A DNA stretch of 64,000 nucleotides from Polyangia bacterium (lineage in GTDB: Bacteria > Myxococcota_A > Polyangia > Nannocystales > Nannocystaceae). The notes beneath the pieces were generated by a model. That model had not been told where the DNA came from, did no database searches, and worked only from the letters and a program-made list of their open reading frames with translations. A program made the position numbers and the translations under genes. Location: contig JAUHWG010000005.1 in the NCBI GenBank assembly GCA_030424595.1, forward strand, positions 124,001 to 188,000. The letters are read 5' to 3'. This document shows, piece after piece, positions 1 to 64,000 of this stretch. Within the stretch, counting starts at the first letter, position 1. Each line of letters opens with the position of its first letter.

Positions 1-1826
1 TCGGCGCCGTTGAGCTTGGCCGGGACGTAGATGAAGTGGGTCTCGTGGACCCAGAAGGGGGTGCTCGGGCCGTTGCGCTGGGCGGCCATCGCCTTCGAGC
101 ACTTCTTCTTGGTGCCGTCGACGAGCGTGAGCGTCGACGCCTGCGGGTCAACCGTGACCTGGAAGAGCTCGAGGAAGCGGACCCCCAAGACGGCGCGGGC
201 GACCTTGTTCTGGCTCCCGGACATCGCGGCGATCGTCGCCGTCGAGAAGATGTCGACCGGGACGTTCTTCACGGTGATGTCGCCGACCGTCAGGGACTCG
301 ACCTGGCCGTGGCCGATCTCGTCGCCCTGCTGGTTGACCGGCGTCCGCGAGCGGATCGGCACCTTGATCTGGGCGGCGAGCTCATCGTCGAGGATCACGT
401 CGGTCGCGCCGGTGTCGATCATCGCCATCACCTCGACGCCGCCGAGCTCGATCTCCACCAGCGGCAGGCTCGTGTTGGCCTGGGCGAGGGGGATCAGGGC
501 CGAGCAACCGTCGCCGTCGTGGCTGATCTCGAAGGGTTTTCCGGCGAAGGTGCGGTAGCGGGCGGCCATCGCCTGGTTGGCCTCGCCGGTCTCGTCGAGG
601 GCCTTGGCGACGCCGATGAAGTCGCGGCTGTGGCTGGCGATCCAGGCCCTCTGGGCGGCGACCAGCTCAGGGCGGATGCCGGCCTTCGCGGCCTTGTCGA
701 GGGTCTTCGAGGCGTCCTTCCACTTGCCCTGGAGAACCTGGGCGCGGGCGAGGATCCACAGGGCCTCGCTCTCCTTGGAGTCGAGCTTGAGCGCCTCCTT
801 GGCGAGCTCCGCGGCGTGGTTGAAGTGAGCCGCCGCCCAGAGCTGGCGCGTGTAGGAGATGACGTCCGAGAGGTCCTTGGGGTTGTCCTTGTAGGACTTC
901 TCGGTGATCGCCAGCGAGTTCAGGATCTGGTCGGGCGCGGGAGCGGGCTTGGGCAGCTCCGGGACGGCGAAGACCGAGGGGTCGATGGCGCTGTGATCGA
1001 CGCGCTGCGAGGTGAAGACGACCTCCTGAGCCCGCTCGCCGAGCTCGGAGACCAGGCGGATCGAGTGCGGGATCAGGACGCCGTCGACCTTCTGGTAGTC
1101 GTCGTAGAGCACCCATTGCTTGAGGGTGAGGCCGTCGCCGGTGGGCTCCTCGACCAGCTCCTCGCGGAGGAGGCCGGTGCCGCGATCGAACCACATCGTC
1201 TTCTCGGGGATCGCCGGGTTGGCGTTGGTCCAGCGCAGGCCGTCGAGGAGCGCCGGCTTGCCGGCGAAGTCCTTCGCCCGCGGCGGCTCCTGGGTGAAGG
1301 TGATCCCGCGCTTGGCGAGGTCAAAGTACCAGTGGAGGACCGCGTCCTCGCGGGTGACCGCGGCGGCGGCCGGATCGTCGAGGACGAGGACGCCGCTTTG
1401 CAGCTGCCAGCCCTCGTTGCCGTCGTAGCCCCGCTCCTCGATCGCGTTGCCGAGCACCGTGCGGCGGTAGAGCTTGCTCTGGACCGTCGTCTGGAGGGTG
1501 AAGGTGCCCGTCCGCTCCTCCCGCATGCACTCCTCTTCGTCCTCTTCGCAGCCCTCCTCCGGCTTGACCAGCATCCGCGACTCGACCGTGCGCTGGGTGA
1601 TCTTGCGCAGCGCCTCTTCGCCGCCGACGGCGGTGATGTAGCGGCTGAGCACCGCCTCCGCCGACTGCGGCGCGCCCTCATCGCCCGGCGACTCGGTCTC
1701 CTCCGGCGGGACCTTGAGGCAGCCGACGGCGGGGGCGAGGGCGAGGGCGAGGGCGAGGCCACTCACTTTTGCGCCAAAGCAGCGGCGTGGCGAGGCAGCG
1801 GGGCGGCGGGAGTGCAGACGAGGCAT
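1..1826 (-). CDS. Lipoprotein with LolA-like, TPR-like and retropepsin-like regions (3' end outside window)
   Basis: 608 residues are visible and the C-terminus lies beyond the left edge. A lipoprotein signal (LALALALALAPAVGC) puts the lipidated Cys at residue 38 from ATG 1826, or 18 from GTG 1766; neither start has a clear Shine-Dalgarno. Residues about 45-290 look like the LolA/outer-membrane lipoprotein-sorting fold (opening YITAVGGEEALRKI, ending near VDGVLIPHSIRL). Residues about 300-420 are helical and TPR-like (AAELAKEALKLDSKESEALW). Residues about 450-608 form a retropepsin-like aspartic protease with IDTGATD at 470-476, catalytic D471. The family works as a homodimer, so one Asp motif is expected. 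The product probably sits on the periplasmic face of a membrane; its substrate is unknown. The protease call is firm, the LolA-like call weaker. Confidence 0.8.
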   Translation of the reverse strand, partial: MPRLHSRRPAASPRRCFGAKVSGLALALALAPAVGCLKVPPEETESPGDEGAPQSAEAVLSRYITAVGGEEALRKITQRTVESRMLVKPEEGCEEDEEECMREERTGTFTLQTTVQSKLYRRTVLGNAIEERGYDGNEGWQLQSGVLVLDDPAAAAVTREDAVLHWYFDLAKRGITFTQEPPRAKDFAGKPALLDGLRWTNANPAIPEKTMWFDRGTGLLREELVEEPTGDGLTLKQWVLYDDYQKVDGVLIPHSIRLVSELGERAQEVVFTSQRVDHSAIDPSVFAVPELPKPAPAPDQILNSLAITEKSYKDNPKDLSDVISYTRQLWAAAHFNHAAELAKEALKLDSKESEALWILARAQVLQGKWKDASKTLDKAAKAGIRPELVAAQRAWIASHSRDFIGVAKALDETGEANQAMAARYRTFAGKPFEISHDGDGCSALIPLAQANTSLPLVEIELGGVEVMAMIDTGATDVILDDELAAQIKVPIRSRTPVNQQGDEIGHGQVESLTVGDITVKNVPVDIFSTATIAAMSGSQNKVARAVLGVRFLELFQVTVDPQASTLTLVDGTKKKCSKAMAAQRNGPSTPFWVHETHFIYVPAKLNGA

Positions 1827-2011
1827 GCGCCGGGAGAGTGCCGCAGGAGGGCCTTCCGCTCAACCACCGGAGGCGCTGACTCCTGCTACCCTAGGGCCCT
1901 GTGGCCGTCGCGGATCCCGAGAGCTGGCAGTGTCAGGGTGATCTTCGCCGGTGGAGCCGAGGCGGAGCCAAGATGGAGCCCGTCGCGGTCCAGGCGCCGA
2001 GAACACCGCGA

Positions 2012-3175
2012 ATGCGCCGCATAACCCTCTTGGCGGCCCTGTGCGGGCTCCTCATGGTGTTCTCAGCGCCTGGGCCTGCGAACGCGAAGGGGCGGGCCAA
2101 GGCGCCGCAGACCAGCGCCTTGAGCCCCGCCGACGCCGAGCTCGCCCTCGCGACCTTGGCCGCGGGAGATCCTTGCCGCGACGAGGTCCGGGCGGGGCTG
2201 GTCAGCGGTGAGCGTACGCCGGAGCTGACGACCCGCTGCGCGCGCGCGTGGGCCCGGACAGCGGGGCGCCTCTACCGGGCGGAGCGGCCCCGCTTTGGCC
2301 TGGTCGACCGTCGCCAGGAGAGCCTCGCGCAGGTCACCGTCCTCCTCTCGACGACCCGATATTGCCGTCGCTGGATCCTCCGCGATGGCGGTCGAGGGGG
2401 CTTGATCCCGGCCGACGCGCGCCGCGAGAAGTGCTCCATTCGCCGCTTTCGCGGGGCTCTGCCGGTCTACGTGATCGACGCGGAGGGTGCCCGTGTGCGG
2501 GCTTTGGAGGTCACGGACGCGGAAGACGGCCGCTATATCGTCCGCTACTCCGAGGTCGACGCAGCCCTCCGCCTGCGGGGCCAGGCGCCGCTGGAGCGCT
2601 GGTCCTACGTGGAGCTGGGCGAGACCGGCTGGGCCGGCCGCGTCGACCTCCGGGAGATCCGCACGGAGCTCGCCGAGCGGCATCGTGGCTGGGTCGAGCG
2701 TGGTCGCGGGGTCCCCGCGCTCTTCGTCATTCGCCATCCGGAGCACCGCGATGCGGATGAGGTCCGGCTCCTCGCGGAGGAGGCTCGCTTCCTCCGCCAA
2801 AGCGAGGACTACCAGGCGGTTCTCGCCGGCGAGATGACCCCGCGGCGCTTCCTCGACCGCTACCTCGTCTCCCGCTTTCACCGCTCGGTCCGCTCCCTCG
2901 AGTCGTTCTTGCCCCCCGAGCCCGGTGAGTTTGACGGGAAGGTCCCGCTCACCGATGAGGACCTCGGGAGCGCAGAGGCCCCGGACCTGCCGCCGACGGT
3001 CGACTCGGCAGCGAGCCCGGCCCCCAGCGAGGCTGCTAGCGTGTGCCCACCAGGAGCCGCGAACGACGATGAGTGCACTCCCTCGACTCCGCCGTCACCT
3101 GACGATCCTCGACCGCGACGTCGGCGCGGTGATGACCGCCCACCCGGCTTCCTTGGAGTGCCGTCCGGGCTGTAG
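2012..3175 (+). CDS. Secreted protein of unknown function
   Basis: 387 residues from ATG 2012, chosen because it begins a clean Sec signal peptide (MRRITLLAALCGLLMVFSAPGPANA, cleavage near residue 25). A longer frame from 1901 would bury that signal. The mature part is Arg/Glu-rich with four Cys but no motif I recognise. Residues after about 310 become Pro/Ser/Asp-rich (PPEPGEFDGKVPLTDEDLG onward), like a disordered tail. The last 107 bases overlap the start of the next gene in another frame, so the true stop could be questioned. It is divergent from the lipoprotein gene on its left, with 185 bases between them. Function unknown. Confidence 0.65.
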   Translation: MRRITLLAALCGLLMVFSAPGPANAKGRAKAPQTSALSPADAELALATLAAGDPCRDEVRAGLVSGERTPELTTRCARAWARTAGRLYRAERPRFGLVDRRQESLAQVTVLLSTTRYCRRWILRDGGRGGLIPADARREKCSIRRFRGALPVYVIDAEGARVRALEVTDAEDGRYIVRYSEVDAALRLRGQAPLERWSYVELGETGWAGRVDLREIRTELAERHRGWVERGRGVPALFVIRHPEHRDADEVRLLAEEARFLRQSEDYQAVLAGEMTPRRFLDRYLVSRFHRSVRSLESFLPPEPGEFDGKVPLTDEDLGSAEAPDLPPTVDSAASPAPSEAASVCPPGAANDDECTPSTPPSPDDPRPRRRRGDDRPPGFLGVPSGL

Positions 3176-3611
3176 CGAGTGCTGCCACCAGACCTTTCGC
3201 GTCTCCGAGGTCGAGGGCGAGATGCTCGCCCTAGGCCTCGCCGCGACAGCTCCCGCCAAGCGAGCGGCGATCGTCGCCCGCGCCCGAGCCTACCAAGCAG
3301 ACCAGCGCCAGCCCTGCCCCGTGCTCGACGGCGAGGGGTGCTGCGGCCTCTACGAGCATCGGCCGCGGATCTGTCGCAAGTACGGCGTACCGCTCTGGCA
3401 CCCCGACAGGCCCCACGAGCTCCGCATCTGTCGGCTCAATTTTACTGAGGGTGCGCCGCCCGACCTCGACGTCGACGCGCTGGTCGAGGCTCAGGCGGAG
3501 TGGGCGAGCGACTGGATTCGCCTGCGCGAGGAGCTGGAGCTCGGCCCCCAGGACAACCGGACCATCGCCGCGTGGATCGTCGCCGCTGCGGAGACCAGCG
3601 AGCTGAGCTGA
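3069..3611 (+). CDS. YkgJ-family cysteine cluster protein
   Basis: 180 residues. The family (UPF0153/YkgJ, CxxCxxCC proteins) binds a metal, Zn or an Fe-S cluster; its biochemical role is not established. The N-terminal cluster is C31-xxx-C35-xx-C38-C39 (CRPGCSECC). A second group follows at CPVLDGEGCCGLYEHRP and then RICRKYG, the usual family layout. ATG 3069 is preferred over ATG 3132 because family members normally carry a helix before the first Cys, here LPRLRRHLTILDRDVGAV. This start lies 107 bases inside the upstream gene in another frame, which is unusual. The gene converges on rpoD with a strong hairpin between them. Confidence 0.85.
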   Translation: MSALPRLRRHLTILDRDVGAVMTAHPASLECRPGCSECCHQTFRVSEVEGEMLALGLAATAPAKRAAIVARARAYQADQRQPCPVLDGEGCCGLYEHRPRICRKYGVPLWHPDRPHELRICRLNFTEGAPPDLDVDALVEAQAEWASDWIRLREELELGPQDNRTIAAWIVAAAETSELS

Positions 3612-3638
3612 GAGCGGAGTCCCCGTGAGAACGAAGAA

Positions 3639-3663
3639 GCCGGCGCTCCCTCGGGAGGCCGGC
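3639..3663. terminator. Bidirectional terminator hairpin between ykgJ-like gene and rpoD
   Basis: Arms GCCGGC at 3639-3644 and 3658-3663 enclose a second stem, CTCC/GGAG, with loop CTCG. C/T-rich sequence follows on the plus strand (CTCTCTGTCTCTTC) and CTTCTTCGTTCTC on the minus strand. It fills the space between two convergent stops, so it can serve both transcripts. Confidence 0.75.
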
Positions 3664-3697
3664 CTCTCTGTCTCTTCGCGGGGTCGGAGTCGGGGGA

Positions 3698-5473
<1,776 letters not shown>

Positions 5474-5498
5474 GTCCTCTCGCTTTAACTCAGGCCGT

Positions 5499-7352
5499 TC
5501 ACCCGTGGGTGTTCGGTGGGTTGGGGGGGTTTAGATCGAAAACCTCGAGTTGGCGACGGAGCGCGATTCGCTCCTGTGCGAGGGCGCGCAGCCGGTCGAG
5601 GTCTCCGCTCGCGCGGGCCTCGGCCATCGCCCTGTCGTTCTCGAGCTTGGCGGCTTTGAGTCGCTCCCGGCGGGCAGCCGTGAGGAGCTCGTGGAGGATG
5701 GCGTCGATGTCCGCGTCCGTGTCGCGATAGGTGCCGGAGAAGACCCGGTCGTGGATTTGGCGATGTTCGCGGGGATCGACGAGTTCTAGCAGCTCTCCCT
5801 CGCCGGGGCTCTCGCCGCGGAGGGCGGCGTCGACGACCGCCTGCCCGAGGGTTTGAAGTCGCGGGTCGGTGAGGGCCTCGAGCGCCCCCGAGTCCACCGC
5901 CGACACTGCGAGCTGGGGGTTGTCGACGAGGAGCATCACCAGCTCAGATTGACCGCGCGGGAGCGGGGCGATCGGTGCGGCGGCTTCGTACATCGGCGGG
6001 GGGGGGTGGGGAGGTCGGCGATGGTCGGGTCGACCTCCGCGGACCGCCGAGGATATGCGACCTCTTGGGATTTTCAGCAACTTCGACGCGAGGTCGATGT
6101 AGAGATCGCGGGCAGCCTCCCGGCGGACCTTCCTCAGAAGCGGAGCTAGGGCGTCGAGGGCTCGGATCTGCAGCTCCGGCGACTCCGAGGCGCCCTTTTC
6201 GACCATCCACAGCATCAGCCACTCGAGGGCGGCCGTCGGCCTGTCGAAGAGACCGGCGAGGCGCTCGCCGTCGACGGTGTCGGGGTCGAGGCCGTCTCCC
6301 AAGACGACGATCCGAGCGTCCATGTCCGCGTCGAGGACCAGCGGGATGGCCTCACGGGCGGCCTTGCGACCAGCGCGGTCGCCGTCGAAGCAGAGGAGCA
6401 CGGTGTCCGTGAAGCGGCTCAGGATCTTGAGCTGGGAGGCGGTGAGGGCGGTCCCCAGGGGCGCTACGGTCTCGTTGAAGCCCTTTTGGTGCATGCTGAC
6501 GACGTCAACATTGCCCTCGACGAGGATCGCCCGGCCCCGCTGCCGGATCGCCGGGCTCGCCGTGTGCAGCCCGAAGAGGGTCTGGCTCTTCGAGTAGAGC
6601 ACGGACTCCGAAGAGTTGATGTATTTCGGCGCCTCGCGATCCGCGCCGCTGTCCTCGGCGTGGATCGGCAGGATCCGCCCGGAGAAGCCGATCACCGACC
6701 CGCCTGGCTGAATGATCGGGAAGATCAGGCGCCCTCGGAAGCGGTCGTAGAAGGAGCCCGTCCGCTCCGATCGGCCGACGAGGCCGAGCTTCTCGGCGAC
6801 CCCCAGGTCGAGCTTGCGCTCGGCGAGGCGGCGGGCGAGGAAGTCCCAGCCCCCCTCGCTCGGCGCCGGCCCATAGCCGAGGCGGAAGGTCTCTGAGATC
6901 TCAGGGTCGAGCCCCCGCTCCTGCTGATAGGCCCGGCCGGCCTCGCCCTCGGGGCTGCGCAGCAGGGTCTCGCGGAAGATCTCGGTCGCCGCCTTGACGA
7001 CCGCGTAGGCGACATCGCGCTCCTCTTGCTGCTCCGCCGCCTTCTCCCGCCCGGGCGAGTTGGGCAGGAGCACCCCGTAGAGCTCCGCGAGCTTGCGGCA
7101 GGCCTCGACGAAGCCCTTGCCTTCGACGTTCATCACGAAGGCGATCCCGTCGCCGTAGACGCCGCAGCCGAAGCACTTGTAGCTCCTGCGCTCGGGGTTG
7201 ACGTAGAAACTAGGGGTCTTCTCCTCGTGGAAAGGGCAGCAGGCGCTGTAGTTCTTGCCGGAGCGGCGAAGGCCCACGTAACGACCGACGAGATCGACGA
7301 TGTCGACTCGCTCCTTGATCTCCTGCAACTTATCGTCCGAAATTGCAGCCAT
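5499..7352 (-). CDS. dnaG: DNA primase
   Basis: 617 residues. It makes RNA primers at the replication fork. The start [21 protein letters not shown] at 7352 matches the family N-terminus; the frame stays open upstream to 7706 but that stretch has no primase character. The CHC2 zinc finger is at residues about 38-68 ([14 protein letters not shown], then [11 protein letters not shown]). The TOPRIM centre follows with the [14 protein letters not shown] motif and [14 protein letters not shown]. The C-terminal helicase-interaction region ends in a Pro/Asn-rich tail ([13 protein letters not shown]). No good Shine-Dalgarno is visible. The 196 bases upstream lie between this gene and a divergent small gene and should hold the promoter of the dnaG-rpoD unit. 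Confidence 0.97.
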
Positions 7353-7548
7353 GGGCCAACAGGCGACCACTGGCGGCAACGCGCCGTGAGCGGAGCAAGA
7401 TACTGCAATCATTAGCCTTTGGCAGGTACTTTCACGTAAGGATCCCCACGACCTGTCGCCCTCGCAGTCGATGCAAGTCGAGTGCCGAGACCCTCCAGAT
7501 ATGTAGAAAACTTGCCGCAGAGTCGCCTGACGTGCATCCGATAGAGAC

Positions 7549-7983
7549 ATGCTCCCGGCAGATCGTTCCGCTCCGTCCTCTGAGCCCCGCCTCCGCGCCC
7601 GAGCTGGGGACCCCCTCGTCGCTAGCGAGCCCGCCGCGGGCAAAGAACGCCGCCGGAGCGGCCGTCGCCGCCGCGCGAGCGACCGGATCTTCGACCGAGC
7701 GAGCACCTCCTACGAGGCGACGGAGGCGCTCTCGCAGGTCCGTAACCTCGAGAACCTGATCCTCTTTATCGACGATGACATGCGGGAGACGGCGCTCGGC
7801 CTCCGCCACATCGAGGACTACCTGATCCGCACCGTCGGCCTCCTCGAGCAGCCGCGCCTGAGCCGGGCGGATGTCCACGCGGTGGCCAACGACGAGCGTG
7901 TCCTGGAGCACGTCGACACCATGGTCGAGACCTTGGAGAGCCTCCGCCGGCGGCTCGCTCGCCTCGCGGCCTCCCTCCGCTAG
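7549..7983 (+). CDS. Small hypothetical protein, helical C-terminal half
   Basis: 144 residues. The first 45 are Arg/Pro/Ser-rich and probably disordered. Residues about 50-140 read as amphipathic helices (NLENLILFIDDDMRETALGL, then VLEHVDTMVETLESLRRRLA) with good coding bias, so the gene looks real. I recognise no family. ATG 7549 is the first start; a start in the 70s of the protein cannot be excluded. It is divergent from dnaG and could share its promoter region. Its regular acidic/basic helix pattern would suit a small coiled-coil partner protein, but that is only inference. Confidence 0.5.
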   Translation: MLPADRSAPSSEPRLRARAGDPLVASEPAAGKERRRSGRRRRASDRIFDRASTSYEATEALSQVRNLENLILFIDDDMRETALGLRHIEDYLIRTVGLLEQPRLSRADVHAVANDERVLEHVDTMVETLESLRRRLARLAASLR

Positions 7984-8138
7984 CTGACCAGCAGCGCGGA
8001 GCGCGTCGACGCCTTCGGAGCGGAGCCCCAGTCGCCTTGAGGACTGTCGGCCGGGACACGAGAGAGTGCGCAGGCCTTGCCGCGGCGCGCTCGACCTGCG
8101 TCGACTTCTGGCGTGACCGCCGGGGGCGCTAGGGCATA

Positions 8139-9077
8139 GTGACGACCGTGTCGCGCCCCCATGAGTTGGAGCCGGGGTCGGAGCCCAGGTCGGAGCCCAG
8201 GTCGGAGCCCAGGTCGGAGCCCAGCCCGGAGCCCAGCCCGGAAGCCGAGCCGGAGGCCCCGACGTCCGACGCCGTCCGTGCCCGCGCTCGCCAGGCGATC
8301 CTCTCCGCCTGCCTGGTCTACGTCGGCTTCGGCCTGATGGGTCTGGTCCCGGGGCTCGCGGGGATCCGCGGCCTCGCCCTGGTCGCGGCGTTCTACTTCC
8401 TCCCCGGGTGGCTCCTCCGCGACAGGCCCGCGGTGCAGGAGCGCTATCAGGTCGGCCCCGAGGGGCCGGTCCCGCGCTGGAGCCCCCGTGGCGCAAAGAT
8501 CGCGGCCCTCGCGGCGCTGATCGTCTTTCCCCCCTTTGTCCTCGGGTTTTGGTGGTTCTACGCCCAGATCTGCGGCGGCGACCTCTCCTGGATCTCGCCG
8601 CTCTCCTGGGTCGAGGCCCAGACGCCGCTGCACGGCTCCCTCGACACCTTTCTCAACCGCCTCTGCCGTCACCATGACGGCGGCCTCTTGCCGGAGGCCC
8701 TGCGCCTGCCGGCGCGCTGGACCGCCTATTACGGCTTTGGCTTCCTCTACGAGCTCGCGGTCGGGCTCTTCGCCGTCGCCCTCGCCGAGGAGGTCTTCCA
8801 CCGCGGCTACCTGATGAGCGCCCTCGACGATCGCTGGCCGCCGAGGCGCCGCTACTTCGGGGTCAAGCTCGGCTGGGGAGCGCTCCTCTCGAGCCTCCTC
8901 TTCGCCGTCGGTCACCTCGTGAGCATGGCGCAGCTCGGCCGCCTGGCGACGTTCTTCCCGGGGCTCATCTTCGCCTGGCTGTGGCGGAGGAGCGGCTCCC
9001 TGTGGGCGCCGGCGCTCTTCCACACCGCGTCCAACCTGTTGATGGACCTGCTCCTCGCCAGTACATTCCCCCCATGA
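8139..9077 (+). CDS. CPBP-family (Abi-type) intramembrane glutamic protease
   Basis: 312 residues. CPBP proteases (Rce1-like) cut substrates within the membrane using paired glutamates. The motif EEVFHRGY has E217-E218 and R222; further metal or catalytic histidines lie in FAVGHLVSMAQL and ALFHTASNLLM. Several hydrophobic helices start near residue 55. The first 45 residues are a low-complexity SEPRSEPRSEP segment from a 12-bp DNA repeat at about 8168-8246, which probably varies in length between strains. The stop overlaps the next start (ATGA at 9074), so it opens a four-gene run with the HAD phosphatase, nadC and birA. Some myxobacterial CPBP proteins process C-terminal sorting signals, but nothing here identifies a substrate. 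Confidence 0.85.
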   Translation: MTTVSRPHELEPGSEPRSEPRSEPRSEPSPEPSPEAEPEAPTSDAVRARARQAILSACLVYVGFGLMGLVPGLAGIRGLALVAAFYFLPGWLLRDRPAVQERYQVGPEGPVPRWSPRGAKIAALAALIVFPPFVLGFWWFYAQICGGDLSWISPLSWVEAQTPLHGSLDTFLNRLCRHHDGGLLPEALRLPARWTAYYGFGFLYELAVGLFAVALAEEVFHRGYLMSALDDRWPPRRRYFGVKLGWGALLSSLLFAVGHLVSMAQLGRLATFFPGLIFAWLWRRSGSLWAPALFHTASNLLMDLLLASTFPP

Positions 9078-9742
9078 GCGACGGCTCCCTCGTGGCAGCC
9101 TTCTTCGACGTCGATCGCACGCTCCTCTCGATCAACTCAGGTGAACTCTGGGTGCGCCATCTGTGGCGAACGGGGAGGCTGCCGATCGGCGAGGCGGCGC
9201 GGACGCTCCGCTGGATCCTCCAGTACCGGCTGGGGTTTCTCGACTTCGAAGCGGTGACAGCCCGCGCGGCCCGGGACTACGCCGGTCGTGAGTACGCAGA
9301 GATCGCCGCCGAGGTCGGGACCTGGTTCGACGTCGAGATCGCGGCGACGGTCACCCGGGGCGGCCGGGCCAGGATCGAGGAGCATCGGCGCCAGGGGCAT
9401 CGAGTCGCCCTGCTGACGACCGGCACCCGCTTCGTCGCGGAGCCGGTCGCGCGCCTGCTGGCCATCCCCCCCGACGATGTCCTCTGTACCGAGCTCGTCG
9501 TGGAGGGGGGACGCCTCACCGGGCGGCACATCCCCCCCGCCTGCGGCGGTCTCGGCAAGGTCGCTCGGGCCCAGGCCTACGCCGAGCGCTGGGGCATCAG
9601 CCTCGAGCGCTCCTTCTTCTACACTGACAGCTACTCCGACCTGCCGATGCTGAGGCGGGTCGGTCATCCTCGGGTCATCAACCCAGACCGGCGCCTGCGC
9701 CGCTACGCGCGAAAATACGAGTGGGAGATCGAAACATGGTGA
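9074..9742 (+). CDS. HAD-IB family phosphatase (SerB-like)
   Basis: 222 residues. HAD phosphatases form a phospho-Asp intermediate. Motif I is FFDVDRTLL with nucleophile D12 and acid/base D14. Motif II is LLTTGTR, the motif III lysine lies in GGLGKVARAQA, and motif IV is YTDSYSDLPML. The helical cap at about 18-90 and the overall size match subfamily IB enzymes that also act on phosphoserine, glycerol-phosphate or lyso-phosphatidic substrates, so the substrate cannot be named. ATG 9074 overlaps the CPBP stop by four bases; a frame from 8981 is only an extension into that gene. The stop overlaps the nadC start by seven bases, indicating translational coupling. Confidence 0.9.
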   Translation: MSDGSLVAAFFDVDRTLLSINSGELWVRHLWRTGRLPIGEAARTLRWILQYRLGFLDFEAVTARAARDYAGREYAEIAAEVGTWFDVEIAATVTRGGRARIEEHRRQGHRVALLTTGTRFVAEPVARLLAIPPDDVLCTELVVEGGRLTGRHIPPACGGLGKVARAQAYAERWGISLERSFFYTDSYSDLPMLRRVGHPRVINPDRRLRRYARKYEWEIETW

Positions 9743-10641
9743 AGTCCGACAACCACAATCCCAACCAAAGCCACGACGCGACCGGCTGGGATCCCGCTGA
9801 GCTCGGCGCCGCCAGCGAGATCATCGACCGGGCGTTGGCGGAGGACCTCGCCACCGGCGACGTGACCAGCCGGGTCGCGGTGCCGGCGGAGGCGATGGCC
9901 CGGGCCCGGCTCGTCACCAAGGCGCCGCTTGTGCTCTCGGGGCTCTCGGTCGCCGCGGCGGTCTTCCATCGCGTGGATCCCTCGACCTGGATCGAGCTGG
10001 TCGCATCCGACGGCGATCGGGTCCCGGAGGGGACGATCGTCGCCCGCGTCCGCGGCCGGGCCCGCTCCCTCCTCGCCGCCGAGCGGACCGCGCTCAACCT
10101 CCTCCAGCGGATGTCCGGCGTCGCGACCCTGACCCGCCGCTTTGTCGACGCGGCCGGCGGTCGCTGTCGGATCACCGACACCCGCAAGACGATGCCGGGG
10201 CTGCGCTCGCTCGATCGCTACGCCGTGCGTTGTGGCGGCGGTCACAACCATCGCAACGATCTCGGCGCCGGGGTCCTGATCAAGGAGAACCACATCCGCG
10301 CCTGCGGCGGGATCACAGCCGCGATCACAGCCGCCAGGGAGACCGCGCCGCACACCCTCCGGATCGAGTGCGAGGTCACGGACATGAAGGAGCTCAGCGA
10401 GGCGCTGAACGCCGGCGCCGACGTGGTGATGCTCGACAACATGGACGACGCGGAGGTCGCCGAGGCGGTCGCGATCACCGGCAAGCGAGCGCTCGTCGAG
10501 GTCAGCGGCGGGATCTCCTGCGAGCGGGTCGAGGTGCTGGCGGCGCTGGGGATCGATCTCATCAGCGTCGGCAAGCTGACCCACTCCGCGACGGCGGCGG
10601 ACATCTCCCTGCTCTTCGAGCCCCCCGGCGGCTGGCACTGA
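9736..10641 (+). CDS. nadC: Nicotinate-nucleotide pyrophosphorylase (quinolinate phosphoribosyltransferase)
   Basis: 301 residues. It converts quinolinate and PRPP to nicotinate mononucleotide, CO2 and pyrophosphate in de novo NAD synthesis. Signature stretches include AERTALNLLQRMSGVATLT, the ITDTRKTMPGLRSLDRYAV loop, KENHIRACGG, IECEVTDM, and VVMLDNM near the C-terminus, followed by VEVSGGI and IDLISVGKLTHS. ATG 9736 has GGAG eight bases upstream and overlaps the phosphatase stop; GTG 9721 is less likely. nadA and nadB are not in the window. The gene sits in an apparent operon with birA, both serving cofactor metabolism. Confidence 0.96.
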   Translation: MVKSDNHNPNQSHDATGWDPAELGAASEIIDRALAEDLATGDVTSRVAVPAEAMARARLVTKAPLVLSGLSVAAAVFHRVDPSTWIELVASDGDRVPEGTIVARVRGRARSLLAAERTALNLLQRMSGVATLTRRFVDAAGGRCRITDTRKTMPGLRSLDRYAVRCGGGHNHRNDLGAGVLIKENHIRACGGITAAITAARETAPHTLRIECEVTDMKELSEALNAGADVVMLDNMDDAEVAEAVAITGKRALVEVSGGISCERVEVLAALGIDLISVGKLTHSATAADISLLFEPPGGWH

Positions 10642-10652
10642 GCGGCGAGCCG

Positions 10653-11606
10653 ATGACGGACGAGCGCAGAGCGACCTCCGAGGCCGACGGACTCGACCCG
10701 CTCGATCCGCTCGACCCGCTCGACCCGCTCGATCCGCTCGACGAGCGCGACGAGCTCGAGGAGGTCGACGACGATCTCGGGGGGCTCGGCGGCGACCTCA
10801 GCACCGCCGCCTTCGGCCGCGCCCATGAGCACTACGGGGAGCTCGACTCGACCAACGACCGGGCGCTCGCGTGGTCCCTGGAGGGCGCCCCCAACGGGGC
10901 CCTGGTCACCGCCGATCGTCAGCTCGCCGGTCGCGGTCGGCGAGGACGGAGCTGGGAGTCGCCGGACGCCGGCGATCTGTACTTCAGCGTCGTCGTCCGC
11001 CCCCCGTCCTATGCCTCGAGCCGCGGCCTCGCAGCCGCGTCGTGGGGCGCCTACAGCCTCGCGGTCGGCGTCGGCCTGCGCGAGGGTCTCAGCCGCTGGC
11101 TGGAGGGGCTCGAGCTCAAGTGGCCGAACGACCTGCTCTGGCGTGGCCGCAAGCTCGGCGGGATCCTCTGCGAGGGTCGCTGGAGCGCTGGCGGCCTCCA
11201 GGTGATCGTCGTCGGCGTCGGCATCAACGTCGGCCGTCGCAGCTTCGCGGCGCCGCAGCTCGCGACCACGGCGACCAGCGTCGCCCTCGCGAGGGAGGGT
11301 GCAGGCATACCCGCGGCGTCGAGGATCGTCGGTCGTCGGTCGATCCTCGCGGCGCTGCTCAGCAGCCTCGAGGGGGCGACCACGGACTTCGCAGCCGGCG
11401 GCTTTGCGGCCCTGCGCGAGCGCTACGAGCCCTACTCTCAGCTCCTCGGGCGCGAGGTGGTCACCGAGGCGACCCCGCGCGCGCCTGGGCTGCGGGGGGT
11501 CGCCGTCGGCCTCGACGAGGACGGAGCACTGCTGATCGCCCCCGCCCGCGGCGGGGGGCGACAGCGGGTCGAGGCCGCGGACGTTTGGCTGGCGACCGAG
11601 CGCTAG
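10653..11606 (+). CDS. birA: Biotin--[acetyl-CoA-carboxylase] ligase
   Basis: 317 residues. It activates biotin as biotinyl-AMP and attaches it to the carboxylase carrier lysine. Catalytic signatures are GELDSTNDRAL, QLAGRGRRGRSWESP (biotin-binding GRGRRGR loop), LKWPNDLLW and KLGGILCE. The C-terminal SH3-like domain covers about 265-317. There is no N-terminal winged helix, so it is a monofunctional ligase and not a bio-operon repressor. In place of that domain the first 50 residues are acidic low complexity with repeated LDP units coded by a 9-bp DNA repeat (about 10691-10745), a likely length-variable segment. ATG 10653 is 11 bases after nadC. Confidence 0.95.
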   Translation: MTDERRATSEADGLDPLDPLDPLDPLDPLDERDELEEVDDDLGGLGGDLSTAAFGRAHEHYGELDSTNDRALAWSLEGAPNGALVTADRQLAGRGRRGRSWESPDAGDLYFSVVVRPPSYASSRGLAAASWGAYSLAVGVGLREGLSRWLEGLELKWPNDLLWRGRKLGGILCEGRWSAGGLQVIVVGVGINVGRRSFAAPQLATTATSVALAREGAGIPAASRIVGRRSILAALLSSLEGATTDFAAGGFAALRERYEPYSQLLGREVVTEATPRAPGLRGVAVGLDEDGALLIAPARGGGRQRVEAADVWLATER

Positions 11607-11671
11607 GGCCTCAACTTTCGCCGCGGCCCGTCTAGCCGCCGCTGCAGGTCAATGCTAGTTGTGGCCCGACG

Positions 11672-12586
11672 ATGCTGATCCGCGAGCGCCTCAACCACAA
11701 GCGGCCGATCTTTAGCTTTGAGTTCTTCCCGCCGAAGACCACAAAGGGCCAGGAGGCTCTCTGGCGGAGCCTCGAGAGCCTCTCCGCCCTGAGCCCGGAC
11801 TTCGTCTCGGTGACCTACGGCGCCGGCGGCTCGACCCGGGCCCGGACCCTGGAGGTCGTCACCCGGATCAAGCGCGAGCTCGGCATCGAGCCGGTCGCTC
11901 ACCTCACCTGCGTAGGCGCGACCCGGGATGAGCTGCGGCGCAAGGTCGGCGAGCTCGGCGATCGCGGGATCTTCAACATCCTCGCGATCCGCGGTGATCC
12001 GCCGCGGGGCAAGGCGGACTTCGTCGCCACCGAGGGCGGCCTCAAGTACGCAGCGGAGCTCGTCGCGCTGATCCGCGACGAGGGCGACTTCTGCGTCGGC
12101 GCGGCCTGCTACCCGGAGGTCCACACCGAGGCCGCCGACGCTGCCAGCGATCTCCGTCACCTCAAGGCGAAGGTCGACGCGGGCGCCGACTACCTGATCA
12201 CCCAGCTCTTCTTCGACAATGAGCTCTATCGGCGCTTCGTCCGGTCGGCGACCGCGATCGGGATCGACGTGCCGATCATCGCAGGGGTGATGCCGGTGAC
12301 CAATTACCAGCAGATCGATCGCTTCTCGAGGATGTGCGGCGCGAGCATCCCAGCCGTCCTCCGCGAGCGCATGCGGACGATCGAGGATGATCCGCAGGAG
12401 GTCTTTTGGGCCGGGGTGATGTACGCGGCCCACCAGTGCCGAGCGCTCCTCGAGCCGGGCATGCCCGAGCCCTTCGTCCGACCGCAGACGGGCGCCCCTG
12501 GCATTCATTTCTATACGCTCAACCGCTCTCCGGCGACCCGGGCGATCTTCGAGATCCTGAGGCTCGCCCGGAGCGCGAGCCTCTAG
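11672..12586 (+). CDS. metF: Methylenetetrahydrofolate reductase
   Basis: 304 residues. This TIM-barrel flavoenzyme reduces 5,10-methylene-THF to 5-methyl-THF for methionine synthesis. The family signature FSFEFFPPKT holds the catalytic Glu, followed by VSVTYGAGGSTRART, AHLTCVGATRDEL, ILAIRGDPP, GAACYPEVHTEA and DYLITQLFFDN. Length is typical of bacterial MetF without a regulatory domain. It follows birA by 65 bases and may be transcribed with it or separately. The stop codon lies inside the left arm of the inverted-repeat element at 12583-12738, so the element abuts or was inserted exactly at the gene end. Confidence 0.96.
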   Translation: MLIRERLNHKRPIFSFEFFPPKTTKGQEALWRSLESLSALSPDFVSVTYGAGGSTRARTLEVVTRIKRELGIEPVAHLTCVGATRDELRRKVGELGDRGIFNILAIRGDPPRGKADFVATEGGLKYAAELVALIRDEGDFCVGAACYPEVHTEAADAASDLRHLKAKVDAGADYLITQLFFDNELYRRFVRSATAIGIDVPIIAGVMPVTNYQQIDRFSRMCGASIPAVLRERMRTIEDDPQEVFWAGVMYAAHQCRALLEPGMPEPFVRPQTGAPGIHFYTLNRSPATRAIFEILRLARSASL

Positions 12587-12738
12587 CAGCCCGTGGCAAA
12601 AGTCCCGCGCGCTCTCGCTTGCCCTCGTCGCCCCTCTCGGCCCCGCCGAAACTTGCAGTACAGCGGCGTTTCGTCGAAGCCAAGAGGGCCAACGATCGCG
12701 GCGCGACAGCACACGGGACTTTTGCCACGGGCTGCTAG
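12583..12738. mobile_element. MITE-like palindromic element with perfect 25-bp inverted ends
   Basis: Left end CTAGCAGCCCGTGGCAAAAG (12583 onward, 25 bp) is repeated inverted and identical at 12714-12738. Inner segments also pair imperfectly, for example CGAAAC/GTTTCG and CCCTCTCGGC/GCCAAGAGGG, so the whole 156 bp can fold back. No transposase is encoded. It fills the space between the convergent metF and membrane-protein genes and could terminate both. Part of the right half recurs, diverged, at 26263-26316. No target-site duplication is clear. Confidence 0.75.
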
Positions 12739-12749
12739 GGGCGCGCCCC

Positions 12750-13382
12750 CTAGCGCTGGAGGAGAGCGCCGAGGACGAAGGCGCTCAGCAGCGCGCTCGA
12801 GACCGTGAGGACGTAGCGAGCGACCCACGCTCCTCGGCTCACAGCGGCCTCGTCGACGAGCTTCGCCGCGCCGACGACGAAGAAGCCGAAGAGCATCGGC
12901 ATCACCCCGAGGAAGATAAAGAGCGTGAAGCCGAGGTCCTCGCCGCCGACCGCCTTGTCGGCGGCGAAGCTGAGGACAGAGGAGAAGCTCGACGCGAGCA
13001 GGACGATCCACGGCAGGGAGAGGAGACGCGTGACCCGATCCGAGAAGAAGGTGGGCAGCGACAGGTACCCCTGCGAGAGCGCGAGCGCGACGGCGACCAA
13101 GATCAGGACGAGCCCGGCGTAGGTGTTTTGGATCGAGACGGCGACGTCGAGCTGCACGAGCGTGGTGGCGCCGACGATCCCCGGGAGGAGGAGCGCCGAA
13201 AGAACGGTCCGATGGTCGCGGTCGCGGGCTCCCTCCCCGAAGAGGAAGGCGCTCGTAAAGGCCGCGCCCGAGGCGATGACCGCCGCGCCGGCGAGGGTCG
13301 GCGTCGCCGTGGCGATCGCGCTCCCCGGGACGAGCGCGCCGAGCCCGAGCGCCAGCTCCATCTTCTTGTCGCGGATCCTCAT
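12750..13382 (-). CDS. Integral membrane protein of unknown function
   Basis: 210 residues from ATG 13382 (MRIRDKKMELALGLGALVPG). A longer frame to 13514 adds residues with no coding character. About six hydrophobic helices are visible, including AGLVLILVAVALALSQGYL, LLSLPWIVLLASSFSSVLS and FTLFIFLGVMPMLFGFFVVG. There is no catalytic motif or signal peptide. It reads toward metF with the palindromic element between the two stops. No family recognised, but hydrophobic pattern and codon bias support a real gene. Confidence 0.65.
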   Translation of the reverse strand: MRIRDKKMELALGLGALVPGSAIATATPTLAGAAVIASGAAFTSAFLFGEGARDRDHRTVLSALLLPGIVGATTLVQLDVAVSIQNTYAGLVLILVAVALALSQGYLSLPTFFSDRVTRLLSLPWIVLLASSFSSVLSFAADKAVGGEDLGFTLFIFLGVMPMLFGFFVVGAAKLVDEAAVSRGAWVARYVLTVSSALLSAFVLGALLQR

Positions 13383-13785
13383 GGGATGCCTGAGCTTGTG
13401 CCTAGCATCGACATGGGCCGATGGGCAGCGATTGTTGATGGGACGTGCGAGCGCCGTCGGCTGCGTCGAGGTGATCGTCGCAGCGCCGCGCCCCGTAGTG
13501 GCTGCCGCGATCATGCCCCGGGTATGAATGGTCCCCGCCGACCAGGACCGGCCTTGGAGGGCTGAGCTCCTTGGAGCCCGAGTTGCCGGTGTCGGAGCCG
13601 GAGAGGCCAGCGGCTGGGCGGAGCAGCGGCCTGCGGACGAGGCCTATCGGGCGCCAGGGCGCCCTGGGAGGCCTGCCAACGCCGACGCCAACAGCGTTGC
13701 TGGCCCGCTGCCGTCGGATCCTGTGGTCGCCGGTCGCCGCTGAAGAGCCGGCGGAAATGCGGTCGAGGAGGCTATCCTGGGGCCC
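13383..13785. other. 403-base gene-free stretch upstream of the radical SAM gene
   Basis: Lies between the start of the minus-strand membrane protein and the start of the plus-strand radical SAM gene, so it should carry two divergent promoters. I see no convincing gene, repeat or hairpin. A 72-codon TTG-start frame (13571-13789) ends in ATGA overlap with the radical SAM start but lacks the third-position GC bias of real genes here. Confidence 0.5.
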
Positions 13786-15039
13786 ATGAGCGCTCGAACC
13801 CTGGGCCCCGACGATCTCCAAGCGCCGCGCCCGATCTATGTGGTCTGGGAGACTACGCTGCGCTGCGATCACGCCTGCGCCCACTGTGGTTCGCGGGCAG
13901 GCCCCTCCGCCCGCGACGATGAGCTGAGCACGGAGGAGCTCCTCGAGGTCGCCGACTCGCTGATCCGCCTGGGCTCCCGCGAGGTCACCCTGATCGGCGG
14001 CGAGGCCTACCTCCGCGGCGACTGCTATCGGCTCATCGAGCACCTGACCGCCGGCGGCGTGCGGGTGACGATGCAGACAGGCGGGCGAGGGCTGACGCCG
14101 AACCGGATCCGTCGCCTCCGCGACGCAGGGCTCGCGGCGGTCGGCGTCTCCGTCGACGGCCTCGAGACCAGCCACGACCAGCTCCGGGCGAGCCCGGGGA
14201 GCTGGCGGGCGGCGATGGAGGCGATCCGCAACGCCCGCGCGATCGGCATGACCGTGACCTCCAATTCGCAGATCAACCGGGTCAACAAGGACGAGCTGCC
14301 GGCGACGGCCGCCGCCCTCCGAGACGCGGGGGTCGCGGTCTGGCGGGCGCAGCTCACCGCGCCGATGGGACGGGCCGCCGATCGCCCCGAGTGGATCCTA
14401 GAGCCCTACATGATCCTCGAGGTGATCGACACGCTCGCCGAGATCCAGCGCTGGGCGCTCGCCGAGGCCGAGCGGGCCGGGACTCCGAGCTCGCGGGCCT
14501 TCCACGTTCGCCTCGGCAACAACGTCGGCTACTACGGCCCGCACGAGCTGCTCCTGCGCTCAAGGCCAGGTCAGGCCGAGGCCCACTGGCAGGGCTGCTC
14601 CGCCGGGAAATTCGTCATGGGGCTGGAGTCGGACGGGACGATCAAGGGCTGCCCATCGCTGCCGACAGGGCCCTACACCGGCGGCAACATCCGCGACGCC
14701 GACATCACCCAGGTGTGGGCCGAGGCCGAGGCGATCACCTTCGCGAGAACCCGCGGCACCAGCGAGCTGTGGGGCTTTTGCAAGTCCTGCTACTACGCCG
14801 AGGTCTGCCGCGGCGGCTGCTCCTTCACCGCCCACAGCACCCTCGGCCGCCGCGGCAACAACCCCTTTTGCTACTACCGGGCGAGCAAGCTCAGGCGTCA
14901 GGGGCTCCGCGAGACGCTGGTCAAGCGGGTCGCGGCTCCGGGGGCTCCCTACGACTTCGGTCGCTTTGAGATCGAGGTCGAGCCCTGGTCCGACGAAGCG
15001 CCCGCGCCCGCGCCGAAGCGCCTGCCGGTGATCGCCTGA
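13786..15039 (+). CDS. Radical SAM/SPASM peptide-maturase-like enzyme
   Basis: 417 residues. The radical SAM cluster motif is C27-xxx-C31-xx-C34 (LRCDHACAHC), followed by GGEAYLRGD and the barrel. The C-terminal SPASM domain has the full seven-cysteine set: C271, C289, C332, C335, C341, C345 and C362, the spacing that binds two extra 4Fe-4S clusters. SPASM enzymes of this size (PqqE, AnSME, RiPP maturases) oxidise or crosslink residues in a peptide or protein substrate. No RiPP-recognition domain is obvious at the N-terminus. Its convergent neighbour 154 bases away encodes a lipoprotein with five YGVP repeats, a possible substrate. AGGAGG lies 14 bases before the ATG, rather far. Enzyme class is firm; substrate is inference. 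Confidence 0.93.
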   Translation: MSARTLGPDDLQAPRPIYVVWETTLRCDHACAHCGSRAGPSARDDELSTEELLEVADSLIRLGSREVTLIGGEAYLRGDCYRLIEHLTAGGVRVTMQTGGRGLTPNRIRRLRDAGLAAVGVSVDGLETSHDQLRASPGSWRAAMEAIRNARAIGMTVTSNSQINRVNKDELPATAAALRDAGVAVWRAQLTAPMGRAADRPEWILEPYMILEVIDTLAEIQRWALAEAERAGTPSSRAFHVRLGNNVGYYGPHELLLRSRPGQAEAHWQGCSAGKFVMGLESDGTIKGCPSLPTGPYTGGNIRDADITQVWAEAEAITFARTRGTSELWGFCKSCYYAEVCRGGCSFTAHSTLGRRGNNPFCYYRASKLRRQGLRETLVKRVAAPGAPYDFGRFEIEVEPWSDEAPAPAPKRLPVIA

Positions 15040-15067
15040 GCGGGGGAGGGCGAGCCCCCGCTCAGGC
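15034..15067 (+). terminator. 13-bp perfect hairpin overlapping the radical SAM stop codon
   Basis: Arms GCCTGAGCGGGGG (15034-15046) and CCCCCGCTCAGGC (15055-15067) with an 8-base loop. The TGA stop is inside the left arm. No U-tract follows, so it may be a factor-aided terminator or an mRNA-stabilising end. Confidence 0.65.
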
Positions 15068-15113
15068 CTTCGCCGCAGGCGATCCGCCGACGGTGGAGCC
15101 TGTGAATTTGTAC

Positions 15114-15153
15114 GGGCCCGCTCCTCGTCGCGGGATCGCGGAGGAGAGGGCCC
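15114..15153. terminator. Second hairpin between the convergent SPASM and YGVP-lipoprotein genes
   Basis: GGGCCC-G-CTCCTC (15114-15126) pairs with GAGGAG-A-GGGCCC (15141-15153) around a 14-base loop, with one mismatch in the stem. It lies 40 bases past the stop of the minus-strand lipoprotein gene and can end either transcript. Confidence 0.55.
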
Positions 15154-15193
15154 GGGAGAGCGCAGCCCGCAGGCAGTCGCTCGTCGCCGCGGC

Positions 15194-15706
15194 TCAGGCG
15201 GTGTCCGGGACGCCGTAGTCCGGCTCCGGATCGGTCGTCGTGTCGGGCACTCCGTACTCCGGCTCACCGGTGACCGTCGAGCCCTCCGTGGTCGGCACCC
15301 CGTACTCTGGCTCGGCGGTCGTCGTCGGCACCCCGTAGTCCGGCTCGATCGTCGTCGAGCCCGTGGTCCCGGTGCTCCCCGTCGCGGTGCCGGTGCCGGC
15401 GGTGGACGAGCTGCCCTCCGAGTCGGTCCCGCTCGTCGCGTCCGTCGCCGACGCCGACGCCGACGCCGACTCCGACGCGGACGCCTCCGTCGCCGGGACC
15501 CCGTACTCCGGCTCGGGGTCGTCCTTGCCGTTGCAGCTCGCGAGGGCGAGGCCCATCAACACGGCCGCAGCCGCACGACCGACAGCGCCGCCGGTAGTCC
15601 CGAGGGTCGTGTCACAGTGGGGACAGACCGATTCGTTCGACTTCACATGCTCCTGGCATGAGGGGCAGGCGACCAAGCGGGTAATGGGGAGCAACGGGGG
15701 AGCCAT
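15194..15706 (-). CDS. Zinc-ribbon/lipobox protein with five YGVP repeats; possible radical SAM substrate
   Basis: 170 residues from ATG 15706, which has GGGGA six bases upstream; ATG 15718 is possible. Residues 14-31 form a CPSC...CPHC zinc ribbon. A hydrophobic run (RAAAAVLMGLALASC) ends in a lipobox-like LASC with Cys58. One EPEYGVP follows at 66-71, then a Ser/Ala/Thr-rich spacer, then four more copies near the C-terminus (EPDYGVP, EPEYGVP, EPEYGVP, EPDYGVP), the last three residues from the end. The consensus is P-[ED]-Y-G-V-P. A repeated short motif behind a leader-like region, beside a SPASM enzyme, is what a multi-core modified peptide looks like. Equally it may just be a lipoprotein with a repetitive tail. 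A zinc ribbon before a lipobox is itself odd. Confidence 0.75.
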   Translation of the reverse strand: MAPPLLPITRLVACPSCQEHVKSNESVCPHCDTTLGTTGGAVGRAAAAVLMGLALASCNGKDDPEPEYGVPATEASASESASASASATDATSGTDSEGSSSTAGTGTATGSTGTTGSTTIEPDYGVPTTTAEPEYGVPTTEGSTVTGEPEYGVPDTTTDPEPDYGVPDTA

Positions 15707-15954
15707 GACGGTCCCCATCGGACCACGGAGGTCGGGCCCTGTCAATCTCCCGCGGTCGGTGCTGAATCCTGCGGGATCAGCCGCCGAGGGCCCTCCCTTC
15801 GCAGATTTTTCGGCGGTGCACCGGCCCCACGAGGACCTGCCCGGAGGCTGGCCTGCCCCAGAGCATCTCTGCTCGACGAGCAGCCGCGGATGTCGAGCAG
15901 CCGCCGATGTCGAGCTCGCGAAGCATCGGAGATGCCCCCCCAAGAACCGCTCGA

Positions 15955-17943
15955 CTACGCGTAGAGGCGGAGCCAGACCTCGAGGGTGATCAGCGCCCAG
16001 AGCTTGGGGGCGTGGTCGCGAGCGCCCCGCTGATGCTCATCCCAGAGCCGCTCGACCGCCCGCGGCTCGAGGATCCCGCGGCTCGCGAGCGCCCGCGGAT
16101 CGAGCCAGGTCTCGCGGATCCGCTTGGCGTTCGCCGGGCGCTTCATCCAGGCGCCGAAGGGAGCGTTGAAGCCGAGCTTGCGCCGCGCGGTGACCTCAGG
16201 CGGCAGCCTCGGGCCGACGATCGTCTTCAGCAGGCGCTTGCTCGCGAGGGGGCCGACCTTGTGACGCGAGGGGACGCGGGCCATCACCTCGACCAGGCGG
16301 TGGTCGCAAAAGGGCACCCGCACCTCAACGCCGTGGGCCATGCTCATCCGATCCGAGCTGCGGAGGACGTTCTCGGGGAGAAACCCGTGGAGGTCGGCGT
16401 AGGTCGAGCGGCTGACCAAGTCCCCCTGCGCGGGTCGAGCGAAGGCGTCGACGACCGGCGTGATACGGCCCTCTGTGGCCACTCGAGCGCGAAATTCAGG
16501 GGTCAGGAGCGCGTCGCGCTCGGCGGGGGTGAAGTAGCCCACCCAGCCCGCGTAGCGGTCGGCGGCGGGGAGGCGAGCACCGTCGACAAAGCTCCGCGCC
16601 CAGCGACGATAGGAGCGGGCGACCGCGGGCTCCCCCGCCGCCGCGAGGGCCCGGCTCGCGAGGCCGAGCCCCCACCTCGGCGCCCGCCCGGCGAGGCCCG
16701 AGAGGAGCATCCCGCGATAGCGCGGGTAGCCGCCGAAGACCTCGTCGCCTCCATCCCCGGCGACCGCCACCTTGACGTGTCCGCGGGTGAAACGACAGAG
16801 GTGCCAGCTCAGGAGCGCCGCCCAGGAGCCGAAGGGCTCGTCAAAGCCGCGGACGACCGCCTCTAGGTCGTCGAGGATCCGGACGTCCAGCTCGATCTCA
16901 TGGTGCTCTGTCGCGAAGGCTTGGGCCACCCGCCGGGCGAAGGCGCGCTCGTCGTAGCTCTGCCCGTCGACGTCGTAGCCGACGCAGACCGTGGTCAGCG
17001 GTCGGCTCGAGCGAGCCGCCATCACGCCGACGATCGTCGACGAGTCGACCCCCCCGGAGAGGAAGGCGCCGACCGGGACATCGGCGACCATACGGTCTCG
17101 GATCGCGCTGTCGAGGATCGGCGCGACGATCTCGGCCCACTCCTGATGGGAGCGGCCACCCTCCGGCGCGGGAGGAGCGTCCCAGGTCTGCTCGACCTCG
17201 GCCTGACCCTTTGACCATGTTAGCCGATGACCCGGCGGGAGCTGGCGGATCCCGCGGAAGATCGACAGCGGCGGCGGCACATAGAATAGGCCGAGGTAGG
17301 CGTCGAGCGCCGCGGCTGAGGGCTCGCGGTCGACCGCCGGCAGGAGGAGCAGGGCCTTCGGCTCCGACGCGAAGGCGAGGCTCGGCGCCCCCTCTCCCCG
17401 CGGACCGCGGGGCAGGATCGCGTAGTAGAGCGGCTTGACGCCCACGCGATCGCGGTGGAGCGTGAGCTCCCGACGGCGCCGGTCCCAGAGCCCGATCGCG
17501 TACATGCCGACGAAGCGATCGACCGCCTCCAGGCCCCAGCGCTCGAAGGCCGCGAGGATCACCGCGGTGTCCGACGAGTCGAGCAGGCGAGCGCCCTGCT
17601 GCTCCAGCTCCGCGCGCAGCTCTCGGTAGTTGTAGAGCTCACCGTTGTAGGTGATGACAAAGCGTCCGCTCGCCGAGGTCATCGGCTGGGCCCCGCCGTC
17701 CAGGCCGATGATCGCGAGGCGACGGTGGCCGAGCGCCACCTCCCCCTCGCTCACCGACGTCGACGTCGATCTCGACCGGACGACGGCCTCGTCGTCGTGA
17801 TCCTGATCCTGATCCTCATCCTCTAGAAGGCCAGCGTCGACAAAGATCCCCTCGCTGTCAGGACCGCGGTGGACGAGCGCGCGCGTCATCGCCAGGACGA
17901 GCCCGCGGTCCCCCTCGCCGACGATCCCCGCAATTCCGCACAT
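15955..17943 (-). CDS. asnB: Asparagine synthase (glutamine-hydrolysing)
   Basis: 662 residues. The glutaminase domain starts MCGIAGIVG with nucleophile Cys2, and contains ALGHRRLAIIGLDGGAQPM and YNGELYNYRELR. The synthetase domain has the ATP PP-loop FLSGGVDSSTIVG near residue 300, and VAVAGDGGDEVFGGYPRYRG. It transfers ammonia from glutamine to aspartate or another carboxylate; asnB-type enzymes beside methyltransferase and flippase genes often act in surface-polysaccharide or secondary pathways. A 25-residue acidic insert near residue 40-65 (LLEDEDQDQDHDDE), coded by a short DNA repeat, breaks the usual HRGPDSEG to ALGHRR spacing and is peculiar to this copy. Confidence 0.94.
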   Translation of the reverse strand: MCGIAGIVGEGDRGLVLAMTRALVHRGPDSEGIFVDAGLLEDEDQDQDHDDEAVVRSRSTSTSVSEGEVALGHRRLAIIGLDGGAQPMTSASGRFVITYNGELYNYRELRAELEQQGARLLDSSDTAVILAAFERWGLEAVDRFVGMYAIGLWDRRRRELTLHRDRVGVKPLYYAILPRGPRGEGAPSLAFASEPKALLLLPAVDREPSAAALDAYLGLFYVPPPLSIFRGIRQLPPGHRLTWSKGQAEVEQTWDAPPAPEGGRSHQEWAEIVAPILDSAIRDRMVADVPVGAFLSGGVDSSTIVGVMAARSSRPLTTVCVGYDVDGQSYDERAFARRVAQAFATEHHEIELDVRILDDLEAVVRGFDEPFGSWAALLSWHLCRFTRGHVKVAVAGDGGDEVFGGYPRYRGMLLSGLAGRAPRWGLGLASRALAAAGEPAVARSYRRWARSFVDGARLPAADRYAGWVGYFTPAERDALLTPEFRARVATEGRITPVVDAFARPAQGDLVSRSTYADLHGFLPENVLRSSDRMSMAHGVEVRVPFCDHRLVEVMARVPSRHKVGPLASKRLLKTIVGPRLPPEVTARRKLGFNAPFGAWMKRPANAKRIRETWLDPRALASRGILEPRAVERLWDEHQRGARDHAPKLWALITLEVWLRLYA

Positions 17944-18303
17944 CGGCTGGAGTCTACCAGGGAGCCCCCGTCTTCGACGGGCAGGCCCAAGTTCCCAGCG
18001 CCGACCCAGGCCGACCCAGGCCGACCCAGGCCGACCCAGGCCGACCCGTATCCCGCGACCTCGACCATTCCTCGCGACTACACCTCAGACCGCCGCGAGA
18101 GGCCCCCATAGGCCCGCCCCCCCGCTCTTCGCCGACGCATGACCTCTCCACGCCCTTCACCGGCGCCTCCGCGTGACCCTCACGCAGCAACCAGCCCTTC
18201 TCACGATCCCCGCGAGCCTCGCTCCCCGCGTCCCCTGGAAAGCGCTCCCGTAGGAAGCCCCCTTTGCCGTACCTGCGGGACCTCTCTGCTAGGATGGCCC
18301 ACC
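17944..18303. other. 360-base gene-free stretch with a 10-bp tandem array
   Basis: Between the divergent asnB and methyltransferase starts, so it should contain both promoters. The only structured element is the 10-bp array at 18001-18047. The plus-strand frame stays open upstream of 18304 (to 18139) but that part is Pro/Ser/Arg low complexity and is not counted as coding. Confidence 0.5.
18001..18047. repeat. 10-bp tandem array, 4.7 copies
   Basis: Unit CCGACCCAGG, four exact copies followed by CCGACCC. The unit length is one helical turn and not a multiple of three. It lies in the asnB/methyltransferase divergent intergenic region. Confidence 0.9.
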
Positions 18304-19203
18304 GTGGCAAGCAAGCCCGACTCCTCCGAGACCGCCGACGAGCTCAAGCGTCGGGTCCAGGCCCACTGGGACCGCGAGCCCTGCGGCACGCGCGGCCTCG
18401 AGGGCGACGATCTCCGGGCCGCCTTTCGTCAGCAGGAGCGGGAGCGCTACGAGGTCGACGCCCACATCCCCGAGTTCGCCGACTTCCCCGCGGCCCGCGG
18501 TAAGCGGATCCTCGAGATCGGCGTCGGCGCGGGCACCGACTTCATCCAGTGGCTCCGCCAGGGGGCCGACGCCTTCGGCGTCGATCTCAGCGTTGAGAGC
18601 CTCGCCCTGACCCGCCAGCGGATCGCCGCTGAGGGCCCCGCGATCCACAACGCCGACGTCTATCTCCAAGACGACCTCCCCCCTGCGCAGCGTCGCCTCC
18701 AGGTCGGCGACGCCGAGCGCCTGCCCTTCGCCGACGCCTCCTTTGACCTCGTCTACTCCTACGGGGTCATCCACCACTCGCCGAACACGACGGCCGCGAT
18801 CGCGGAGATCCACCGCGTGCTCCGCCCAGGCGGCGAGGCCCGGGTGATGATCTATCACGTGCCCTCATGGACAGGTCTTCTCCTCTGGGGCGTACACTCT
18901 GCGGCGCGGCTGCGCCCGTGGGTCAGCCCGCGGGAGGCGATCTACCGCCACCTCGAGAGCCCCGGGACCAAGGCCTACACCCTCGCCGAGGCGCGAGGGC
19001 TCTTCTCGGCCTTCGCCAGCGTCGAGCTCTCGACCGCCCTCCTCGCCGGCGATCTCCTGGCCATGCGCCCGTCGGAGCGCTACCAGTCCCCGATCTTTCG
19101 GGCGATCTGGCGGCTCTACCCGCGGGCCTTGATCCGCCGCTTTGGCCGTCGCCTCGGCCTCGGTCTCCTCGTCCGCGCCGTCAAGGATGGCGCCGGGGGC
19201 TGA
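18304..19203 (+). CDS. Class I SAM-dependent methyltransferase
   Basis: 299 residues from GTG 18304, chosen because AGGATGG lies just upstream and because homologous sequence begins near DELKRRVQAHWDREPCGT. Motif I is ILEIGVGAGTDFIQW. The acidic loop at GVDLS, then QVGDAERLPFADASFDLVYS, and VLRPGGEARVMIYHV complete the Rossmann-fold set. The opening HWDREPCGT is typical of sugar/lipid-type methyltransferases in polysaccharide clusters. It is followed after three bases by the flippase-like gene, so the two are co-transcribed; asnB is divergent. The methyl acceptor is unknown. Confidence 0.88.
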   Translation: MASKPDSSETADELKRRVQAHWDREPCGTRGLEGDDLRAAFRQQERERYEVDAHIPEFADFPAARGKRILEIGVGAGTDFIQWLRQGADAFGVDLSVESLALTRQRIAAEGPAIHNADVYLQDDLPPAQRRLQVGDAERLPFADASFDLVYSYGVIHHSPNTTAAIAEIHRVLRPGGEARVMIYHVPSWTGLLLWGVHSAARLRPWVSPREAIYRHLESPGTKAYTLAEARGLFSAFASVELSTALLAGDLLAMRPSERYQSPIFRAIWRLYPRALIRRFGRRLGLGLLVRAVKDGAGG

Positions 19204-19206
19204 GCC

Positions 19207-20460
19207 TTGACCGCGCGCCGCAGCAACCTCGCGACCCTCCGCGACATGGGGGCCCTCTCGGTCATCACCCTCCTCCTGGGGGCGGGGCGAGAGCTGCTGA
19301 TCGCCCGCGACCTCCAGGCGAGCGGCGACGCTGACATCTTCTTCCGCGGCCTCGTCGCGGTCGCGACCGTTCGGGCCTGCGCGCTGGCTGTCTACCGCGC
19401 CCGCTGGATCCCGGCGGACGCCCGGATCCCGACGGTCGCGCTCCTCCGCGACGGTGCGCGCTCGGCCTCGCTGCTCGGGCTCATCGGCGTCCTCGGCCTC
19501 CTGCCGCTGATCGGCCCCCGCGACCTCGTCGCCGCGGCCAGCGAGGGTTCACAGGCGCTCGCGCTCGTGGCGCTCGCCCTCGCGGCGTTCCTCGCCTCCT
19601 GGGCCGGACACCTGCGGGCGCTCGCGGAGCGACGGGGCCGCGAGCTGCGGGGCTTTGGCGTCGACTGGGGCCTCGCGCTCGGGACGATCGCCGGGACCCT
19701 CGCGCTCGAGGACAGCGGCGCGCTCGGCCCGAGCCTCGGCCTCCTCGCGGGGTTGAGCGTCGGCGTCGTCATGCTCTGGCCTGCGCGGGTTCGGCTCTCG
19801 CTCGATGGCCCGGCGATGGACATCCCGGCCGCCCCCACGCCCGAGGCGACAGAGAGCCCCGGGGAGAGCGAGCGGCCGCTGTGGCTCCTCCTCGACGCGC
19901 TCCTCTACGGCAACCTCGGGGTCGTCGACTCGCTCTTCTCGCACCTCTTGATCGCGGGCTCGCTGGCGGTGCTCTCCTACGCCGGGCTCTTCGTCAACTC
20001 AGCGTTGATGCTGCTCACCGGCGCCGTCACGGTGGTCGCCCTGCGGATGGCCGCGAGCTCGAGCGGGGGCAGGTCGATGCGTCGCTGGTCGCTGCTCGGA
20101 GGCGCCGCGGTGACCCTGGGCCTGGCCGTGATCGGGCTCCTCCTCGGCTGGGCGCCGATCGCCGGCGGGATCGAGCAGCTCCTCGGCTGGGACCTCGCCG
20201 GGAGCGTCCGCCCGGTGGTCCTGTGGAGCCTCCCCTACGCCTTTCTTCGCCTCGCCAACACCGTCGGCCGTCAGCGCCGGCTCGTCCGCGGCGACCTGCG
20301 CGGTGTGATCGGCTGGGATTTGGCGGGGCTCACGGTCCGCTCGCTCCTCCTCGCGGCGGCGATCGGCACGCTGGGGCTCGTCGCGTTTCCAGTCGCGGCG
20401 GCGGCGGCCGAGCTGCTCCAGCTGATGGTGTGGTGGCGGGGGCCGACGCCAGACCGCTAG
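19207..20460 (+). CDS. Flippase-like polytopic membrane protein (MVF/MurJ-like)
   Basis: 417 residues with about twelve hydrophobic segments, for example MGALSVITLLLGAGRELLIA, ALALVALALAAFLASWAG and RSLLLAAAIGTLGLVAFPVA. The opening GRELLIARDLQASGDADIFFRGL resembles the first helices of MurJ and Wzx-type lipid-linked sugar flippases (GxxRExxxA...GxxxxxDAFF). The tool start is TTG 19207, three bases after the methyltransferase; ATG 19246 (MGALSV) would also be reasonable. With asnB and the methyltransferase it suggests a small envelope-polysaccharide group, but no glycosyltransferase is present. Function by resemblance only. Confidence 0.7.
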   Translation: MTARRSNLATLRDMGALSVITLLLGAGRELLIARDLQASGDADIFFRGLVAVATVRACALAVYRARWIPADARIPTVALLRDGARSASLLGLIGVLGLLPLIGPRDLVAAASEGSQALALVALALAAFLASWAGHLRALAERRGRELRGFGVDWGLALGTIAGTLALEDSGALGPSLGLLAGLSVGVVMLWPARVRLSLDGPAMDIPAAPTPEATESPGESERPLWLLLDALLYGNLGVVDSLFSHLLIAGSLAVLSYAGLFVNSALMLLTGAVTVVALRMAASSSGGRSMRRWSLLGGAAVTLGLAVIGLLLGWAPIAGGIEQLLGWDLAGSVRPVVLWSLPYAFLRLANTVGRQRRLVRGDLRGVIGWDLAGLTVRSLLLAAAIGTLGLVAFPVAAAAAELLQLMVWWRGPTPDR

Positions 20461-20564
20461 GCCTCCTGCGGGTTTTGCGGAGCGTCGCGCCTCGGCGGAG
20501 CAGCGGCTTCAAGACGCTTCAGAGGCGGGTCTGGGCGGGACCGAAAAACTCTGGAAAAAGATCC

Positions 20565-20593
20565 TTGACACAACCCGGACTTTGGATGATTCT
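20565..20593 (+). promoter_or_regulatory. Sigma-70 promoter for tRNA-Asp
   Basis: Consensus -35 TTGACA at 20565-20570, 17-base spacer, then a weak -10 GATTCT at 20588-20593, about 30 bases before the mature tRNA 5' end. Confidence 0.6.
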
Positions 20594-20622
20594 CCCGCTC
20601 CCTGGTGCTCGTCACTGGGAAA

Positions 20623-20696
20623 GGGGTGGTAGTTAAGTTGGTTATAACGCCGGCCTGTCACGCCGGAGGTCGCGGGTTCGAGTCCCGTCCACCCCG
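20623..20696 (+). tRNA. tRNA-Asp (anticodon GUC)
   Basis: 74 nt. The acceptor stem is GGGGTGG (20623-20629) with CCACCCC (20689-20695) and discriminator G. The anticodon arm is GCCGGC-CTGTCAC-GCCGG with GTC at 20657-20659. The T arm is CGCGGGTTCGAGTCCCG. The 3' CCA is not encoded. A promoter precedes it and a terminator follows nine bases later, so it is a single-gene unit. Confidence 0.96.
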
Positions 20697-20704
20697 ATAC
20701 GAAG

Positions 20705-20733
20705 AGCCCTGAGGAGACCCCTCAGGGCTTTTT
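20705..20733 (+). terminator. Intrinsic terminator of tRNA-Asp
   Basis: Perfect 10-bp stem AGCCCTGAGG/CCTCAGGGCT with loop AGACC, then TTTT. The clearest Rho-independent terminator in the window. Confidence 0.9.
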
Positions 20734-20785
20734 CAATTTCAGCCGAGAGATGCCGCAGGACGGCGTTCTGGGCGTTCTGGGCGTT

Positions 20786-21808
20786 CTAGACGGTAGACGG
20801 TGCGTCCTCGAGGCCGACGAGGGCGACGAGGTTCGCGCCCCAGGGGCACTCCGCGCCGAAGACGCCTTCGAGCGCGGGATCGACGCGATCGAGGCCGTCG
20901 AGGAGACGTTCGGTCAGACGACCGAGGCGACCGCCGCCCCGGACCCGGCTCGCGTCGCCGACGGGGGCCGGCGCGTCGCGTCCTCCCCGCGCCCGACGGA
21001 GGAGGCCGAGGCCGAGATCGAGGCCGCTGAGGAGCGATGGAAAGAGGAGCGAGCCGGCCTGGGGCGCGCTCCACAGCTCGAGCGTCGCCAGCGAGGCCCG
21101 CTCGAGGGCGCGGAGCAGGGTCCTGCGGTCGAAGAAAGAGAGATGATCGCCGAGCTCGAGCGGACGGTAGGCGAGGCCCCAGCGCTCACGGGCGAGGTCG
21201 TCGAAATTCGGCACTTCGACGACCGCGAGCCCCCCAGGCGCGAGGTGTCGCCGGACCCACTCGAGGGCGGCGACCGGCCGCCGCAGATGCTCGAGCACAT
21301 GGGTCATCGTGATCAGGTCAAAGCGAACGCCGAGGTCCGAGGCCCCCTCGATGTCGGCGCGGCGGATCCTGTGGCCCGCCGCGCTCGCGTCGGCGGCGGC
21401 CGGTGAGCGCTCGATCCCCTCCGTGCGGTACCCGAGCTCGCGAAGGGCGTCGAGGAGGAGCCCGGTGTTGCAGCCGATGTCGAGCGCCCGCGAGCCCGGG
21501 TGGGGGCTGCGGATCCGACCGTGGCTGAGTCGGTCGTAGAGGCGGAGCCGTGCCCGCTTGCGAGCGACCCCCGGGCGCGCTCGTCCGACCGCGGACGCGG
21601 CCGTTCCCTCGCCGCGATCGCGGGCCGCTCGCGCGTCGTACTCAGCGCCGAGCTCCGCCGCCGTCGCGCCCGAGGTCGCGAAGGCGAGGCCGCAGCGCTC
21701 GCAGCGGCCGATCCCGACCCCCGCCGGACCGATCGGATAGAGCTCCCGCGCCAGCGCCGCGTCACGCTCACACAGGGGGCAACGCTGAGTCGCGACCAGA
21801 GCAGGCAT
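20786..21808 (-). CDS. Class I SAM methyltransferase with N-terminal zinc ribbon
   Basis: 340 residues from ATG 21808; GTG 21817 would add three. The N-terminus has a four-Cys ribbon (CPLCERD and GRCERCGLAFAT), then motif I ALDIGCNTGLLLDALRELGY, the acidic loop at TEGIERS, and DLITMTHVLEHLRRPVAAL. The HVLEH signature and APGGLAVVEVPNFDDL place it with methyltransferase type 12/UbiG-like enzymes often found in polysaccharide or secondary-metabolite loci (BtrU/TylF-like neighbourhoods). It is convergent with the tRNA terminator side. The acceptor is unknown. An 11-bp tandem array lies directly upstream of the start, so the promoter is probably inside or beside the array. Confidence 0.87.
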   Translation of the reverse strand: MPALVATQRCPLCERDAALARELYPIGPAGVGIGRCERCGLAFATSGATAAELGAEYDARAARDRGEGTAASAVGRARPGVARKRARLRLYDRLSHGRIRSPHPGSRALDIGCNTGLLLDALRELGYRTEGIERSPAAADASAAGHRIRRADIEGASDLGVRFDLITMTHVLEHLRRPVAALEWVRRHLAPGGLAVVEVPNFDDLARERWGLAYRPLELGDHLSFFDRRTLLRALERASLATLELWSAPQAGSLLFPSLLSGLDLGLGLLRRARGGRDAPAPVGDASRVRGGGRLGRLTERLLDGLDRVDPALEGVFGAECPWGANLVALVGLEDAPSTV

Positions 21809-21832
21809 CGACCGCACTATAGCCGCACTACA

Positions 21833-21905
21833 GCCGCAGGGGCGCCGCAGAGGCGCCGCAGGGGCGCCGCAGGGGAGCCGCAGGGGCGCCGCAGGGGCGC
21901 TGCGG
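21833..21905. repeat. 11-bp tandem array, 6.5 copies
   Basis: Unit GCCGCAGGGGC with single-base variants (GAGGC, GGGGA). It fills almost all of the gap between the methyltransferase start and the phzF-like stop, so it must overlap any methyltransferase promoter. Confidence 0.9.
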
Positions 21906-21942
21906 CCGGACTTCGCCCGAGGTCAGCGCGAGAGATCGCCGA

Positions 21943-22743
21943 TCAGACCAGGAGCTCGCCGCGAGAGATCGTGACCGTCTGGCCGCCGAGCAGCACGCGA
22001 TCGCCGGAGATCCGGACCCGCACCCATCCGCCCCGCTCCGACGCCTGATAGCCGGTGAGCACCGGCCTGTCGAGGCGGTGGGCCCAGTAGGGTCCGAGGC
22101 AGCAGTGGGCGGAGCCGGTCACCGGATCCTCGCTGATCCCGACGCCCGGGGCGAAGAAGCGCGAGACAAAGTCGGCACGCTCGGTCGTCCTCGCCTTGGC
22201 GCTGACGATCACTCCGCGAGCGCCGAGCTTGGACAGGCGCAGCAGATCGGGGCGGAGCCCCCGGACGATCGACTCGTGGGGGACGACCACCAGGTAGTCG
22301 TCGGCGCTGCGGCCGAAGAACTCGGCCTCTTCGATCCCGAGGAGCCGCAGCAGATCGTCGGGGGGCACCTCGGCCTCCGGCGGGCGGCTCGGGAAGTCGA
22401 GCTCGATCCAACCGTCGACGCGCCGCGCCAGGAGCAGACCGCTCGCGCTGGTGAAGCGGATCGACTGCTCCTGCGCGACCAGGCCCGCCTCCCAGAGCGC
22501 GTGAGCGCTCGCGAGCGTGGCGTGTCCGCAAAGCTCGACCTCCGCCGTCGGCGTGAACCACCGGATCGTCCACTCGTCGCCGAGCCGCTCGACAAAGGCG
22601 GTCTCGGAGAGGCTCATCTCCCGCGCGACCACCTGCATCCACTCGGCGCTGCGCGGCTCCTCACCCAGGAGACAGATCGCCGCCGGGTTGCCGGAGAAGG
22701 GGGCGGCGGCGAAGGCATCGACGTGGAAGAGCTGGATCGGCAT
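21943..22743 (-). CDS. PhzF-family isomerase/epimerase-like protein
   Basis: 266 residues, two DapF-like halves. The opening MPIQLFHVDAFAAAPFSGNPAA and catalytic-Glu stretch REMSLSETAFVE match the family, as do IRWFTPTAEVELCGHATLA and the second-half GISEDPVTGSAHCCLGPYWA. PhzF itself isomerises a phenazine precursor, but most family members in genomes without other phenazine genes have unknown substrates, and none of phzA-G is present here. It is transcribed alone on the minus strand. Confidence 0.93.
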   Translation of the reverse strand: MPIQLFHVDAFAAAPFSGNPAAICLLGEEPRSAEWMQVVAREMSLSETAFVERLGDEWTIRWFTPTAEVELCGHATLASAHALWEAGLVAQEQSIRFTSASGLLLARRVDGWIELDFPSRPPEAEVPPDDLLRLLGIEEAEFFGRSADDYLVVVPHESIVRGLRPDLLRLSKLGARGVIVSAKARTTERADFVSRFFAPGVGISEDPVTGSAHCCLGPYWAHRLDRPVLTGYQASERGGWVRVRISGDRVLLGGQTVTISRGELLV

Positions 22744-23021
22744 CGGAACCTCGGATCGCGTCTGCTCAAAGGTAGACCATCCAGCATCGCGCGCCTAGGA
22801 GGTTGGCGCACAAGTCGGCTTGACCTCGCCCTGAACGACCATCAGCGGCAGAGACCGGCGGGGGAGCACAGGGTCGAGACATGCGGCCCCCCGTGTCGAG
22901 CCGCCCGGCCGCGAAGGATCCGAGCGCAGAGGACGAGCGGCGGACGTGCACGCAACCCCCAGCGACGGCTCTTCGCAGGGGGCAACGCGGCGTAGGCGCA
23001 CGACGACCCCCGCGCGAGGTC

Positions 23022-23963
23022 TCAACGCCGCTTTGCAGCAGACGCCTTGTTCTTCGTGGTCTTGTTCTTCGCGGTCTTGTTCTTCGCGGTCTTGTTCTTC
23101 GCGGTCTTGTGCTTCGCGGTTTTCTTCGCAGCGGTCTTCTTCGCAGCGGTCTTTTTCTTCGCAGCGGTCTTCTTCGCAGCGGTCTTCTTCGCAGCGGTCT
23201 CCTTCGCAGCGGTCTTCTTCGCAGCGGTCTTTTTCTTCGCAGCGGTCTTTTTCTTCGCAGCGGTTTTCTTCTTCGCGGTCTTCTTCGCTGGGGTCTTTTT
23301 CTTCGCAGCGGTTTTCTTCGCGGTTTTCTTCGCTGGGGTTTTCTTCGCGGTTTTCTTCGCTGGGGTTTTCTTCGCGGTTTTCTTCGCTGGGGTTTTCTTC
23401 GCTGGGGTTTTCTTCGCTGGGGTTTTCTTCGCGGTTTTCTTCGCTGGGGTTTTCTTCGCGGTTTTCTTCGCGGTTTTCTTCGCAGCGGTCTTCTTCGCAG
23501 CCTTCTTACCCGCCACGGTCTGCGCTCGCACGGCCTCGTAACGCTCAATGAACGCCTCGACGGAGGTCGTGGCGAGCACGTCGGCGAGCACGTCCATCGC
23601 CAGATCATCGAGCTTCTTGAAGCGCAGGCAGGCCTTCCCCATGTTCAAGCGTTTGCCTGCCGCAGCCCAAGCCTCTTCGAACGCCTCGGCCTGCCCGGGC
23701 CCGGAGTAGACGCCCATCAGGTAGAGCGACATGTACTGCTTTTGCGAGGCGAGGGCGACGATCGCGAGGGGCTGCTTGTTGTAGGTGATCGGGTAGCGCG
23801 CGAGGGGGATAAACCAGCTGATCATCCCGTACTGCATCCCCTCGACGAAGCCTGCGGGGAGCGCTCGGTTCACCAGATCGCGGACAGCTGAGACCGGCGC
23901 CCGGCGATCTTCGGGGAGAGAGGCGAGGTATTGCGTGACGGTACGTGCGTCGCTGCTGACCAT
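23022..23963 (-). CDS. DUF1801 (YdhG/frataxin-like fold) protein with histone-H1-like Lys/Ala/Thr tail
   Basis: 313 residues from ATG 23963 (MVSSDARTVTQYLASLPED). Residues about 1-145 are a complete DUF1801 domain, with the family stretch VEGMQYGMISWFIP and ALASQKQYMSLYLMG. The B. subtilis member YdhG has been described as a frataxin-like iron chaperone. Residues 151-313 are almost wholly K, A, T and P in AAKKT/AKKTPAKKT units, like histone H1 or AlgP tails, and end KAAKRR-like. The tail should bind nucleic acid or polyphosphate nonspecifically. The coding repeat is tract-rich and likely to vary in length. A different frataxin-type gene (cyaY) lies 1.2 kb away on the other strand. The reverse-strand Phe/Ala frame across the tail is a shadow. 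Confidence 0.88.
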   Translation of the reverse strand: MVSSDARTVTQYLASLPEDRRAPVSAVRDLVNRALPAGFVEGMQYGMISWFIPLARYPITYNKQPLAIVALASQKQYMSLYLMGVYSGPGQAEAFEEAWAAAGKRLNMGKACLRFKKLDDLAMDVLADVLATTSVEAFIERYEAVRAQTVAGKKAAKKTAAKKTAKKTAKKTPAKKTAKKTPAKKTPAKKTPAKKTAKKTPAKKTAKKTPAKKTAKKTAAKKKTPAKKTAKKKTAAKKKTAAKKKTAAKKTAAKETAAKKTAAKKTAAKKKTAAKKTAAKKTAKHKTAKNKTAKNKTAKNKTTKNKASAAKRR

Positions 23964-24685
23964 GGCCAACCCTACCAGCTTGGGCCCTCCGCGCGCGCCT
24001 CCAAGCGCCCGCAACGGACCGCTCCGACCCGAGGAGCATGCACGTACAACGTCGTGGTGCGCCCTCGATCTCTGCCTGACCCGTGGCGGCCCCGGGTGCT
24101 CCCAACACCCCCAGCCACGCGGGCCCGCGCCCGTCGACGCTGGCGCTGCGGGCCGACAAACGGCGCATCATCGGCGCCAGGAGGACCGCTCTCGCGAGCT
24201 CCCAGGGCCGAGGATCCTCGCGGGGGTGCTCGAGCGCAGCCACCGTCGGTATCCAAGATCCGCGTCGCCGAGGCCCTCGCGTCGCGGCCCGCGGTCTCGC
24301 CGTCGGAGCCCGCGGTCCTCCCATCGGAGCCGGCGGTCCTCCCATCGGAGCCTGCGGTGCTCCCATCGGAGCCTGCGGTGCTCCCATCGGAGCCGACGGT
24401 CCTCCCATCGGAGCCGACGGTCTTCCCCGTCGGAGCCTGCGGTCCTCCCATCGGAGCCTGCGGTCTTCCCCGTCGGAGCCTGCGGTCTTCCCCGTCGGAG
24501 CCTGCGGTCCTCCCCGTCGAAACCCGCGGGTCTACGCCAACGCCCGCGACCGCCTCGTGACGTCGCTCAGCTCCCCGAGAGCGGCCTTGGCCCCGGTGTC
24601 TGCGAGCGCCCCTTCGCCCCTCTGATGATCCGGTCTGTCGGCCAAAGCCTTGCCCGCGGCGATCCGCTGCTGCACTCTCAAGGCC
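23964..24685. other. 722-base gene-free stretch dominated by a 21/22-bp array
   Basis: Separates the divergent DUF1801 and small membrane protein genes. Apart from the array at 24304-24534, I see no gene. Long frames exist on both strands only because the array lacks stops, and its mixed 21/22-bp spacing would break any reading frame. Confidence 0.6.
24304..24534. repeat. 21/22-bp imperfect tandem array, about 11 copies
   Basis: Unit like CGGAGCCTGCGGTCCTCCCAT. Unit starts fall at 24304, 24325, 24346, 24367, 24388, 24409, 24431, 24452, 24474, 24496 and about 24517, so spacing is 21 or 22, two helical turns. The last copies change CTCCCAT to CTTCCCCGT. Confidence 0.9.
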
Positions 24686-25087
24686 ATGCGTCTCCCACGC
24701 AAGGGCATCCTGATCCGCCTCGTCATCTACGGTGGACTTCTGAGCTACTTCGGCTGGCAGGCGCTCGAGCACTACTTCGCCGAAAAAGAGGCCGAGGCAG
24801 GCGTCGCCGCGGAGAACGACGACCGCGGCCTACCGAGCCGGAAGGTCAACCTCCCGGACGGCCGCTCCGTCGAGGTGCTCGAGATCACCCCTGAGCAGGC
24901 GGAGCAGATGTACGGCGTCCCCCCCTCTGTGATGCCCGGAGAGCCAGAGGGGGGCGCCGCAAAGACCCCTCCTGCGGAGGCTCCTGCGGAGGCCCCTCCG
25001 AGCGTCCCCCCTGCGGATGCCCCCGAGGCGAGCCCCGAGCCCGCCCCCGCCGCCGAGCCGCCCGCGGATCCCCCCGCCGCGGATTGA
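24686..25087 (+). CDS. Small single-pass membrane protein with Pro/Ala-rich tail
   Basis: 133 residues from ATG 24686; TTG 24650 is in frame but unlikely. A basic start (MRLPRKGILIR) is followed by one membrane helix (LVIYGGLLSYFGWQALEHYF). Residues about 40-80 are a short ordered segment (KVNLPDGRSVEVLEITPEQA). The rest is AEAPAEAPP-type low complexity, consistent with a periplasmic spacer. YGVP occurs once (EQMYGVPPS), as in the SPASM-linked lipoprotein, but a single copy may be chance. It precedes cyaY by 34 bases and is probably in one transcript with it. Function unknown. Confidence 0.65.
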   Translation: MRLPRKGILIRLVIYGGLLSYFGWQALEHYFAEKEAEAGVAAENDDRGLPSRKVNLPDGRSVEVLEITPEQAEQMYGVPPSVMPGEPEGGAAKTPPAEAPAEAPPSVPPADAPEASPEPAPAAEPPADPPAAD

Positions 25088-25121
25088 CCGGACTCCGGAC
25101 CTCTCGCAAGCTCCCCTCACC

Positions 25122-25442
25122 ATGGACGCCAAGCTCTTCCACAAAAAGTCGGCCGAGGCGCTCGAGCACATCGACGATCACCTCGGGGACCTCGAGCATG
25201 ACGATCTCGACGTCCAGCTCTCCGGGGACGTTCTCAAGCTCACCTTCTCCGGCGGACAGCGCTTCGTCATCAACGCCCATGGCGCGGCTCGCCAGGTCTG
25301 GATGGCCGCAGGGACGACGGCTTGGCACTTCGACTACGATGTCGACAAGGATCGATGGATCGCTCACCGGACCGACGAAGAGCTCATGAGCACGGTCGCG
25401 CGGGTTGTGGGCGACAAGCTCGGCGAGACGATCAGCCTCTAG
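25122..25442 (+). CDS. cyaY: Frataxin-family iron-sulphur assembly protein
   Basis: 106 residues, normal CyaY length. Bacterial frataxin binds iron through an acidic helix and tunes IscS activity in Fe-S cluster assembly. Here the first helix has the acidic ridge EALEHIDDHLGDLEHDDLD, then the beta-sheet LDVQLSGDVLKLTF, RFVINAHGAARQVWMA and the FDYD motif before WIAHR. ATG 25122 starts exactly where family members start (MDAKLFHKKSAEALEHI); the frame upstream to 25017 is Pro-rich and not part of it. Neighbours are a small membrane protein upstream and a secreted or lipoprotein-like gene two bases downstream; no isc genes are present. Confidence 0.92.
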   Translation: MDAKLFHKKSAEALEHIDDHLGDLEHDDLDVQLSGDVLKLTFSGGQRFVINAHGAARQVWMAAGTTAWHFDYDVDKDRWIAHRTDEELMSTVARVVGDKLGETISL

Positions 25443-25444
25443 CG

Positions 25445-26242
25445 ATGGCCCGGCGGGTCCTCGGCCCCGTCCTCCTCAGCGCCTGCCTCGCCTCGCCGGC
25501 TGCCGCTTGCGCCCAGCTCACGAGCGAGACCGAGGTCCGGCTCATCCCCCACGCGGACCCCTCGCGGGCACCTCCGCCCCGCGCGGCCGAGGAGTTCACA
25601 CGCCGGACGATGACGGCGACCTGGGCGCAAGACGGCGACAGGCTCGACGTGACCCTGACCGAGCATCGCCGCTGCAAGACCCTGACGATGGTGCCGATGA
25701 TCCGCGAGGAGCGGACGACCCGGACCCTCGACGCGGGCGTCTACTGGGAGTTCGGGATCGCCGCGGTGACGGCCGCCGTCGCCACCTACGCCTTCATCCG
25801 CCCCGAGGCCTTCTCGCGGCCTTTGATCAACGCCGAGGGGCAGATCCTCCGCGACCCGAGCGCGGGCTACACGAGCGGCGGAATCTTCGCGGGGATCGCA
25901 GCGCTCAGCCTCGGATCCGGGATCTACGACACGGTCCGCGCTCGTGATTCGATCACCTACAGCGACGCAGAGGCGCGGATCGAGGGCCCCGAGGCCCCCT
26001 GTCACCTACCGGAGAGCCCCTGGTCGAAGCGGACCGTCGCCCTCATCGTCGACGACCGCCCGATCGCGACGGCGATGACCGACGAGGCCGGCCGCGCCAC
26101 CTTCACGCTCCCGCAGATCGACGCGACGTCAGCGGAGAACGGGCGCCTCCAGGCCTCGATCCGCGCCGACGACGAGCACGCGGTGGCGATCGAGCTCGAG
26201 CGACCGCACCCGCCGACGGTAGGCCCCGCGCCGCCGCCCTAG
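25445..26242 (+). CDS. Exported protein of unknown function, possible lipoprotein
   Basis: 265 residues from ATG 25445, two bases after the cyaY stop. An N-terminal signal (MARRVLGPVLLSACLASPAAAC) could be cut at ASPAAA or lipidated at the AAAC Cys, a weak lipobox. Residues about 100-160 include hydrophobic stretches (FGIAAVTAAVATYAFI and GGIFAGIAALSLGSGIYDTV), probably two membrane helices. The C-terminal part (TVALIVDDRPIATAMTDEAGRATFTLP) resembles a small Ig-like or carboxypeptidase-regulatory beta domain. This overall arrangement recurs in myxobacterial secreted proteins, but I cannot name a family. Probably in the same transcript as cyaY. Confidence 0.65.
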   Translation: MARRVLGPVLLSACLASPAAACAQLTSETEVRLIPHADPSRAPPPRAAEEFTRRTMTATWAQDGDRLDVTLTEHRRCKTLTMVPMIREERTTRTLDAGVYWEFGIAAVTAAVATYAFIRPEAFSRPLINAEGQILRDPSAGYTSGGIFAGIAALSLGSGIYDTVRARDSITYSDAEARIEGPEAPCHLPESPWSKRTVALIVDDRPIATAMTDEAGRATFTLPQIDATSAENGRLQASIRADDEHAVAIELERPHPPTVGPAPPP

Positions 26243-26262
26243 GAGCCGGCGGCGAAGCTCCG

Positions 26263-26316
26263 GTGCGCTCTCGCGCCGCGATCGTCGGCCCTCTCGGCTT
26301 CGACGAGGCACCGCTT
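26263..26316. repeat. Diverged partial copy of the 12583-12738 element
   Basis: About 46 of 53 bases match the right-hand half of the MITE-like element read on the minus strand (GCGCCGCGATCGT, GGCCCTCT and GGCTTCGACGA shared). Most differences fall at third positions of a frame reading RAAIVGPLGFDE-PL in both copies. Weaker similarity (CGGCGGGGC and beyond) continues to about 26360. No inverted ends remain. Confidence 0.6.
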
Positions 26317-26479
26317 GGGCTCTACATCCGAGCTCCGGCGGGGCGATCGAGGACGACGGGCGAGCGATGGCCCGGGCTCGCCATCGGCTACGAGGACGGG
26401 GGCGTCGCCACCCGCCCGGGATCGCGGTCCTTTTTGCCGAGCCCCGCGCGCGACCGCTGTGCTAGCCTCCGCGCCGTCC

Positions 26480-26551
26480 AGGCGGATAGCTCAGTGGTAG
26501 AGCGGCGCCCTTACAAGGCGCGGGTCGCAGGTTCGATCCCTGTTCCGCCTA
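26480..26551 (+). tRNA. tRNA-Val (anticodon UAC)
   Basis: 72 nt. Acceptor AGGCGGA (26480-26486) pairs with TCCGCCT (26544-26550), discriminator A. The anticodon arm GCGCC-CTTACAA-GGCGC has TAC at 26512-26514. The T arm is GCAGGTTCGATCCCTGT. CCA is not encoded. A diverged copy of the palindromic element lies about 160 bases upstream. Confidence 0.95.
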
Positions 26552-26602
26552 TTCCTCGAACCCTCGTCAGCGGTGAGCGTAGACCAGCGCTCGCCGCCGC
26601 GC

Positions 26603-26911
26603 TCAGCCCCGGCGCCAGCGCAGGGGCTTCGACTTCTCCCGGAGCACCTCGCCGGTGAGCTCCAGGTCGAGCTGGACGGTCTTCACCCACCAGCCCGCCT
26701 TTGCGCCGCCAGGGAAGAGCTCCTCCGGGAGGTGAGGCTTCACGGCCTCGAACATCTCGGCTTGCGTGAGGCCCGGCTCGCGCCTCGGGAGCACCCGAAG
26801 CAGGGCCTTCTTCATCGCCGTGTACTTGCCAGCGTCGACGTTGGCGCGGTGACCCGGCACGTTGACATTGCCGACGGAGATCTTCGGCGCATCTGCTCTC
26901 TTGCTGACCAT
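26603..26911 (-). CDS. Small conserved protein, DUF6958-like
   Basis: 102 residues. The stretch AGKYTAMKKALLRVLPRREP, then GLTQAEMFEAVKPHLPEELF and AKAGWWVKTVQLDLELTGEV, is a winged-helix-like pattern I associate with the small DUF6958 proteins (single domain, function unknown). The conserved Trp-Trp and terminal KPLRWRRG fit. It is transcribed on the minus strand, converging on tRNA-Val, and is downstream of the TPR lipoprotein gene by 64 bases, so it may be the tail of that transcript. Family assignment is from memory of the pattern and should be checked. Confidence 0.75.
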   Translation of the reverse strand: MVSKRADAPKISVGNVNVPGHRANVDAGKYTAMKKALLRVLPRREPGLTQAEMFEAVKPHLPEELFPGGAKAGWWVKTVQLDLELTGEVLREKSKPLRWRRG

Positions 26912-26975
26912 CGTGGCTCCTCTCCCGGGCCGATCCTAGCCCGGGGTCTCGCCCTGAATCCTACCCCAACAGGCC

Positions 26976-28421
26976 TCAGCCCAGGCCGACGTAGCTCAAC
27001 ACGGCGGGGCAGAGCGCGGGGCCCTCGCCGTGCTTGTGACGGCCGGGCTTTGACGGAGGCTCTTGGCCGGCGACCGCCTTGAGCTCGTACTCACCGCTGC
27101 TGCGGTGATAGACGAGCTCGACCCGCTTCTCGCTGCTCGACTCCTCGACGTCCGCCGGCTCTCCCTCGATCATCGGCCCGATCCCCGTGACGATCGAGGT
27201 CTTCATCGCCCCGAGCCAACGCGGCGTATCGCCGTCGACGCCGAGGTGGACCACGATCGTGTCGTCGCCGAACTCCATCGTGTTCTCGCCGTAATCACCG
27301 TCGTGGTACTGCCAGAGCGCGGTGACGATGACCTCCGGACGCCCGCCGGGGACCAGCTCGTCGGAGACCACGGACTTCACCTCGAAGCTCTCGCCGATGT
27401 AGCCGACCCCGGGGTTGTACTCCCCGCCGAGCGTGCCGACATACCAGTGATCCGGGTAGAGGATCGCCACGTAGGTGGTCCCCATCTCGCCGCCTTCGAT
27501 CATGTTGTGGGTCACGCCGAAGGTCGCGACCTGGACCCCATCGCCGAGGTCGAGCGCGATCCGGGTCGCCTTCTCGCCGCCGAAGCGGGTCCCCGCCGCG
27601 TCCTCGGCGACCTCGGTCACGTAGGTGTCGCGCTCGTCGCAGGAGGACGACTCGAAGTCCTCTGTGGTGCCGAGCTTGCCGGCCATGAACGCGGCGCAGA
27701 GATCGAAGGGCGGTCGCCCGTCGATCTTCGTCAGCTCGCACTCGTTCTCCTCCGCCTCCGCCCCCTCGCCCTCGAGCGCCGCGAGACGCTCGGCGACGAC
27801 CTTGTTGTCGCGGAGCCGCAGCGAGCGGGTGTAGGCGGTCACGGCCGCGACCTTGTCAGCGCGCTCCTCGTGGATCCGTCCGAGGTTGTAGAGCGCCGCG
27901 CCGCGGGTCCGATCGCTCGCGCCGGTCGAGTCGATCGCCCGCCGGGTGTAGCGCTCGGCGACGGCGAGATCTCCGCTGAGAAACGCCGCCCAGCCCAGCT
28001 CGGCGAGCGCCGACGGATGGTTCGGGTCGATCTTGAGGGCGGCCTCGAAGGCCTTGATCCCCTCGGCGTAGCGCTTGGCCTTGACCTCCTTGCGGCCCTG
28101 ACCCAGGCTCTCGCGAAAGGCGCTCTCCTGGGCCTTCGCCTCGTCCGGCTTGAACGACTGTGCGGCCCGCTCCTTGGCCGAGAGCTTCGGCGCCGCCGGC
28201 TCCTGCACAGCCTTGCTGTCCTGAGCCGCGGCCGCCTTGCCGTCCTTCCCGGCGTCCCCCCCCGGAGCGCCGAGCTTGGACTCCTCCGCGGCCTTCGCGG
28301 CGGAGTCGCCGCTCGGGCTCGACGCGGCGCCACCGCAGGCGCTGACGCCGAAGAGCAGGAGAGCTGCCGTTCGCGACCAGCGGAGACCACAGGGGAGATC
28401 AGACGAGACGAGTCCTTGCAC
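26976..28421 (-). CDS. TPR lipoprotein with large C-terminal domain
   Basis: 481 residues from GTG 28421. This start gives a lipoprotein signal: ALLLFGVSACGGA, lipidated Cys near residue 27. The frame remains open to 28625 but upstream residues are encoded by the 24-bp repeat. An Ala/Lys/Glu-rich linker is followed by TPR units (RYAEGIKAFEAALKIDPNHP, then DRTRGAALYNLGRIHEERAD and AAVTAYTRSLRLRDN). The C-terminal 220 residues, opening CELTKIDGRPPFDLCAA, form an ordered domain with no motif I know. Divergent from the Ser/Thr kinase gene across a 28-bp palindrome, so the two may be co-regulated, and the kinase could act on this pathway. Confidence 0.8.
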   Translation of the reverse strand: MQGLVSSDLPCGLRWSRTAALLLFGVSACGGAASSPSGDSAAKAAEESKLGAPGGDAGKDGKAAAAQDSKAVQEPAAPKLSAKERAAQSFKPDEAKAQESAFRESLGQGRKEVKAKRYAEGIKAFEAALKIDPNHPSALAELGWAAFLSGDLAVAERYTRRAIDSTGASDRTRGAALYNLGRIHEERADKVAAVTAYTRSLRLRDNKVVAERLAALEGEGAEAEENECELTKIDGRPPFDLCAAFMAGKLGTTEDFESSSCDERDTYVTEVAEDAAGTRFGGEKATRIALDLGDGVQVATFGVTHNMIEGGEMGTTYVAILYPDHWYVGTLGGEYNPGVGYIGESFEVKSVVSDELVPGGRPEVIVTALWQYHDGDYGENTMEFGDDTIVVHLGVDGDTPRWLGAMKTSIVTGIGPMIEGEPADVEESSSEKRVELVYHRSSGEYELKAVAGQEPPSKPGRHKHGEGPALCPAVLSYVGLG

Positions 28422-28536
28422 GGCCGCAGTATCGCCGAGAGTCCAGGGTCTCTCCAGAGGCGGCGGTCGATGCGCGATTTCCTCCAGGGCAGACACGAGG
28501 AAGATCACAAGTGCGCTGGCGTCCCGCCGGCCACCA

Positions 28537-28584
28537 GCCCGTCCGCGAGAGCGGCCGCCGGCCCGTCCGCGAGAGCGGCCGCCG
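28537..28584. repeat. 24-bp direct repeat, two exact copies
   Basis: Unit starts GCCCGTCCGCGAGAGCGGCC, copies at 28537-28560 and 28561-28584. It lies in the divergent promoter region, 18 bases from the palindrome at 28602. Confidence 0.9.
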
Positions 28585-28601
28585 AGGGTCCGCTCCGAGG
28601 C

Positions 28602-28629
28602 CCTGATGAAGACGGCCGTGTTCATCAGG
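28602..28629. promoter_or_regulatory. 28-bp near-perfect palindrome in a divergent promoter region
   Basis: CCTGATGAA-G-ACGGCCGT-G-TTCATCAGG: arms at 28602-28610 and 28621-28629 and a symmetric 8-base core, 26 of 28 positions symmetric. It is 41 bases before the kinase ATG at 28670 (8 before ATG 28637) and 181 bases before the lipoprotein GTG. It could be an operator or form a hairpin in the kinase leader. Confidence 0.65.
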
Positions 28630-28669
28630 ACAAGCGATGGCGGGCGCGCTAGGGTTGGCCGCGCTGGCC

Positions 28670-29551
28670 ATGGAAACCGACCTTACTCCCGCGAGCATCG
28701 GCCGCTACCGGGTCCTCCATCACATCGGCAGCGGCCGCATGGGGGTCGTCTACGCCGCCTACGATCCGCACCTCGACCGCCGCGTCGCCCTCAAGGTCGT
28801 CGAGCGCGACCTGGTCGAGCTCGCCAGCCCCGACGACACCGGCATCCGCCTCCAACGCGAGGCCCAGGTGATGGCGAAGCTCGCCCACCCGAACGTGGTC
28901 CCGGTCTTCGAGGTCGGCGCGACCCACCAGATCGTCTACATCGCGATGGAGCTGGTCGACGGCGTCGCGATCGGCGAGTGGATCCGCCAGACCCCGCGCT
29001 CCTGGCGGGAGCTGGTCGCCGCCTATCTCCAGGCCGGGCGCGGCCTCGCGGCGGCGCACCACGCCGGCATCGTCCACCGCGACTTCAAGCCTGAGAACAT
29101 CCTCCTCGGCACCGACAACCGGGTCCGCGTCGTCGACTTCGGCCTCGCCAGGCCCTGCCCGCGCGTCGACCCCTCGACGTCGGGCCTGAGCACCGCCTCC
29201 TGGGGCGACGAGGACACGGAGGGCTCCAACCGGGTCGTCTACGGAACGCCGGCCTACATGGCGCCTGAGCAGCATATGGGCCGTTCGGCGGATGTCCGCG
29301 CCGATCAGTTCGCCTTCTGCGTCGCGCTCTACGAGGGCCTCTACCACCAGCGCCCCTTCGCCGGCCGGACGATCTACGCGATCGCCGACAATGTTCTCGC
29401 CGGAAACCTGGTCCCTCCGCCAGCCCACACCCGTGTCCCGGGCTGGCTCTTCCCGATCCTCGCGCGGGGGATGAGCGTCGAGCCGGAGGCCCGCTACGGG
29501 TCGATGCGCGAGCTGCTGGCGGCGATCGTCTTCATCGCCAGCATCATGTGA
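28670..29551 (+). CDS. Hanks-type serine/threonine protein kinase, cytosolic
   Basis: 293 residues from ATG 28670; ATG 28637 would add eleven. Subdomain I is IGSGRMGVVY (residues 19-28), the ATP-anchoring lysine K42 lies in VALKVV, and E64 is the C-helix Glu. The catalytic loop is HRDFKPEN (Phe in place of the usual Leu), then VVDFGLA and the MAPEQ activation-segment end. The kinase domain fills the whole protein: no transmembrane helix, PASTA or TPR region follows, so sensing must come from a partner. The TPR lipoprotein divergent to it is one candidate partner by proximity only. No substrate known. Confidence 0.92.
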   Translation: METDLTPASIGRYRVLHHIGSGRMGVVYAAYDPHLDRRVALKVVERDLVELASPDDTGIRLQREAQVMAKLAHPNVVPVFEVGATHQIVYIAMELVDGVAIGEWIRQTPRSWRELVAAYLQAGRGLAAAHHAGIVHRDFKPENILLGTDNRVRVVDFGLARPCPRVDPSTSGLSTASWGDEDTEGSNRVVYGTPAYMAPEQHMGRSADVRADQFAFCVALYEGLYHQRPFAGRTIYAIADNVLAGNLVPPPAHTRVPGWLFPILARGMSVEPEARYGSMRELLAAIVFIASIM

Positions 29552-29961
29552 TCGGCCGCGCGCCTTCGCCCCCTGCGACGTCCTTCGCAGCGCGATTTCG
29601 CGACGTCTGCTCGCGCCTCTCCGCGCCTCTCCGCGCGCGCTCGTCGACGTGAGGAGACAGGTGATCCGCATGAGATCACCGGGCCGCGATAGATCGTTCT
29701 GCGAACGATGGCGACGATCTGCTCGATAGCGACAGCGCCCGCGCCGAAGCGAGCCGCGCCCCCGCATGGGATCGAGCGTGGGCGAGCGAGAGTGCGCCAA
29801 AACAGCCTCTATCGCGCCAATCTCGCGCTTTCTCGCGACATGCGGCGGGATGACCTAAGCCTTGATCCGCCTGCGCTGGCCGATCCACGGTTGTGATCCG
29901 CCTGGTGATCGCCGCTTCCATGACCTGGCTCCGCCGCCAGGTGAATCGCCTCCGAGACCCC
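29552..29961. other. 410-base gene-free stretch with two inverted repeats
   Basis: Between the kinase stop and the propeller lipoprotein start, same strand. It holds the inverted repeats at 29660-29709. CTCTCCGCGC is repeated near 29616-29635. The lipoprotein frame is open from 29893, but a signal peptide starts only at 29962. Confidence 0.5.
29660..29709. promoter_or_regulatory. Two adjacent inverted repeats upstream of the propeller lipoprotein
   Basis: GGTGATC-CGCATGA-GATCACC (29660-29680, 7-bp arms, 7-base spacer) resembles a dimeric repressor site. Twelve bases later ATCGTTC-TGC-GAACGAT (29693-29709) is a tight hairpin. They could equally be an operator pair or a weak terminator after the kinase. 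Confidence 0.5.
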
Positions 29962-30957
29962 ATGTCTACTCGCCTCCCCGCACTCGCAGCTCTGACCGGC
30001 CTCATCCTGAGCGCCGGCTGTGACGTCCCCCTTCAGGATCAGTACGAGCTGCGGAGCTCGACCTCGGTGCCGAAGGGGATCGCCTACGACTCGGAGCCGC
30101 AGGTGTTCTACGCGACAGCCCTGAGCGGCGGCGAGATCACGATGATCACCTCGCTCGGCCGCGAGTACCTCTTCTACGCCAGCGACGACGCCAACCTCTC
30201 CTTCACCGGCGCTGCTGTCGACGTTGAGCGGCGGCTGCTCTGGGTCTGCGCCGTCGACCGCAAGAGCGAGCCGGCGCTCCCCCGTTCCGAGCTGCTGGGC
30301 CTCAGCCTCAAGGATCGTGAGGTCGTCCACCGCGTCGATCTTCGCGACATCCGCGACGACTATGCGCCGAACGTCTGCGAGGCCCTCGCCGTCGGCGAGG
30401 ATGGGGTCGTCTACGCCGCCGACGCGCTCCAGCCGGCGATCTACACCTTCGACCCCGCGGCGGGCCGCACCTCGATCCTCCTCGAGGATCCGGTCCTCGG
30501 CTCGGAGCACGACCACGGCGTCGGTCTCAGCGGCATCGCCCTGCACCCCGACGGAGAGCACCTCCTGGCCGCCAAGAGCGACCCGCCAGAGCTCTTCGTG
30601 ATCCCGCTAGGCAGCCCCGAGGAGCTCGAGCAGGTCCGCTTCCCCGGCGAGCCCCTCGGGCGGGTGGGCGACCCGCGACTGCCGGCCGCCGGCGGGATCG
30701 GCTTCGTCGACGAGACCCTCTACGTCACCTTCCCCGGCGCCGTCCAAGAGCTCACCTTCACCGATCAGGAGAGGCTGCGGACGGCCCGCGTGCGGACGAC
30801 CACCGCCGTCCCGAGCGGCATCTCGGCGGTGACCTCCGCCGACGGAGCCGCCTACGCGATCGACAGCGACGCCTACCGCGTCGAGCAGCTCGGCCTCCGG
30901 CCGGACTCCAACTTCAGCATCGTCCGCGTCGGCGACCACCTCTTCCGCGACAAGTAG
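29962..30957 (+). CDS. Beta-propeller-like lipoprotein (SMP-30/NHL type)
   Basis: 331 residues from ATG 29962. A strong lipoprotein signal, LAALTGLILSAGC, lipidates Cys near residue 20. The rest has repeating blade-like stretches typical of six-bladed SMP-30/gluconolactonase or NHL propellers: SVPKGIAYDSEPQVFYATAL, TGAAVDVERRLLWVCAVD, LAVGEDGVVYAADALQPAIY, GIALHPDGEHLLAAKSD. No catalytic metal triad is certain. It should sit in the periplasm, attached to a membrane. The start at 29893 in the same frame lacks a signal peptide. No operon partner; it is followed by a 257-base gap before xdhA. Confidence 0.78.
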   Translation: MSTRLPALAALTGLILSAGCDVPLQDQYELRSSTSVPKGIAYDSEPQVFYATALSGGEITMITSLGREYLFYASDDANLSFTGAAVDVERRLLWVCAVDRKSEPALPRSELLGLSLKDREVVHRVDLRDIRDDYAPNVCEALAVGEDGVVYAADALQPAIYTFDPAAGRTSILLEDPVLGSEHDHGVGLSGIALHPDGEHLLAAKSDPPELFVIPLGSPEELEQVRFPGEPLGRVGDPRLPAAGGIGFVDETLYVTFPGAVQELTFTDQERLRTARVRTTTAVPSGISAVTSADGAAYAIDSDAYRVEQLGLRPDSNFSIVRVGDHLFRDK

Positions 30958-31070
30958 TCGAGCGGTCGACGGGTCCGCCGAGCGACGAGGCGGCCGCGAG
31001 CAGACATCCGCGGGGACTGGCCGAGCGACGAGGCCGCCGCGTGGAGCCGCCCTTCGCTCTGGACGGGCCT

Positions 31071-31098
31071 TCGCTGGGCATCGCTGGGCATCGCTGGC
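31071..31098. repeat. 10-bp tandem array, 2.8 copies
   Basis: Unit TCGCTGGGCA twice, then TCGCTGGC. Located about 120 bases before the xdhA start. Confidence 0.8.
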
Positions 31099-31214
31099 GC
31101 CGAGGCGGCCCTCGCGGCCCTCCTCCGAAACGAGCAGGCTAGGTCGGCTGCGAGCGCCCTGGCCCGTGATAGTGGTAGAAGTTGCGAAGGGCCCTTCGCC
31201 CTCACGCCGCGCAT

Positions 31215-32672
31215 ATGACGACCGTCCGCTTTCTCCTCAACGACCGTCCCATCGAGGCTGTCGGCGTCTCACCGACGACGACGCTCCTCGGCTACCTCCG
31301 CGCGAGCGGCTGGACGGGGACCAAAGAAGGCTGCGCGGAGGGGGACTGCGGCGCCTGTACGGTCGCCATCGTCGACGCCGAGGCCCCCGGCGGGCCCCGC
31401 TTTCGGGCCGTCAACTCCTGCCTCGTCCTCCTGCCGATGGTCCAAGGGCAGCGGGTCTACACGGTCGAAGGGCTCCGCCGCGGCGGCGCCTATCACCCGG
31501 TCCAAGAGGCGCTGGTCGACGCCCTCGGATCGCAGTGCGGCTACTGCACACCCGGCGTCGTCATGTCGATGTTCGAGGCCTGCTACAGAGGCGACCTCGA
31601 CAAGCCGTGGAAGCTCGACGATCAGATGTGCGGCAACCTCTGCCGCTGCACCGGCTACCGGCCGATCCGCTCGGCGACGGTGACGATCGCGGGGCGCCGG
31701 CCGAGCGATAGCTTCAGCGGCGCCCTGGCGGAGCCCGCCGGAGATCGGGGCTTCCGCAGCGAGCACCCGGGCGCCGTCTTCATCACCCCGACCCGCGAAG
31801 CGGAGCTGTGGGAGGCCTTGGCCGAGCACCCGGCGGCGAAGTTCATCTGCGGCGGCACCGACCTCAGCCTGGCGGTGACCAAGCGCTTTGAGGAGCTGCC
31901 CGAGGTGATCTCGCTCGAGGGCCTCGCCGATCTCCGGCGGATCGAGCGTACCGACGGGGGCGGCTGGCGCTTCGGCGCGACCGCCCTCCTCGCCGACATC
32001 GAGGCCGCGACCGAGGGGGAGCTCGTCCCGCTGCACCGGATGCTCCGCTACTTCGCCTCGCGACAGATCAAGAACCGAGCGACGATCGGCGGCAACCTCT
32101 GCAACGCCTCGCCGATCGGCGACATCGCCCCGGTGCTCCTCGCCCTGGACGCCGAGCTCGAGCTCCGCTCCGCCGGCGGGAGCCGCTTCGTCGGCGTCGA
32201 TCACTTCTTCCTGGGGTACCGCAAGACCGCCCTCAGCCCCGGTGAGATCCTCGCGTCGATCTCCATCCCGCCGATCCCAGCGGGCGCTCGCGCCTCCGCC
32301 TACAAGGTCTCCAAGCGGCGCGAGCTCGACATCTCGGCGGTCGCGGCCGCCTTCTTCGTCGAGCTCGGCCCCGCAGGGGAGGTGACGACGATCCGCGCCG
32401 GCTACGGCGGGGTCGCGGCGACGCCCGCTCGGGCCCGTCACTTCGAGGCCGCGCTCGAGGGCAAGCCGTGGAACCGAAGCTCGGTCGAGGCCGCGATCCT
32501 CACCCTCCACGACGACTTCACCCCCCTCGACGATCACCGAGGTTCGGCCTGGTATCGCCGGACAGTCGCCGCCAACCTCGCCCGCGGCTTCTTCCTCGAG
32601 ACGGAGGAGGACGATCACCCAGACCTGCCCGACAGACCTTCCGGGACGGTCGCCGTGGAGGTGAGCCGATGA
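31215..32672 (+). CDS. xdhA: Xanthine dehydrogenase small subunit (2Fe-2S and FAD domains)
   Basis: 485 residues from ATG 31215. The plant-type 2Fe-2S domain has GTKEGCAEGDCGACTV and NSCL. The second 2Fe-2S domain has QCGYCTPGVVMS and LCRCTGYRPI. The FAD domain begins near residue 195 (FICGGTDLSLAV, then TIGGNLCNASPIGDI). With XdhB it oxidises hypoxanthine and xanthine to urate in purine breakdown, passing electrons from Mo to FeS to FAD and NAD+. Its stop overlaps the xdhB start (ATGA at 32669), so the subunits are made together. The maturation gene xdhC is not in the window. Related aldehyde oxidases share this layout, but the FAD-containing small subunit plus separate large subunit fits XdhAB. 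Confidence 0.95.
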   Translation: MTTVRFLLNDRPIEAVGVSPTTTLLGYLRASGWTGTKEGCAEGDCGACTVAIVDAEAPGGPRFRAVNSCLVLLPMVQGQRVYTVEGLRRGGAYHPVQEALVDALGSQCGYCTPGVVMSMFEACYRGDLDKPWKLDDQMCGNLCRCTGYRPIRSATVTIAGRRPSDSFSGALAEPAGDRGFRSEHPGAVFITPTREAELWEALAEHPAAKFICGGTDLSLAVTKRFEELPEVISLEGLADLRRIERTDGGGWRFGATALLADIEAATEGELVPLHRMLRYFASRQIKNRATIGGNLCNASPIGDIAPVLLALDAELELRSAGGSRFVGVDHFFLGYRKTALSPGEILASISIPPIPAGARASAYKVSKRRELDISAVAAAFFVELGPAGEVTTIRAGYGGVAATPARARHFEAALEGKPWNRSSVEAAILTLHDDFTPLDDHRGSAWYRRTVAANLARGFFLETEEDDHPDLPDRPSGTVAVEVSR

Positions 32673-35059
32673 CCACGCCACCCGCCAACCAAGACCCTGA
32701 CATCGCCACCCTGGCCAAGCTCGACCGCGATCCGAAGGAGAGTCCGCTGCACAAGCCGGCCCGCCACGAGAGCGGCTACGCCCACGTCTCCGGCGACGCC
32801 CGCTACGTCGACGACCTCCCCCCGCCGGCGGGGATGCTCGTGGCGATGCCGATAGGATCGCCTGTCGCCCGCGGCCGGATCACCCGCCGCGACGGCAGCG
32901 CGGCCCGCACGAGCCCCGGGATCCGCGGGGTCTACTTCGCCGACGACCTGCCGGCGGAGCGCTACATCGGCCCGGTGATCCACGACGAGCCGCTCCTCGC
33001 GATCGACACGATCGACACCGTCGGCCAGCTCGTCGCCCTGATCGTCGGCGACTCCCTCGCGGCCTGTCGAGCGGCGGCGAAGCTGCTCGAGATCGACTAC
33101 GAGGAGCTCCCGGCGATCCTCTCGATCGACGACGCGATCGCGGCCGACTCCTACCTCGGGGAGCCCCACCGGATCCGCCGCGGCGACGCCGAGACGGCGC
33201 TCGCCCGCGCGAGCGTGCGGGTGAACGGCGAGGTCCGGGTCGGCGCCCAAGACCACTTCTACTTGGAGACCCAAGCCTCCCTCGCGATCCCCGGCGAGGC
33301 GGACGAGATGCTCGTCTACTCCTCGACCCAGCACCCCACGGAGGTCCAGTCGCTCGTCGCAGCCGGCCTCGGGATCAGCCGCAACCAGGTCGTCGTCCGG
33401 GTCCCGCGGATGGGCGGAGGCTTTGGCGGCAAGGAGTCGCAGGCCGCCCCCTTCGCCGTGCTCGCGGCGATCGCCGCCCGCGACCTCCGTCGCCCGGTCA
33501 AGATCTGGCTAAACCGCGACCAAGACATGGTGATGACCGGCAAGCGTCATCCCTTCCTCGCCCGCTTCGACGCGGGGCTCGACAACGATGGCCGAATCAT
33601 CGCCGCGAAGATCGAGATCTTCGCCGAGGGCGGCTGGAGCCTCGACCTCTCGACCCCGATCCTCGACCGGGCGATGTTCCACTTAGACAACGCCTACTAC
33701 ATCCCGGAGCTCGACTTCTACGGCGCCGTCACGCGGACCAACAAGTCGTCGAACACCGCCTTTCGCGGGTTTGGCGGTCCGCAGGGGATGGTCGTGATCG
33801 AGACCATCCTCTCCCGCGCGAGCGAGCGCCTAGGCGTCGATCCGGCGGAGATCCGCGCCCGCAACTTCTACCGCGAGGGACAGCGCACCCCCTACGACCA
33901 GGAGCTCACGGACGTCCGCCTCCAGCGGATCCACGACGAGCTCCTCGCGAGCTCCGACTACGCCGAACGCCGCGCTGAGATCGCCGCGTTCAACGGGAGC
34001 TCGGAGCATGTCCGCCGCGGCATCTCGTTTCAGCCGGTGAAGTTCGGCATCTCCTTCACCAACTCGATGCTCAACCAGGCCGGCGCGCTGGTGCTCGTCT
34101 ACACCGACGGCAGCGTCCAGGTGAACCACGGCGGCACCGAGATGGGCCAGGGCCTGCACACCAAGATGCAGGCGATCGCCGCCCATGAGCTGGGGGTCCA
34201 GACCGCCTCGATCAGGGTGATGACGACCGCCACCGACAAGGTCCCGAACACCTCGGCGACGGCGGCGTCGAGCGGCTCGGACCTCAACGGCGCCGCGGTG
34301 CGCGAGGCCTGCGAGACCATCCGCGAGCGCCTGCGGCCGGTCGCGGCGGACCTGCTCGAGATCGCCGACCCTGAGGCCCTCGTCTTCGTCGGCGGCGAGG
34401 TCCGCCATCCGCCGACGGGCGTGTCGATCGCCTTTCGCGAGGTCGTCAACACCGCCTGGGTCCGCCAGGTCTCGCTCTCCGCGACCGGCTACTACTCGAC
34501 GCCGAACATCCACTACGACCGCGCGCTGGGCCGGGGAAAGCCCTTCCACTACTTCGCCTACGGCGGGGCGGTCTGCGAGGTCGAGGTCCACGCGCTCACC
34601 GGCGAGCACCGGCTGCTCCGGGTCGACATCCTCCACGACGCCGGCAAGTCGCTCGTGCCGACGATCGACCGCGGCCAGGTCGAGGGCGGCTTTGTCCAGG
34701 GCCTCGGCTGGCTGACCTGCGAAGAGGTGCTCTGGGACCGAAGCGGCAAGCTCCTCACCCACGGCCCCTCGACCTACAAGATCCCAGCGGTCGGCGACCT
34801 GCCGCCGGACGACCACTTCCGGGTCGAGCTGCTGAGCCGCGCCGATCAGGAGTCGGTCGTCCACGGCTCCAAGGCCGTCGGCGAGCCGCCCTTCATGCTC
34901 GCGATCGGCGTTGTCACGGCGCTCCGGCAGGCGATCGCGACCTGGGGCAGCCCCGGCCGAGAGGTCGCCCTCGCCCTCCCCGCCACCCCCGAGGCGATCC
35001 TCCGGGCGATCGAGGATCTTCGCTCTCCGGCGGCGGACCTCGCCGCCGCCGCTGAGTAG
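32669..35059 (+). CDS. xdhB: Xanthine dehydrogenase molybdopterin-binding subunit
   Basis: 796 residues from ATG 32669, overlapping the xdhA stop by four bases. It carries the molybdenum cofactor where xanthine is hydroxylated. Motifs include VRVPRMGGGFGGKES, TAFRGFGGPQGMV, NHGGTEMGQGLHTKMQAIA and KAVGEPPFML, whose Glu is the proposed base catalyst. Residues 30-60 (ESGYAHVSGDARYVDDLPPP) begin the domain. The 38 bases coding near its C-terminus (34988-35025) are partly duplicated 98 bases further on, beyond the stop. Molybdenum-cofactor insertion would need XdhC and Moco genes elsewhere. Confidence 0.95.
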   Translation: MTTPPANQDPDIATLAKLDRDPKESPLHKPARHESGYAHVSGDARYVDDLPPPAGMLVAMPIGSPVARGRITRRDGSAARTSPGIRGVYFADDLPAERYIGPVIHDEPLLAIDTIDTVGQLVALIVGDSLAACRAAAKLLEIDYEELPAILSIDDAIAADSYLGEPHRIRRGDAETALARASVRVNGEVRVGAQDHFYLETQASLAIPGEADEMLVYSSTQHPTEVQSLVAAGLGISRNQVVVRVPRMGGGFGGKESQAAPFAVLAAIAARDLRRPVKIWLNRDQDMVMTGKRHPFLARFDAGLDNDGRIIAAKIEIFAEGGWSLDLSTPILDRAMFHLDNAYYIPELDFYGAVTRTNKSSNTAFRGFGGPQGMVVIETILSRASERLGVDPAEIRARNFYREGQRTPYDQELTDVRLQRIHDELLASSDYAERRAEIAAFNGSSEHVRRGISFQPVKFGISFTNSMLNQAGALVLVYTDGSVQVNHGGTEMGQGLHTKMQAIAAHELGVQTASIRVMTTATDKVPNTSATAASSGSDLNGAAVREACETIRERLRPVAADLLEIADPEALVFVGGEVRHPPTGVSIAFREVVNTAWVRQVSLSATGYYSTPNIHYDRALGRGKPFHYFAYGGAVCEVEVHALTGEHRLLRVDILHDAGKSLVPTIDRGQVEGGFVQGLGWLTCEEVLWDRSGKLLTHGPSTYKIPAVGDLPPDDHFRVELLSRADQESVVHGSKAVGEPPFMLAIGVVTALRQAIATWGSPGREVALALPATPEAILRAIEDLRSPAADLAAAAE

Positions 35060-35068
35060 GGGAGCCAC

Positions 35069-35125
35069 AGCCGTCGCCCTCCCGCGGCCCCGAGGCGCTC
35101 CTCCGGGCGATCGAGGATCTTCGCT
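35069..35125 (+). repeat. Duplicated fragment of the xdhB 3' end
   Basis: CCCGAGGCGCTCCTCCGGGC and following bases (35086-35123) repeat xdhB 34988-35025 with one change, preceded by a shorter match (GTCGCCCTC). It starts nine bases past the xdhB stop and codes nothing. A small local duplication. Confidence 0.7.
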
Positions 35126-35159
35126 CCCGACACGGCCGAGGGCGCGATCCTCGTCGGTG

Positions 35160-36047
35160 CTACTCGGGGCGTGAGACGACGAGGCCGAACATCAACGGCA
35201 CCGTCGCGGCCCCCTCGGGGACCCGCCAGCGCCGATCCCCCGCGCCGCTCTCGACCAGCCCGGGCTGCACGCGACAGCCGTTGCTGTAGGGGTACTCGCG
35301 CAGGAGCTCGATCCGCAGCCCCGCGCCGGCGAACGCCGTGACCAGCTCGGCGAGCGTGTGCTGCCAGGAGACCGCGGGGATGTCGTTCGTCCCGGCGGGC
35401 CCGCTGCCCTCGGCGCTCAGGCCCTCTCCCGAGTCGGCGACGTAGTCACCGACGGGCTCCACGAAGGGGACGCTCTGAAAGTAGTCATCGCCGCCGCGGA
35501 GGTCGATCGCCTCGCCGAGGCTCCAGCACAGCGGGTGGAACTCGACATAGACGAAGCGCCCCCCCGGCCGGAGGATCCGCGCGACACCGCGGGCCCAGGC
35601 GTCGAGCTCCTTGATCCAGCCCGTCACCCCGTAGCTCGCGAAGGCGACGTCAAAGCGCTCGTCGGTGGTCGACATCCAGGCGATCGCCTCGCCCAGCTCG
35701 AAGCGCGCCGGGATCCCCGACTCCGCGCTCAGGCGCCGCGCGAAGCGGATCGCCTCGTCGGAGAAGTCGACGCCGACCACCTCCTCGGCGCCCAGGCGGG
35801 CGACGCAGAGCGAGTCCTGCCCGGAGTTGCACTGGACGTGGACGATGCGCTTGCCCCGGAGATCGCCGAGAAGCTCGATCTCCTCCGCGAAGAGGGTGGT
35901 CCCCCCACCGCGGAGAAATGCCGCTTGATCGCCCTTGTGCGCGTTGTGGTTGGCGGTCGCCCGGTTCCAGCTCCTGCGGGTCTGGTCGAGCTCCGCGTCG
36001 AGCTCGAGCCCGACATCCCTGTTCTCTAGAGTCTCGTCGCCTTGCAT
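35160..36047 (-). CDS. Class I SAM-dependent methyltransferase
   Basis: 295 residues. The opening QTRRSWNRATANHNAHKGDQ is the typical N-terminal helix of small-molecule methyltransferases. The SAM-binding loop is IVHVQCNSGQDSLCVARLGA, where the usual GxGxG is changed to QCNSGQ. Then come VGVDFSDEAI, FDVAFASYGVTGWI and ILRPGGRFVYVEFHP. This matches class I methyltransferases near UbiE/Coq5 in length and order. It converges on xdhB. The acceptor is unknown. Confidence 0.87.
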   Translation of the reverse strand: MQGDETLENRDVGLELDAELDQTRRSWNRATANHNAHKGDQAAFLRGGGTTLFAEEIELLGDLRGKRIVHVQCNSGQDSLCVARLGAEEVVGVDFSDEAIRFARRLSAESGIPARFELGEAIAWMSTTDERFDVAFASYGVTGWIKELDAWARGVARILRPGGRFVYVEFHPLCWSLGEAIDLRGGDDYFQSVPFVEPVGDYVADSGEGLSAEGSGPAGTNDIPAVSWQHTLAELVTAFAGAGLRIELLREYPYSNGCRVQPGLVESGAGDRRWRVPEGAATVPLMFGLVVSRPE

Positions 36048-36197
36048 GAAGCGTGCTCTCTTCCGTCGCTCGTGGTCCGGCCCTGTCTGCGTCGAGACGA
36101 CGGAGCAGCACCCCGCCGGACAAGCTCAACGCGGTCGCCGTCAGGTCGACCGGTGCGGGCTCGCCCCTCGTCCGACCCTAGGCCCTAGGCTTCGAGC

Positions 36198-37040
36198 TCA
36201 GTCGAGGAAGAAGTCCTTGATCAGCTCGTGCCCCGGCTCGACCGCATAGCGCTCGAAGTCGGTCACACCGTTGCTCCGCAGCAGGTCCTCGTCGATGAAG
36301 AATTGCCCGGTGTGCTCCTTGCTCGGCCGGCTCAGGATCAGGTGGGCGGCGTCGGACATGATCTCCTCGGTACGACAGGAGGCCATCGCCCCCTTGCCGC
36401 CGATCATCATCATCGCCGCGGTCGCGATCGCGGTCTGGGGCCAGAGCGCGTTGACAGCGACCCCCTTGCCCGCGAACTCGGCGGCCATGCCGAGGACGCA
36501 CATGCTCATCCCGTACTTCGCCATGGTGTAGGCGACATGGTCCTTGAACCAGCGGGGGTTCATGTTGAGCGGCGGCGAGATGTTGAGGATGTGCGGGTTT
36601 TCGGCCTTGAGCAGGTGCGGCAGGCAGAAGTGCGAGCAGGCGTAGGTCCCGCGGGCGTTCACCTGGTGCATCAGGTCGTAGCGCTTGAGCGGAGTGTGGA
36701 GGGTGCCGGTCAGGCTGATCGCGCTGGCGTTGTTGACCAGGATGTCGATCCCGCCGAACTCTTTTACCGCCATCTCGACCGCCTCGGCGATCCGGCCCTC
36801 GTCACGGATGTCGACGACGAGCGGCAAGGCCTGTCCGCCGGCGGCCTCGATCTCCGCCGCCGCGGTGTAGATCGTCCCGGGGAGCTTCGGGTGGGGCTCC
36901 GCCGTCTTCGCGGCGATGACGATGTTGGCGCCGTCCGCCGCCGCTCGCAGAGCGATCGCCTTGCCGATCCCTCGGCTGGCGCCGCTGATAAAGATGGTCT
37001 TTCCTGCGAGGGGCTTGGTCTGCTTCTGATCGGCGGTCAT
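36198..37040 (-). CDS. HSDL2-like short-chain dehydrogenase
   Basis: 280 residues from ATG 37040; a longer frame to 37103 is low complexity. The NAD(P) motif is FISGASRGIGKAIALRAA, then DILVNNASAIS. Catalytic Tyr and Lys lie in HVAYTMAKYGMS, preceded by NISPPLNMNPRWFK, a segment characteristic of hydroxysteroid-dehydrogenase-like protein 2 (HSDL2) relatives. HSDL2 is peroxisomal in animals and linked to fatty-acid metabolism; the bacterial role is unknown. No SCP2 sterol-carrier domain follows, unlike animal HSDL2. It is transcribed downstream of the nuclease-fold gene on the same strand with a 195-base gap that contains a 10-bp array. Confidence 0.9.
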   Translation of the reverse strand: MTADQKQTKPLAGKTIFISGASRGIGKAIALRAAADGANIVIAAKTAEPHPKLPGTIYTAAAEIEAAGGQALPLVVDIRDEGRIAEAVEMAVKEFGGIDILVNNASAISLTGTLHTPLKRYDLMHQVNARGTYACSHFCLPHLLKAENPHILNISPPLNMNPRWFKDHVAYTMAKYGMSMCVLGMAAEFAGKGVAVNALWPQTAIATAAMMMIGGKGAMASCRTEEIMSDAAHLILSRPSKEHTGQFFIDEDLLRSNGVTDFERYAVEPGHELIKDFFLD

Positions 37041-37141
37041 CGGCGCCGAAGATAACCCCAGAGGGGCCCCCGAGGACAGCAGCGCCGAGGAGAGGCCTTC
37101 CATAGCCCCTGCGACCGCGGCAGCCCTCCCCAGGAGCCCCT

Positions 37142-37210
37142 CCCCAGGCCCCCCAGGCCTCCCCAGGCCCCCCCAGGCCTCCCCAGGCCTCCCCAGGCCT
37201 CCCCAGGCCC
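37142..37210. repeat. 10-bp tandem array, 7 copies
   Basis: Unit CCCCAGGCCT with T/C variants, seven consecutive copies in exact 10-base phase. It lies between the HSDL2-like gene and the nuclease-fold gene (both minus strand). Confidence 0.9.
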
Positions 37211-37235
37211 TGCAGACGGCCCAGGAGACCCCTTC

Positions 37236-38384
37236 CTACTCTTCGGCGCCAGTGAGCGGGAGCTGCTCACCGCGACGACAGATGTCGAGGGAGCGGGCGA
37301 TCAACGCCTCGAGGGCCCAGATCTGCGCGGGGTCGTCGAGGAGAACCCGGGAGACGCCGAAGCTCTGCGGCGCCTCTTCGACGACAAATCCGCGGACGAG
37401 GGTGCTCGCCTCCGACACCGGCACCAAGGTCGTCAGGGCTCTCCGTCGTGAGCCGTCGAACCACCGGACAAACCATCGACTCGGCGTCTTCAGGCCGACA
37501 CCGTGGTAGTTCGTCGTCTCGCGGTGGACGATGTCGACAGGCTCGGCGCCGGCCCTTGATGCGATCGATCGGATCATCGTGATCGCCTCGGGCTCCCCCG
37601 CAGGGCGAGCCTCTGCGGCGGCGATGAGCCCGAGCCCGACCGCCTCGCTCGCCGCCCGCAGGCGGAGGCGAAGCGCGTCGATGTAGTCCTCGCTGAGGAA
37701 GGTCAGGATCGCCGGGGTCACGGCCTCCTCCGCGAGACGGCCGAGGCGCTCGAGCACGGGCCTCGTCCGCTTGCCCTCGTAGACACCGTCGCTGAGCCAG
37801 CGGAGGAAGTCGGGCTCCGCCGCCGGCGCCCGCAGTGCGCAGGTCAAGCGCTCGCGCAGCGCCGACCGGAGCACCTCATCTTCGGCGCGGCTGATCAGCG
37901 CCCGCGGCTCAAAAGCATCCCTCGAGAACCTGCTGAGGAGCTGGCTCGCGATCGCATGATCCGCCTCCGGGCCCGCGACCGCGAAGGCGCAGAAGGGCGT
38001 CGGGTCGAGCGTTCCTGGCGACTGAATGTCCGCGTAGATCTGGTAGCGGGCGCCGTCGGTGATCATCAGGAAGCGGAGCCCGTCGCCGATCGCCTTCGCC
38101 AACACCGAGCGCGACCATAGATCGCTGCCCAAGGGCCGGACGTCGACGATCATCCGCAGGGTCTTCCCGTCCCCCTCGTAGATCGCGATGTCGGCGGTCG
38201 CGGAGCCGCCGTCGGCGAAGGCCAGCGGCTCGCCGCAACGCAGCTCGAGCGGGTTCGACACCGCATAGCCAAGACTGCGCAGAAGGGGCAGTACGAGCAC
38301 TTGTGTGATGCTCTCGCGGCTCGCCAGGAGATCACGGCTCCGCTCAATCGTCTCCGCCAAAGTGCTCAGAATTCGCGCGTCCAT
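37236..38384 (-). CDS. HsdR-N-like (PD-(D/E)XK fold) protein with altered active site
   Basis: 382 residues. The N-terminus reads like the type I restriction R-subunit nuclease domain (HSDR_N) and the related stand-alone COG4748-type proteins: SRESITQVLVLPLLRSLGYA then a strand pair ADIAIYEGDGKTLRMIVDVRPLG. In active members the end is E-x-K (as IECKxLG); here it is D81-V82-R83, so the catalytic Lys and Glu are replaced. D65 of ADIAI is retained. There is no helicase part, HsdM or HsdS nearby. The C-terminal 250 residues are unassigned. It may be a DNA-binding or regulatory relative, not a nuclease. An 18-bp inverted repeat lies 23 bases upstream of the start. Confidence 0.75.
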   Translation of the reverse strand: MDARILSTLAETIERSRDLLASRESITQVLVLPLLRSLGYAVSNPLELRCGEPLAFADGGSATADIAIYEGDGKTLRMIVDVRPLGSDLWSRSVLAKAIGDGLRFLMITDGARYQIYADIQSPGTLDPTPFCAFAVAGPEADHAIASQLLSRFSRDAFEPRALISRAEDEVLRSALRERLTCALRAPAAEPDFLRWLSDGVYEGKRTRPVLERLGRLAEEAVTPAILTFLSEDYIDALRLRLRAASEAVGLGLIAAAEARPAGEPEAITMIRSIASRAGAEPVDIVHRETTNYHGVGLKTPSRWFVRWFDGSRRRALTTLVPVSEASTLVRGFVVEEAPQSFGVSRVLLDDPAQIWALEALIARSLDICRRGEQLPLTGAEE

Positions 38385-38804
38385 CGTCCACCAACCTCGT
38401 CTTTGTCTACGTTCTCCAACGTAGGTCAGGAGGACGATCTAAAGGAGATCAAGGGACAGGCGATGACGCGCTCTCATTTGACACCAGCGACGTGGAGGGC
38501 GATGTCAGGGAGCACGCGCGCGGTCGCGTCGACGATGCTCAATCCTGTCGCAGAAGACATGTCCCGATGAACTTCGACGCGGACGTCGTCCGCCTGCGGT
38601 GCTCGGCCGTGCTGGCCGCGATCTCACGCGCCGCCGGATCCCGGTCCTCCTGACTCGTCGTCGGTCCTGGTCGCTCACGCCTCCCAGGTAGGTGTCGCCC
38701 GCACCCACGCCGAAGCCGCCGCAGACGGTCTCTCGGGGCCGCCAGCCGACCGTCTGGCCCGCTCTCGACCCTGCGGCTCCGCGCTCGACGTACACTCTAG
38801 AGCC
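38385..38804. other. 420-base gene-free divergent region
   Basis: Lies between the divergent nuclease-fold and serine-hydrolase genes. The inverted repeat at 38407-38424 is the only clear element. A 119-codon minus-strand frame (38505-38864) overlaps the hydrolase start and lacks coding bias. Confidence 0.5.
38407..38424 (-). promoter_or_regulatory. Inverted repeat upstream of the nuclease-fold gene
   Basis: CTACGTT-CTCC-AACGTAG, 7-bp perfect arms with 4-base spacer, centred about 31 bases before the minus-strand ATG at 38384. A likely repressor site or leader hairpin. Confidence 0.5.
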
Positions 38805-39509
38805 ATGAGCGCAGTTCTCGTACTCCACGGCATCACGATGTCGGGCCCCTCGGTTCTTCATCACCTCGGCCCTGTCGCCGATGCCCTCCGCGGGCTCGGC
38901 CTCGAGCTCATCGCCCCCAACGCGAGCCGACGGATCGACGCCGACGAGCTGCAGGGCCTGCTCGGCTGGCTAGGGGGTGCCTACGCGAAGGCCGACCAGA
39001 GCGCGGGCGACGTCTTTCGCGACGGCACCTTCTGGGAGGGCGAGGGTGAACACTACGATTGGTTCGGCTCCGAGACTGTCGATGAGAAGAGGGACTACAG
39101 GGCGCTGGGGGCGAGCCTCGAGGTGATCCGCAGCGCGACCGAAGGCCGTTATGTGGTCGGCATCATCGGCTTCTCCCAGGGCTGCGCGATGGCGGCGTTG
39201 ACCGCCGGGCTCGCCAGGAAGGGGCACCTCCCCTTCGGCCAGAGCCTGCGCTTTGGCGCCTTCTTCTCCGGGTTCAAGGCCGTCTTTGATCGGCCCGCGC
39301 TGGACCCATGGCCAGTCGGCGATCTGCCGGCGCTCCTGACCTGGGGCCGCAGGGACCCTGTCTTTCCGAAGGAGGAGACGATACGAGCCCTCGCCGCGGA
39401 GTTCAAAAGCCCGGAGCTCGTCATCCTCGACGAGCTTAGCCACGTCGTCCCGAGCGACCCCGTGACGGTGGCTCGGGTCGTCGAGTTCGTCCGTCGTCAC
39501 CTCCCGTAG
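38805..39509 (+). CDS. Serine hydrolase of the FSH1/OVCA2 type
   Basis: 234 residues with an alpha/beta-hydrolase fold. It opens AVLVLHGITMSGPSVLHHLG. The nucleophile Ser sits in GIIGFSQGCAMAA, Asp in LTWGRRDPVFP and His in LDELSHVVPSD, the FSH (family of serine hydrolases) order. The insert FWEGEGEHYDWFGSE after the first domain matches the family. Animal OVCA2 hydrolyses long-chain acyl esters; the bacterial substrate is not known. It is transcribed alone on the plus strand and converges on ttcA. Confidence 0.9.
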   Translation: MSAVLVLHGITMSGPSVLHHLGPVADALRGLGLELIAPNASRRIDADELQGLLGWLGGAYAKADQSAGDVFRDGTFWEGEGEHYDWFGSETVDEKRDYRALGASLEVIRSATEGRYVVGIIGFSQGCAMAALTAGLARKGHLPFGQSLRFGAFFSGFKAVFDRPALDPWPVGDLPALLTWGRRDPVFPKEETIRALAAEFKSPELVILDELSHVVPSDPVTVARVVEFVRRHLP

Positions 39510-39554
39510 GGGCTCTGAGGGCAGACCGCAGGGGCGAACCCCCGCCGATGAGTC

Positions 39555-39584
39555 GACCGGGCGCGACCGGGCGCGACCGGGCGC
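39555..39584. repeat. 10-bp tandem array, 3 copies
   Basis: GACCGGGCGC three times exactly, between the convergent serine hydrolase and ttcA stops. Confidence 0.85.
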
Positions 39585-39670
39585 AGGGCCCCGACGAGCG
39601 GATGGTGCCCCGCAGGAAGGAGCGAAGGAAGGAGCCGCCGCGGACGGGGCTCCGAGCTGGCGCATGGCCG

Positions 39671-40522
39671 CTACGAGCGGATCACCGGCAGGCTCCGAGA
39701 TCCCTTGGCCGCCACGGGAGCCGTCTCTTCGCCGGAGGCGGACGCCCCCGCGATGAGGTCACGGTCGAGGAAGTGCGTCTTCGACACGTTCCGCAGCGCG
39801 TTCAGCATCACCGAGCGGACGTTGGGGTTGTCCTCCTCGAGCCGGGCCAAGAGCTCCGCCATCGCCTCCCTTCTCAGCCCATTTTGTGAGCCACAGAGGT
39901 TGCACGGGAGGATCGGGTAGGCCGCGCTCAGAGCCCAGCGGGCGATGTCCGACTCCGCACACTCGATCAGCGGGCGGACGACCCGAAAGCGACCGTTGTC
40001 CGTGGTGTAGCCCGCGGGCATCGCCTGCAGGCGACCGGCGTAGAAGAGGTTCATCAAGAGGGTCTCGAGGGCGTCGTCGCGGTGGTGACCGAGGGCGATC
40101 ACGCCGCACCCCAGCCGCTCCGCGGCCTCGTAGAGGATCCCCCGGCGCAGGCGCGAGCAGACGGCGCAGTAGGCCTTCCCCGCCGGGGTCTCCTCGATCA
40201 CCCGCGAGTAGGTGTCACGATGGAGGATCTCGTGCTCGATCCCGGATCCCTCAAGCCAGGCCCGCAGCGGCGCTCCGTCGTAGCCCGGCTGGCTCTGATC
40301 CAGGTGCACTGCGACCAGCGAGAAGTCGAAGGGGGCCCGTCGCTGCGCCCGGCTCAAGAGGTCGAGGAGGGTGTAGCTGTCCTTGCCGCCAGAGACCGCG
40401 ACCATCACCCGATCCCCGGGCCCGATCAGCCCGTAGGTGGCGATGGTCTTGGTCATCGCCCGCGAGATCCGCCTCCGGAGCGCCTCGTCCGACCTGCTCT
40501 CGCGGGGCACAGCGTCCATCAC
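39671..40522 (-). CDS. ttcA: tRNA 2-thiocytidine biosynthesis protein
   Basis: 283 residues. TtcA thiolates C32 of certain tRNAs using ATP and an Fe-S cluster. The PP-loop is VMVAVSGGKDSYTLL near residues 39-53. Two CxxC motifs, KAYCAVCSRLRRG and ILPCNLCGSQ, plus a further Cys are the cluster and sulphur ligands. GHHRDDALETLLMNLFYAGRL is the family signature. It starts at 40522 (MMDAVPRES) with the second Met equally possible. Sits 59 bases after the DUF1244 gene, possibly in one transcript with that gene and the HD hydrolase. Confidence 0.95.
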   Translation of the reverse strand: MMDAVPRESRSDEALRRRISRAMTKTIATYGLIGPGDRVMVAVSGGKDSYTLLDLLSRAQRRAPFDFSLVAVHLDQSQPGYDGAPLRAWLEGSGIEHEILHRDTYSRVIEETPAGKAYCAVCSRLRRGILYEAAERLGCGVIALGHHRDDALETLLMNLFYAGRLQAMPAGYTTDNGRFRVVRPLIECAESDIARWALSAAYPILPCNLCGSQNGLRREAMAELLARLEEDNPNVRSVMLNALRNVSKTHFLDRDLIAGASASGEETAPVAAKGSRSLPVIRS

Positions 40523-40581
40523 GGTCTACTCCCAGCGGATCAAGCGGGCTCGGAGAGGATCTTCGGTGGCCTGCGCGCGCC

Positions 40582-40854
40582 CTACTTCTGGTGGTTGGCC
40601 TTCCACTCGGCGTAGGTCATCCCGTACACCCGCTCGCGCGAGGCGTCCTTCGAGAGCTCGATCCCCCGCTCCGCCGCCGCCTCCGCGTACCAGCGCGCGA
40701 GGCAATTGCGACAGAACCCGCTGAGGTTCATCAGGTCGATGTTCTGCACGTCGGTGCGCCCGCGGAGGTGCGCCACCAGGGAGCGGAATGCCGCGGCCTC
40801 GAGCTCGATCTCTGTCTGCGCGTCGATGGTGGTCTTGGCTTGGGGGTCGCTCAT
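40582..40854 (-). CDS. DUF1244 family protein
   Basis: 90 residues from ATG 40854 (MSDPQAK); ATG 40881 adds nine residues and itself contains the AAGGAG that would serve 40854, twelve bases upstream. The family signature LMNLSGFCRNCLARWYAEAA is complete, followed by RVYGMTYAEWKANHQK at the C-terminus. The two Cys (FCRNC) are conserved in the family, suggesting metal or redox chemistry, but the function is unknown. DUF1244 genes are common in Proteobacteria. It is between the HD hydrolase and ttcA on the same strand. Confidence 0.9.
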   Translation of the reverse strand: MSDPQAKTTIDAQTEIELEAAAFRSLVAHLRGRTDVQNIDLMNLSGFCRNCLARWYAEAAAERGIELSKDASRERVYGMTYAEWKANHQK

Positions 40855-40983
40855 CTTGTCGTCTCGCTCCTTGAGATGCACAGCGTGGGGGCTGGCTCGC
40901 GGCCTGAGCTCGCTCGGGAGACAAGCCTCCGGGGGCGTCGTCCTCGCGAGCCAGGGGTAGGCTCGAACCAGGGGGGTCGTGGG

Positions 40984-41562
40984 CTAGAAAAAGATCCCGC
41001 GGAAGAGCGTCCACGGCTCGCGCTTGACCACTCGCCAGGTGAAGTCGACGAGCACCCGATCAAAGTTGTCGCGGGGATAGGCCGCGAAGATCTCGCCCAC
41101 GGCCCCCTTGTCGAGCCCGAAGCGGGCGACCCCGTGGGTGTGCTCGATCTGGACGGCGCGGCGGAAACAATTCGCCTGGCGCGAGAGCCCGGTCACCGGC
41201 AAGAGCCGATGGTTGAAGACCAGGCACTCGCGGAGAATGTCGTCGGGCGCGCCTCCGAGGTCCTGACCGTCCGTGACCCGCTCGAAGAGCGCGTGGCTGC
41301 GGTGGAGGTAGGTCTTGCCCTCGAGCTCCTCCGAGACCAGCCCGAGATCGTGGAGCATCGCCACGAGGTAGGCGACGTTGCGGTCGAGCTCCACCCCTTC
41401 GCGCTCCATCAGCATCACCGCGAGGTGATAGAGCCGCCGACAGTGGTTGCGCAGGCCGTCACCCTCGTAGGGGCTGACGCTGTCGAAGATCCGATCGGCG
41501 AGCTCGATGAGGCCGTGGGTCGACGCGCGGGGCTCGGGTTGGGTCGCTGCGAGGGCGCTCAT
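40984..41562 (-). CDS. HD-domain hydrolase
   Basis: 192 residues from ATG 41562, which has AGGAG eight bases upstream; two earlier in-frame starts (41568 and 41592) have worse spacing. The metal-binding His and His-Asp pair lie in NHCRRLYHLAVMLM and YLVAMLHDLGLV, with further His in KTYLHRSHALFE and FNHRLLPV. HD proteins hydrolyse phosphate esters or nucleotides; this single-domain form resembles diguanylate-unrelated HD relatives near YpgQ in size. It leads a possible operon with the DUF1244 gene and ttcA. Substrate unknown. Confidence 0.85.
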   Translation of the reverse strand: MSALAATQPEPRASTHGLIELADRIFDSVSPYEGDGLRNHCRRLYHLAVMLMEREGVELDRNVAYLVAMLHDLGLVSEELEGKTYLHRSHALFERVTDGQDLGGAPDDILRECLVFNHRLLPVTGLSRQANCFRRAVQIEHTHGVARFGLDKGAVGEIFAAYPRDNFDRVLVDFTWRVVKREPWTLFRGIFF

Positions 41563-41789
41563 GTTCATCGCTCCTGGGCTGTCGATGGCCACGCACTGTG
41601 GACCTTCGATCGGCCCCTACGATGGCCGATCGTGCGCGACCGCGTCAAATGTGCGGCAGTGCACGAGGCGGGCCCCGAGAGTCTCTCTCGCGCGCCGCGG
41701 GGCTCATCCCGCGGGGAGGGGGTGGGCCCCCTCGCAGACGGTGATCGTCCTCACCGCGACCCTTGCGGGTCATCATGGATCATCACTCC

Positions 41790-42476
41790 TCAGCCGGGGA
41801 CCAGCGGCCCGAGGCCGACGCCCTCGAGGAGCAGATCGACGACCCGGCGCTGCATCTCGATCCGCCGGCGCTCCGGGAAGCCCATCCAGGTCTCGACGCA
41901 GACGCCGATGCAGTCGACGGCGTCGACGATGACCTCCGTCGACGAGGTCGAGACCGGGTAGTACTGGGGAGCCCAGCGCTCGCTCTCATCCGCCAGCTCC
42001 GCGTTCATCTGATCGACCACCTGGCCGACCAAGGCCGGCATCGGATCGACGCCGTAGACCAGGGTCTGACCGAAGGAGGGCGTGACCGCCGGATCGTAGC
42101 GCTTATGGGACTCGTGCAACGTCGTGACCAGGACCGGCCGCTCGTCGAGGACCAGGTCCATAAAACGACGGGCCAGCCGCCGCTCGACCTCGGGGGCGTC
42201 AGCGTCGCCGGGGAAGCAACGGTTGAGGTCGAGCCCGCCGGGGGAGCAGCGCTCGCGCGCGCGGTAGGCCGCCGGGTTCATCACCGGGACGACGATCAGC
42301 TTGCCGGCCGTCGGCAGCACCCTGCCCTCGAGGAGCTCCGCGAGGGCGTGCACACCCGCGACCTCATCGCCGTGGATCCCCGCCTGGATCAGCGCGGTGG
42401 GGCCGTGCTTGGCGCCGACGAAGACGTGCAGCGGGAGGGTCGGGGAGAAGTAGTGAATCCCGGGGGAGAGGGGCAT
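41790..42476 (-). CDS. Succinylglutamate desuccinylase/aspartoacylase family hydrolase
   Basis: 228 residues from ATG 42476 (MPLSPGIHYFSPTLPLHVFV); a frame to 42749 runs over Pro/Arg-rich sequence. Zinc-ligand motif QAGIHGDEVAG supplies His and Glu, with the later His in TTLHESHKRYDP. PVMNPAAYRARERCSPGGLD and LNRCFPGDAD are typical of zinc carboxypeptidase-fold AspA/AstE proteins, which cleave N-acyl amino acids. It is shorter than AstE and has no second domain. It lies 187 bases downstream of the fatty-acid hydroxylase gene on the same strand and may belong to its operon. Confidence 0.85.
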   Translation of the reverse strand: MPLSPGIHYFSPTLPLHVFVGAKHGPTALIQAGIHGDEVAGVHALAELLEGRVLPTAGKLIVVPVMNPAAYRARERCSPGGLDLNRCFPGDADAPEVERRLARRFMDLVLDERPVLVTTLHESHKRYDPAVTPSFGQTLVYGVDPMPALVGQVVDQMNAELADESERWAPQYYPVSTSSTEVIVDAVDCIGVCVETWMGFPERRRIEMQRRVVDLLLEGVGLGPLVPG

Positions 42477-42663
42477 CGGAGGCAGAGGATCCGCCGCACC
42501 GGCCCGCCGCGCAAGTGTCGATCGGCGCAGGGAAGCCCATCCGCGTGACCAGGCGGGCGGGCCCTGCGTGCCCTCTTCGCCCTCGACGGAGAAACCCCGC
42601 CGAGCGACGCTCGCCGGGGTTCTCGGAGCCGGAGGCGGGCTAGAGATGCGCCCGCGTTTGCCG

Positions 42664-43368
42664 CTAGGCCGGGGTCTCGACGCCGAGGGTGCGCGTCGTC
42701 TTCGACTTCGCGACGTTCTTGGGATCCTTGGGGAAGGTCCCGAGGACACGGTCGCCGAGGTTGCTCGTGACCCCGAGCCAGTAGTGCTCGTTCTTGAAGT
42801 GGTGGAGCCGGTGGTAGCGCCAGCGCTTGCGGTAGAACTCGGTCTTCGGCAGGTAGTTGGTGTGGGTCAGGTAGTGGATCCACTCGTAGGTGAGGGCCAT
42901 CCCGAGGGTCGAGAGCATCGCCGTCGCGAAGAGATAGGGCGTGGGTGCGACCAGGTACCAGCCGACCGCCGCGATCGCGAGGCCGATCACCCCGGTGAGC
43001 TTCGGGATGAAGATCAGGCTGAGCTGCCAAGGCGCACGGTGGTGCGCGCGGTGGAGGCGGGCGGCGTGAAGATCGAGCTTGAGCCCGAGGATCGTCCGCG
43101 GCTTGAAGTGGAGGACAAAGGTGTGGATCAGCCACTCGACGAAGGGCTGGACCGCGACTACCGCCGCCGGCAGGACCAGGTCCCAGAGGGTGAAGTGACC
43201 CATCGCGAGGCGGACGATCAGGGCGCTCGCCGTCAGCAGGATGAGGAGCGCGGGGCTGGAGTAGCGGATGAAGACGAGGAACACCTTGAGGAGCGAGGGG
43301 TTCGGCTCCTGACGCGAGCTGTGGGGGTCCAGTGAGCTGTTCTTCGGGCTCTTCTTGTCTCGGCTCAT
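42664..43368 (-). CDS. Fatty acid hydroxylase/sterol desaturase family membrane protein
   Basis: 234 residues with four or so membrane helices. The di-iron His motifs are complete: WLIHTFVLH (H82, H87), HRAHH (H106, H109, H110), WIHYLTH (H165, H169) and HRLHH (H186, H189, H190). The family hydroxylates or desaturates lipid chains, sterols or carotenoids using O2. The N-terminal 25 residues are polar (SRDKKSPKNSS). The start overlaps the GntR-gene stop by four bases (ATGA 43365-43368), so it is translated right after the regulator, which very likely controls it. The substrate is unknown; adjacency to an aspartoacylase-type hydrolase suggests acyl-chain chemistry. Confidence 0.9.
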   Translation of the reverse strand: MSRDKKSPKNSSLDPHSSRQEPNPSLLKVFLVFIRYSSPALLILLTASALIVRLAMGHFTLWDLVLPAAVVAVQPFVEWLIHTFVLHFKPRTILGLKLDLHAARLHRAHHRAPWQLSLIFIPKLTGVIGLAIAAVGWYLVAPTPYLFATAMLSTLGMALTYEWIHYLTHTNYLPKTEFYRKRWRYHRLHHFKNEHYWLGVTSNLGDRVLGTFPKDPKNVAKSKTTRTLGVETPA

Positions 43369-44201
43369 GACAACTCCTCGTCCTCTTCGAAGCCTGTTCC
43401 TAGGCCTGCTTGTGGGTTTGTTCCTGTGTCGGTTCGTGGGTCTGTTCCTGTGTCGGCCTCAGCGGCGTCGCCCGGGCTGACCTCCTCGAGCGCCGCGAGC
43501 ACCTGGAAGATCGCCTGTGTGCCCTTCTCCATGAGGGCTCGCGAGACGTGGGTCGCGGAGAGGTCATCTCCTCGGGCGACCGCCTCAGCGATCGCCCGGT
43601 ACGAGGCGCGATCGCGGAGCTCGTCGGCGAGGACCTCGACCAGCACTTCTCGGAGCGCGTCGTAGGTCCCCCGCAGGCTGTTGAAGGCGAGCTCGTAGGC
43701 GATGTTGTCCGCGCCCCGCACGAGGACGTCCCAGAACTGGATCGCCAGCTCCTGGAGGTCGAGGAGATCTGCGCTCGCGGCCTCCATCGCCGTGACCAGC
43801 GAGAAGAGGCGGGCGCCGATCGCCGGCGTCGACCGTCGGGCGCAGAGGCGGGCGATGTCCGGTCCGAGCGCCGCCCGCATCTCCATCACCGAGCGGGCGA
43901 CCTTGAGGTCGATCGTCCCGTCGGCGTCGTAGAGGAGCTGGGAGAGGAGATCGAGGTTTCCGGTCCGCTTGAAGTCGAGGACGGTGGTGCCGCCCCCGTG
44001 CTGAATGTTGATGAGTCCGGCCTGGGAGAGGCGCTTGAGCGCCTCGCGGATCGCCCCGCGGTTGACCTGGAGCATGTCGCAGAGGGTCCGCTCCGAGGGC
44101 AGCGCGCTCCCGGGGGCCATCCGACCGCGGACGATCGCGTCCGAGAGCTGGTCGAAGACCGCGTCGGAGAGGGACTTTCGTTCGATGGGCTTGAGGCTCA
44201 T
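43365..44201 (-). CDS. FadR/GntR-family transcription regulator
   Basis: 278 residues. N-terminal winged helix at about 8-75 (AVFDQLSDAIVRGRMAPGSA, LPSERTLCDMLQVNRGAIRE, ALKRLSQAGLINIQHGGGTT) is GntR type. The helical FCD/FadR-like ligand domain covers about 95-235. After residue 245 the tail is DTGTD/TGTNPQ low complexity, encoded by a 24-bp repeat near 43395-43450. It is translationally coupled to the fatty-acid hydroxylase. A TGGTCA-N7-TGACCA site 35 bases before the ATG suggests autoregulation. The ligand is unknown; the gene partner suggests a lipid or acyl compound. Confidence 0.9.
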   Translation of the reverse strand: MSLKPIERKSLSDAVFDQLSDAIVRGRMAPGSALPSERTLCDMLQVNRGAIREALKRLSQAGLINIQHGGGTTVLDFKRTGNLDLLSQLLYDADGTIDLKVARSVMEMRAALGPDIARLCARRSTPAIGARLFSLVTAMEAASADLLDLQELAIQFWDVLVRGADNIAYELAFNSLRGTYDALREVLVEVLADELRDRASYRAIAEAVARGDDLSATHVSRALMEKGTQAIFQVLAALEEVSPGDAAEADTGTDPRTDTGTNPQAGLGTGFEEDEELS

Positions 44202-44235
44202 GGGTCGCTCCTAATCCTGAGCGAGAACCATCGGA

Positions 44236-44254
44236 TGGTCAACTGGTATGACCA
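44236..44254 (-). promoter_or_regulatory. Candidate GntR/FadR operator
   Basis: TGGTCA-ACTGGTA-TGACCA: 6-bp perfect arms, 7-base spacer, 35 bases before the ATG of the FadR-like gene. The TGGTC/GACCA half-sites are typical of the FadR subfamily. Confidence 0.65.
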
Positions 44255-44358
44255 CCGAACTTCACGGAACAATTCGCGCAGGACCTACGCAGAGTTTGCG
44301 CAGCGAGCGATCCTTCAGCGATGCCCGACCACGAGGAGCGAGGCGAACCCAGTCGACG

Positions 44359-44386
44359 GGTGTCTCGCTGCGGCCGGCGAGACACC
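44359..44386 (-). terminator. Hairpin downstream of bpt, beside a REP-like end
   Basis: GGTGTCTCG-10 bases-CGAGACACC, perfect 9-bp stem, 21 bases past the bpt stop on the minus strand. Next to it (44386-44412) CCGGGACTCTTGCCGGG and GCTAGG resemble the end of the 12583-12738 element with several differences. Confidence 0.5.
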
Positions 44387-44406
44387 GGGACTCTTGCCGG
44401 GCGCCG

Positions 44407-45138
44407 CTAGGGGCAGACGACCCAGGCGCCGTCGATCAGGCGCTCATGGGGCCGGTACCGGGCCTTGTACGCCATCGACCGGCACGCCTCGATGTAGAAG
44501 CCGAGGTACAGGTATTTCAGGCCCCACCGGCGGCACAGCTCGAGCTGCTTCAGGATCGAGAAGACCCCCGGAGAGAGCGCCCCGTAGTCGGGGTTGAAGT
44601 AGAAATAGACCGCGGAGAGGGCCGTCGCGGCTCGATCGACGATCGCCACCCCCATCAGCTCACCGGCGACCCGGTAGCGGATCTCGAAGGTGTCACAGCA
44701 GGTCTCGACGAGGAACGCCCGGTAGCCCGGCTCGTCCATCGCATCTTCCGTGGAGGCGAGGCCGCGGCCTCGCTTGTGCAGGTTGTAGAGCGCGAGGCGC
44801 TCGAGCGAAAATTCGGGAGGACCGATCTCGACGTCGATCTGCTCCAGACCGCGGCGAAAGATCCGCCTCGGCGTCCGCCCCTCCTTGAACGCCTCGACGT
44901 CGATCCGGATCGGCTCGCAGGCCCGGCAGGCGGCGCAGGAGGTCCGGTAGAGGAGCACTCCCTGCCGGCGATCACCGGCCTGCAGCCGGCTGTCGAACTC
45001 CGTCGCCGTCAGCCAACGCGTCGGCAGGCGCATCGGCAGCCGCGCCCGCTGCCCTGGCAGATAGGGGCAGGCCATCGGCTCGTCGTAGACCACGAGCTCG
45101 GGCGGAGCGGACGCAAACACGCGAGGGCGCCAATTCAT
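44407..45138 (-). CDS. bpt: Aspartate/glutamate leucyltransferase
   Basis: 243 residues. It conjugates leucine from Leu-tRNA onto N-terminal Asp/Glu, marking proteins for the ClpAPS N-end-rule pathway. CPYLPGQRARLPMRLPTRWL and LLYRTSCAACRACEPIRIDV (the family Cys and CxxC-rich opening) are diagnostic, with YFYFNPDYGALSPGVFSILK and YLYLGFYIEACRSMAYKARY at the C-terminus. The relative Ate arginyl-transferase shares the fold, but this size and the prokaryotic layout point to Bpt. It is divergent from the MBL gene and lies in the same direction as the GntR operon. Confidence 0.93.
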   Translation of the reverse strand: MNWRPRVFASAPPELVVYDEPMACPYLPGQRARLPMRLPTRWLTATEFDSRLQAGDRRQGVLLYRTSCAACRACEPIRIDVEAFKEGRTPRRIFRRGLEQIDVEIGPPEFSLERLALYNLHKRGRGLASTEDAMDEPGYRAFLVETCCDTFEIRYRVAGELMGVAIVDRAATALSAVYFYFNPDYGALSPGVFSILKQLELCRRWGLKYLYLGFYIEACRSMAYKARYRPHERLIDGAWVVCP

Positions 45139-45199
45139 CGGCCCCGAGAGTATAGGGCCCTGCCTGGGCCGCCGCTCGTCGATCCGCTAGTCTGCGAGG

Positions 45200-46054
45200 A
45201 TGTCAGCGCTCGAAGCGGTCGCTCCCGGGCTCGCACGCCTCGCCTTGCGGACGCCGACGCTTCCCCCGGCGACGACCACGAACACGCTCCTCGTCGGCCA
45301 TCGCGACTTCGTCGTCATCGAGCCGGCGACGCCCGATCGCGCAGAGCAGGCCCGCCTCAACGCCGCGATCGAGGCCAAGCTCGACGACGGCGGCGAGCTC
45401 GTGGCGATCATCATCACCCACCACCATGTCGATCACATCGCCTACGCCGACGGCCTGCGCGAGCGCTACGGCGGTCGCCTGCTCGCCCATCGCGCGACGG
45501 CAGATCGGGTCCCCTTCGCCGTCGACGACGATCTCGCCGATGGTGACGTCATCGCCCTGGACGGCGGTCTGCAGGTGGAGGCGCTCCACACCCCAGGTCA
45601 CGCGCCCGGCCACCTGGTGCTCGTCGAGCGCTCATCCCAAGTCGCGCACGTGGGCGACCTCGTCGCCGGGATCGGCACGATCCTCATCGATCCCGACGAT
45701 AGTGGGGACATGGGCCTCTACCTTGAATCGCTCGAGCGCGTCGCCAGGCTCGGTCTACGAGCACTCGTCCCGGCGCACGGCCCCGTCATCACAGACCCCG
45801 AGGGGCACCTGCGACGCTACATCAAACACCGATTGATGCGGGAGAACAAGCTGCTCAAGGCGCTCGAGGGGGGCCCCCTCAGCCGTGGACAGCTCCTGGC
45901 GCGTGTCTACGATGACGCGCCCTCCGCACTCTGGCCCCTCGCGGACCGATCCCTCGAAGCCCATATCCAAAAGCTAGAGCGTGAAAGACGTCTGCACCGC
46001 GATGACGTCGTGATCCGCGCTCTTTCCTGTCCGGGCGCGAGCGCTTCGTCGTGA
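45200..46054 (+). CDS. Metallo-beta-lactamase-fold hydrolase (LACTB2/glyoxalase-II-like)
   Basis: 284 residues. The zinc motif is HHHVDH at residues 74-79 (IIITHHHVDHI), with His in HTPGHAPGHLVLV, Asp in VAHVGDLVAGIGTIL and His in LVPAHGPVI. The C-terminal winged-helix-like region (MRENKLLKALEGGPLSRGQLL, then LEAHIQKLERERRL) is the extra domain of LACTB2-type proteins, which have RNA endonuclease or thioesterase activity. Substrate not assignable. It starts 61 bases from the divergent bpt. Followed after 156 bases by the response regulator. Confidence 0.92.
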   Translation: MSALEAVAPGLARLALRTPTLPPATTTNTLLVGHRDFVVIEPATPDRAEQARLNAAIEAKLDDGGELVAIIITHHHVDHIAYADGLRERYGGRLLAHRATADRVPFAVDDDLADGDVIALDGGLQVEALHTPGHAPGHLVLVERSSQVAHVGDLVAGIGTILIDPDDSGDMGLYLESLERVARLGLRALVPAHGPVITDPEGHLRRYIKHRLMRENKLLKALEGGPLSRGQLLARVYDDAPSALWPLADRSLEAHIQKLERERRLHRDDVVIRALSCPGASASS

Positions 46055-46210
46055 AGCTCCTCTGCCGGGTCGAGTACGCGGCGCTGCGCGCTGCCGACCG
46101 CCCGTTTTTCTAGCGACAGGCGGGGTTTCGGCGGGTACCATCCCTCTATGGGTTGGCCCTTGTTCACTTTTGGGTGAAGAGGTCGTGATTCGCCAACCAG
46201 AGAGAGGCCC

Positions 46211-46585
46211 ATGCCGACAATTTTGCTCGTCGAGGATAACCCCCTGAGCTCGGACATGCTCTCGCGCCGCCTCCGTCGGAAGGGGTACGAGGTCCTGACC
46301 GCAGCCGACGGTGATGAGGGGATCAAGCTCGCCCAGGAGAACATCCCGGATCTGATCCTCATGGACATGAGCTTGCCCCGCAAGGACGGCTGGGAGACGA
46401 CTCGTTTCCTCAAGCACGACGATAAGACCAAGGCGATCCCTGTGATCGCCTTGACCGCCCATGCGATGTCCGGAGACCGCGAGAAGGCGCTCGGCGCCGG
46501 CTGCGATGACTACGACACCAAGCCCGTCGAGCTCCGGCGGCTACTGACGAAGATCACCCGCTTCGTCGCTGACCCGAAGGCCTGA
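46211..46585 (+). CDS. Single-domain response regulator (DivK-like)
   Basis: 124 residues, a stand-alone CheY-fold receiver. The phosphoacceptor D52 lies in LILMDMSLPRKDGWE, with the acidic pair in LLVEDN (E8, D9), and Thr in VIALTAHAMSGD and the Lys in DDYDTKPVEL. GCDDYDTKPV is the DivK-type signature. It has no output domain, so it acts by protein contact. A short Shine-Dalgarno (AGAGAGG) precedes the ATG. The large PAS-GGDEF-EAL gene begins 138 bases downstream in the same direction and could be its partner, by position only. Confidence 0.94.
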   Translation: MPTILLVEDNPLSSDMLSRRLRRKGYEVLTAADGDEGIKLAQENIPDLILMDMSLPRKDGWETTRFLKHDDKTKAIPVIALTAHAMSGDREKALGAGCDDYDTKPVELRRLLTKITRFVADPKA

Positions 46586-46723
46586 GTCCACGCTGCGCCG
46601 CGACCGTTCAGGTCGACCGCGCCCGGTACGAATCTCAGCGCCCGCTACCCCAGGAGACGTGCGATCGCTGAGCCCCGTAAGCCGAATGGACCGACTCCTG
46701 ACGTCAGCGAGACCGCGTCCAAC

Positions 46724-49603
46724 GTGAGCCCCGCCGACGCCGCCAGGTCCGAGCTGGCGGGGATCATCGGCGAGATCAGGCGGCGCTTCGACCGTATTCC
46801 GGCGATCTTCGAGCCGGCTCTGAGCTCGGCTGCGCAGCTCCGGAGGATCTGGGAGCCGCTCCAGGAGCTCGTCGAGGGCGATGAGCTGCCGACGAGCTTT
46901 CTCCACCGCCTCCTCGCCCTCCACTACGGACGACAGGGCGCCTCCTACGGCGTCGCCTGGCACCTCCTCGCCCTCGACGGGCTCCGCGTCGACGCGTCGG
47001 TCTACGTCGAGCTGGTCCATCTCCTGGAGCGGAGCGCGAGAGGCTCAACGGCTGATCTCGCCGCCCTGCGCGGCTGCGAAGAGCCCATCGCCGGCGACCT
47101 TGCACAGTCCCCCTCGGTCGCCCGCGCGCTGCTCCGCCTCTCCCTCGCGAGCACCTCGGGCGAGCCCGAGAGCCGCTCCTATCGAGCCCAGCTCCGCCGA
47201 CTCCTCGGCCCCGCGCGCTACGCCGCTTGGACGGCCGCGATCCTCCACGTCCGAGCCTGGACGGAGTGGCTGAGGTCCTTCCCGGAGATCGACCTCGACC
47301 GCGAGGCCCAGCTCTTCGAACCACTCAGCGCGCTCTTCGCCTCGCAGCCGGCCCTCGCGGCCCTCCTGCGCGTAGGACCACCGATGGGCGCCGAGCGACC
47401 TCGCGGCCCCTCCGATGTCGCGCCTCGCAACCCTCACGACGGACCGACCGCGAGCTCGCCCGCCGCAGCGCCCAGCGCTCCGTCGGATCGACCCCGCAGC
47501 GTCGACGCCGACACGATCCACACAGGGATCCTCCAGGCCGACCTGAGCGGACAGATCTTGATGAGCAACGCCGAGGCCCATCGGATCTACAACGTCAGCG
47601 CCGACGAGCTCGACGGGCTCAACCTCCACGACTTCGGCGGACGGGTGTTTTGGGAGGACGGGACCCCCTGTCCCTCCGAAGAGCTGCCCGCGATCCGCTG
47701 CCTCCAGACCCGCTCGCCCCACGGCCCCGAGATCCTCAGCCATCTACGCGACGATGGCTCGAGAGTCTGGGCGAAGTACACAGCGACGCCGCTCTTGAGC
47801 CCCGACACCCAAGAGTTCATCGGCGTCACGGTCACCGTCGTCGACATGACCGACCGCAAGCGCGAAGAGGCCGCGCGGGAGGCGACAGAGCACCGCTATC
47901 GCCTGATCGCTGAGGCCTCGGACAGCATGATCCTCCTCTTCAACGCGAGCGGGGCGATCATCACCGCGAACGAGGCGGCCGCGTCCTACCTCGGCACCAC
48001 CGCGGACGCGCTCACCGGACGATCCCTCGATCAGGTTCTCCCCGACTCGAGCCTCGCCGAGACCTTCCTCGCGCGGAACTTCCAGGTCATCGAGACCGGC
48101 AAGAGCATGGACGTCGAGGAGATGATCGAGCTCGGCGACGAGCGCCGCTGGCTCTCCACGCGCCTGCGACCCGTCCGTGATCCCGACGGCAACATCTACG
48201 CGGTCCAGGCCCTGATCCGCGACATCTCGCCGCGACGCCAGGCGGAGGTCGCCCTCAAGGAGCGGGAGGAGCTGGCCCGCCACGAGTCGTTGCACGATCC
48301 GTTGACGCGCCAGCCAAACCGAGTGCTCCTCCGCGATCGCATCGAGGTCGAGGTGCTCCACGCCAAGCGCCACCCGGAGTACCGCTTCGCGGTGCTCTGC
48401 CTCGACCTCGACCGCTTCAAGAACATCAACGACAGCCTCGGCCACACCATCGGCGACGAGCTGCTGATCCAGTTCTCGAACCGCCTCCTCGAGACCATCG
48501 GCCCCGAGGACACGCTGGCGCGGACCGGCGGCGATGAGTTCGCGATCCTCGTCAAGGACCTCGCCGATCCGACTGAGGCGCTCAAGCTCGCAGAGCGGGT
48601 CTTGGGGATCCTGCAGCGGCCCTTCTCGGTCGCCGGGCACCAGATCTACACGCCGACCAGCGTCGGCATCGCCCTCTCGTCGCCGGACTACGCCCGCCCG
48701 GAGGACATCCTCCGCGACGCGGACACGGCGATGTTCCGCGCCAAGAGCCGCGGCAAGAACCGCTTCGAGATCTTCGACACGAAGATGCACCGCGAGGCCG
48801 TCGACCTCCTGGTTCTCGAGAATGACCTGCGCCGAGCGATCGAACGCGGCGAATTCTGCCTCTACTACCAGCCCGTCGTCGACATGACCAACGGCGACAT
48901 CGCCGGCTTTGAGGCGCTCCTACGCTGGAACCACCCGACCCGCGGTCTCGTCAGCCCTGGCAAGTTCATCTCTGTCGCCGAGGAGACCGGGATCATCATC
49001 GCCATAGGCGAGTGGGTGCTCCAGGAGGCCTGTCAGCAGATGCAGCGCTGGCATCTCCGCTACCCCCTAGAGCCGCAGCTGACGATCTCCGTCAACCTCT
49101 CGGGCAAGCAGTTCGCCCAGCCGGCGCTGATCACCAAGGCGCTGCGCGAGACCTCGCTCAACCCGGCGAGCCTGAAGCTCGAGATCACCGAGAGCGTGAT
49201 CATGGAGGATCCGCGGGCGGCCTCCACCCTCCTCCAGGAGCTCAAGGGTCAGCAGATCCAGTCCTATGTCGACGACTTCGGCACCGGCTACTCGTCGCTC
49301 AGCTATCTCCACCGCTTCCCGATGTCCGCCGTCAAGATCGACCGCTCGTTCATCTCCGGGATCGGCCCCTCCGGGGAGAACGCCGAGATCGTCCGGACGA
49401 TCGTCAACCTCGCCCACAACCTCGGGATGAAGGTGATCGCCGAGGGGGTCGAGACCGACGACCAGCGGCGCTTCCTCCTAGAGATGGGCTGTGAGTGCGC
49501 GCAGGGCTACTTCTTCTCGGAGCCCCTCTCCCAAGAGGACGCCGAAGCGTTGATCGCGACGGCCTACGCCTCGCATCAACGGGGCGACTCCGCCAGCGCG
49601 TAG
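46724..49603 (+). CDS. AhpD-like/PAS/PAS/GGDEF/EAL c-di-GMP protein
   Basis: 959 residues. Residues about 5-220 look like a carboxymuconolactone-decarboxylase/AhpD fold, but the redox CxxC is replaced: HYGRQGASYGVAWH (67-80) keeps Tyr and His where active members have C-x-Y-C-xxx-H. A disordered linker follows. Two PAS domains cover about 260-385 and 390-510. The cyclase motif is GGDEF at 602-606; the I-site Arg position reads GPED instead of RxxD, so product inhibition is probably lost. The EAL domain has EALLRW at 730, NLSGKQF, LEITES, DDFGTGYSSLSYL, KIDRSFI and EGVET, all needed for phosphodiesterase activity. Likely senses a small ligand and changes c-di-GMP. No membrane helix. Confidence 0.9.
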   Translation: MSPADAARSELAGIIGEIRRRFDRIPAIFEPALSSAAQLRRIWEPLQELVEGDELPTSFLHRLLALHYGRQGASYGVAWHLLALDGLRVDASVYVELVHLLERSARGSTADLAALRGCEEPIAGDLAQSPSVARALLRLSLASTSGEPESRSYRAQLRRLLGPARYAAWTAAILHVRAWTEWLRSFPEIDLDREAQLFEPLSALFASQPALAALLRVGPPMGAERPRGPSDVAPRNPHDGPTASSPAAAPSAPSDRPRSVDADTIHTGILQADLSGQILMSNAEAHRIYNVSADELDGLNLHDFGGRVFWEDGTPCPSEELPAIRCLQTRSPHGPEILSHLRDDGSRVWAKYTATPLLSPDTQEFIGVTVTVVDMTDRKREEAAREATEHRYRLIAEASDSMILLFNASGAIITANEAAASYLGTTADALTGRSLDQVLPDSSLAETFLARNFQVIETGKSMDVEEMIELGDERRWLSTRLRPVRDPDGNIYAVQALIRDISPRRQAEVALKEREELARHESLHDPLTRQPNRVLLRDRIEVEVLHAKRHPEYRFAVLCLDLDRFKNINDSLGHTIGDELLIQFSNRLLETIGPEDTLARTGGDEFAILVKDLADPTEALKLAERVLGILQRPFSVAGHQIYTPTSVGIALSSPDYARPEDILRDADTAMFRAKSRGKNRFEIFDTKMHREAVDLLVLENDLRRAIERGEFCLYYQPVVDMTNGDIAGFEALLRWNHPTRGLVSPGKFISVAEETGIIIAIGEWVLQEACQQMQRWHLRYPLEPQLTISVNLSGKQFAQPALITKALRETSLNPASLKLEITESVIMEDPRAASTLLQELKGQQIQSYVDDFGTGYSSLSYLHRFPMSAVKIDRSFISGIGPSGENAEIVRTIVNLAHNLGMKVIAEGVETDDQRRFLLEMGCECAQGYFFSEPLSQEDAEALIATAYASHQRGDSASA

Positions 49604-49705
49604 CGTCCCTGCCGCGCGTAGCGTCCCTGCCGCGACGGCGATCGCACGGGGGGCTAGGCGAGCCGCCGCGAGCGTCCACATCGTCCTTGGCGCGACAAAG
49701 GCGAA

Positions 49706-49734
49706 CCGGACATCGGCGTTCGCACGATGTCCGG
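49706..49734. terminator. Hairpin between convergent GGDEF-EAL and XRE genes
   Basis: CCGGACATCG (49706-49715) and CGATGTCCGG (49725-49734), perfect 10-bp stem with 9-base loop, followed by CTTT. It can end both transcripts. A direct repeat GCGTAGCGTCCCTGCCGC lies just before it (about 49599-49635). Confidence 0.7.
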
Positions 49735-49766
49735 CTTTGGCCCGCCTCCGGGCTTCGCGGGGCGGT

Positions 49767-50141
49767 CTACTCTTCGCCGCGGGCGAAGGCCAAAAGCTCC
49801 CGAATCTTCTTCGGGGTCATCTGGCTGGCGACGGCGTGGAGCTCGTCGAGGAGCTCGTTTTTGGTGGACGACCGACCGCGGACCTTGGGCAGCAGGTCGT
49901 TGGGTTCACAGCTGAGCGCATTACAGAGGAGGAGGAGCGACTCAATGCGCGGCGATTTGTAGGCGAGTTCGATCTTGTTGACCGTCGTCACCGTCAGGCC
50001 TGTCGCGTTGGCGAGCTCTTCGATGGTCATGTGATCACGCCAGCCGGTCTCACCGCGCCGCTTACGGCGGGTCTTCGGTGGCGGGGTTGCGAGTCGCCAC
50101 CTCCGGATGCGCTTCCCGATCTCTTGCGATATTTCGTTCAT
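49767..50141 (-). CDS. XRE/Cro-CI-type HTH regulator
   Basis: 124 residues. The HTH is split by a basic insert: the first helix is EIGKRIRRWRLATPPP, then KTRRKRRGETGWRDH, then TIEELANATGLTVTTVNKIE (recognition helix) and SPRIESLLLLCNALSCEPND. The C-terminal 40 residues are helical. ATG 50141 has GAGGAG nine bases upstream. Palindromic sites lie immediately upstream (50159-50216), suggesting autoregulation. It is downstream of the TonB-dependent receptor on the same strand, 98 bases away, with room for its own promoter, and could regulate it. Confidence 0.85.
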   Translation of the reverse strand: MNEISQEIGKRIRRWRLATPPPKTRRKRRGETGWRDHMTIEELANATGLTVTTVNKIELAYKSPRIESLLLLCNALSCEPNDLLPKVRGRSSTKNELLDELHAVASQMTPKKIRELLAFARGEE

Positions 50142-50158
50142 TCGTGCGGTCTCCTCAA

Positions 50159-50216
50159 CATGACCGTACCGTCATGGCGCGAAGTTCATGGCGCTTAGAA
50201 CAGTCTCCATATGGAG
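50159..50216 (-). promoter_or_regulatory. Candidate operators of the XRE regulator
   Basis: CATGAC-CGTACC-GTCATG (50159-50176) and the perfect 12-bp palindrome CTCCATATGGAG (50205-50216) lie 18-75 bases before the regulator's ATG; TCATGGCGC is directly repeated between them. They fit binding by a dimeric XRE protein. Confidence 0.55.
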
Positions 50217-50239
50217 GAGTCGCCTGCTCCAAACAACAA

Positions 50240-52684
50240 TCAGAATACACCACGAAGACCGATCGAAGGCAAGACGTAACGGAGCGCCTGAGCGTTACAA
50301 CCAGCTGCACCGAAGACCATGGTCGCCGCGCCCGATGTGTCGGGCGGGAGACAGGCGAGCACCTCGGACGCATACGTGCTGTTGATCACGTCTAGCGTCG
50401 CTTGCAGCATCCAGGTCCGAAAAACCCAGCGTCGCTCAATTCGCAGATCGAGCTGGAAGAAGGGCGTTAGGCGCCGATTATTGCGGTTCTGCGAGAGGGC
50501 GTCAGCGTAGCTTTGATCGCCGATCATCGAGGTGTAGGGGCGTCCCGAGTGGGCGTGTACGCGGCCGCCGAAGCTCCACTTGCGGCCGAGCCGATAGCCG
50601 AGGACGACGTTGAGGATGTGTCGCTGATCCCAGTTGGAGGGAGCGCTGCCGCCGACTCGGAACTCACGGGTCGAACGGGAAAGGGTGTAAGCCGCCCAAC
50701 CAAAGAGTCTCCTCTGCGGGGCTAATCGCAGCATGGTCTCGAGGCCATAGGACCAGCCATTGACCTGAGTGACGAGGTCTTCGATCTCCAGCACCTCGCC
50801 GGTGAGAGCGGCCGAGAGGTCGTAGTCCTGTAGGTTGGTCAGTCGCCCGAGGTACGCGTCCTGGGTCAGGATCACCTGATCCCCGAGGCTCAGCTCGTAT
50901 CCGGTAGAGCCCTGAATATTGCGCTGTAGGCCCCGCTCAAAGCCAAAACTCTCAAATCCAGGGATCGGAAAGGGAGCGCTCGGCGGTTGGTGATAGGCGC
51001 CGATGTTCTGGCGCAGGGTCCAGCGATCGTTGAGCCGCTGGCGGACGAGGATGCGGGGATCGAGCCCCCACGCGTGGGTGACGCTCGAGGCCTCGGGGAG
51101 AACCGGCGACGCTCCGTTTTGGATGTAGACGTCGGCGCGCAAGCCCGGTCGCACCTCGAACTTCCCCTTCTTCCAGAGGAGCTCGCCGTAGAGTCCGGTC
51201 GCCGAGACAGAGCGATCGCTGAAGAGCTGGGTCGTCGCGTCGGTCGTGTTGGTCGGGTCGTTGACGTCGGGGCTCCCGCGGAAGATCTGGAACTCTTGAT
51301 CGATGCCGAAGCCGATGACGGCGTTCTTCGAGCGGCGGACCGGGAGGCGGATGTCGGTCCGCGGGGCGACGATCCACTCGTTGGTCCGGGTCTGACCGAA
51401 GCCCGAACGATCGAGCCCGAGGGCGAGGCTGTAGTCGACGTAGCCGTCATCGCGTAGACGCTGGCGGACGCGCTGGACGACGCGATGGAATTCAAAGCGC
51501 AGGAAGGGGTCGGGGGCCGCCTTCTCGCCGATCTCATCGTAGGAGCCGAAGACGAAGGCGGTGTAGTTGGCGCGGGAGCCGAGGCGGTGATCGAGGCGGG
51601 CTTGATAGTCCCAAAAGGCGATCTTCGCGGTCGACTGGACGAGCGAGAGGACCCCTGCAGTGTAGCTGTAGCGACCGGCGACCGTGAGCGAACCGCGGGC
51701 GTCTCCCCGCTCGCACTTGCGGCGATCCTTCTCCTTGCAGCCGGGCTTGATCCGGCGGTCGAAGGGCACCTCGAGGATGCCGCCGGCGTCGGTCAGGCGG
51801 ATCTCAAAGTCGCCGCGGGGGCGGTCGCGCCGCGCGGCCTTGGTCCGCCCCTCGATCATGCCGCTGGTGTAGCGGCCGAGGCGGACGGGCGCGCCGCTCG
51901 GGTAGAAGTCGACGGACTCGATGAAGTACGGGTGGATGACCGAGGGGCCGACCGCGACGTGGAAGATGATCGGTACGCGGACCCCGTCGAGGTAGTAGCC
52001 GGTGTTGCCAGGGGCCGCGCCGCGGACGACGACATAGGGGAGGAAGCCGGCGACCTGCGAGGCGCCGGGCAGGCTCTGGATCACCCGGAAGGGATCTCCG
52101 CGGGCGCCGGGGACCGCGTGGATCTCATCGCCGGTGAGCGAGGTCTTGGAGATCGCGACCTCGCGCTGCTGGCGGACGACGGTCCTGTAGCGGTTGCCGT
52201 CGATGTCGGTGTCGAGGCGGTACTCGTACTCGAGGTCATCGCTCGGCCGGAGGGAGACGCGGACCTGGAGATCCTCGTAGCCGTCGGCGCGGACGATGAC
52301 GGTGTGGTCTCCCGGCTGTAGCCAGAGGGAGAAGAGGCCGTCGGCGTCGGTCGTCGCCTGGGGTCCGTCGACGGCGACGATTACGGCGCCCGCGAGGGGA
52401 TCACGGCTGCCGAGCGGGAAGACCTTGCCGCGGAGGCGAGCGCGGCTGGCCGTGAGGCTGCCGAAGTCTGAGATGCCTGTGGAGGAGGGGGTCGGCTGGG
52501 GGGTCGTCGGCGCCCTGGGTGCCGGGCTGGTTGCCGGGCTGGGTGCCGGGCTGGGTTCCGGGCTGGCTGGTCCTCGGCTCGGCTCGGACGGCGCCTCGAG
52601 GGGGGTCTGCGCTGGACGCCCCTGCGCTCCGACCGGCGCGCCCGCGAGGGCGAGGGCGACGGCCAGAGGGGTGGCGAGCGGCAC
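50240..52684 (-). CDS. TonB-dependent outer-membrane receptor with carboxypeptidase-like N-terminal domain
   Basis: 814 residues from GTG 52684, a start inferred from the signal-like TPLAVALALAGAPVGAQ; the open frame continues upstream but runs into tandem repeats of non-triplet length. A Pro-rich linker encoded by a 12-bp repeat (SPAPSPATSPAP) precedes a carboxypeptidase-regulatory-like domain (LRGKVFPLGSRDPLAGAVIV, DGPQATTDADGLFSLWLQPG). The plug domain (GDEIHAVPGARGDPFRVIQS, ASQVAGFLPYVVVRGA) and a beta-barrel follow, ending in the terminal aromatic SIGLRGVF typical of outer-membrane barrels. The plug motif VVVRGAAPGNTGYYLDGVRV is family standard. Substrate unknown; no TonB or siderophore genes nearby. 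Beside the XRE regulator. Confidence 0.88.
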   Translation of the reverse strand: MPLATPLAVALALAGAPVGAQGRPAQTPLEAPSEPSRGPASPEPSPAPSPATSPAPRAPTTPQPTPSSTGISDFGSLTASRARLRGKVFPLGSRDPLAGAVIVAVDGPQATTDADGLFSLWLQPGDHTVIVRADGYEDLQVRVSLRPSDDLEYEYRLDTDIDGNRYRTVVRQQREVAISKTSLTGDEIHAVPGARGDPFRVIQSLPGASQVAGFLPYVVVRGAAPGNTGYYLDGVRVPIIFHVAVGPSVIHPYFIESVDFYPSGAPVRLGRYTSGMIEGRTKAARRDRPRGDFEIRLTDAGGILEVPFDRRIKPGCKEKDRRKCERGDARGSLTVAGRYSYTAGVLSLVQSTAKIAFWDYQARLDHRLGSRANYTAFVFGSYDEIGEKAAPDPFLRFEFHRVVQRVRQRLRDDGYVDYSLALGLDRSGFGQTRTNEWIVAPRTDIRLPVRRSKNAVIGFGIDQEFQIFRGSPDVNDPTNTTDATTQLFSDRSVSATGLYGELLWKKGKFEVRPGLRADVYIQNGASPVLPEASSVTHAWGLDPRILVRQRLNDRWTLRQNIGAYHQPPSAPFPIPGFESFGFERGLQRNIQGSTGYELSLGDQVILTQDAYLGRLTNLQDYDLSAALTGEVLEIEDLVTQVNGWSYGLETMLRLAPQRRLFGWAAYTLSRSTREFRVGGSAPSNWDQRHILNVVLGYRLGRKWSFGGRVHAHSGRPYTSMIGDQSYADALSQNRNNRRLTPFFQLDLRIERRWVFRTWMLQATLDVINSTYASEVLACLPPDTSGAATMVFGAAGCNAQALRYVLPSIGLRGVF

Positions 52685-52850
52685 CGCGGGAGGATAGCGG
52701 AGGGCCCCACGTTGAGGCCACGTCGCTGGGGCCTTTCGCGGGCGCTCGGATGCGGGCTCAGGGCTGTCAGCGGATGCTCGACCAGAGGGGCGGCCCTTCG
52801 GCAAGATCCTCCGGGTCGCCGCGTCAGGAGCGATGCCGCGATCGTCGCGC

Positions 52851-52976
52851 GAGGCCCAGAGCGCGAGACCCAGAGCGCGAGGCCCAGAGCGCGAGGCCCA
52901 GAGCGCGAGGCCCAGAGCGCGAGGCCCAGAGCGCGAGGCCCAGAGCGCGAGGCCCAGAGCGCGAGACCCGGAGCGT
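52851..52976. repeat. 14-bp tandem array, 9 copies
   Basis: Unit GAGGCCCAGAGCGC with a few G/A changes, nine copies in exact phase. 14 is not a multiple of three, so the array is not coding. Confidence 0.92.
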
Positions 52977-53042
52977 AGGGCCGGCGCGCGCGGGCAAAGC
53001 GTAGGGCCGGCGCGCGCGGTCAAAGCGTAGGGCCGGCGCGTG
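52975..53042. repeat. 26-bp tandem array, 2.6 copies
   Basis: Unit beginning GTAGGGCCGGCGCGCGCGG and ending CAAAGC, copies at 52975, 53001 and a partial at 53027. It directly follows the 14-bp array. Confidence 0.85.
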
Positions 53043-53180
53043 AAGCCCGGAGAGCGAGACCGGAGCGTGAGGGCCGGAGCGCGGGGTCGGAGCGGAGGGC
53101 CAGCGCGCGGGGTCGGAGCGTAGGGCCAGCGCGCGAGTCCGGAGCTCTTGGTTGCCCGGTAGTCCCGCGTGCGAGCCCCG

Positions 53181-55583
53181 CTACGACCCTTCGGGGGGAG
53201 CCCCAGCGCCGCCGAGGCCGAGCTCACAGATCAGCTCGTCGGCGTAGGCTTGATAGTCGCCGAGGCACTTCGAGAGGGCGCACGCCTGCCAAAAGCCGGT
53301 GTTGACGGCGGTGCTGAGCTGTTGGAGAAAACCCTCCCAAAATGTCCCCGAGACCCGCCTCGCGAGGGCAGCGTTGGCGAATTCGCGCAGCCTCGAGCCG
53401 AAGTTCTCCGACTTGTTGGTGCCCTCGAAGCAGACCACGCCGATCGCGTTGCGGGTGCCGGCGTCGCCGATGATCGGCACGCCGACGGCCCAGTCGTCCT
53501 CCTGGAGCTCGCCCCACTCGGGGCTCCAGGACTGGCTGAGGAGGCTGGGGTGCTGGCGAAGGCCGGGGAGCGGCTGGCACGAGGCGCAGACGCGGTTGAA
53601 GCGGAAGGCCTGGCCGCCGACGCCAGCGCCATAGGCGAAGGAGACCGCCCACTGACGGTTGGGGAAGGAGCCGAAGGCGGCGCGGAGGCGTCGCTGGCCG
53701 TTGTCCCAGATGAGCCCGCGCCAGGTCAGGCCGTGCAGCGAGGGGACCTCGAAGACCGCAGAGAGGGCGCCGGCGATCGCCTCGTGGAAGAGGAGCGCGA
53801 GGTAGTGCGGATCTTCTTTGTCGTCGAGGCAGCGCTCGATCAGCTTGGTGGCGATCCTCGCCGGCATGTAGTCGAGGGAGGTCCCCTCGCTGCGCGGCTC
53901 CATGGCGACGCCGTAGCGGTAGCCGACGATCGGCGCCTCGATCGTAAGGGCGATGTTGCAGGGGTCGTCGGCGGAGAGCTGGCAGCGCTCCTCCTCGGCG
54001 GGGACCCGCTCCCAGAAGATCTCACCGGGCCCATGGGTCAGGCGCTCGACCTGGGGGTAGGCGGTCTTCGGGCTGAGCTCGTCGCCCTCGAAGTGGAAGC
54101 TGAGCTCCAGGCGCTTGCAGGGGAAGGCGATAGGGTGGGTCTGGATGATCGCCCCGGCCCGGGCGGGGTCGGGGCTGCGGCGATGGTCGGCCTCGTAGAG
54201 CGGGACCTCGGCGCGGTTCAGCGGCAGGGCGTTGGCGGCCCCGTAGCTCCACGAGAGGTCGTTGGCGCGGTACTCCAGGGGGTAGAGGGTGAAGCGGATC
54301 GTCCCCTCGCTGGCGACGTGGGTCCGCCGGATCTCAAAGCCGGGAGAGTTGGTCAGCGCGTCGGCGTCGGCGTCGGTGAGAACGGGCGGCGCGACCTCGG
54401 CGAGGATGACCGGCCGCGGGCTCTGAAACTCGGTGAGGCGGACGTCGACCGTGACCGTGCCGTTGGCCTTGACCTGGTAGCGCCGGCGGTGGAGGTCGGC
54501 GGTGACCTCACGGTGATCCTTCTCGATCGGCGAGAGGAGCGAGAAGGTCCGGCTCCGCTTGCGGATGTAGGCCGAGATGTCGCCGCCGCGCTCGTAGACC
54601 TGGACGTAGGCCTGGTGGGGGTAGAGGCGCGCGATCGAGAACTGACGGCCGACGGCGTCGGGGCGGTGGTGCTGGTTGGCGCCTAGGGAGCCGGTCGAGA
54701 CGATGACAAAGCGATCCGTGAGCCAGTCAAGCTGCTCGGAGGAGGCCTTGTGGGTGTGACCGTGGAAGCCGACCTGAAAGCCGGAGATGATCAGCTCACC
54801 GATGTCGGCTTGGTTTAAGTAGTCCGGGCGGTAGGAGTCGGTGTGGACCCCGTGGTGCCAGACGGCGATCCGCAGGCAGCCCGCCGCTTGCTCGTGGAGG
54901 TAGGTGGTCGCCTGGGCGATCGACTCGCGGGAGATCGCGGCGCCGGTCCAGTAGCGGTCGTTCATGAAGCAGGAGTTGAAGCCGACGAAGGCGACCTGCT
55001 CCTCAGGGAAGACGTGCGCCGACCAATCCTCGCCCTCGCGGGGGTCGAGGAGATCGAAGCGGCGGCAGGGGGGGGCGAGGCTATCGCCGTAGAGCTCGTC
55101 CAAGAAGCGCTGGACGTTGCGAAAGCGGTTGGCCTGCTTGGCCTCGTCGAGGAGGAGCCACTCGACGTGGCCGTACTTGGAGATCACCTGGCGGATCCCG
55201 GAGCGGGCAGGATCCTCGCGGTAGCGGCGGAGGTGTCGCTCGAGGGTGCTGTCTCCGCCGAAGGACTCGAGCAGCGCGGAGATCTGGAGCGGCGCGCCGA
55301 GGTCCGCGCTCCAGTCCACGTCGTGATTGCCGGGGACGAAGATCAGCCGCCGTCGATCCTCGGGCTCACGGAGATAGGCGCAGAGCGTGCTCTGCGTGAA
55401 GTCCAGGAGCTCGTCGTACTCGCTCGGGTGGGCGCGCTCGGAGAGGTCGCCGCTGACGACGATAAAGTCGAAGCGCTGCTCGCTCTTCGGCAGTTTGCGG
55501 AGCGCGCTTTGGGGGCCGCCCCAGATCGACTTGAGGGTCTCGGAGCCGCCGCGGTGGAGGTCGGAGATGTGGAGAATACGCAT
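53181..55583 (-). CDS. Large metallophosphoesterase with GAF-like C-terminal region
   Basis: 800 residues. The N-terminal 320 residues are a calcineurin-like phosphoesterase: ILHISDLHRGG (D8, H10), FIVVSGDLSERAHPSEY, FVPGNHDVDW, IAVWHHGVHTDS and VGFHGHTHKASSE supply all metal ligands. Residues about 330-560 are beta-rich and unassigned. Residues about 590-780 have a GAF-like pattern (DDWAVGVPIIGDAGTRNAI, then GVVCFEGTNKSENFG). Such architectures appear in nucleotide-signalling and conflict proteins, but I cannot name this one. The start at 55583 is MRILHISDLH, an ideal opening. Upstream of it on the same strand lie a small protein and the yhaN-yhaO pair. Confidence 0.85.
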   Translation of the reverse strand: MRILHISDLHRGGSETLKSIWGGPQSALRKLPKSEQRFDFIVVSGDLSERAHPSEYDELLDFTQSTLCAYLREPEDRRRLIFVPGNHDVDWSADLGAPLQISALLESFGGDSTLERHLRRYREDPARSGIRQVISKYGHVEWLLLDEAKQANRFRNVQRFLDELYGDSLAPPCRRFDLLDPREGEDWSAHVFPEEQVAFVGFNSCFMNDRYWTGAAISRESIAQATTYLHEQAAGCLRIAVWHHGVHTDSYRPDYLNQADIGELIISGFQVGFHGHTHKASSEQLDWLTDRFVIVSTGSLGANQHHRPDAVGRQFSIARLYPHQAYVQVYERGGDISAYIRKRSRTFSLLSPIEKDHREVTADLHRRRYQVKANGTVTVDVRLTEFQSPRPVILAEVAPPVLTDADADALTNSPGFEIRRTHVASEGTIRFTLYPLEYRANDLSWSYGAANALPLNRAEVPLYEADHRRSPDPARAGAIIQTHPIAFPCKRLELSFHFEGDELSPKTAYPQVERLTHGPGEIFWERVPAEEERCQLSADDPCNIALTIEAPIVGYRYGVAMEPRSEGTSLDYMPARIATKLIERCLDDKEDPHYLALLFHEAIAGALSAVFEVPSLHGLTWRGLIWDNGQRRLRAAFGSFPNRQWAVSFAYGAGVGGQAFRFNRVCASCQPLPGLRQHPSLLSQSWSPEWGELQEDDWAVGVPIIGDAGTRNAIGVVCFEGTNKSENFGSRLREFANAALARRVSGTFWEGFLQQLSTAVNTGFWQACALSKCLGDYQAYADELICELGLGGAGAPPEGS

Positions 55584-55894
55584 GTAGACGAGGCCTGGGC
55601 CGGCCCGCAGAGGTCAACGAGCGTCGGGCTCAGGGGGCGACGAGGGCGCGCAGGATAGCACTCAGAGGGCCGTTAGTGCGCACCGAGAGCCTATTTCAGG
55701 GGGCCCCGCGGGCGAGACAGCGGCGAGAGCGGCGGTCGATCGCCTCCGCGAGGAGACCTGAGTAGGGGCCCCGTGGGGCACGCATTGGGGGCGACGAGGG
55801 CGCCCAGGAGACGGACAAGCGAGTGTTGGCTGCGCTGCTCAGGGGAGCGCCGCAGAGGCCAGACAGGAGGCCTCGGAGTGGTGGCTGGGCGCCC
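55584..55894. other. 311-base gene-free stretch with a dispersed 23-bp repeat
   Basis: GGGGGCGACGAGGGCGC-CAGGA appears at about 55633 and again at about 55790. Otherwise I see nothing. It should contain the promoter of the metallophosphoesterase gene. Confidence 0.45.
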
Positions 55895-56107
55895 TCAGGG
55901 TTGGGCGGGGGTCTTGTGCTCGGGGGCCGACGGCAGGGGATCGACCTTGGCGGAGCGGGAGCGACGGGGCGCTCCGAAGCGGGCGGACATCCATTCGAGG
56001 GCCGCTCTCGCGGCCTCGGTCGCCTTGTCTACGACCTCCGTGTTGACCTCGAATGGCTCTGGCAAGAGAGCTGTGTCGACCTGGGGGTCAAGATTGGGCG
56101 AGCTCAT
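55895..56107 (-). CDS. Small hypothetical protein
   Basis: 70 residues from ATG 56107 (MSSPNLDPQVDTALLPEPFE). A single helix is predicted at about 25-45 (NTEVVDKATEAARAALEWMS) followed by a basic and Pro-rich tail. Codon bias is moderate. The frame extends upstream to 56227 without better coding character. No family recognised. It sits between the yhaN-like gene and the metallophosphoesterase gene on the same strand, so it may be part of the same unit. Confidence 0.45.
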   Translation of the reverse strand: MSSPNLDPQVDTALLPEPFEVNTEVVDKATEAARAALEWMSARFGAPRRSRSAKVDPLPSAPEHKTPAQP

Positions 56108-56322
56108 GGCTGACCTTCCGTGGAGTGGACCACAACGCCTACTAGCATTGCGGACTGTGCAGAGGATCGTCAAGTACGGGGCCGGCGGGCCGGCAGCCTT
56201 CGGGGTCCTGTAGCGGGCCTCGTGCACCGGTCAAGCGGGGTTGAACGCCTATTCGCGGCGGGCTGGGGCGAGCGCGGTGATCGCGTATGACGACCCGAGG
56301 CGTCGAGCGGCGTCGGCTCCGC

Positions 56323-59300
56323 TCAGCGTCCAGGGTCCGGGGTGGAGGACTGCGAGGGGTCGACGCGGAGGGTCGTCGCGTCGACGGCGAGGCCTCCCGG
56401 GGCGATCGACGGCAGCTCGAAGACCGGCACCTCGGGCGCGACCTCTCGGGTCAGGTCGACGATGTGGTGGTGACAGGTGAAGAGGAGCACCTGGGTGGAA
56501 CGGGCGACCTCACAGAGCGCCTGCAGGGTCGAGCGGGCCCGACCGCGGTCGAAGTTGACGAGCACGTCGTCGATGATCACCGGCAGGGGCTCGGCGCGGT
56601 CGCAGTAGTCGAGCACGTAGGCGAGGCGGAGCGCGAGGAAGAGCTGCTCGCGGGTGCCGGTCGACAGCTCCTGCGACTTGCGGGGCTCGCCGGCTGCGTC
56701 GTGGACGAGGAGGGTCCCCGCCTGGCGATCGGCGCTGACCCGGACGTGCCGGCCGCCGGTGATCCGGCTGAGGAGGGTCGAGATCTGCTGGAGGATCGCC
56801 GGCTGGCTCTCGCGAGCGAAGCGCTCGGTCACGGCGTCGAGGATCCTGTGGGCGACGTGGACGAGGACGTAGCGATCGACCTGTTCGCCGAGGCCTGCGA
56901 GGAGGGACTGCGCCTCGGCGCTGAGCCGCGCCGCCCGATCGCCGCCGAGGGACTCGATCTCCTGGTCGAGCTTGCCGCGCTGCTCGGCGAGCTGGGTCCG
57001 CTGACGCTCGCGCTCCGCCAGGCGCGGCTGGATCGTCGACAGCTCGGCGCGGAGCGACTCGGGGTCGGAGGAGGCGAGCTCTCCCTCGAAGACCAGGCGC
57101 GGCGTGCCGGCGTCGCGGAGGTGCTGCTCGACGCGCTCCTGGAGCTCGCGCTGCCGGGCCTCGAGGGTCTCGCGCTGGAGGGTGTGCTCGGCCGCGGCGG
57201 CGAGCTCTCGGTCGTCGGCGCAGCCCGAGCGTCGCCGGAGCTTGGCGAGCTCGGCGTCTGCCTTGGCGAGCTCGGCCTGCGCTTGCTCGCGCAGCGGCAG
57301 GCGCTGGGCGAGGGTCTCGCGGGCGTGGGCCCGGGCGAGGGCGTTGCCGCGGGCGGTGGTCAGCCGGCGGCTGAGCTCGTCGACGGCGGCGGCGAGGGAG
57401 CGGGGCTCATCCGCGGCGCCGAGACGATCGAGGAGCGACGCGGCCTCGGACTCGGCCTCGGCGAGCTCGGCCTCCTTGCTGGCGAGCGCCTCCCGACGCT
57501 GGCGGATCGCGGCGCCCTGATCGCGGAGGATGCCGCGGCGATCGAGGCGACGCAGCGCCTGCTCTGGATCGAGCTCGGGGTCGAGGCCGACCTCGGCGAG
57601 GAGGCCGCGGAGCTGGTCGCGGAGCTCGACGCTCGTCTGCTGGGCCCGCTCGACCTCGCCCTGGGAGTGCTCGCGGGCGGCCTCGAGCTCGGCGAGGCGC
57701 TCCCTCGTCGACTCACGGCGACCGCGGCGGGTCTGCGCCTCCGCGGCGCGCTCACGCAGGTGCTTGACGAGGAGGGGCCAGCCGGCGTGCTCCTGGCCGA
57801 CGTGTCGGCGCAGGCGGGCCTCGTAGTCGACCACGGGCGGGCGCAGATCCTCTTCGCGGCGGCGGGCGTTGGCGAGGCGGATCGCGGCCTCGCGGGCGGC
57901 TTCGAGGCCGCGGTGGAGGGCCGTCGCCGTCGACGGCTCCGGCGGGGCGCTGCCCGGCACCGTCGACCAGAGTTTTTTCCAGCGCCCGCGCCAGCTCCTG
58001 CGGGCGGCTTCGAGGGCGGCCTTGTCCGCCTTGAGCGTGTCAGCGGCGGTCTCGAGCTCCTGCGCCTCGAGCTCTTCGGCGCGGAGGCGGGCGAGCTGGT
58101 CGGCGTGCTCGCGGAGGTGATCGGCGGCGGTGTCGGCCGCCTCGATCGCGGCCTCGACGGAGCGGAGGATCCCGTAGCGCTCGAGCTCGGTGATCCGCTC
58201 GGGGCCGGTCAGCCAGGCCTGACGGAGATCCTCCCAGGCGCTGCGCCGTCGTGAGCGGGCGTCGTCGATCTTGGCTATGGCTTCGCGGGCGGCGAGCTGC
58301 TTCGGTCCGGCGCTGCGCCGCTTCGGGGTCGCCTCGCGGGCGGCGTCGATCCGGGCCTGCTCGCGGGCGAGGCCGCGGTCCCGGTCGTCGAGCTCGGTGT
58401 GCTCGGCGAGGAGCTTCTTCAGGGCGTCGAGGTCGGGGCTCTCGATGACCGCGGCCGCGTCGGCGTCGAGGTGGAGGCCGAAAGGGGCGAGGGCGGCGGT
58501 GAGCTCGACCTCGCCGCGCTGGATGTCGGCGGAGATCCGCCCGAGCTGGGCCCGTCGATCGCTCAGCTCCTCGAGCTCGGTCGCGAGGAAGATCGTCTCC
58601 CGGTCGGCGAGATCATCGTCCTGGCCGCCGCCGAGGGATCGCCTGGCGGCCTCGATCTTGGTCCGGTGTTGCTGCTCATCGCGGCTGGCTCGGGCGGCGC
58701 TCTCGGTCGCCTCACGCCAGGCCGCGGTGCGCTCGCGGAGGCGGAGGAGGAGGGCCGGATCCGGGGGCTCCTGCCGGTCGCCGTCGACCCCGAGGTCGCC
58801 GGCCTCCTCTTGGAGGCGGAGCGCGGCGGCGTCGAGGGAGGCCCGCTCCGCCGGGACCTCGCGGCGGAGCGCGGTCAGGTGGCCGAGGCCGCGGCTCAGG
58901 CGTTCGACCGCGGCCTCTTCGGCGAGGAGCCCCTCGTCGACGGTGAGGGAGTCGATCCGCTCCTCTAAGCGCTGGATCTCGGCGTCGAGGCTGTGGAGAC
59001 GGGGACGGGCGGCGTTGGCCTCGGCGAGGAGCTGCCCGGCGCGGCGGGCCTCGGCCTCGCTGAGCCCCTCGGCGCTGGCGAGGAGCTTCTCGTCGAGGGT
59101 CCGGAGCTCGCGGAAGTCGGCGGCGGCGCGGAGGAGGAGGCTCGCCCGGTCGCGGCGGGCCCGGAGCGCGGCGATGTCACGATCGGCGCGCTCGAATTGC
59201 TCGTGGATCTCCGCCTGCCTGCGCGTGAGCCCCTGGTAGGCCGACTGTTGCAGGGTCGAGTCGCGGAGCTGCTGCTGGGTCTCCTTGACCGTGGTCAGGG

Positions 59301-59868
59301 AGCGGTTGATCGGCCGCACCTTGCCCTGCTTGCGGTAGAGGTCGCGGCTCTCGTGCTCGAGATCGGCGAGCACCGACGCGATCCGGTCACCGCCGCCGCC
59401 GAGGGCGGAGCCGCCGAGGACCTCCTTGAGGCCGGCGCTCTCGAGGGCGACCGCGCCGCGCTGGAGATCGTCGAGCGAGAAGCCGAAGAGCGCGTTGTAG
59501 AGGTCCGCCTTGATCCCGCCGAAGTAGGCGGCGAACTCCTCGGCGTTGATCTCGGCGACGCCGGCCTGGGAGCTGAGGGTCCCGGTCAGCGAGGCCTTTC
59601 GCTTCTTGCGGCGCTCGACGTCGAGGCGCTGACCGGCGCTGTCGCGGAGCTTGGCCCGGATGAGGATCGACTTGTAGTCGTAGCGGAAGGCGAGCGGGGT
59701 CCGATCGTCGACGCCGAAGAAGAGGTCGCGGACCGACTGGAGGAGGGTGCTCTTGCCGGCCTCGTTGGCGCCGTAGATCACCGTCATGCCCCCGCGACCG
59801 GGGCCGAGGTCGAGCTCCATGCGCTCAAAGTGGCCGTAGCGCTCGACGATCAGGCGGTCGATGATCAC
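56323..59868 (-). CDS. YhaN-like SMC/SbcC-type ATPase
   Basis: 1181 residues. The Walker A motif is IYGANEAGKSTLLQ near residue 32, after the typical MIIDRLIVERYGHFERMELD opening. The centre, residues about 180-1000, is long alternating Arg/Glu/Ala coiled coil. The C-terminal ATPase half has ELSTGTREQLFLALRLAYVL (signature) and LPVIIDDVLVNFD (Walker B), with LLFTCHHHIV. YhaN and SbcC pair with a Mre11-like nuclease, here the yhaO-like gene whose stop overlaps its start (ATGA 59865-59868). The complex would process DNA ends. The GGRHVRVSADRQAG stretch near residue 1030 is a usual part of YhaN. The long plus-strand frames over it are shadows. Confidence 0.92.
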   Translation of the reverse strand: MIIDRLIVERYGHFERMELDLGPGRGGMTVIYGANEAGKSTLLQSVRDLFFGVDDRTPLAFRYDYKSILIRAKLRDSAGQRLDVERRKKRKASLTGTLSSQAGVAEINAEEFAAYFGGIKADLYNALFGFSLDDLQRGAVALESAGLKEVLGGSALGGGGDRIASVLADLEHESRDLYRKQGKVRPINRSLTTVKETQQQLRDSTLQQSAYQGLTRRQAEIHEQFERADRDIAALRARRDRASLLLRAAADFRELRTLDEKLLASAEGLSEAEARRAGQLLAEANAARPRLHSLDAEIQRLEERIDSLTVDEGLLAEEAAVERLSRGLGHLTALRREVPAERASLDAAALRLQEEAGDLGVDGDRQEPPDPALLLRLRERTAAWREATESAARASRDEQQHRTKIEAARRSLGGGQDDDLADRETIFLATELEELSDRRAQLGRISADIQRGEVELTAALAPFGLHLDADAAAVIESPDLDALKKLLAEHTELDDRDRGLAREQARIDAAREATPKRRSAGPKQLAAREAIAKIDDARSRRRSAWEDLRQAWLTGPERITELERYGILRSVEAAIEAADTAADHLREHADQLARLRAEELEAQELETAADTLKADKAALEAARRSWRGRWKKLWSTVPGSAPPEPSTATALHRGLEAAREAAIRLANARRREEDLRPPVVDYEARLRRHVGQEHAGWPLLVKHLRERAAEAQTRRGRRESTRERLAELEAAREHSQGEVERAQQTSVELRDQLRGLLAEVGLDPELDPEQALRRLDRRGILRDQGAAIRQRREALASKEAELAEAESEAASLLDRLGAADEPRSLAAAVDELSRRLTTARGNALARAHARETLAQRLPLREQAQAELAKADAELAKLRRRSGCADDRELAAAAEHTLQRETLEARQRELQERVEQHLRDAGTPRLVFEGELASSDPESLRAELSTIQPRLAERERQRTQLAEQRGKLDQEIESLGGDRAARLSAEAQSLLAGLGEQVDRYVLVHVAHRILDAVTERFARESQPAILQQISTLLSRITGGRHVRVSADRQAGTLLVHDAAGEPRKSQELSTGTREQLFLALRLAYVLDYCDRAEPLPVIIDDVLVNFDRGRARSTLQALCEVARSTQVLLFTCHHHIVDLTREVAPEVPVFELPSIAPGGLAVDATTLRVDPSQSSTPDPGR

Positions 59869-61160
59869 AGCGAGCCCTTCGGGGTCGTCTTGCCCTTGCC
59901 CTCGCCCTTGCCCGGCGAGAGCGCCTGGCCGGCGCCGAGCTTGCCGAGGAGCAGCGACTCGATCTCGTCGATGCGCTCGCGCAGGGCGTAGGGGTCGTCG
60001 GGGCGGGCGTCGAGGAGGGGGGCGACGCTCGCGGCGAGGGGCTCCAGGTCGCCGAGGTAGGCGCGGAGCGCCTCGGGGTCTTCTTTGAGCCGGAAGAGCT
60101 CCGCCCGCAGCGCGGTCAGGAGCTCGACGTTGCCGCCGAGCGCGGGCTCACCCTCGGGGTGGTGGGTCGCGAAGCGGACCTTCTCGGGCCAGACCGGGCC
60201 GAGGTCCGCGGCGATCGCCCGGATCTTGGCCTCGACAGGCTCCGGGTTGGCGGCGAGGGCCTCGTGCATCGGCGTCGGTCCGTCGATGATCACGCGGGTG
60301 AGGAGGGGTCGGCCGTCGGCCGCGGCGAGGGCGTCGCTGAGGCCGCGGCGGACCTCCTGGAGCAGCTCGTCGACGTCCGCCGCCCCGCTGGCGGAGGCGC
60401 GGACGGTCTCCCAGCGGACGACGTCGACGTCGCGCGGCTCGACCTTGGTGATCACGAGATCGTCGACGTCGATGAGGACGCAGCCCTTGGGCCCGGTCTC
60501 CCGGGCGTGGCGTCCTTGGAGGTTGCCGGGGTAGACGACCCAAGGCGCCGGGCCGGCGCTCAGGACCTCGCGGCGGTGGACGTGGCCGAGGGCCCAGTAC
60601 TCGTAGCCGTGATCGACGAGCTGGCCGACGGTGCAGGGGGCGTAGTTGGCGTGATCGCTGGAGCCTGTGGCGTTGGTGTGGAGGAGGCCGATGTTCAGGA
60701 GGTCGCTGCGGCGGCTCGGGTAGGCCTTGGCGAGGTTGGCCTCGACGCTGCGCTCGCTGTAGCTCTGGCCGTGGACCGCGACCCCGAGATCCTCGAAGAT
60801 CACGGTCTCGGGGGCGTCGGCGGCGAGGATCGTGACGTGCTCCGGCAAAGGCACGGAGCGGGAGATGACCGACTCCGCGTCGTGATTGCCGCGGATCATC
60901 ACGACCCGGGTCGCGCTCTCCCGCAGGCGGCTGAGCTCGCGGACGAAGAAGAGCCCGGTGTTGAAGTCTCGCCAGTCGCCGTCGAAGACGTCGCCGGCGA
61001 GGAGCAGGAGCTCGGCCTCCTGGTCGAGGCAGAGCTGGATCAGGGCCCGGAAGGCGCGGCGGGTCGCGAGGCGAATATCCTCGACCGGCGCACCCTCGAG
61101 GCGTCGGAGGCCGCGGAGGGGGCTGTCGATGTGGAGATCTGCGGCGTGGACGACCCGCAT
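59865..61160 (-). CDS. YhaO-like Mre11/SbcD-type exonuclease
   Basis: 431 residues from ATG 61160 (MRVVHAADLHIDSPL); a frame to 61235 extends over non-family sequence. The metallophosphoesterase motifs are VVHAADLHIDSPL, LLLLAGDVFDGDW, VVMIRGNHDAES, GLLHTNATGSSDH and YWALGHVHRREVL, all in order. It is the nuclease partner of the YhaN-like ATPase, translated first with a four-base overlap. The C-terminus is Lys/Gly-rich. A WYL-domain regulator is divergent, 228 bases away, and may control the pair. YhaO/YhaN are known from Firmicutes and other bacteria as SbcCD-like. Confidence 0.94.
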   Translation of the reverse strand: MRVVHAADLHIDSPLRGLRRLEGAPVEDIRLATRRAFRALIQLCLDQEAELLLLAGDVFDGDWRDFNTGLFFVRELSRLRESATRVVMIRGNHDAESVISRSVPLPEHVTILAADAPETVIFEDLGVAVHGQSYSERSVEANLAKAYPSRRSDLLNIGLLHTNATGSSDHANYAPCTVGQLVDHGYEYWALGHVHRREVLSAGPAPWVVYPGNLQGRHARETGPKGCVLIDVDDLVITKVEPRDVDVVRWETVRASASGAADVDELLQEVRRGLSDALAAADGRPLLTRVIIDGPTPMHEALAANPEPVEAKIRAIAADLGPVWPEKVRFATHHPEGEPALGGNVELLTALRAELFRLKEDPEALRAYLGDLEPLAASVAPLLDARPDDPYALRERIDEIESLLLGKLGAGQALSPGKGEGKGKTTPKGSL

Positions 61161-61388
61161 GCGGGAGGGGACGTTCGCACCTTCGCGATCGAGATGCCAG
61201 GGCTCTCCGCGAAATCCTGATCCCGGGGCCCTCATGGCGGGCGCTGCGGGCTGTGCCTAGGGCGCGTAGGTTGTTAGGATGCGGCCGACCACGGGGCTCC
61301 GCGAACGCCGCGGGGTCGGCGATCTTCGCCCTGAACCCGCAGACCCTGAACCCGCAGACCCGACCGCGAAGCCCGGAGCAAGCATACG

Positions 61389-62393
61389 GTGGCCGACAAG
61401 AACGACTCCTCTCGGACGGTGCAGCAGACCGCGCGCACGATCCTCCGCTTTCTCCGCGACAACCCGGAGGGGACCACGAAGGACGTGCTCTCGAAGCGCG
61501 CCGGGGTCGCGCCGGTGACGGCCCAGCGGGCGCTGAAGTTCATGCGCGAGGAGTGGGACGCCCCGCTCGAGTTTCACCACGGATCCAAGCGCTGGGTGCT
61601 CCACGATCCCAAGTTCACCCTGCCGTTGACGGATCCCGATCCGGAGGACTTGACCGCGGTCGTCTTCGCCTCGGCCCTGCTCGCGCCGGTCGGCGATGAG
61701 GAGCTTAATTCTCGGGTCAAGCGGCTGATCGAGCAGATGGACGACGCCCTCGAGGAGAGCGGGCCGCGGAGCAAGAACGACGCGAAGGTCCGGCCCCGGA
61801 GCGTGACGGCGACGGTGACCACCGGCTCGCAGGTCGACTACCGGATGGTCTCGAAGCTGCTCCTGGCGATCGGCAGCGGCGTCGTCCGGATGGAGTACGA
61901 GAGCCCCTGGGCGAACACCCACAAGACCTACGACATCGAGCCCTGGCAGATCCGGATCCACGACGGGCAGATGTACATGCGGGCCTACTCGCGGACCCAC
62001 GGCGAGGCGCGCTCGTTCCGGGTCGCCCAGGTCACCCACGCGCGGGTCCTGCCGGAGGAGACGCCGCGGGAGACGGTCCCCCCTAAGGACGAGCTGTGGG
62101 GCGGCGGGCCGGCCTACGGGATCGACTCGGATCGCCCGGGGGTCGCGACCGTGCGTCTGCGCGGCGGCGTCGCCCGCTGGGTGGCGCGGATGCTCTGGGA
62201 TCCAGGCCAGGAGGACCGCTGGATCGAGGAGGCCGAGCTGCTCGAGCGCACGGTGCCCTACCACTCGTGCCGGGAGCTCGCCCGCCGCCTGCTCTTCCAC
62301 GCCGACGGCCTCGAGATGATCGAGCCGGAGGAGCTGCGCAACGAGGTCTTCGCCTTCTCGCGCGGGCTCCTAGAGCGCATGGGCGCCGGCTGA
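61389..62393 (+). CDS. WYL-domain transcription regulator
   Basis: 334 residues from GTG 61389. An N-terminal winged helix (RTILRFLRDNPEGTTKDVLS, RAGVAPVTAQRALKFMREEW) precedes a WYL-type domain with RMEYESPWANTHKTYDIEPW and WQIRIHDGQMYMRAY and the WCX-like C-terminus (ATVRLRGGVARWVARMLWDPG). WYL regulators bind nucleic-acid or nucleotide ligands and often control DNA-damage or defence genes (PafBC, BrxR families). It is divergent from yhaO-yhaN across 228 bases with CCTGAACCCGCAGAC repeated twice upstream of the start, so it may respond to DNA damage or phage. Confidence 0.88.
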   Translation: MADKNDSSRTVQQTARTILRFLRDNPEGTTKDVLSKRAGVAPVTAQRALKFMREEWDAPLEFHHGSKRWVLHDPKFTLPLTDPDPEDLTAVVFASALLAPVGDEELNSRVKRLIEQMDDALEESGPRSKNDAKVRPRSVTATVTTGSQVDYRMVSKLLLAIGSGVVRMEYESPWANTHKTYDIEPWQIRIHDGQMYMRAYSRTHGEARSFRVAQVTHARVLPEETPRETVPPKDELWGGGPAYGIDSDRPGVATVRLRGGVARWVARMLWDPGQEDRWIEEAELLERTVPYHSCRELARRLLFHADGLEMIEPEELRNEVFAFSRGLLERMGAG

Positions 62394-62562
62394 GCGGACC
62401 TGCCTTCAGGGCCAGAGACGCTCCGCGCCCGGCTTGATCTCCTCTGGATCACCCGCCCCTGTCAGACTCTCTGAGCAGGGAGGGGCGGACGTGGTGCCCG
62501 CTCCGTGTGGGGAGCGTGCGTGCGGCCTGGAATCCATGCGTGCGCTGCCCACATCCCTGCTC

Positions 62563-62593
62563 TATTTTTGGTTTTTGGTTTTTGGTTTTTGGC
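62563..62593. repeat. 7-bp A/T-rich tandem repeat
   Basis: TTTTTGG units, four copies, starting CTCTATTTTTGG. It is the most T-rich tract in the window, an unusual composition island in this GC-rich sequence. Confidence 0.8.
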
Positions 62594-62873
62594 TGACCGG
62601 CTCTGCTCGGACACAAGATGATGTCCGAAGAGTCAGGACCGCTCCTGGGAAGGTCCTCGGGCTGACAATCGGGTCGCGGCTCGCCGGGCGGGCTCTCACT
62701 CGCTCTTCGCCGGCGTCCTCGGGCGCGAAAGGTCAGGGTAGGGGCGGAGGCCGAGGCGAAGGCCGGTCAAGGGGGGACACCACTCTCTCAGACAGGTCGG
62801 AGCGCGGGTCGCCCCCTTGTTCCAAGGGGTCGATCCGCGTCCTAGACTCGTTCGCGGTGTCCCCCCTCGCCCG

Positions 62874-62981
62874 TCCACCAGCTCGTCCTCCTGTGGAGAG
62901 TGAGCTGAGGATGAGGGCCGCGCTGCTTCCACCAGCTCGTCCTCCTGTGGAGAGTGAGCTGAGGATGAGGGCCGCGCTGCT
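62874..62981. repeat. 54-bp direct repeat, two exact copies
   Basis: Unit starts TCCACCAGCTCGTCCTCCTG; copies at 62874-62927 and 62928-62981, followed by TCTCCACC, a trace of a third. 54 bp is a multiple of three, so a minus-strand frame shows an 18-residue repeat, but flanks are not coding. Confidence 0.92.
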
Positions 62982-63078
62982 TCTCCACCGCATGGCGCCG
63001 CTCGATGGCGATCGTGAGCCCGGCAGTCTTTCAACCTTCGCGGGCTGTGAAGAGCTACTCGTCGGATCGTGGAGGGAT

Positions 63079-63250
63079 GCGCGAGGGCGATCGGGGCGCG
63101 AGGCCAAGCGGAGCGCGAGGGCGATCGGTGCCAAGGACGATCGGTGCGCGAGGAGGATCGAGGCGCGAGGAGGATCGAGGCGCGAGGACGATCGGAGCGC
63201 GAGGACGATCAGAGCGCGAGGACGATCGGAGCGCGAGGACGATCGGAGCG
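63079..63250. repeat. 18-bp imperfect tandem array, about 9 copies
   Basis: Unit GCGCGAGGACGATCGGAG with changes (GAGGATCGAGG, AGGGCGATCGGTG). Copies become more regular toward the right end. Confidence 0.85.
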
Positions 63251-63282
63251 GGAGTGGCGGGAGCGGGAGGAGTACTGGGGCG

Positions 63283-63870
63283 CTAGGCTTTGCGGCTGGT
63301 CGCGAACCAGTTCGGCAGGGTCGGCTCTAGCCCTTCGCCTTCGAGGCGGTCGATCGCCTCTTTCATCTCCTCGAGGGCGGCGCCCTCCGAGTCGAGGAGC
63401 ACGAGGACCGGGTAGGAGCCCTTCTTCGGGTACCAGCGGGCGCGGAGCTCGTTGAACTCCGACATCCGCGTGACCTCGGTCCAGTCTTCTTCCTTGAGCT
63501 CGAAGACCCGGACGTCCTCGATCTGCTCGGCGGGCTGGAGGTTGCCGAGCTCGGCCTCGATCTGCTTGCAGGGGGCGCACCAGTCGGCGCTGAAGAGGAC
63601 GGCGACGCGCTTGCCGTCGGCCTTGGCCTGGGCGTGGAGGCGCTCGAACATCGCCGCGAGGGTCTCGTCGTCGCGGGGGCGGAGGCGGCGGAGGTCGTAG
63701 CCGATCATCTTCGCCGGGGCAGATGCTCCGGCCGCGGGCGACTCCCCGCTCTGGTCCGCGGTCAGGGCGCCCTTGGTCGCGGCGGGGGGTGGGTGGCTCG
63801 GACCGCAGGCGAGGGCGGAGGCGAGGGCGAAGGCGGCGAGAGGAGAGAGGATGTGGCTGCTAGGCGTCAT
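63283..63870 (-). CDS. Thioredoxin-fold lipoprotein
   Basis: 195 residues. The start (63870) gives a lipoprotein signal, AAFALASALACG, lipidated Cys near residue 22. After a spacer, the thioredoxin domain (about 60-185) has VAVLFSADWCAPCKQIEAEL with the redox pair C-A-P-C, and a strand pair PKKGSYPVLVLLDSEG holding the cis-Pro. Such proteins reduce or oxidise disulphides in the periplasm, or deliver haem/copper. Its first 11 bases overlap the end of another minus-strand gene, so it is the second gene of an operon. Confidence 0.92.
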   Translation of the reverse strand: MTPSSHILSPLAAFALASALACGPSHPPPAATKGALTADQSGESPAAGASAPAKMIGYDLRRLRPRDDETLAAMFERLHAQAKADGKRVAVLFSADWCAPCKQIEAELGNLQPAEQIEDVRVFELKEEDWTEVTRMSEFNELRARWYPKKGSYPVLVLLDSEGAALEEMKEAIDRLEGEGLEPTLPNWFATSRKA

Positions 63871-64000
63871 GATCGGCCAGGGGGCTTGCGGTCTCGGGGG
63901 CGCGGGGGCGGGGGCGTTGGCTGGGATCGGCGATGAGCTCGCCGGCGAGGTCCTCTTGGATCCGCGCGCGGACGTCGGCCGCAGGGGTGCCGGCGGCGAG
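63860..64000 (-). CDS. C-terminal end of an upstream protein (5' end outside window)
   Basis: 46 codons are visible, ending in TAG at 63860-63862. The visible peptide has helix-like ADVRARIQEDLAGELIADPS and then a Pro/Arg-rich tail (QRPRPRAPETASPLADHDA). The stop overlaps the thioredoxin-like start by 11 bases, so the two genes are translationally coupled. Nothing identifies the protein. Confidence 0.55.
   Translation of the reverse strand, partial: LAAGTPAADVRARIQEDLAGELIADPSQRPRPRAPETASPLADHDA

Follow-up and report, generated by a model that had tools for sequence, protein, structure and literature searches.

The radical SAM/SPASM enzyme P0002 and the zinc-ribbon lipoprotein P0001, encoded by neighbouring genes in a Polyangia bacterium (Nannocystaceae; assembly GCA_030424595.1), constitute one member of a large Myxococcota system that is also present in Nannocystis, Enhygromyxa and other members of the phylum, and P0002 is likely to be a splicease-type enzyme with the lipoprotein as its substrate. 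The pairing of the genes, the architecture of the proteins, the conservation of the motif and the family relationship were shown; the chemistry, docking, order of steps and function are inferred and were not shown. Positions refer to the window, meaning the whole 64,000-nucleotide stretch analysed (contig JAUHWG010000005.1, forward strand, 124,001 to 188,000).

Enzyme gene and family assignment

P0002 (417 residues; 13786..15039, plus strand) matched the Pfam families Radical_SAM and SPASM. The CxxxCxxC motif of the radical SAM cluster (C27, C31 and C34; 13864..13887, plus strand) and the seven SPASM cysteines (C271, C289, C332, C335, C341, C345 and C362; 14596..14871, plus strand) were all retained across 38 homologues. 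The AF2 model had a pLDDT of 92.4 and its closest folds were the SPASM peptide maturases SkfB, PqqE, SuiB and anSME. No solved splicease was present among the PDB sequence or structure matches to P0002, the sequence search returning distant SPASM enzymes only.

The characterised splicease PlpX (subclass IPR026482), together with its partner PlpY, excises tyramine from Xaa-Tyr-Gly to leave an alpha-keto amide (PMC11002830), with a mass loss of 135.0757 Da at the XYG site and no requirement for a RiPP leader (PMC10533398), and splicease products have been described as protease inhibitors (PMC11117315, PMC10373908). P0002 scored 438 bits against TIGR04103, which is taken here to be the same family as IPR026482, and 428 bits against TIGR03913, and because both scores fall below the cut-offs (a curated 725 and 592, respectively) it cannot be counted fully in either family. 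Its identity to a protein annotated as nif11-class peptide maturase 3 on a Nostoc plasmid is 46%, and the precursor of the Nostoc enzyme has the C-terminus ALYGLPPELF. P0002 was not filed as a TIGR04103 member, but it belongs to the PlpX "splicease" superfamily, its excision activity being inferred from the family relationship and the shared site. It lacks the C-terminal zinc ribbon that is a trait of GDL-motif (TIGR03913) enzymes and has no DUF1843 substrate. No candidate for a PlpY-like small open reading frame was seen near P0002, an absence that carries little weight because the Nostoc PlpY candidate itself has no Pfam match.

The two genes are convergent and lie 154 bases apart. One inverted repeat spans the stop codon of the enzyme gene (15026..15075; 21-nt arms, 86% complementary) and a second lies within the intergenic region (15113..15154; 14-nt arms, 93% complementary), and RNA folding of this region gave z = -3.7. 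The two hairpins reported by the first-pass annotation held as strong inverted repeats; its statement that the genes are controlled separately rests on their convergent geometry only, since no terminator with a T run was found between them. On its other side the lipoprotein gene adjoins a gene for a 662-residue protein resembling glutamine-hydrolysing asparagine synthase (15955-17943).

The lipoprotein and its tyrosine sites

P0001 comprises 170 residues plus stop (15194..15706, minus strand; coding part 15197-15706, stop codon 15194-15196) and is the predicted substrate. Its zinc ribbon, CPSCQEHVKSNESVCPHC (CX2C-x10-CX2C, residues 14-31; 15614..15667, minus strand), gave weak matches to Pfam DZR and Zn_ribbon_3, its four cysteines were invariant among 34 aligned partners, and it is predicted to serve as a docking leader, taking the place of a Nif11 or NHLP leader. 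A hydrophobic segment ending in the lipobox LASC (Cys58) follows at 15533..15577 (minus strand). The lipoprotein criterion of a hydrophobic segment closed by a lipobox cysteine is met, and that of a short n-region is not, since about 40 residues including the zinc ribbon precede the segment; lipidation and cleavage by signal peptidase II are accordingly predictions from the sequence.

The predicted mature protein has 113 residues and is rich in Thr, Ser and Gly. It carries PEYGVP at residues 66-71 (15494..15511), PDYGVP at 122-127 (15326..15343), PEYGVP at 133-138 (15293..15310) and 149-154 (15245..15262) and PDYGVP at 162-167 (15206..15223), all on the minus strand and four of the five near the C-terminus. 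Every one of the five tyrosines of P0001 lies inside a P[ED]YGVP copy. Two YGVP copies never arose in 20,000 shuffles of the mature part and synonymous codons vary between the copies, so that a chance repeat or a simple duplication of DNA was ruled out. The seven-cysteine SPASM enzyme, the 154-base gap and the 170-residue protein with zinc ribbon, lipobox and five repeats clustered mainly at the C-terminus had all been described in the first-pass annotation, and every checkable detail held, the repeats by residue position.

Recurrence of the enzyme-lipoprotein pair

Homologues of P0002 (E <= 1e-30) were present in 70 of 98 related genomes, Nannocystis exedens and Enhygromyxa salina included, often with several per genome, the window's own genome of 9.5 Mb having seven. 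The neighbourhoods of about 100 homologues were screened for open reading frames combining a zinc ribbon, a hydrophobic segment, a cysteine and Tyr-[Gly/Ala]. Such a partner was found within 3.5 kb in at least 65 of 85 enzyme loci (enzymes scoring >= 300 bits against P0002), a lower bound because some true partners escape a regular-expression search, and at none of 15 outgroup loci with lower-scoring SPASM enzymes of the same class; no recognised partner lay near the remaining 20 homologues, and P0001 was the only partner-type frame among the 863 of the window. The partners share an N-terminal zinc ribbon, a hydrophobic segment, a lipobox cysteine and then X-Tyr-[Gly/Ala]-x-Pro sites. A cysteine closed the hydrophobic segment in 79 of 79 partners, the lipobox not having been a selection rule, and all 132 YG dipeptides of the neighbour set lay after this cysteine, none before it. 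Partners of the orthologues nearest P0002, as in Nannocystis, carry PEYGVP/PDYGVP three to five times, and those of other clades carry ACYGAP, KKYGAP, VTYGGP, SDYGGP, PLYGPV, AFYGGC, TYAGP or SFYAGP. Constant across partners are the tyrosine and a small residue at +1, with Pro frequent at +3; X and the linkers vary.

Because the neighbour search had itself selected for tyrosine sites, a profile was built from the part between zinc ribbon and lipobox only, without the tyrosine region (alignment A1), and the same genomes were searched with it. Among 150 matches, 89 were no more than 5 kb from an enzyme, against an expectation of less than 1% given the share of the sequence that is this close in the genomes checked. 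At matches distant from any enzyme, 48 of the 50 proteins examined had Tyr-[Gly/Ala/Ser] after the cysteine (Tyr-Gly in 36). The same profile returned only weak, ordinary zinc-ribbon proteins from 28 enzyme-free genomes, none with both lipobox and site.

These searches bear on the claim of the first-pass annotation that the Tyr of YGVP is modified by the enzyme in a membrane-anchored protein. Recurrence of YGVP-type proteins beside enzyme homologues came out in favour of it. Four close orthologues (L049, L050, L052 and L053) have no partner beside them and might have spoken against it as enzymes lacking a YGVP protein, but they occur in genomes that contain the same partners elsewhere, tandem arrays included, and the opposite exception, a true partner in a genome lacking the enzyme, was absent from the 28 enzyme-free genomes. 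The claim thus has strong support from comparative genomics; modification remains unproven, as there is no mass spectrometry. A likely PlpX-type excision of tyramine, that is, an edit of the backbone, and a leader role for the zinc ribbon, with its later removal, go beyond what had been claimed.

Tandem arrays of four (L177; G014:C43:81600-84500) and five (L178; G018:C185:14300-17132) zinc-ribbon YG lipoproteins were observed far from any enzyme gene, which implies action in trans. A paralogue in the window's own genome (L119, contig C14) had no recognised partner.

Enzyme phylogeny and variation of the site

Phylogenetic analysis of 110 enzymes grouped those of the Nif11 type, of the GDL type and of the zinc-ribbon lipoproteins in a single clade, separate from other SPASM enzymes. 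This splicease-type clade (98 rows, SH-aLRT 100) includes the annotated TIGR04103 enzyme. Residue X follows the enzyme clade (CYG, FY[GA], TY[AG] and D/EYG) and among paralogous pairs is Glu/Asp, Cys, Lys, Leu, Thr, Phe or Ala.

Several variants were noted besides. The lipobox cysteine is itself residue X in the ACYG clade (L055, L065, L067, L072 and several of L256-L299), so that a ketoamide would there sit on the lipidated residue, and two partners of this clade have a Cu-binding_MopE motif after the site. Ala replaces Gly after Tyr in TYAGP and SFYAGP repeats (L100, L104, L106, L113, L195 and L196); these clades would test whether spliceases accept Tyr-Ala. Larger partners (L076, L080, L084, L099, L107 and L109) place one FYGGC-type site between a low-complexity stalk and a Cys-rich region containing a GEKCMPW motif, and the one examined for Pfam domains, that of L080, matched none.

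Position of the zinc ribbon

Across 80 named loci the ribbon was on the substrate in 54 and on the enzyme in 9, and on both in none found. Ribbon-fused enzymes were encoded at loci from Azospirillum, Aureibacter, Pseudomonas, Paraburkholderia, Streptomyces, Chromobacterium and Pyrinomonadaceae, and in Tropicibacter the ribbon is at the N-terminus of the enzyme. The enzyme-fused ribbon (e.g. LCRACNQYIWPHETECPHCGADV) closely resembles that of the substrates, and the simplest reading, an inference, is that it is a docking module able to sit on either partner. The GDL-motif maturases (TIGR03913), which act with DUF1843 peptides, fall in the same enzyme clade as P0002 and share XYG/XYA sites and a similar ribbon; unlike P0002 and P0001, they have the ribbon on the C-terminus of the enzyme rather than on the substrate, and their substrates, short helical peptides, have no lipobox. 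Where DUF1843 peptides were seen beside ribbon-fused enzymes they carried PYGPA, LYGVG, LYGGP, MYAVS or PMYAAS, which makes DUF1843 a probable substrate of spliceases. No function has yet been assigned to a solved DUF1842-DUF1843 protein (PMC10994174), and the present system suggests a candidate role. DUF1843 (PF08898) peptides with XYG/XYA were observed at L218, L220, L263, L266, L285, L287 and L298.

On the substrate the ribbon precedes the signal sequence, and signal peptidase II would therefore remove it as a leader. If this removal does take place, the ribbon is unlikely to have a metal-binding role in the mature product.

Proposed pathway and alternative explanations

In the proposed pathway, the N-terminal zinc ribbon of the precursor would dock on the enzyme in the cytoplasm, where the tyrosine sites would be edited by excision of tyramine to give ketoamides, and the precursor would be exported only afterwards. 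Lgt would then lipidate Cys58 and signal peptidase II would cut before it, taking off the zinc-ribbon leader. The predicted outcome is a lipoprotein anchored in the membrane, its Thr/Ser/Gly-rich stalk bearing as many as five ketoamides. Given the kind of enzyme and the recurrence of the pairing in dozens of relatives, reactive backbone-edited proteins are probably present on the surface. They would likely serve to trap, reversibly and from a tethered position, proteases with a P1 preference matching X, paralogous pairs offering different X; this rests on analogy, and the variety of X and its tracking of the enzyme clades fit P1 specificity without proving it.

A bolder form of this reading combines all of these elements: myxobacterial surface lipoproteins edited by spliceases, with the ribbon leader placed before the signal sequence, each pair producing ketoamide warheads of a different P1 that act as tethered protease inhibitors, and the ribbon a portable docking module. 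Taken as a whole it must be regarded as tentative, with the balance slightly against it. If true, backbone editing by spliceases would extend from short RiPP peptides to membrane lipoproteins of Myxococcota. The system also offers a direct test of a leader placed before a signal sequence and suggests enzyme-substrate recognition without PlpY, by a zinc ribbon on either partner, and natural lipoproteins with multiple ketoamides would be useful for protein labelling and work on protease inhibitors.

Against the splicease reading stand the score of P0002 below the TIGR04103 cut-off (725), the failure to see a PlpY-like gene, the absence of biochemical or mass data, the occurrence in some clades of Tyr-Ala or Tyr-Ser, dipeptides outside the known range of PlpX, and the 20 of 85 loci without a partner.

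The alternative that survives best leaves the editing in place and assigns the ketoamides another use, either covalent attachment to amines of matrix or prey or the binding of metal. Ketoamides are reactive and the Cu-binding_MopE motif follows the site in some CYG-clade partners; the diversity of X between paralogous pairs is in keeping with P1-type specificity, although this is only suggestive, and such a use is possible but judged less likely than not.

A different chemistry at the same tyrosines (a cyclophane or ether crosslink, a change at the beta-carbon or epimerisation), with a product other than a ketoamide, is considered unlikely. SPASM peptide maturases do catalyse many reactions, the structural model comes close in fold to SkfB, SuiB and the epimerase EpeE, P0002 scores below the TIGR04103 cut-off and Tyr-Ala variants exist. 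Among characterised enzymes, however, spliceases are the closest to P0002 and they share the X-Tyr-Gly site, and no partner residue is conserved besides the small one at +1 and the frequent Pro at +3. A three-residue Tyr cyclophane in particular is disfavoured, as it needs a beta-carbon two residues on and YGGP and YAGP have no side chain at that position.

There is likewise little to favour the ribbon being a functional cytoplasmic domain that escapes signal peptidase II and stays attached, the lipobox-like cysteine being coincidental. The part before the hydrophobic segment (approximately 35-40 residues) does exceed the usual n-region of a signal peptide, but a cysteine ends that segment in every partner without having been selected for, and in the CYG clade the tyrosine site comes directly after it.

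Least credible is a lipoprotein that is no substrate at all, with repeats that are structural or serve in binding (e.g. to a surface partner) and an incidental or regulatory pairing: the low-complexity linkers do recall many surface stalks and direct evidence of modification is absent, but many paralogous enzyme clades show the pairing and no outgroup enzyme does, tyrosine sites persist in the distant members (48/50) and partners are missing where the enzyme is missing.

Comparison with known systems

DAG-RiPPs, which are MNIO-modified lipoproteins (bioRxiv 2025, PMC12636315), likewise have a RiPP-type enzyme editing a lipoprotein precursor before lipoprotein maturation. The MNIO criterion is not met by P0002, a radical SAM/SPASM enzyme, and DAG-RiPPs are argued to be leader-independent (PMC12636315), whereas P0001-type precursors have a leader before the signal sequence. 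TIGR04133 and TIGR04134 similarly pair, by name, a SPASM enzyme model with a lipoprotein family; they were rejected as the family of the present pair, as P0002 scored 149.7 bits against a cut-off of 425 and P0001 did not match TIGR04134, for which a search of the window's own genome gave one weak unrelated match. Ribosomal beta-amino acid peptides and proteins are treated by Scott et al. (2022; Chem, 10.1016/j.chempr.2022.09.017), who are reported to survey splicease products, proteins included, possibly with myxobacterial examples. No account linking YGxP lipoproteins, TIGR04133 or spliceases with myxobacteria was found in the literature searched, which excluded that paper. Spliceases and lipoprotein-RiPP hybrids are each known; as far as the accessible literature shows, what is new is their combination with a zinc-ribbon leader across the phylum, some cases of which Scott et al. 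may already list.

The PlpX/PlpY spliceotides belong with P0002 to one enzyme superfamily and share its X-Tyr-Gly sites, of which a precursor may hold several. They differ in that the substrate of P0002 is a zinc-ribbon lipoprotein and not a Nif11 or NHLP peptide, that P0002 falls below the family cut-off and no PlpY-like gene was seen near it, and that some clades have Tyr-Ala sites. Short spliceotide-like precursors with LYGVP or LYGLP were found at a paralogue in the window's own genome and at the Nostoc locus. The former enzyme (G000:C29) scored 552 bits against TIGR04103 and adjoins a short RiPP-like precursor ending CPMPLYGVPMPAEL, so that one organism has both the classical and the lipoprotein form, their sites being almost identical. 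At this locus (L116, G000:C29:398383-407540) the paralogous enzyme and short precursor occupy 3618-5329; several SPASM cysteines of the enzyme are missing (WSGSTAG, KADPSL, CRGGD) and CxxxCxxC is kept, and a possible HlyD-like export gene follows.
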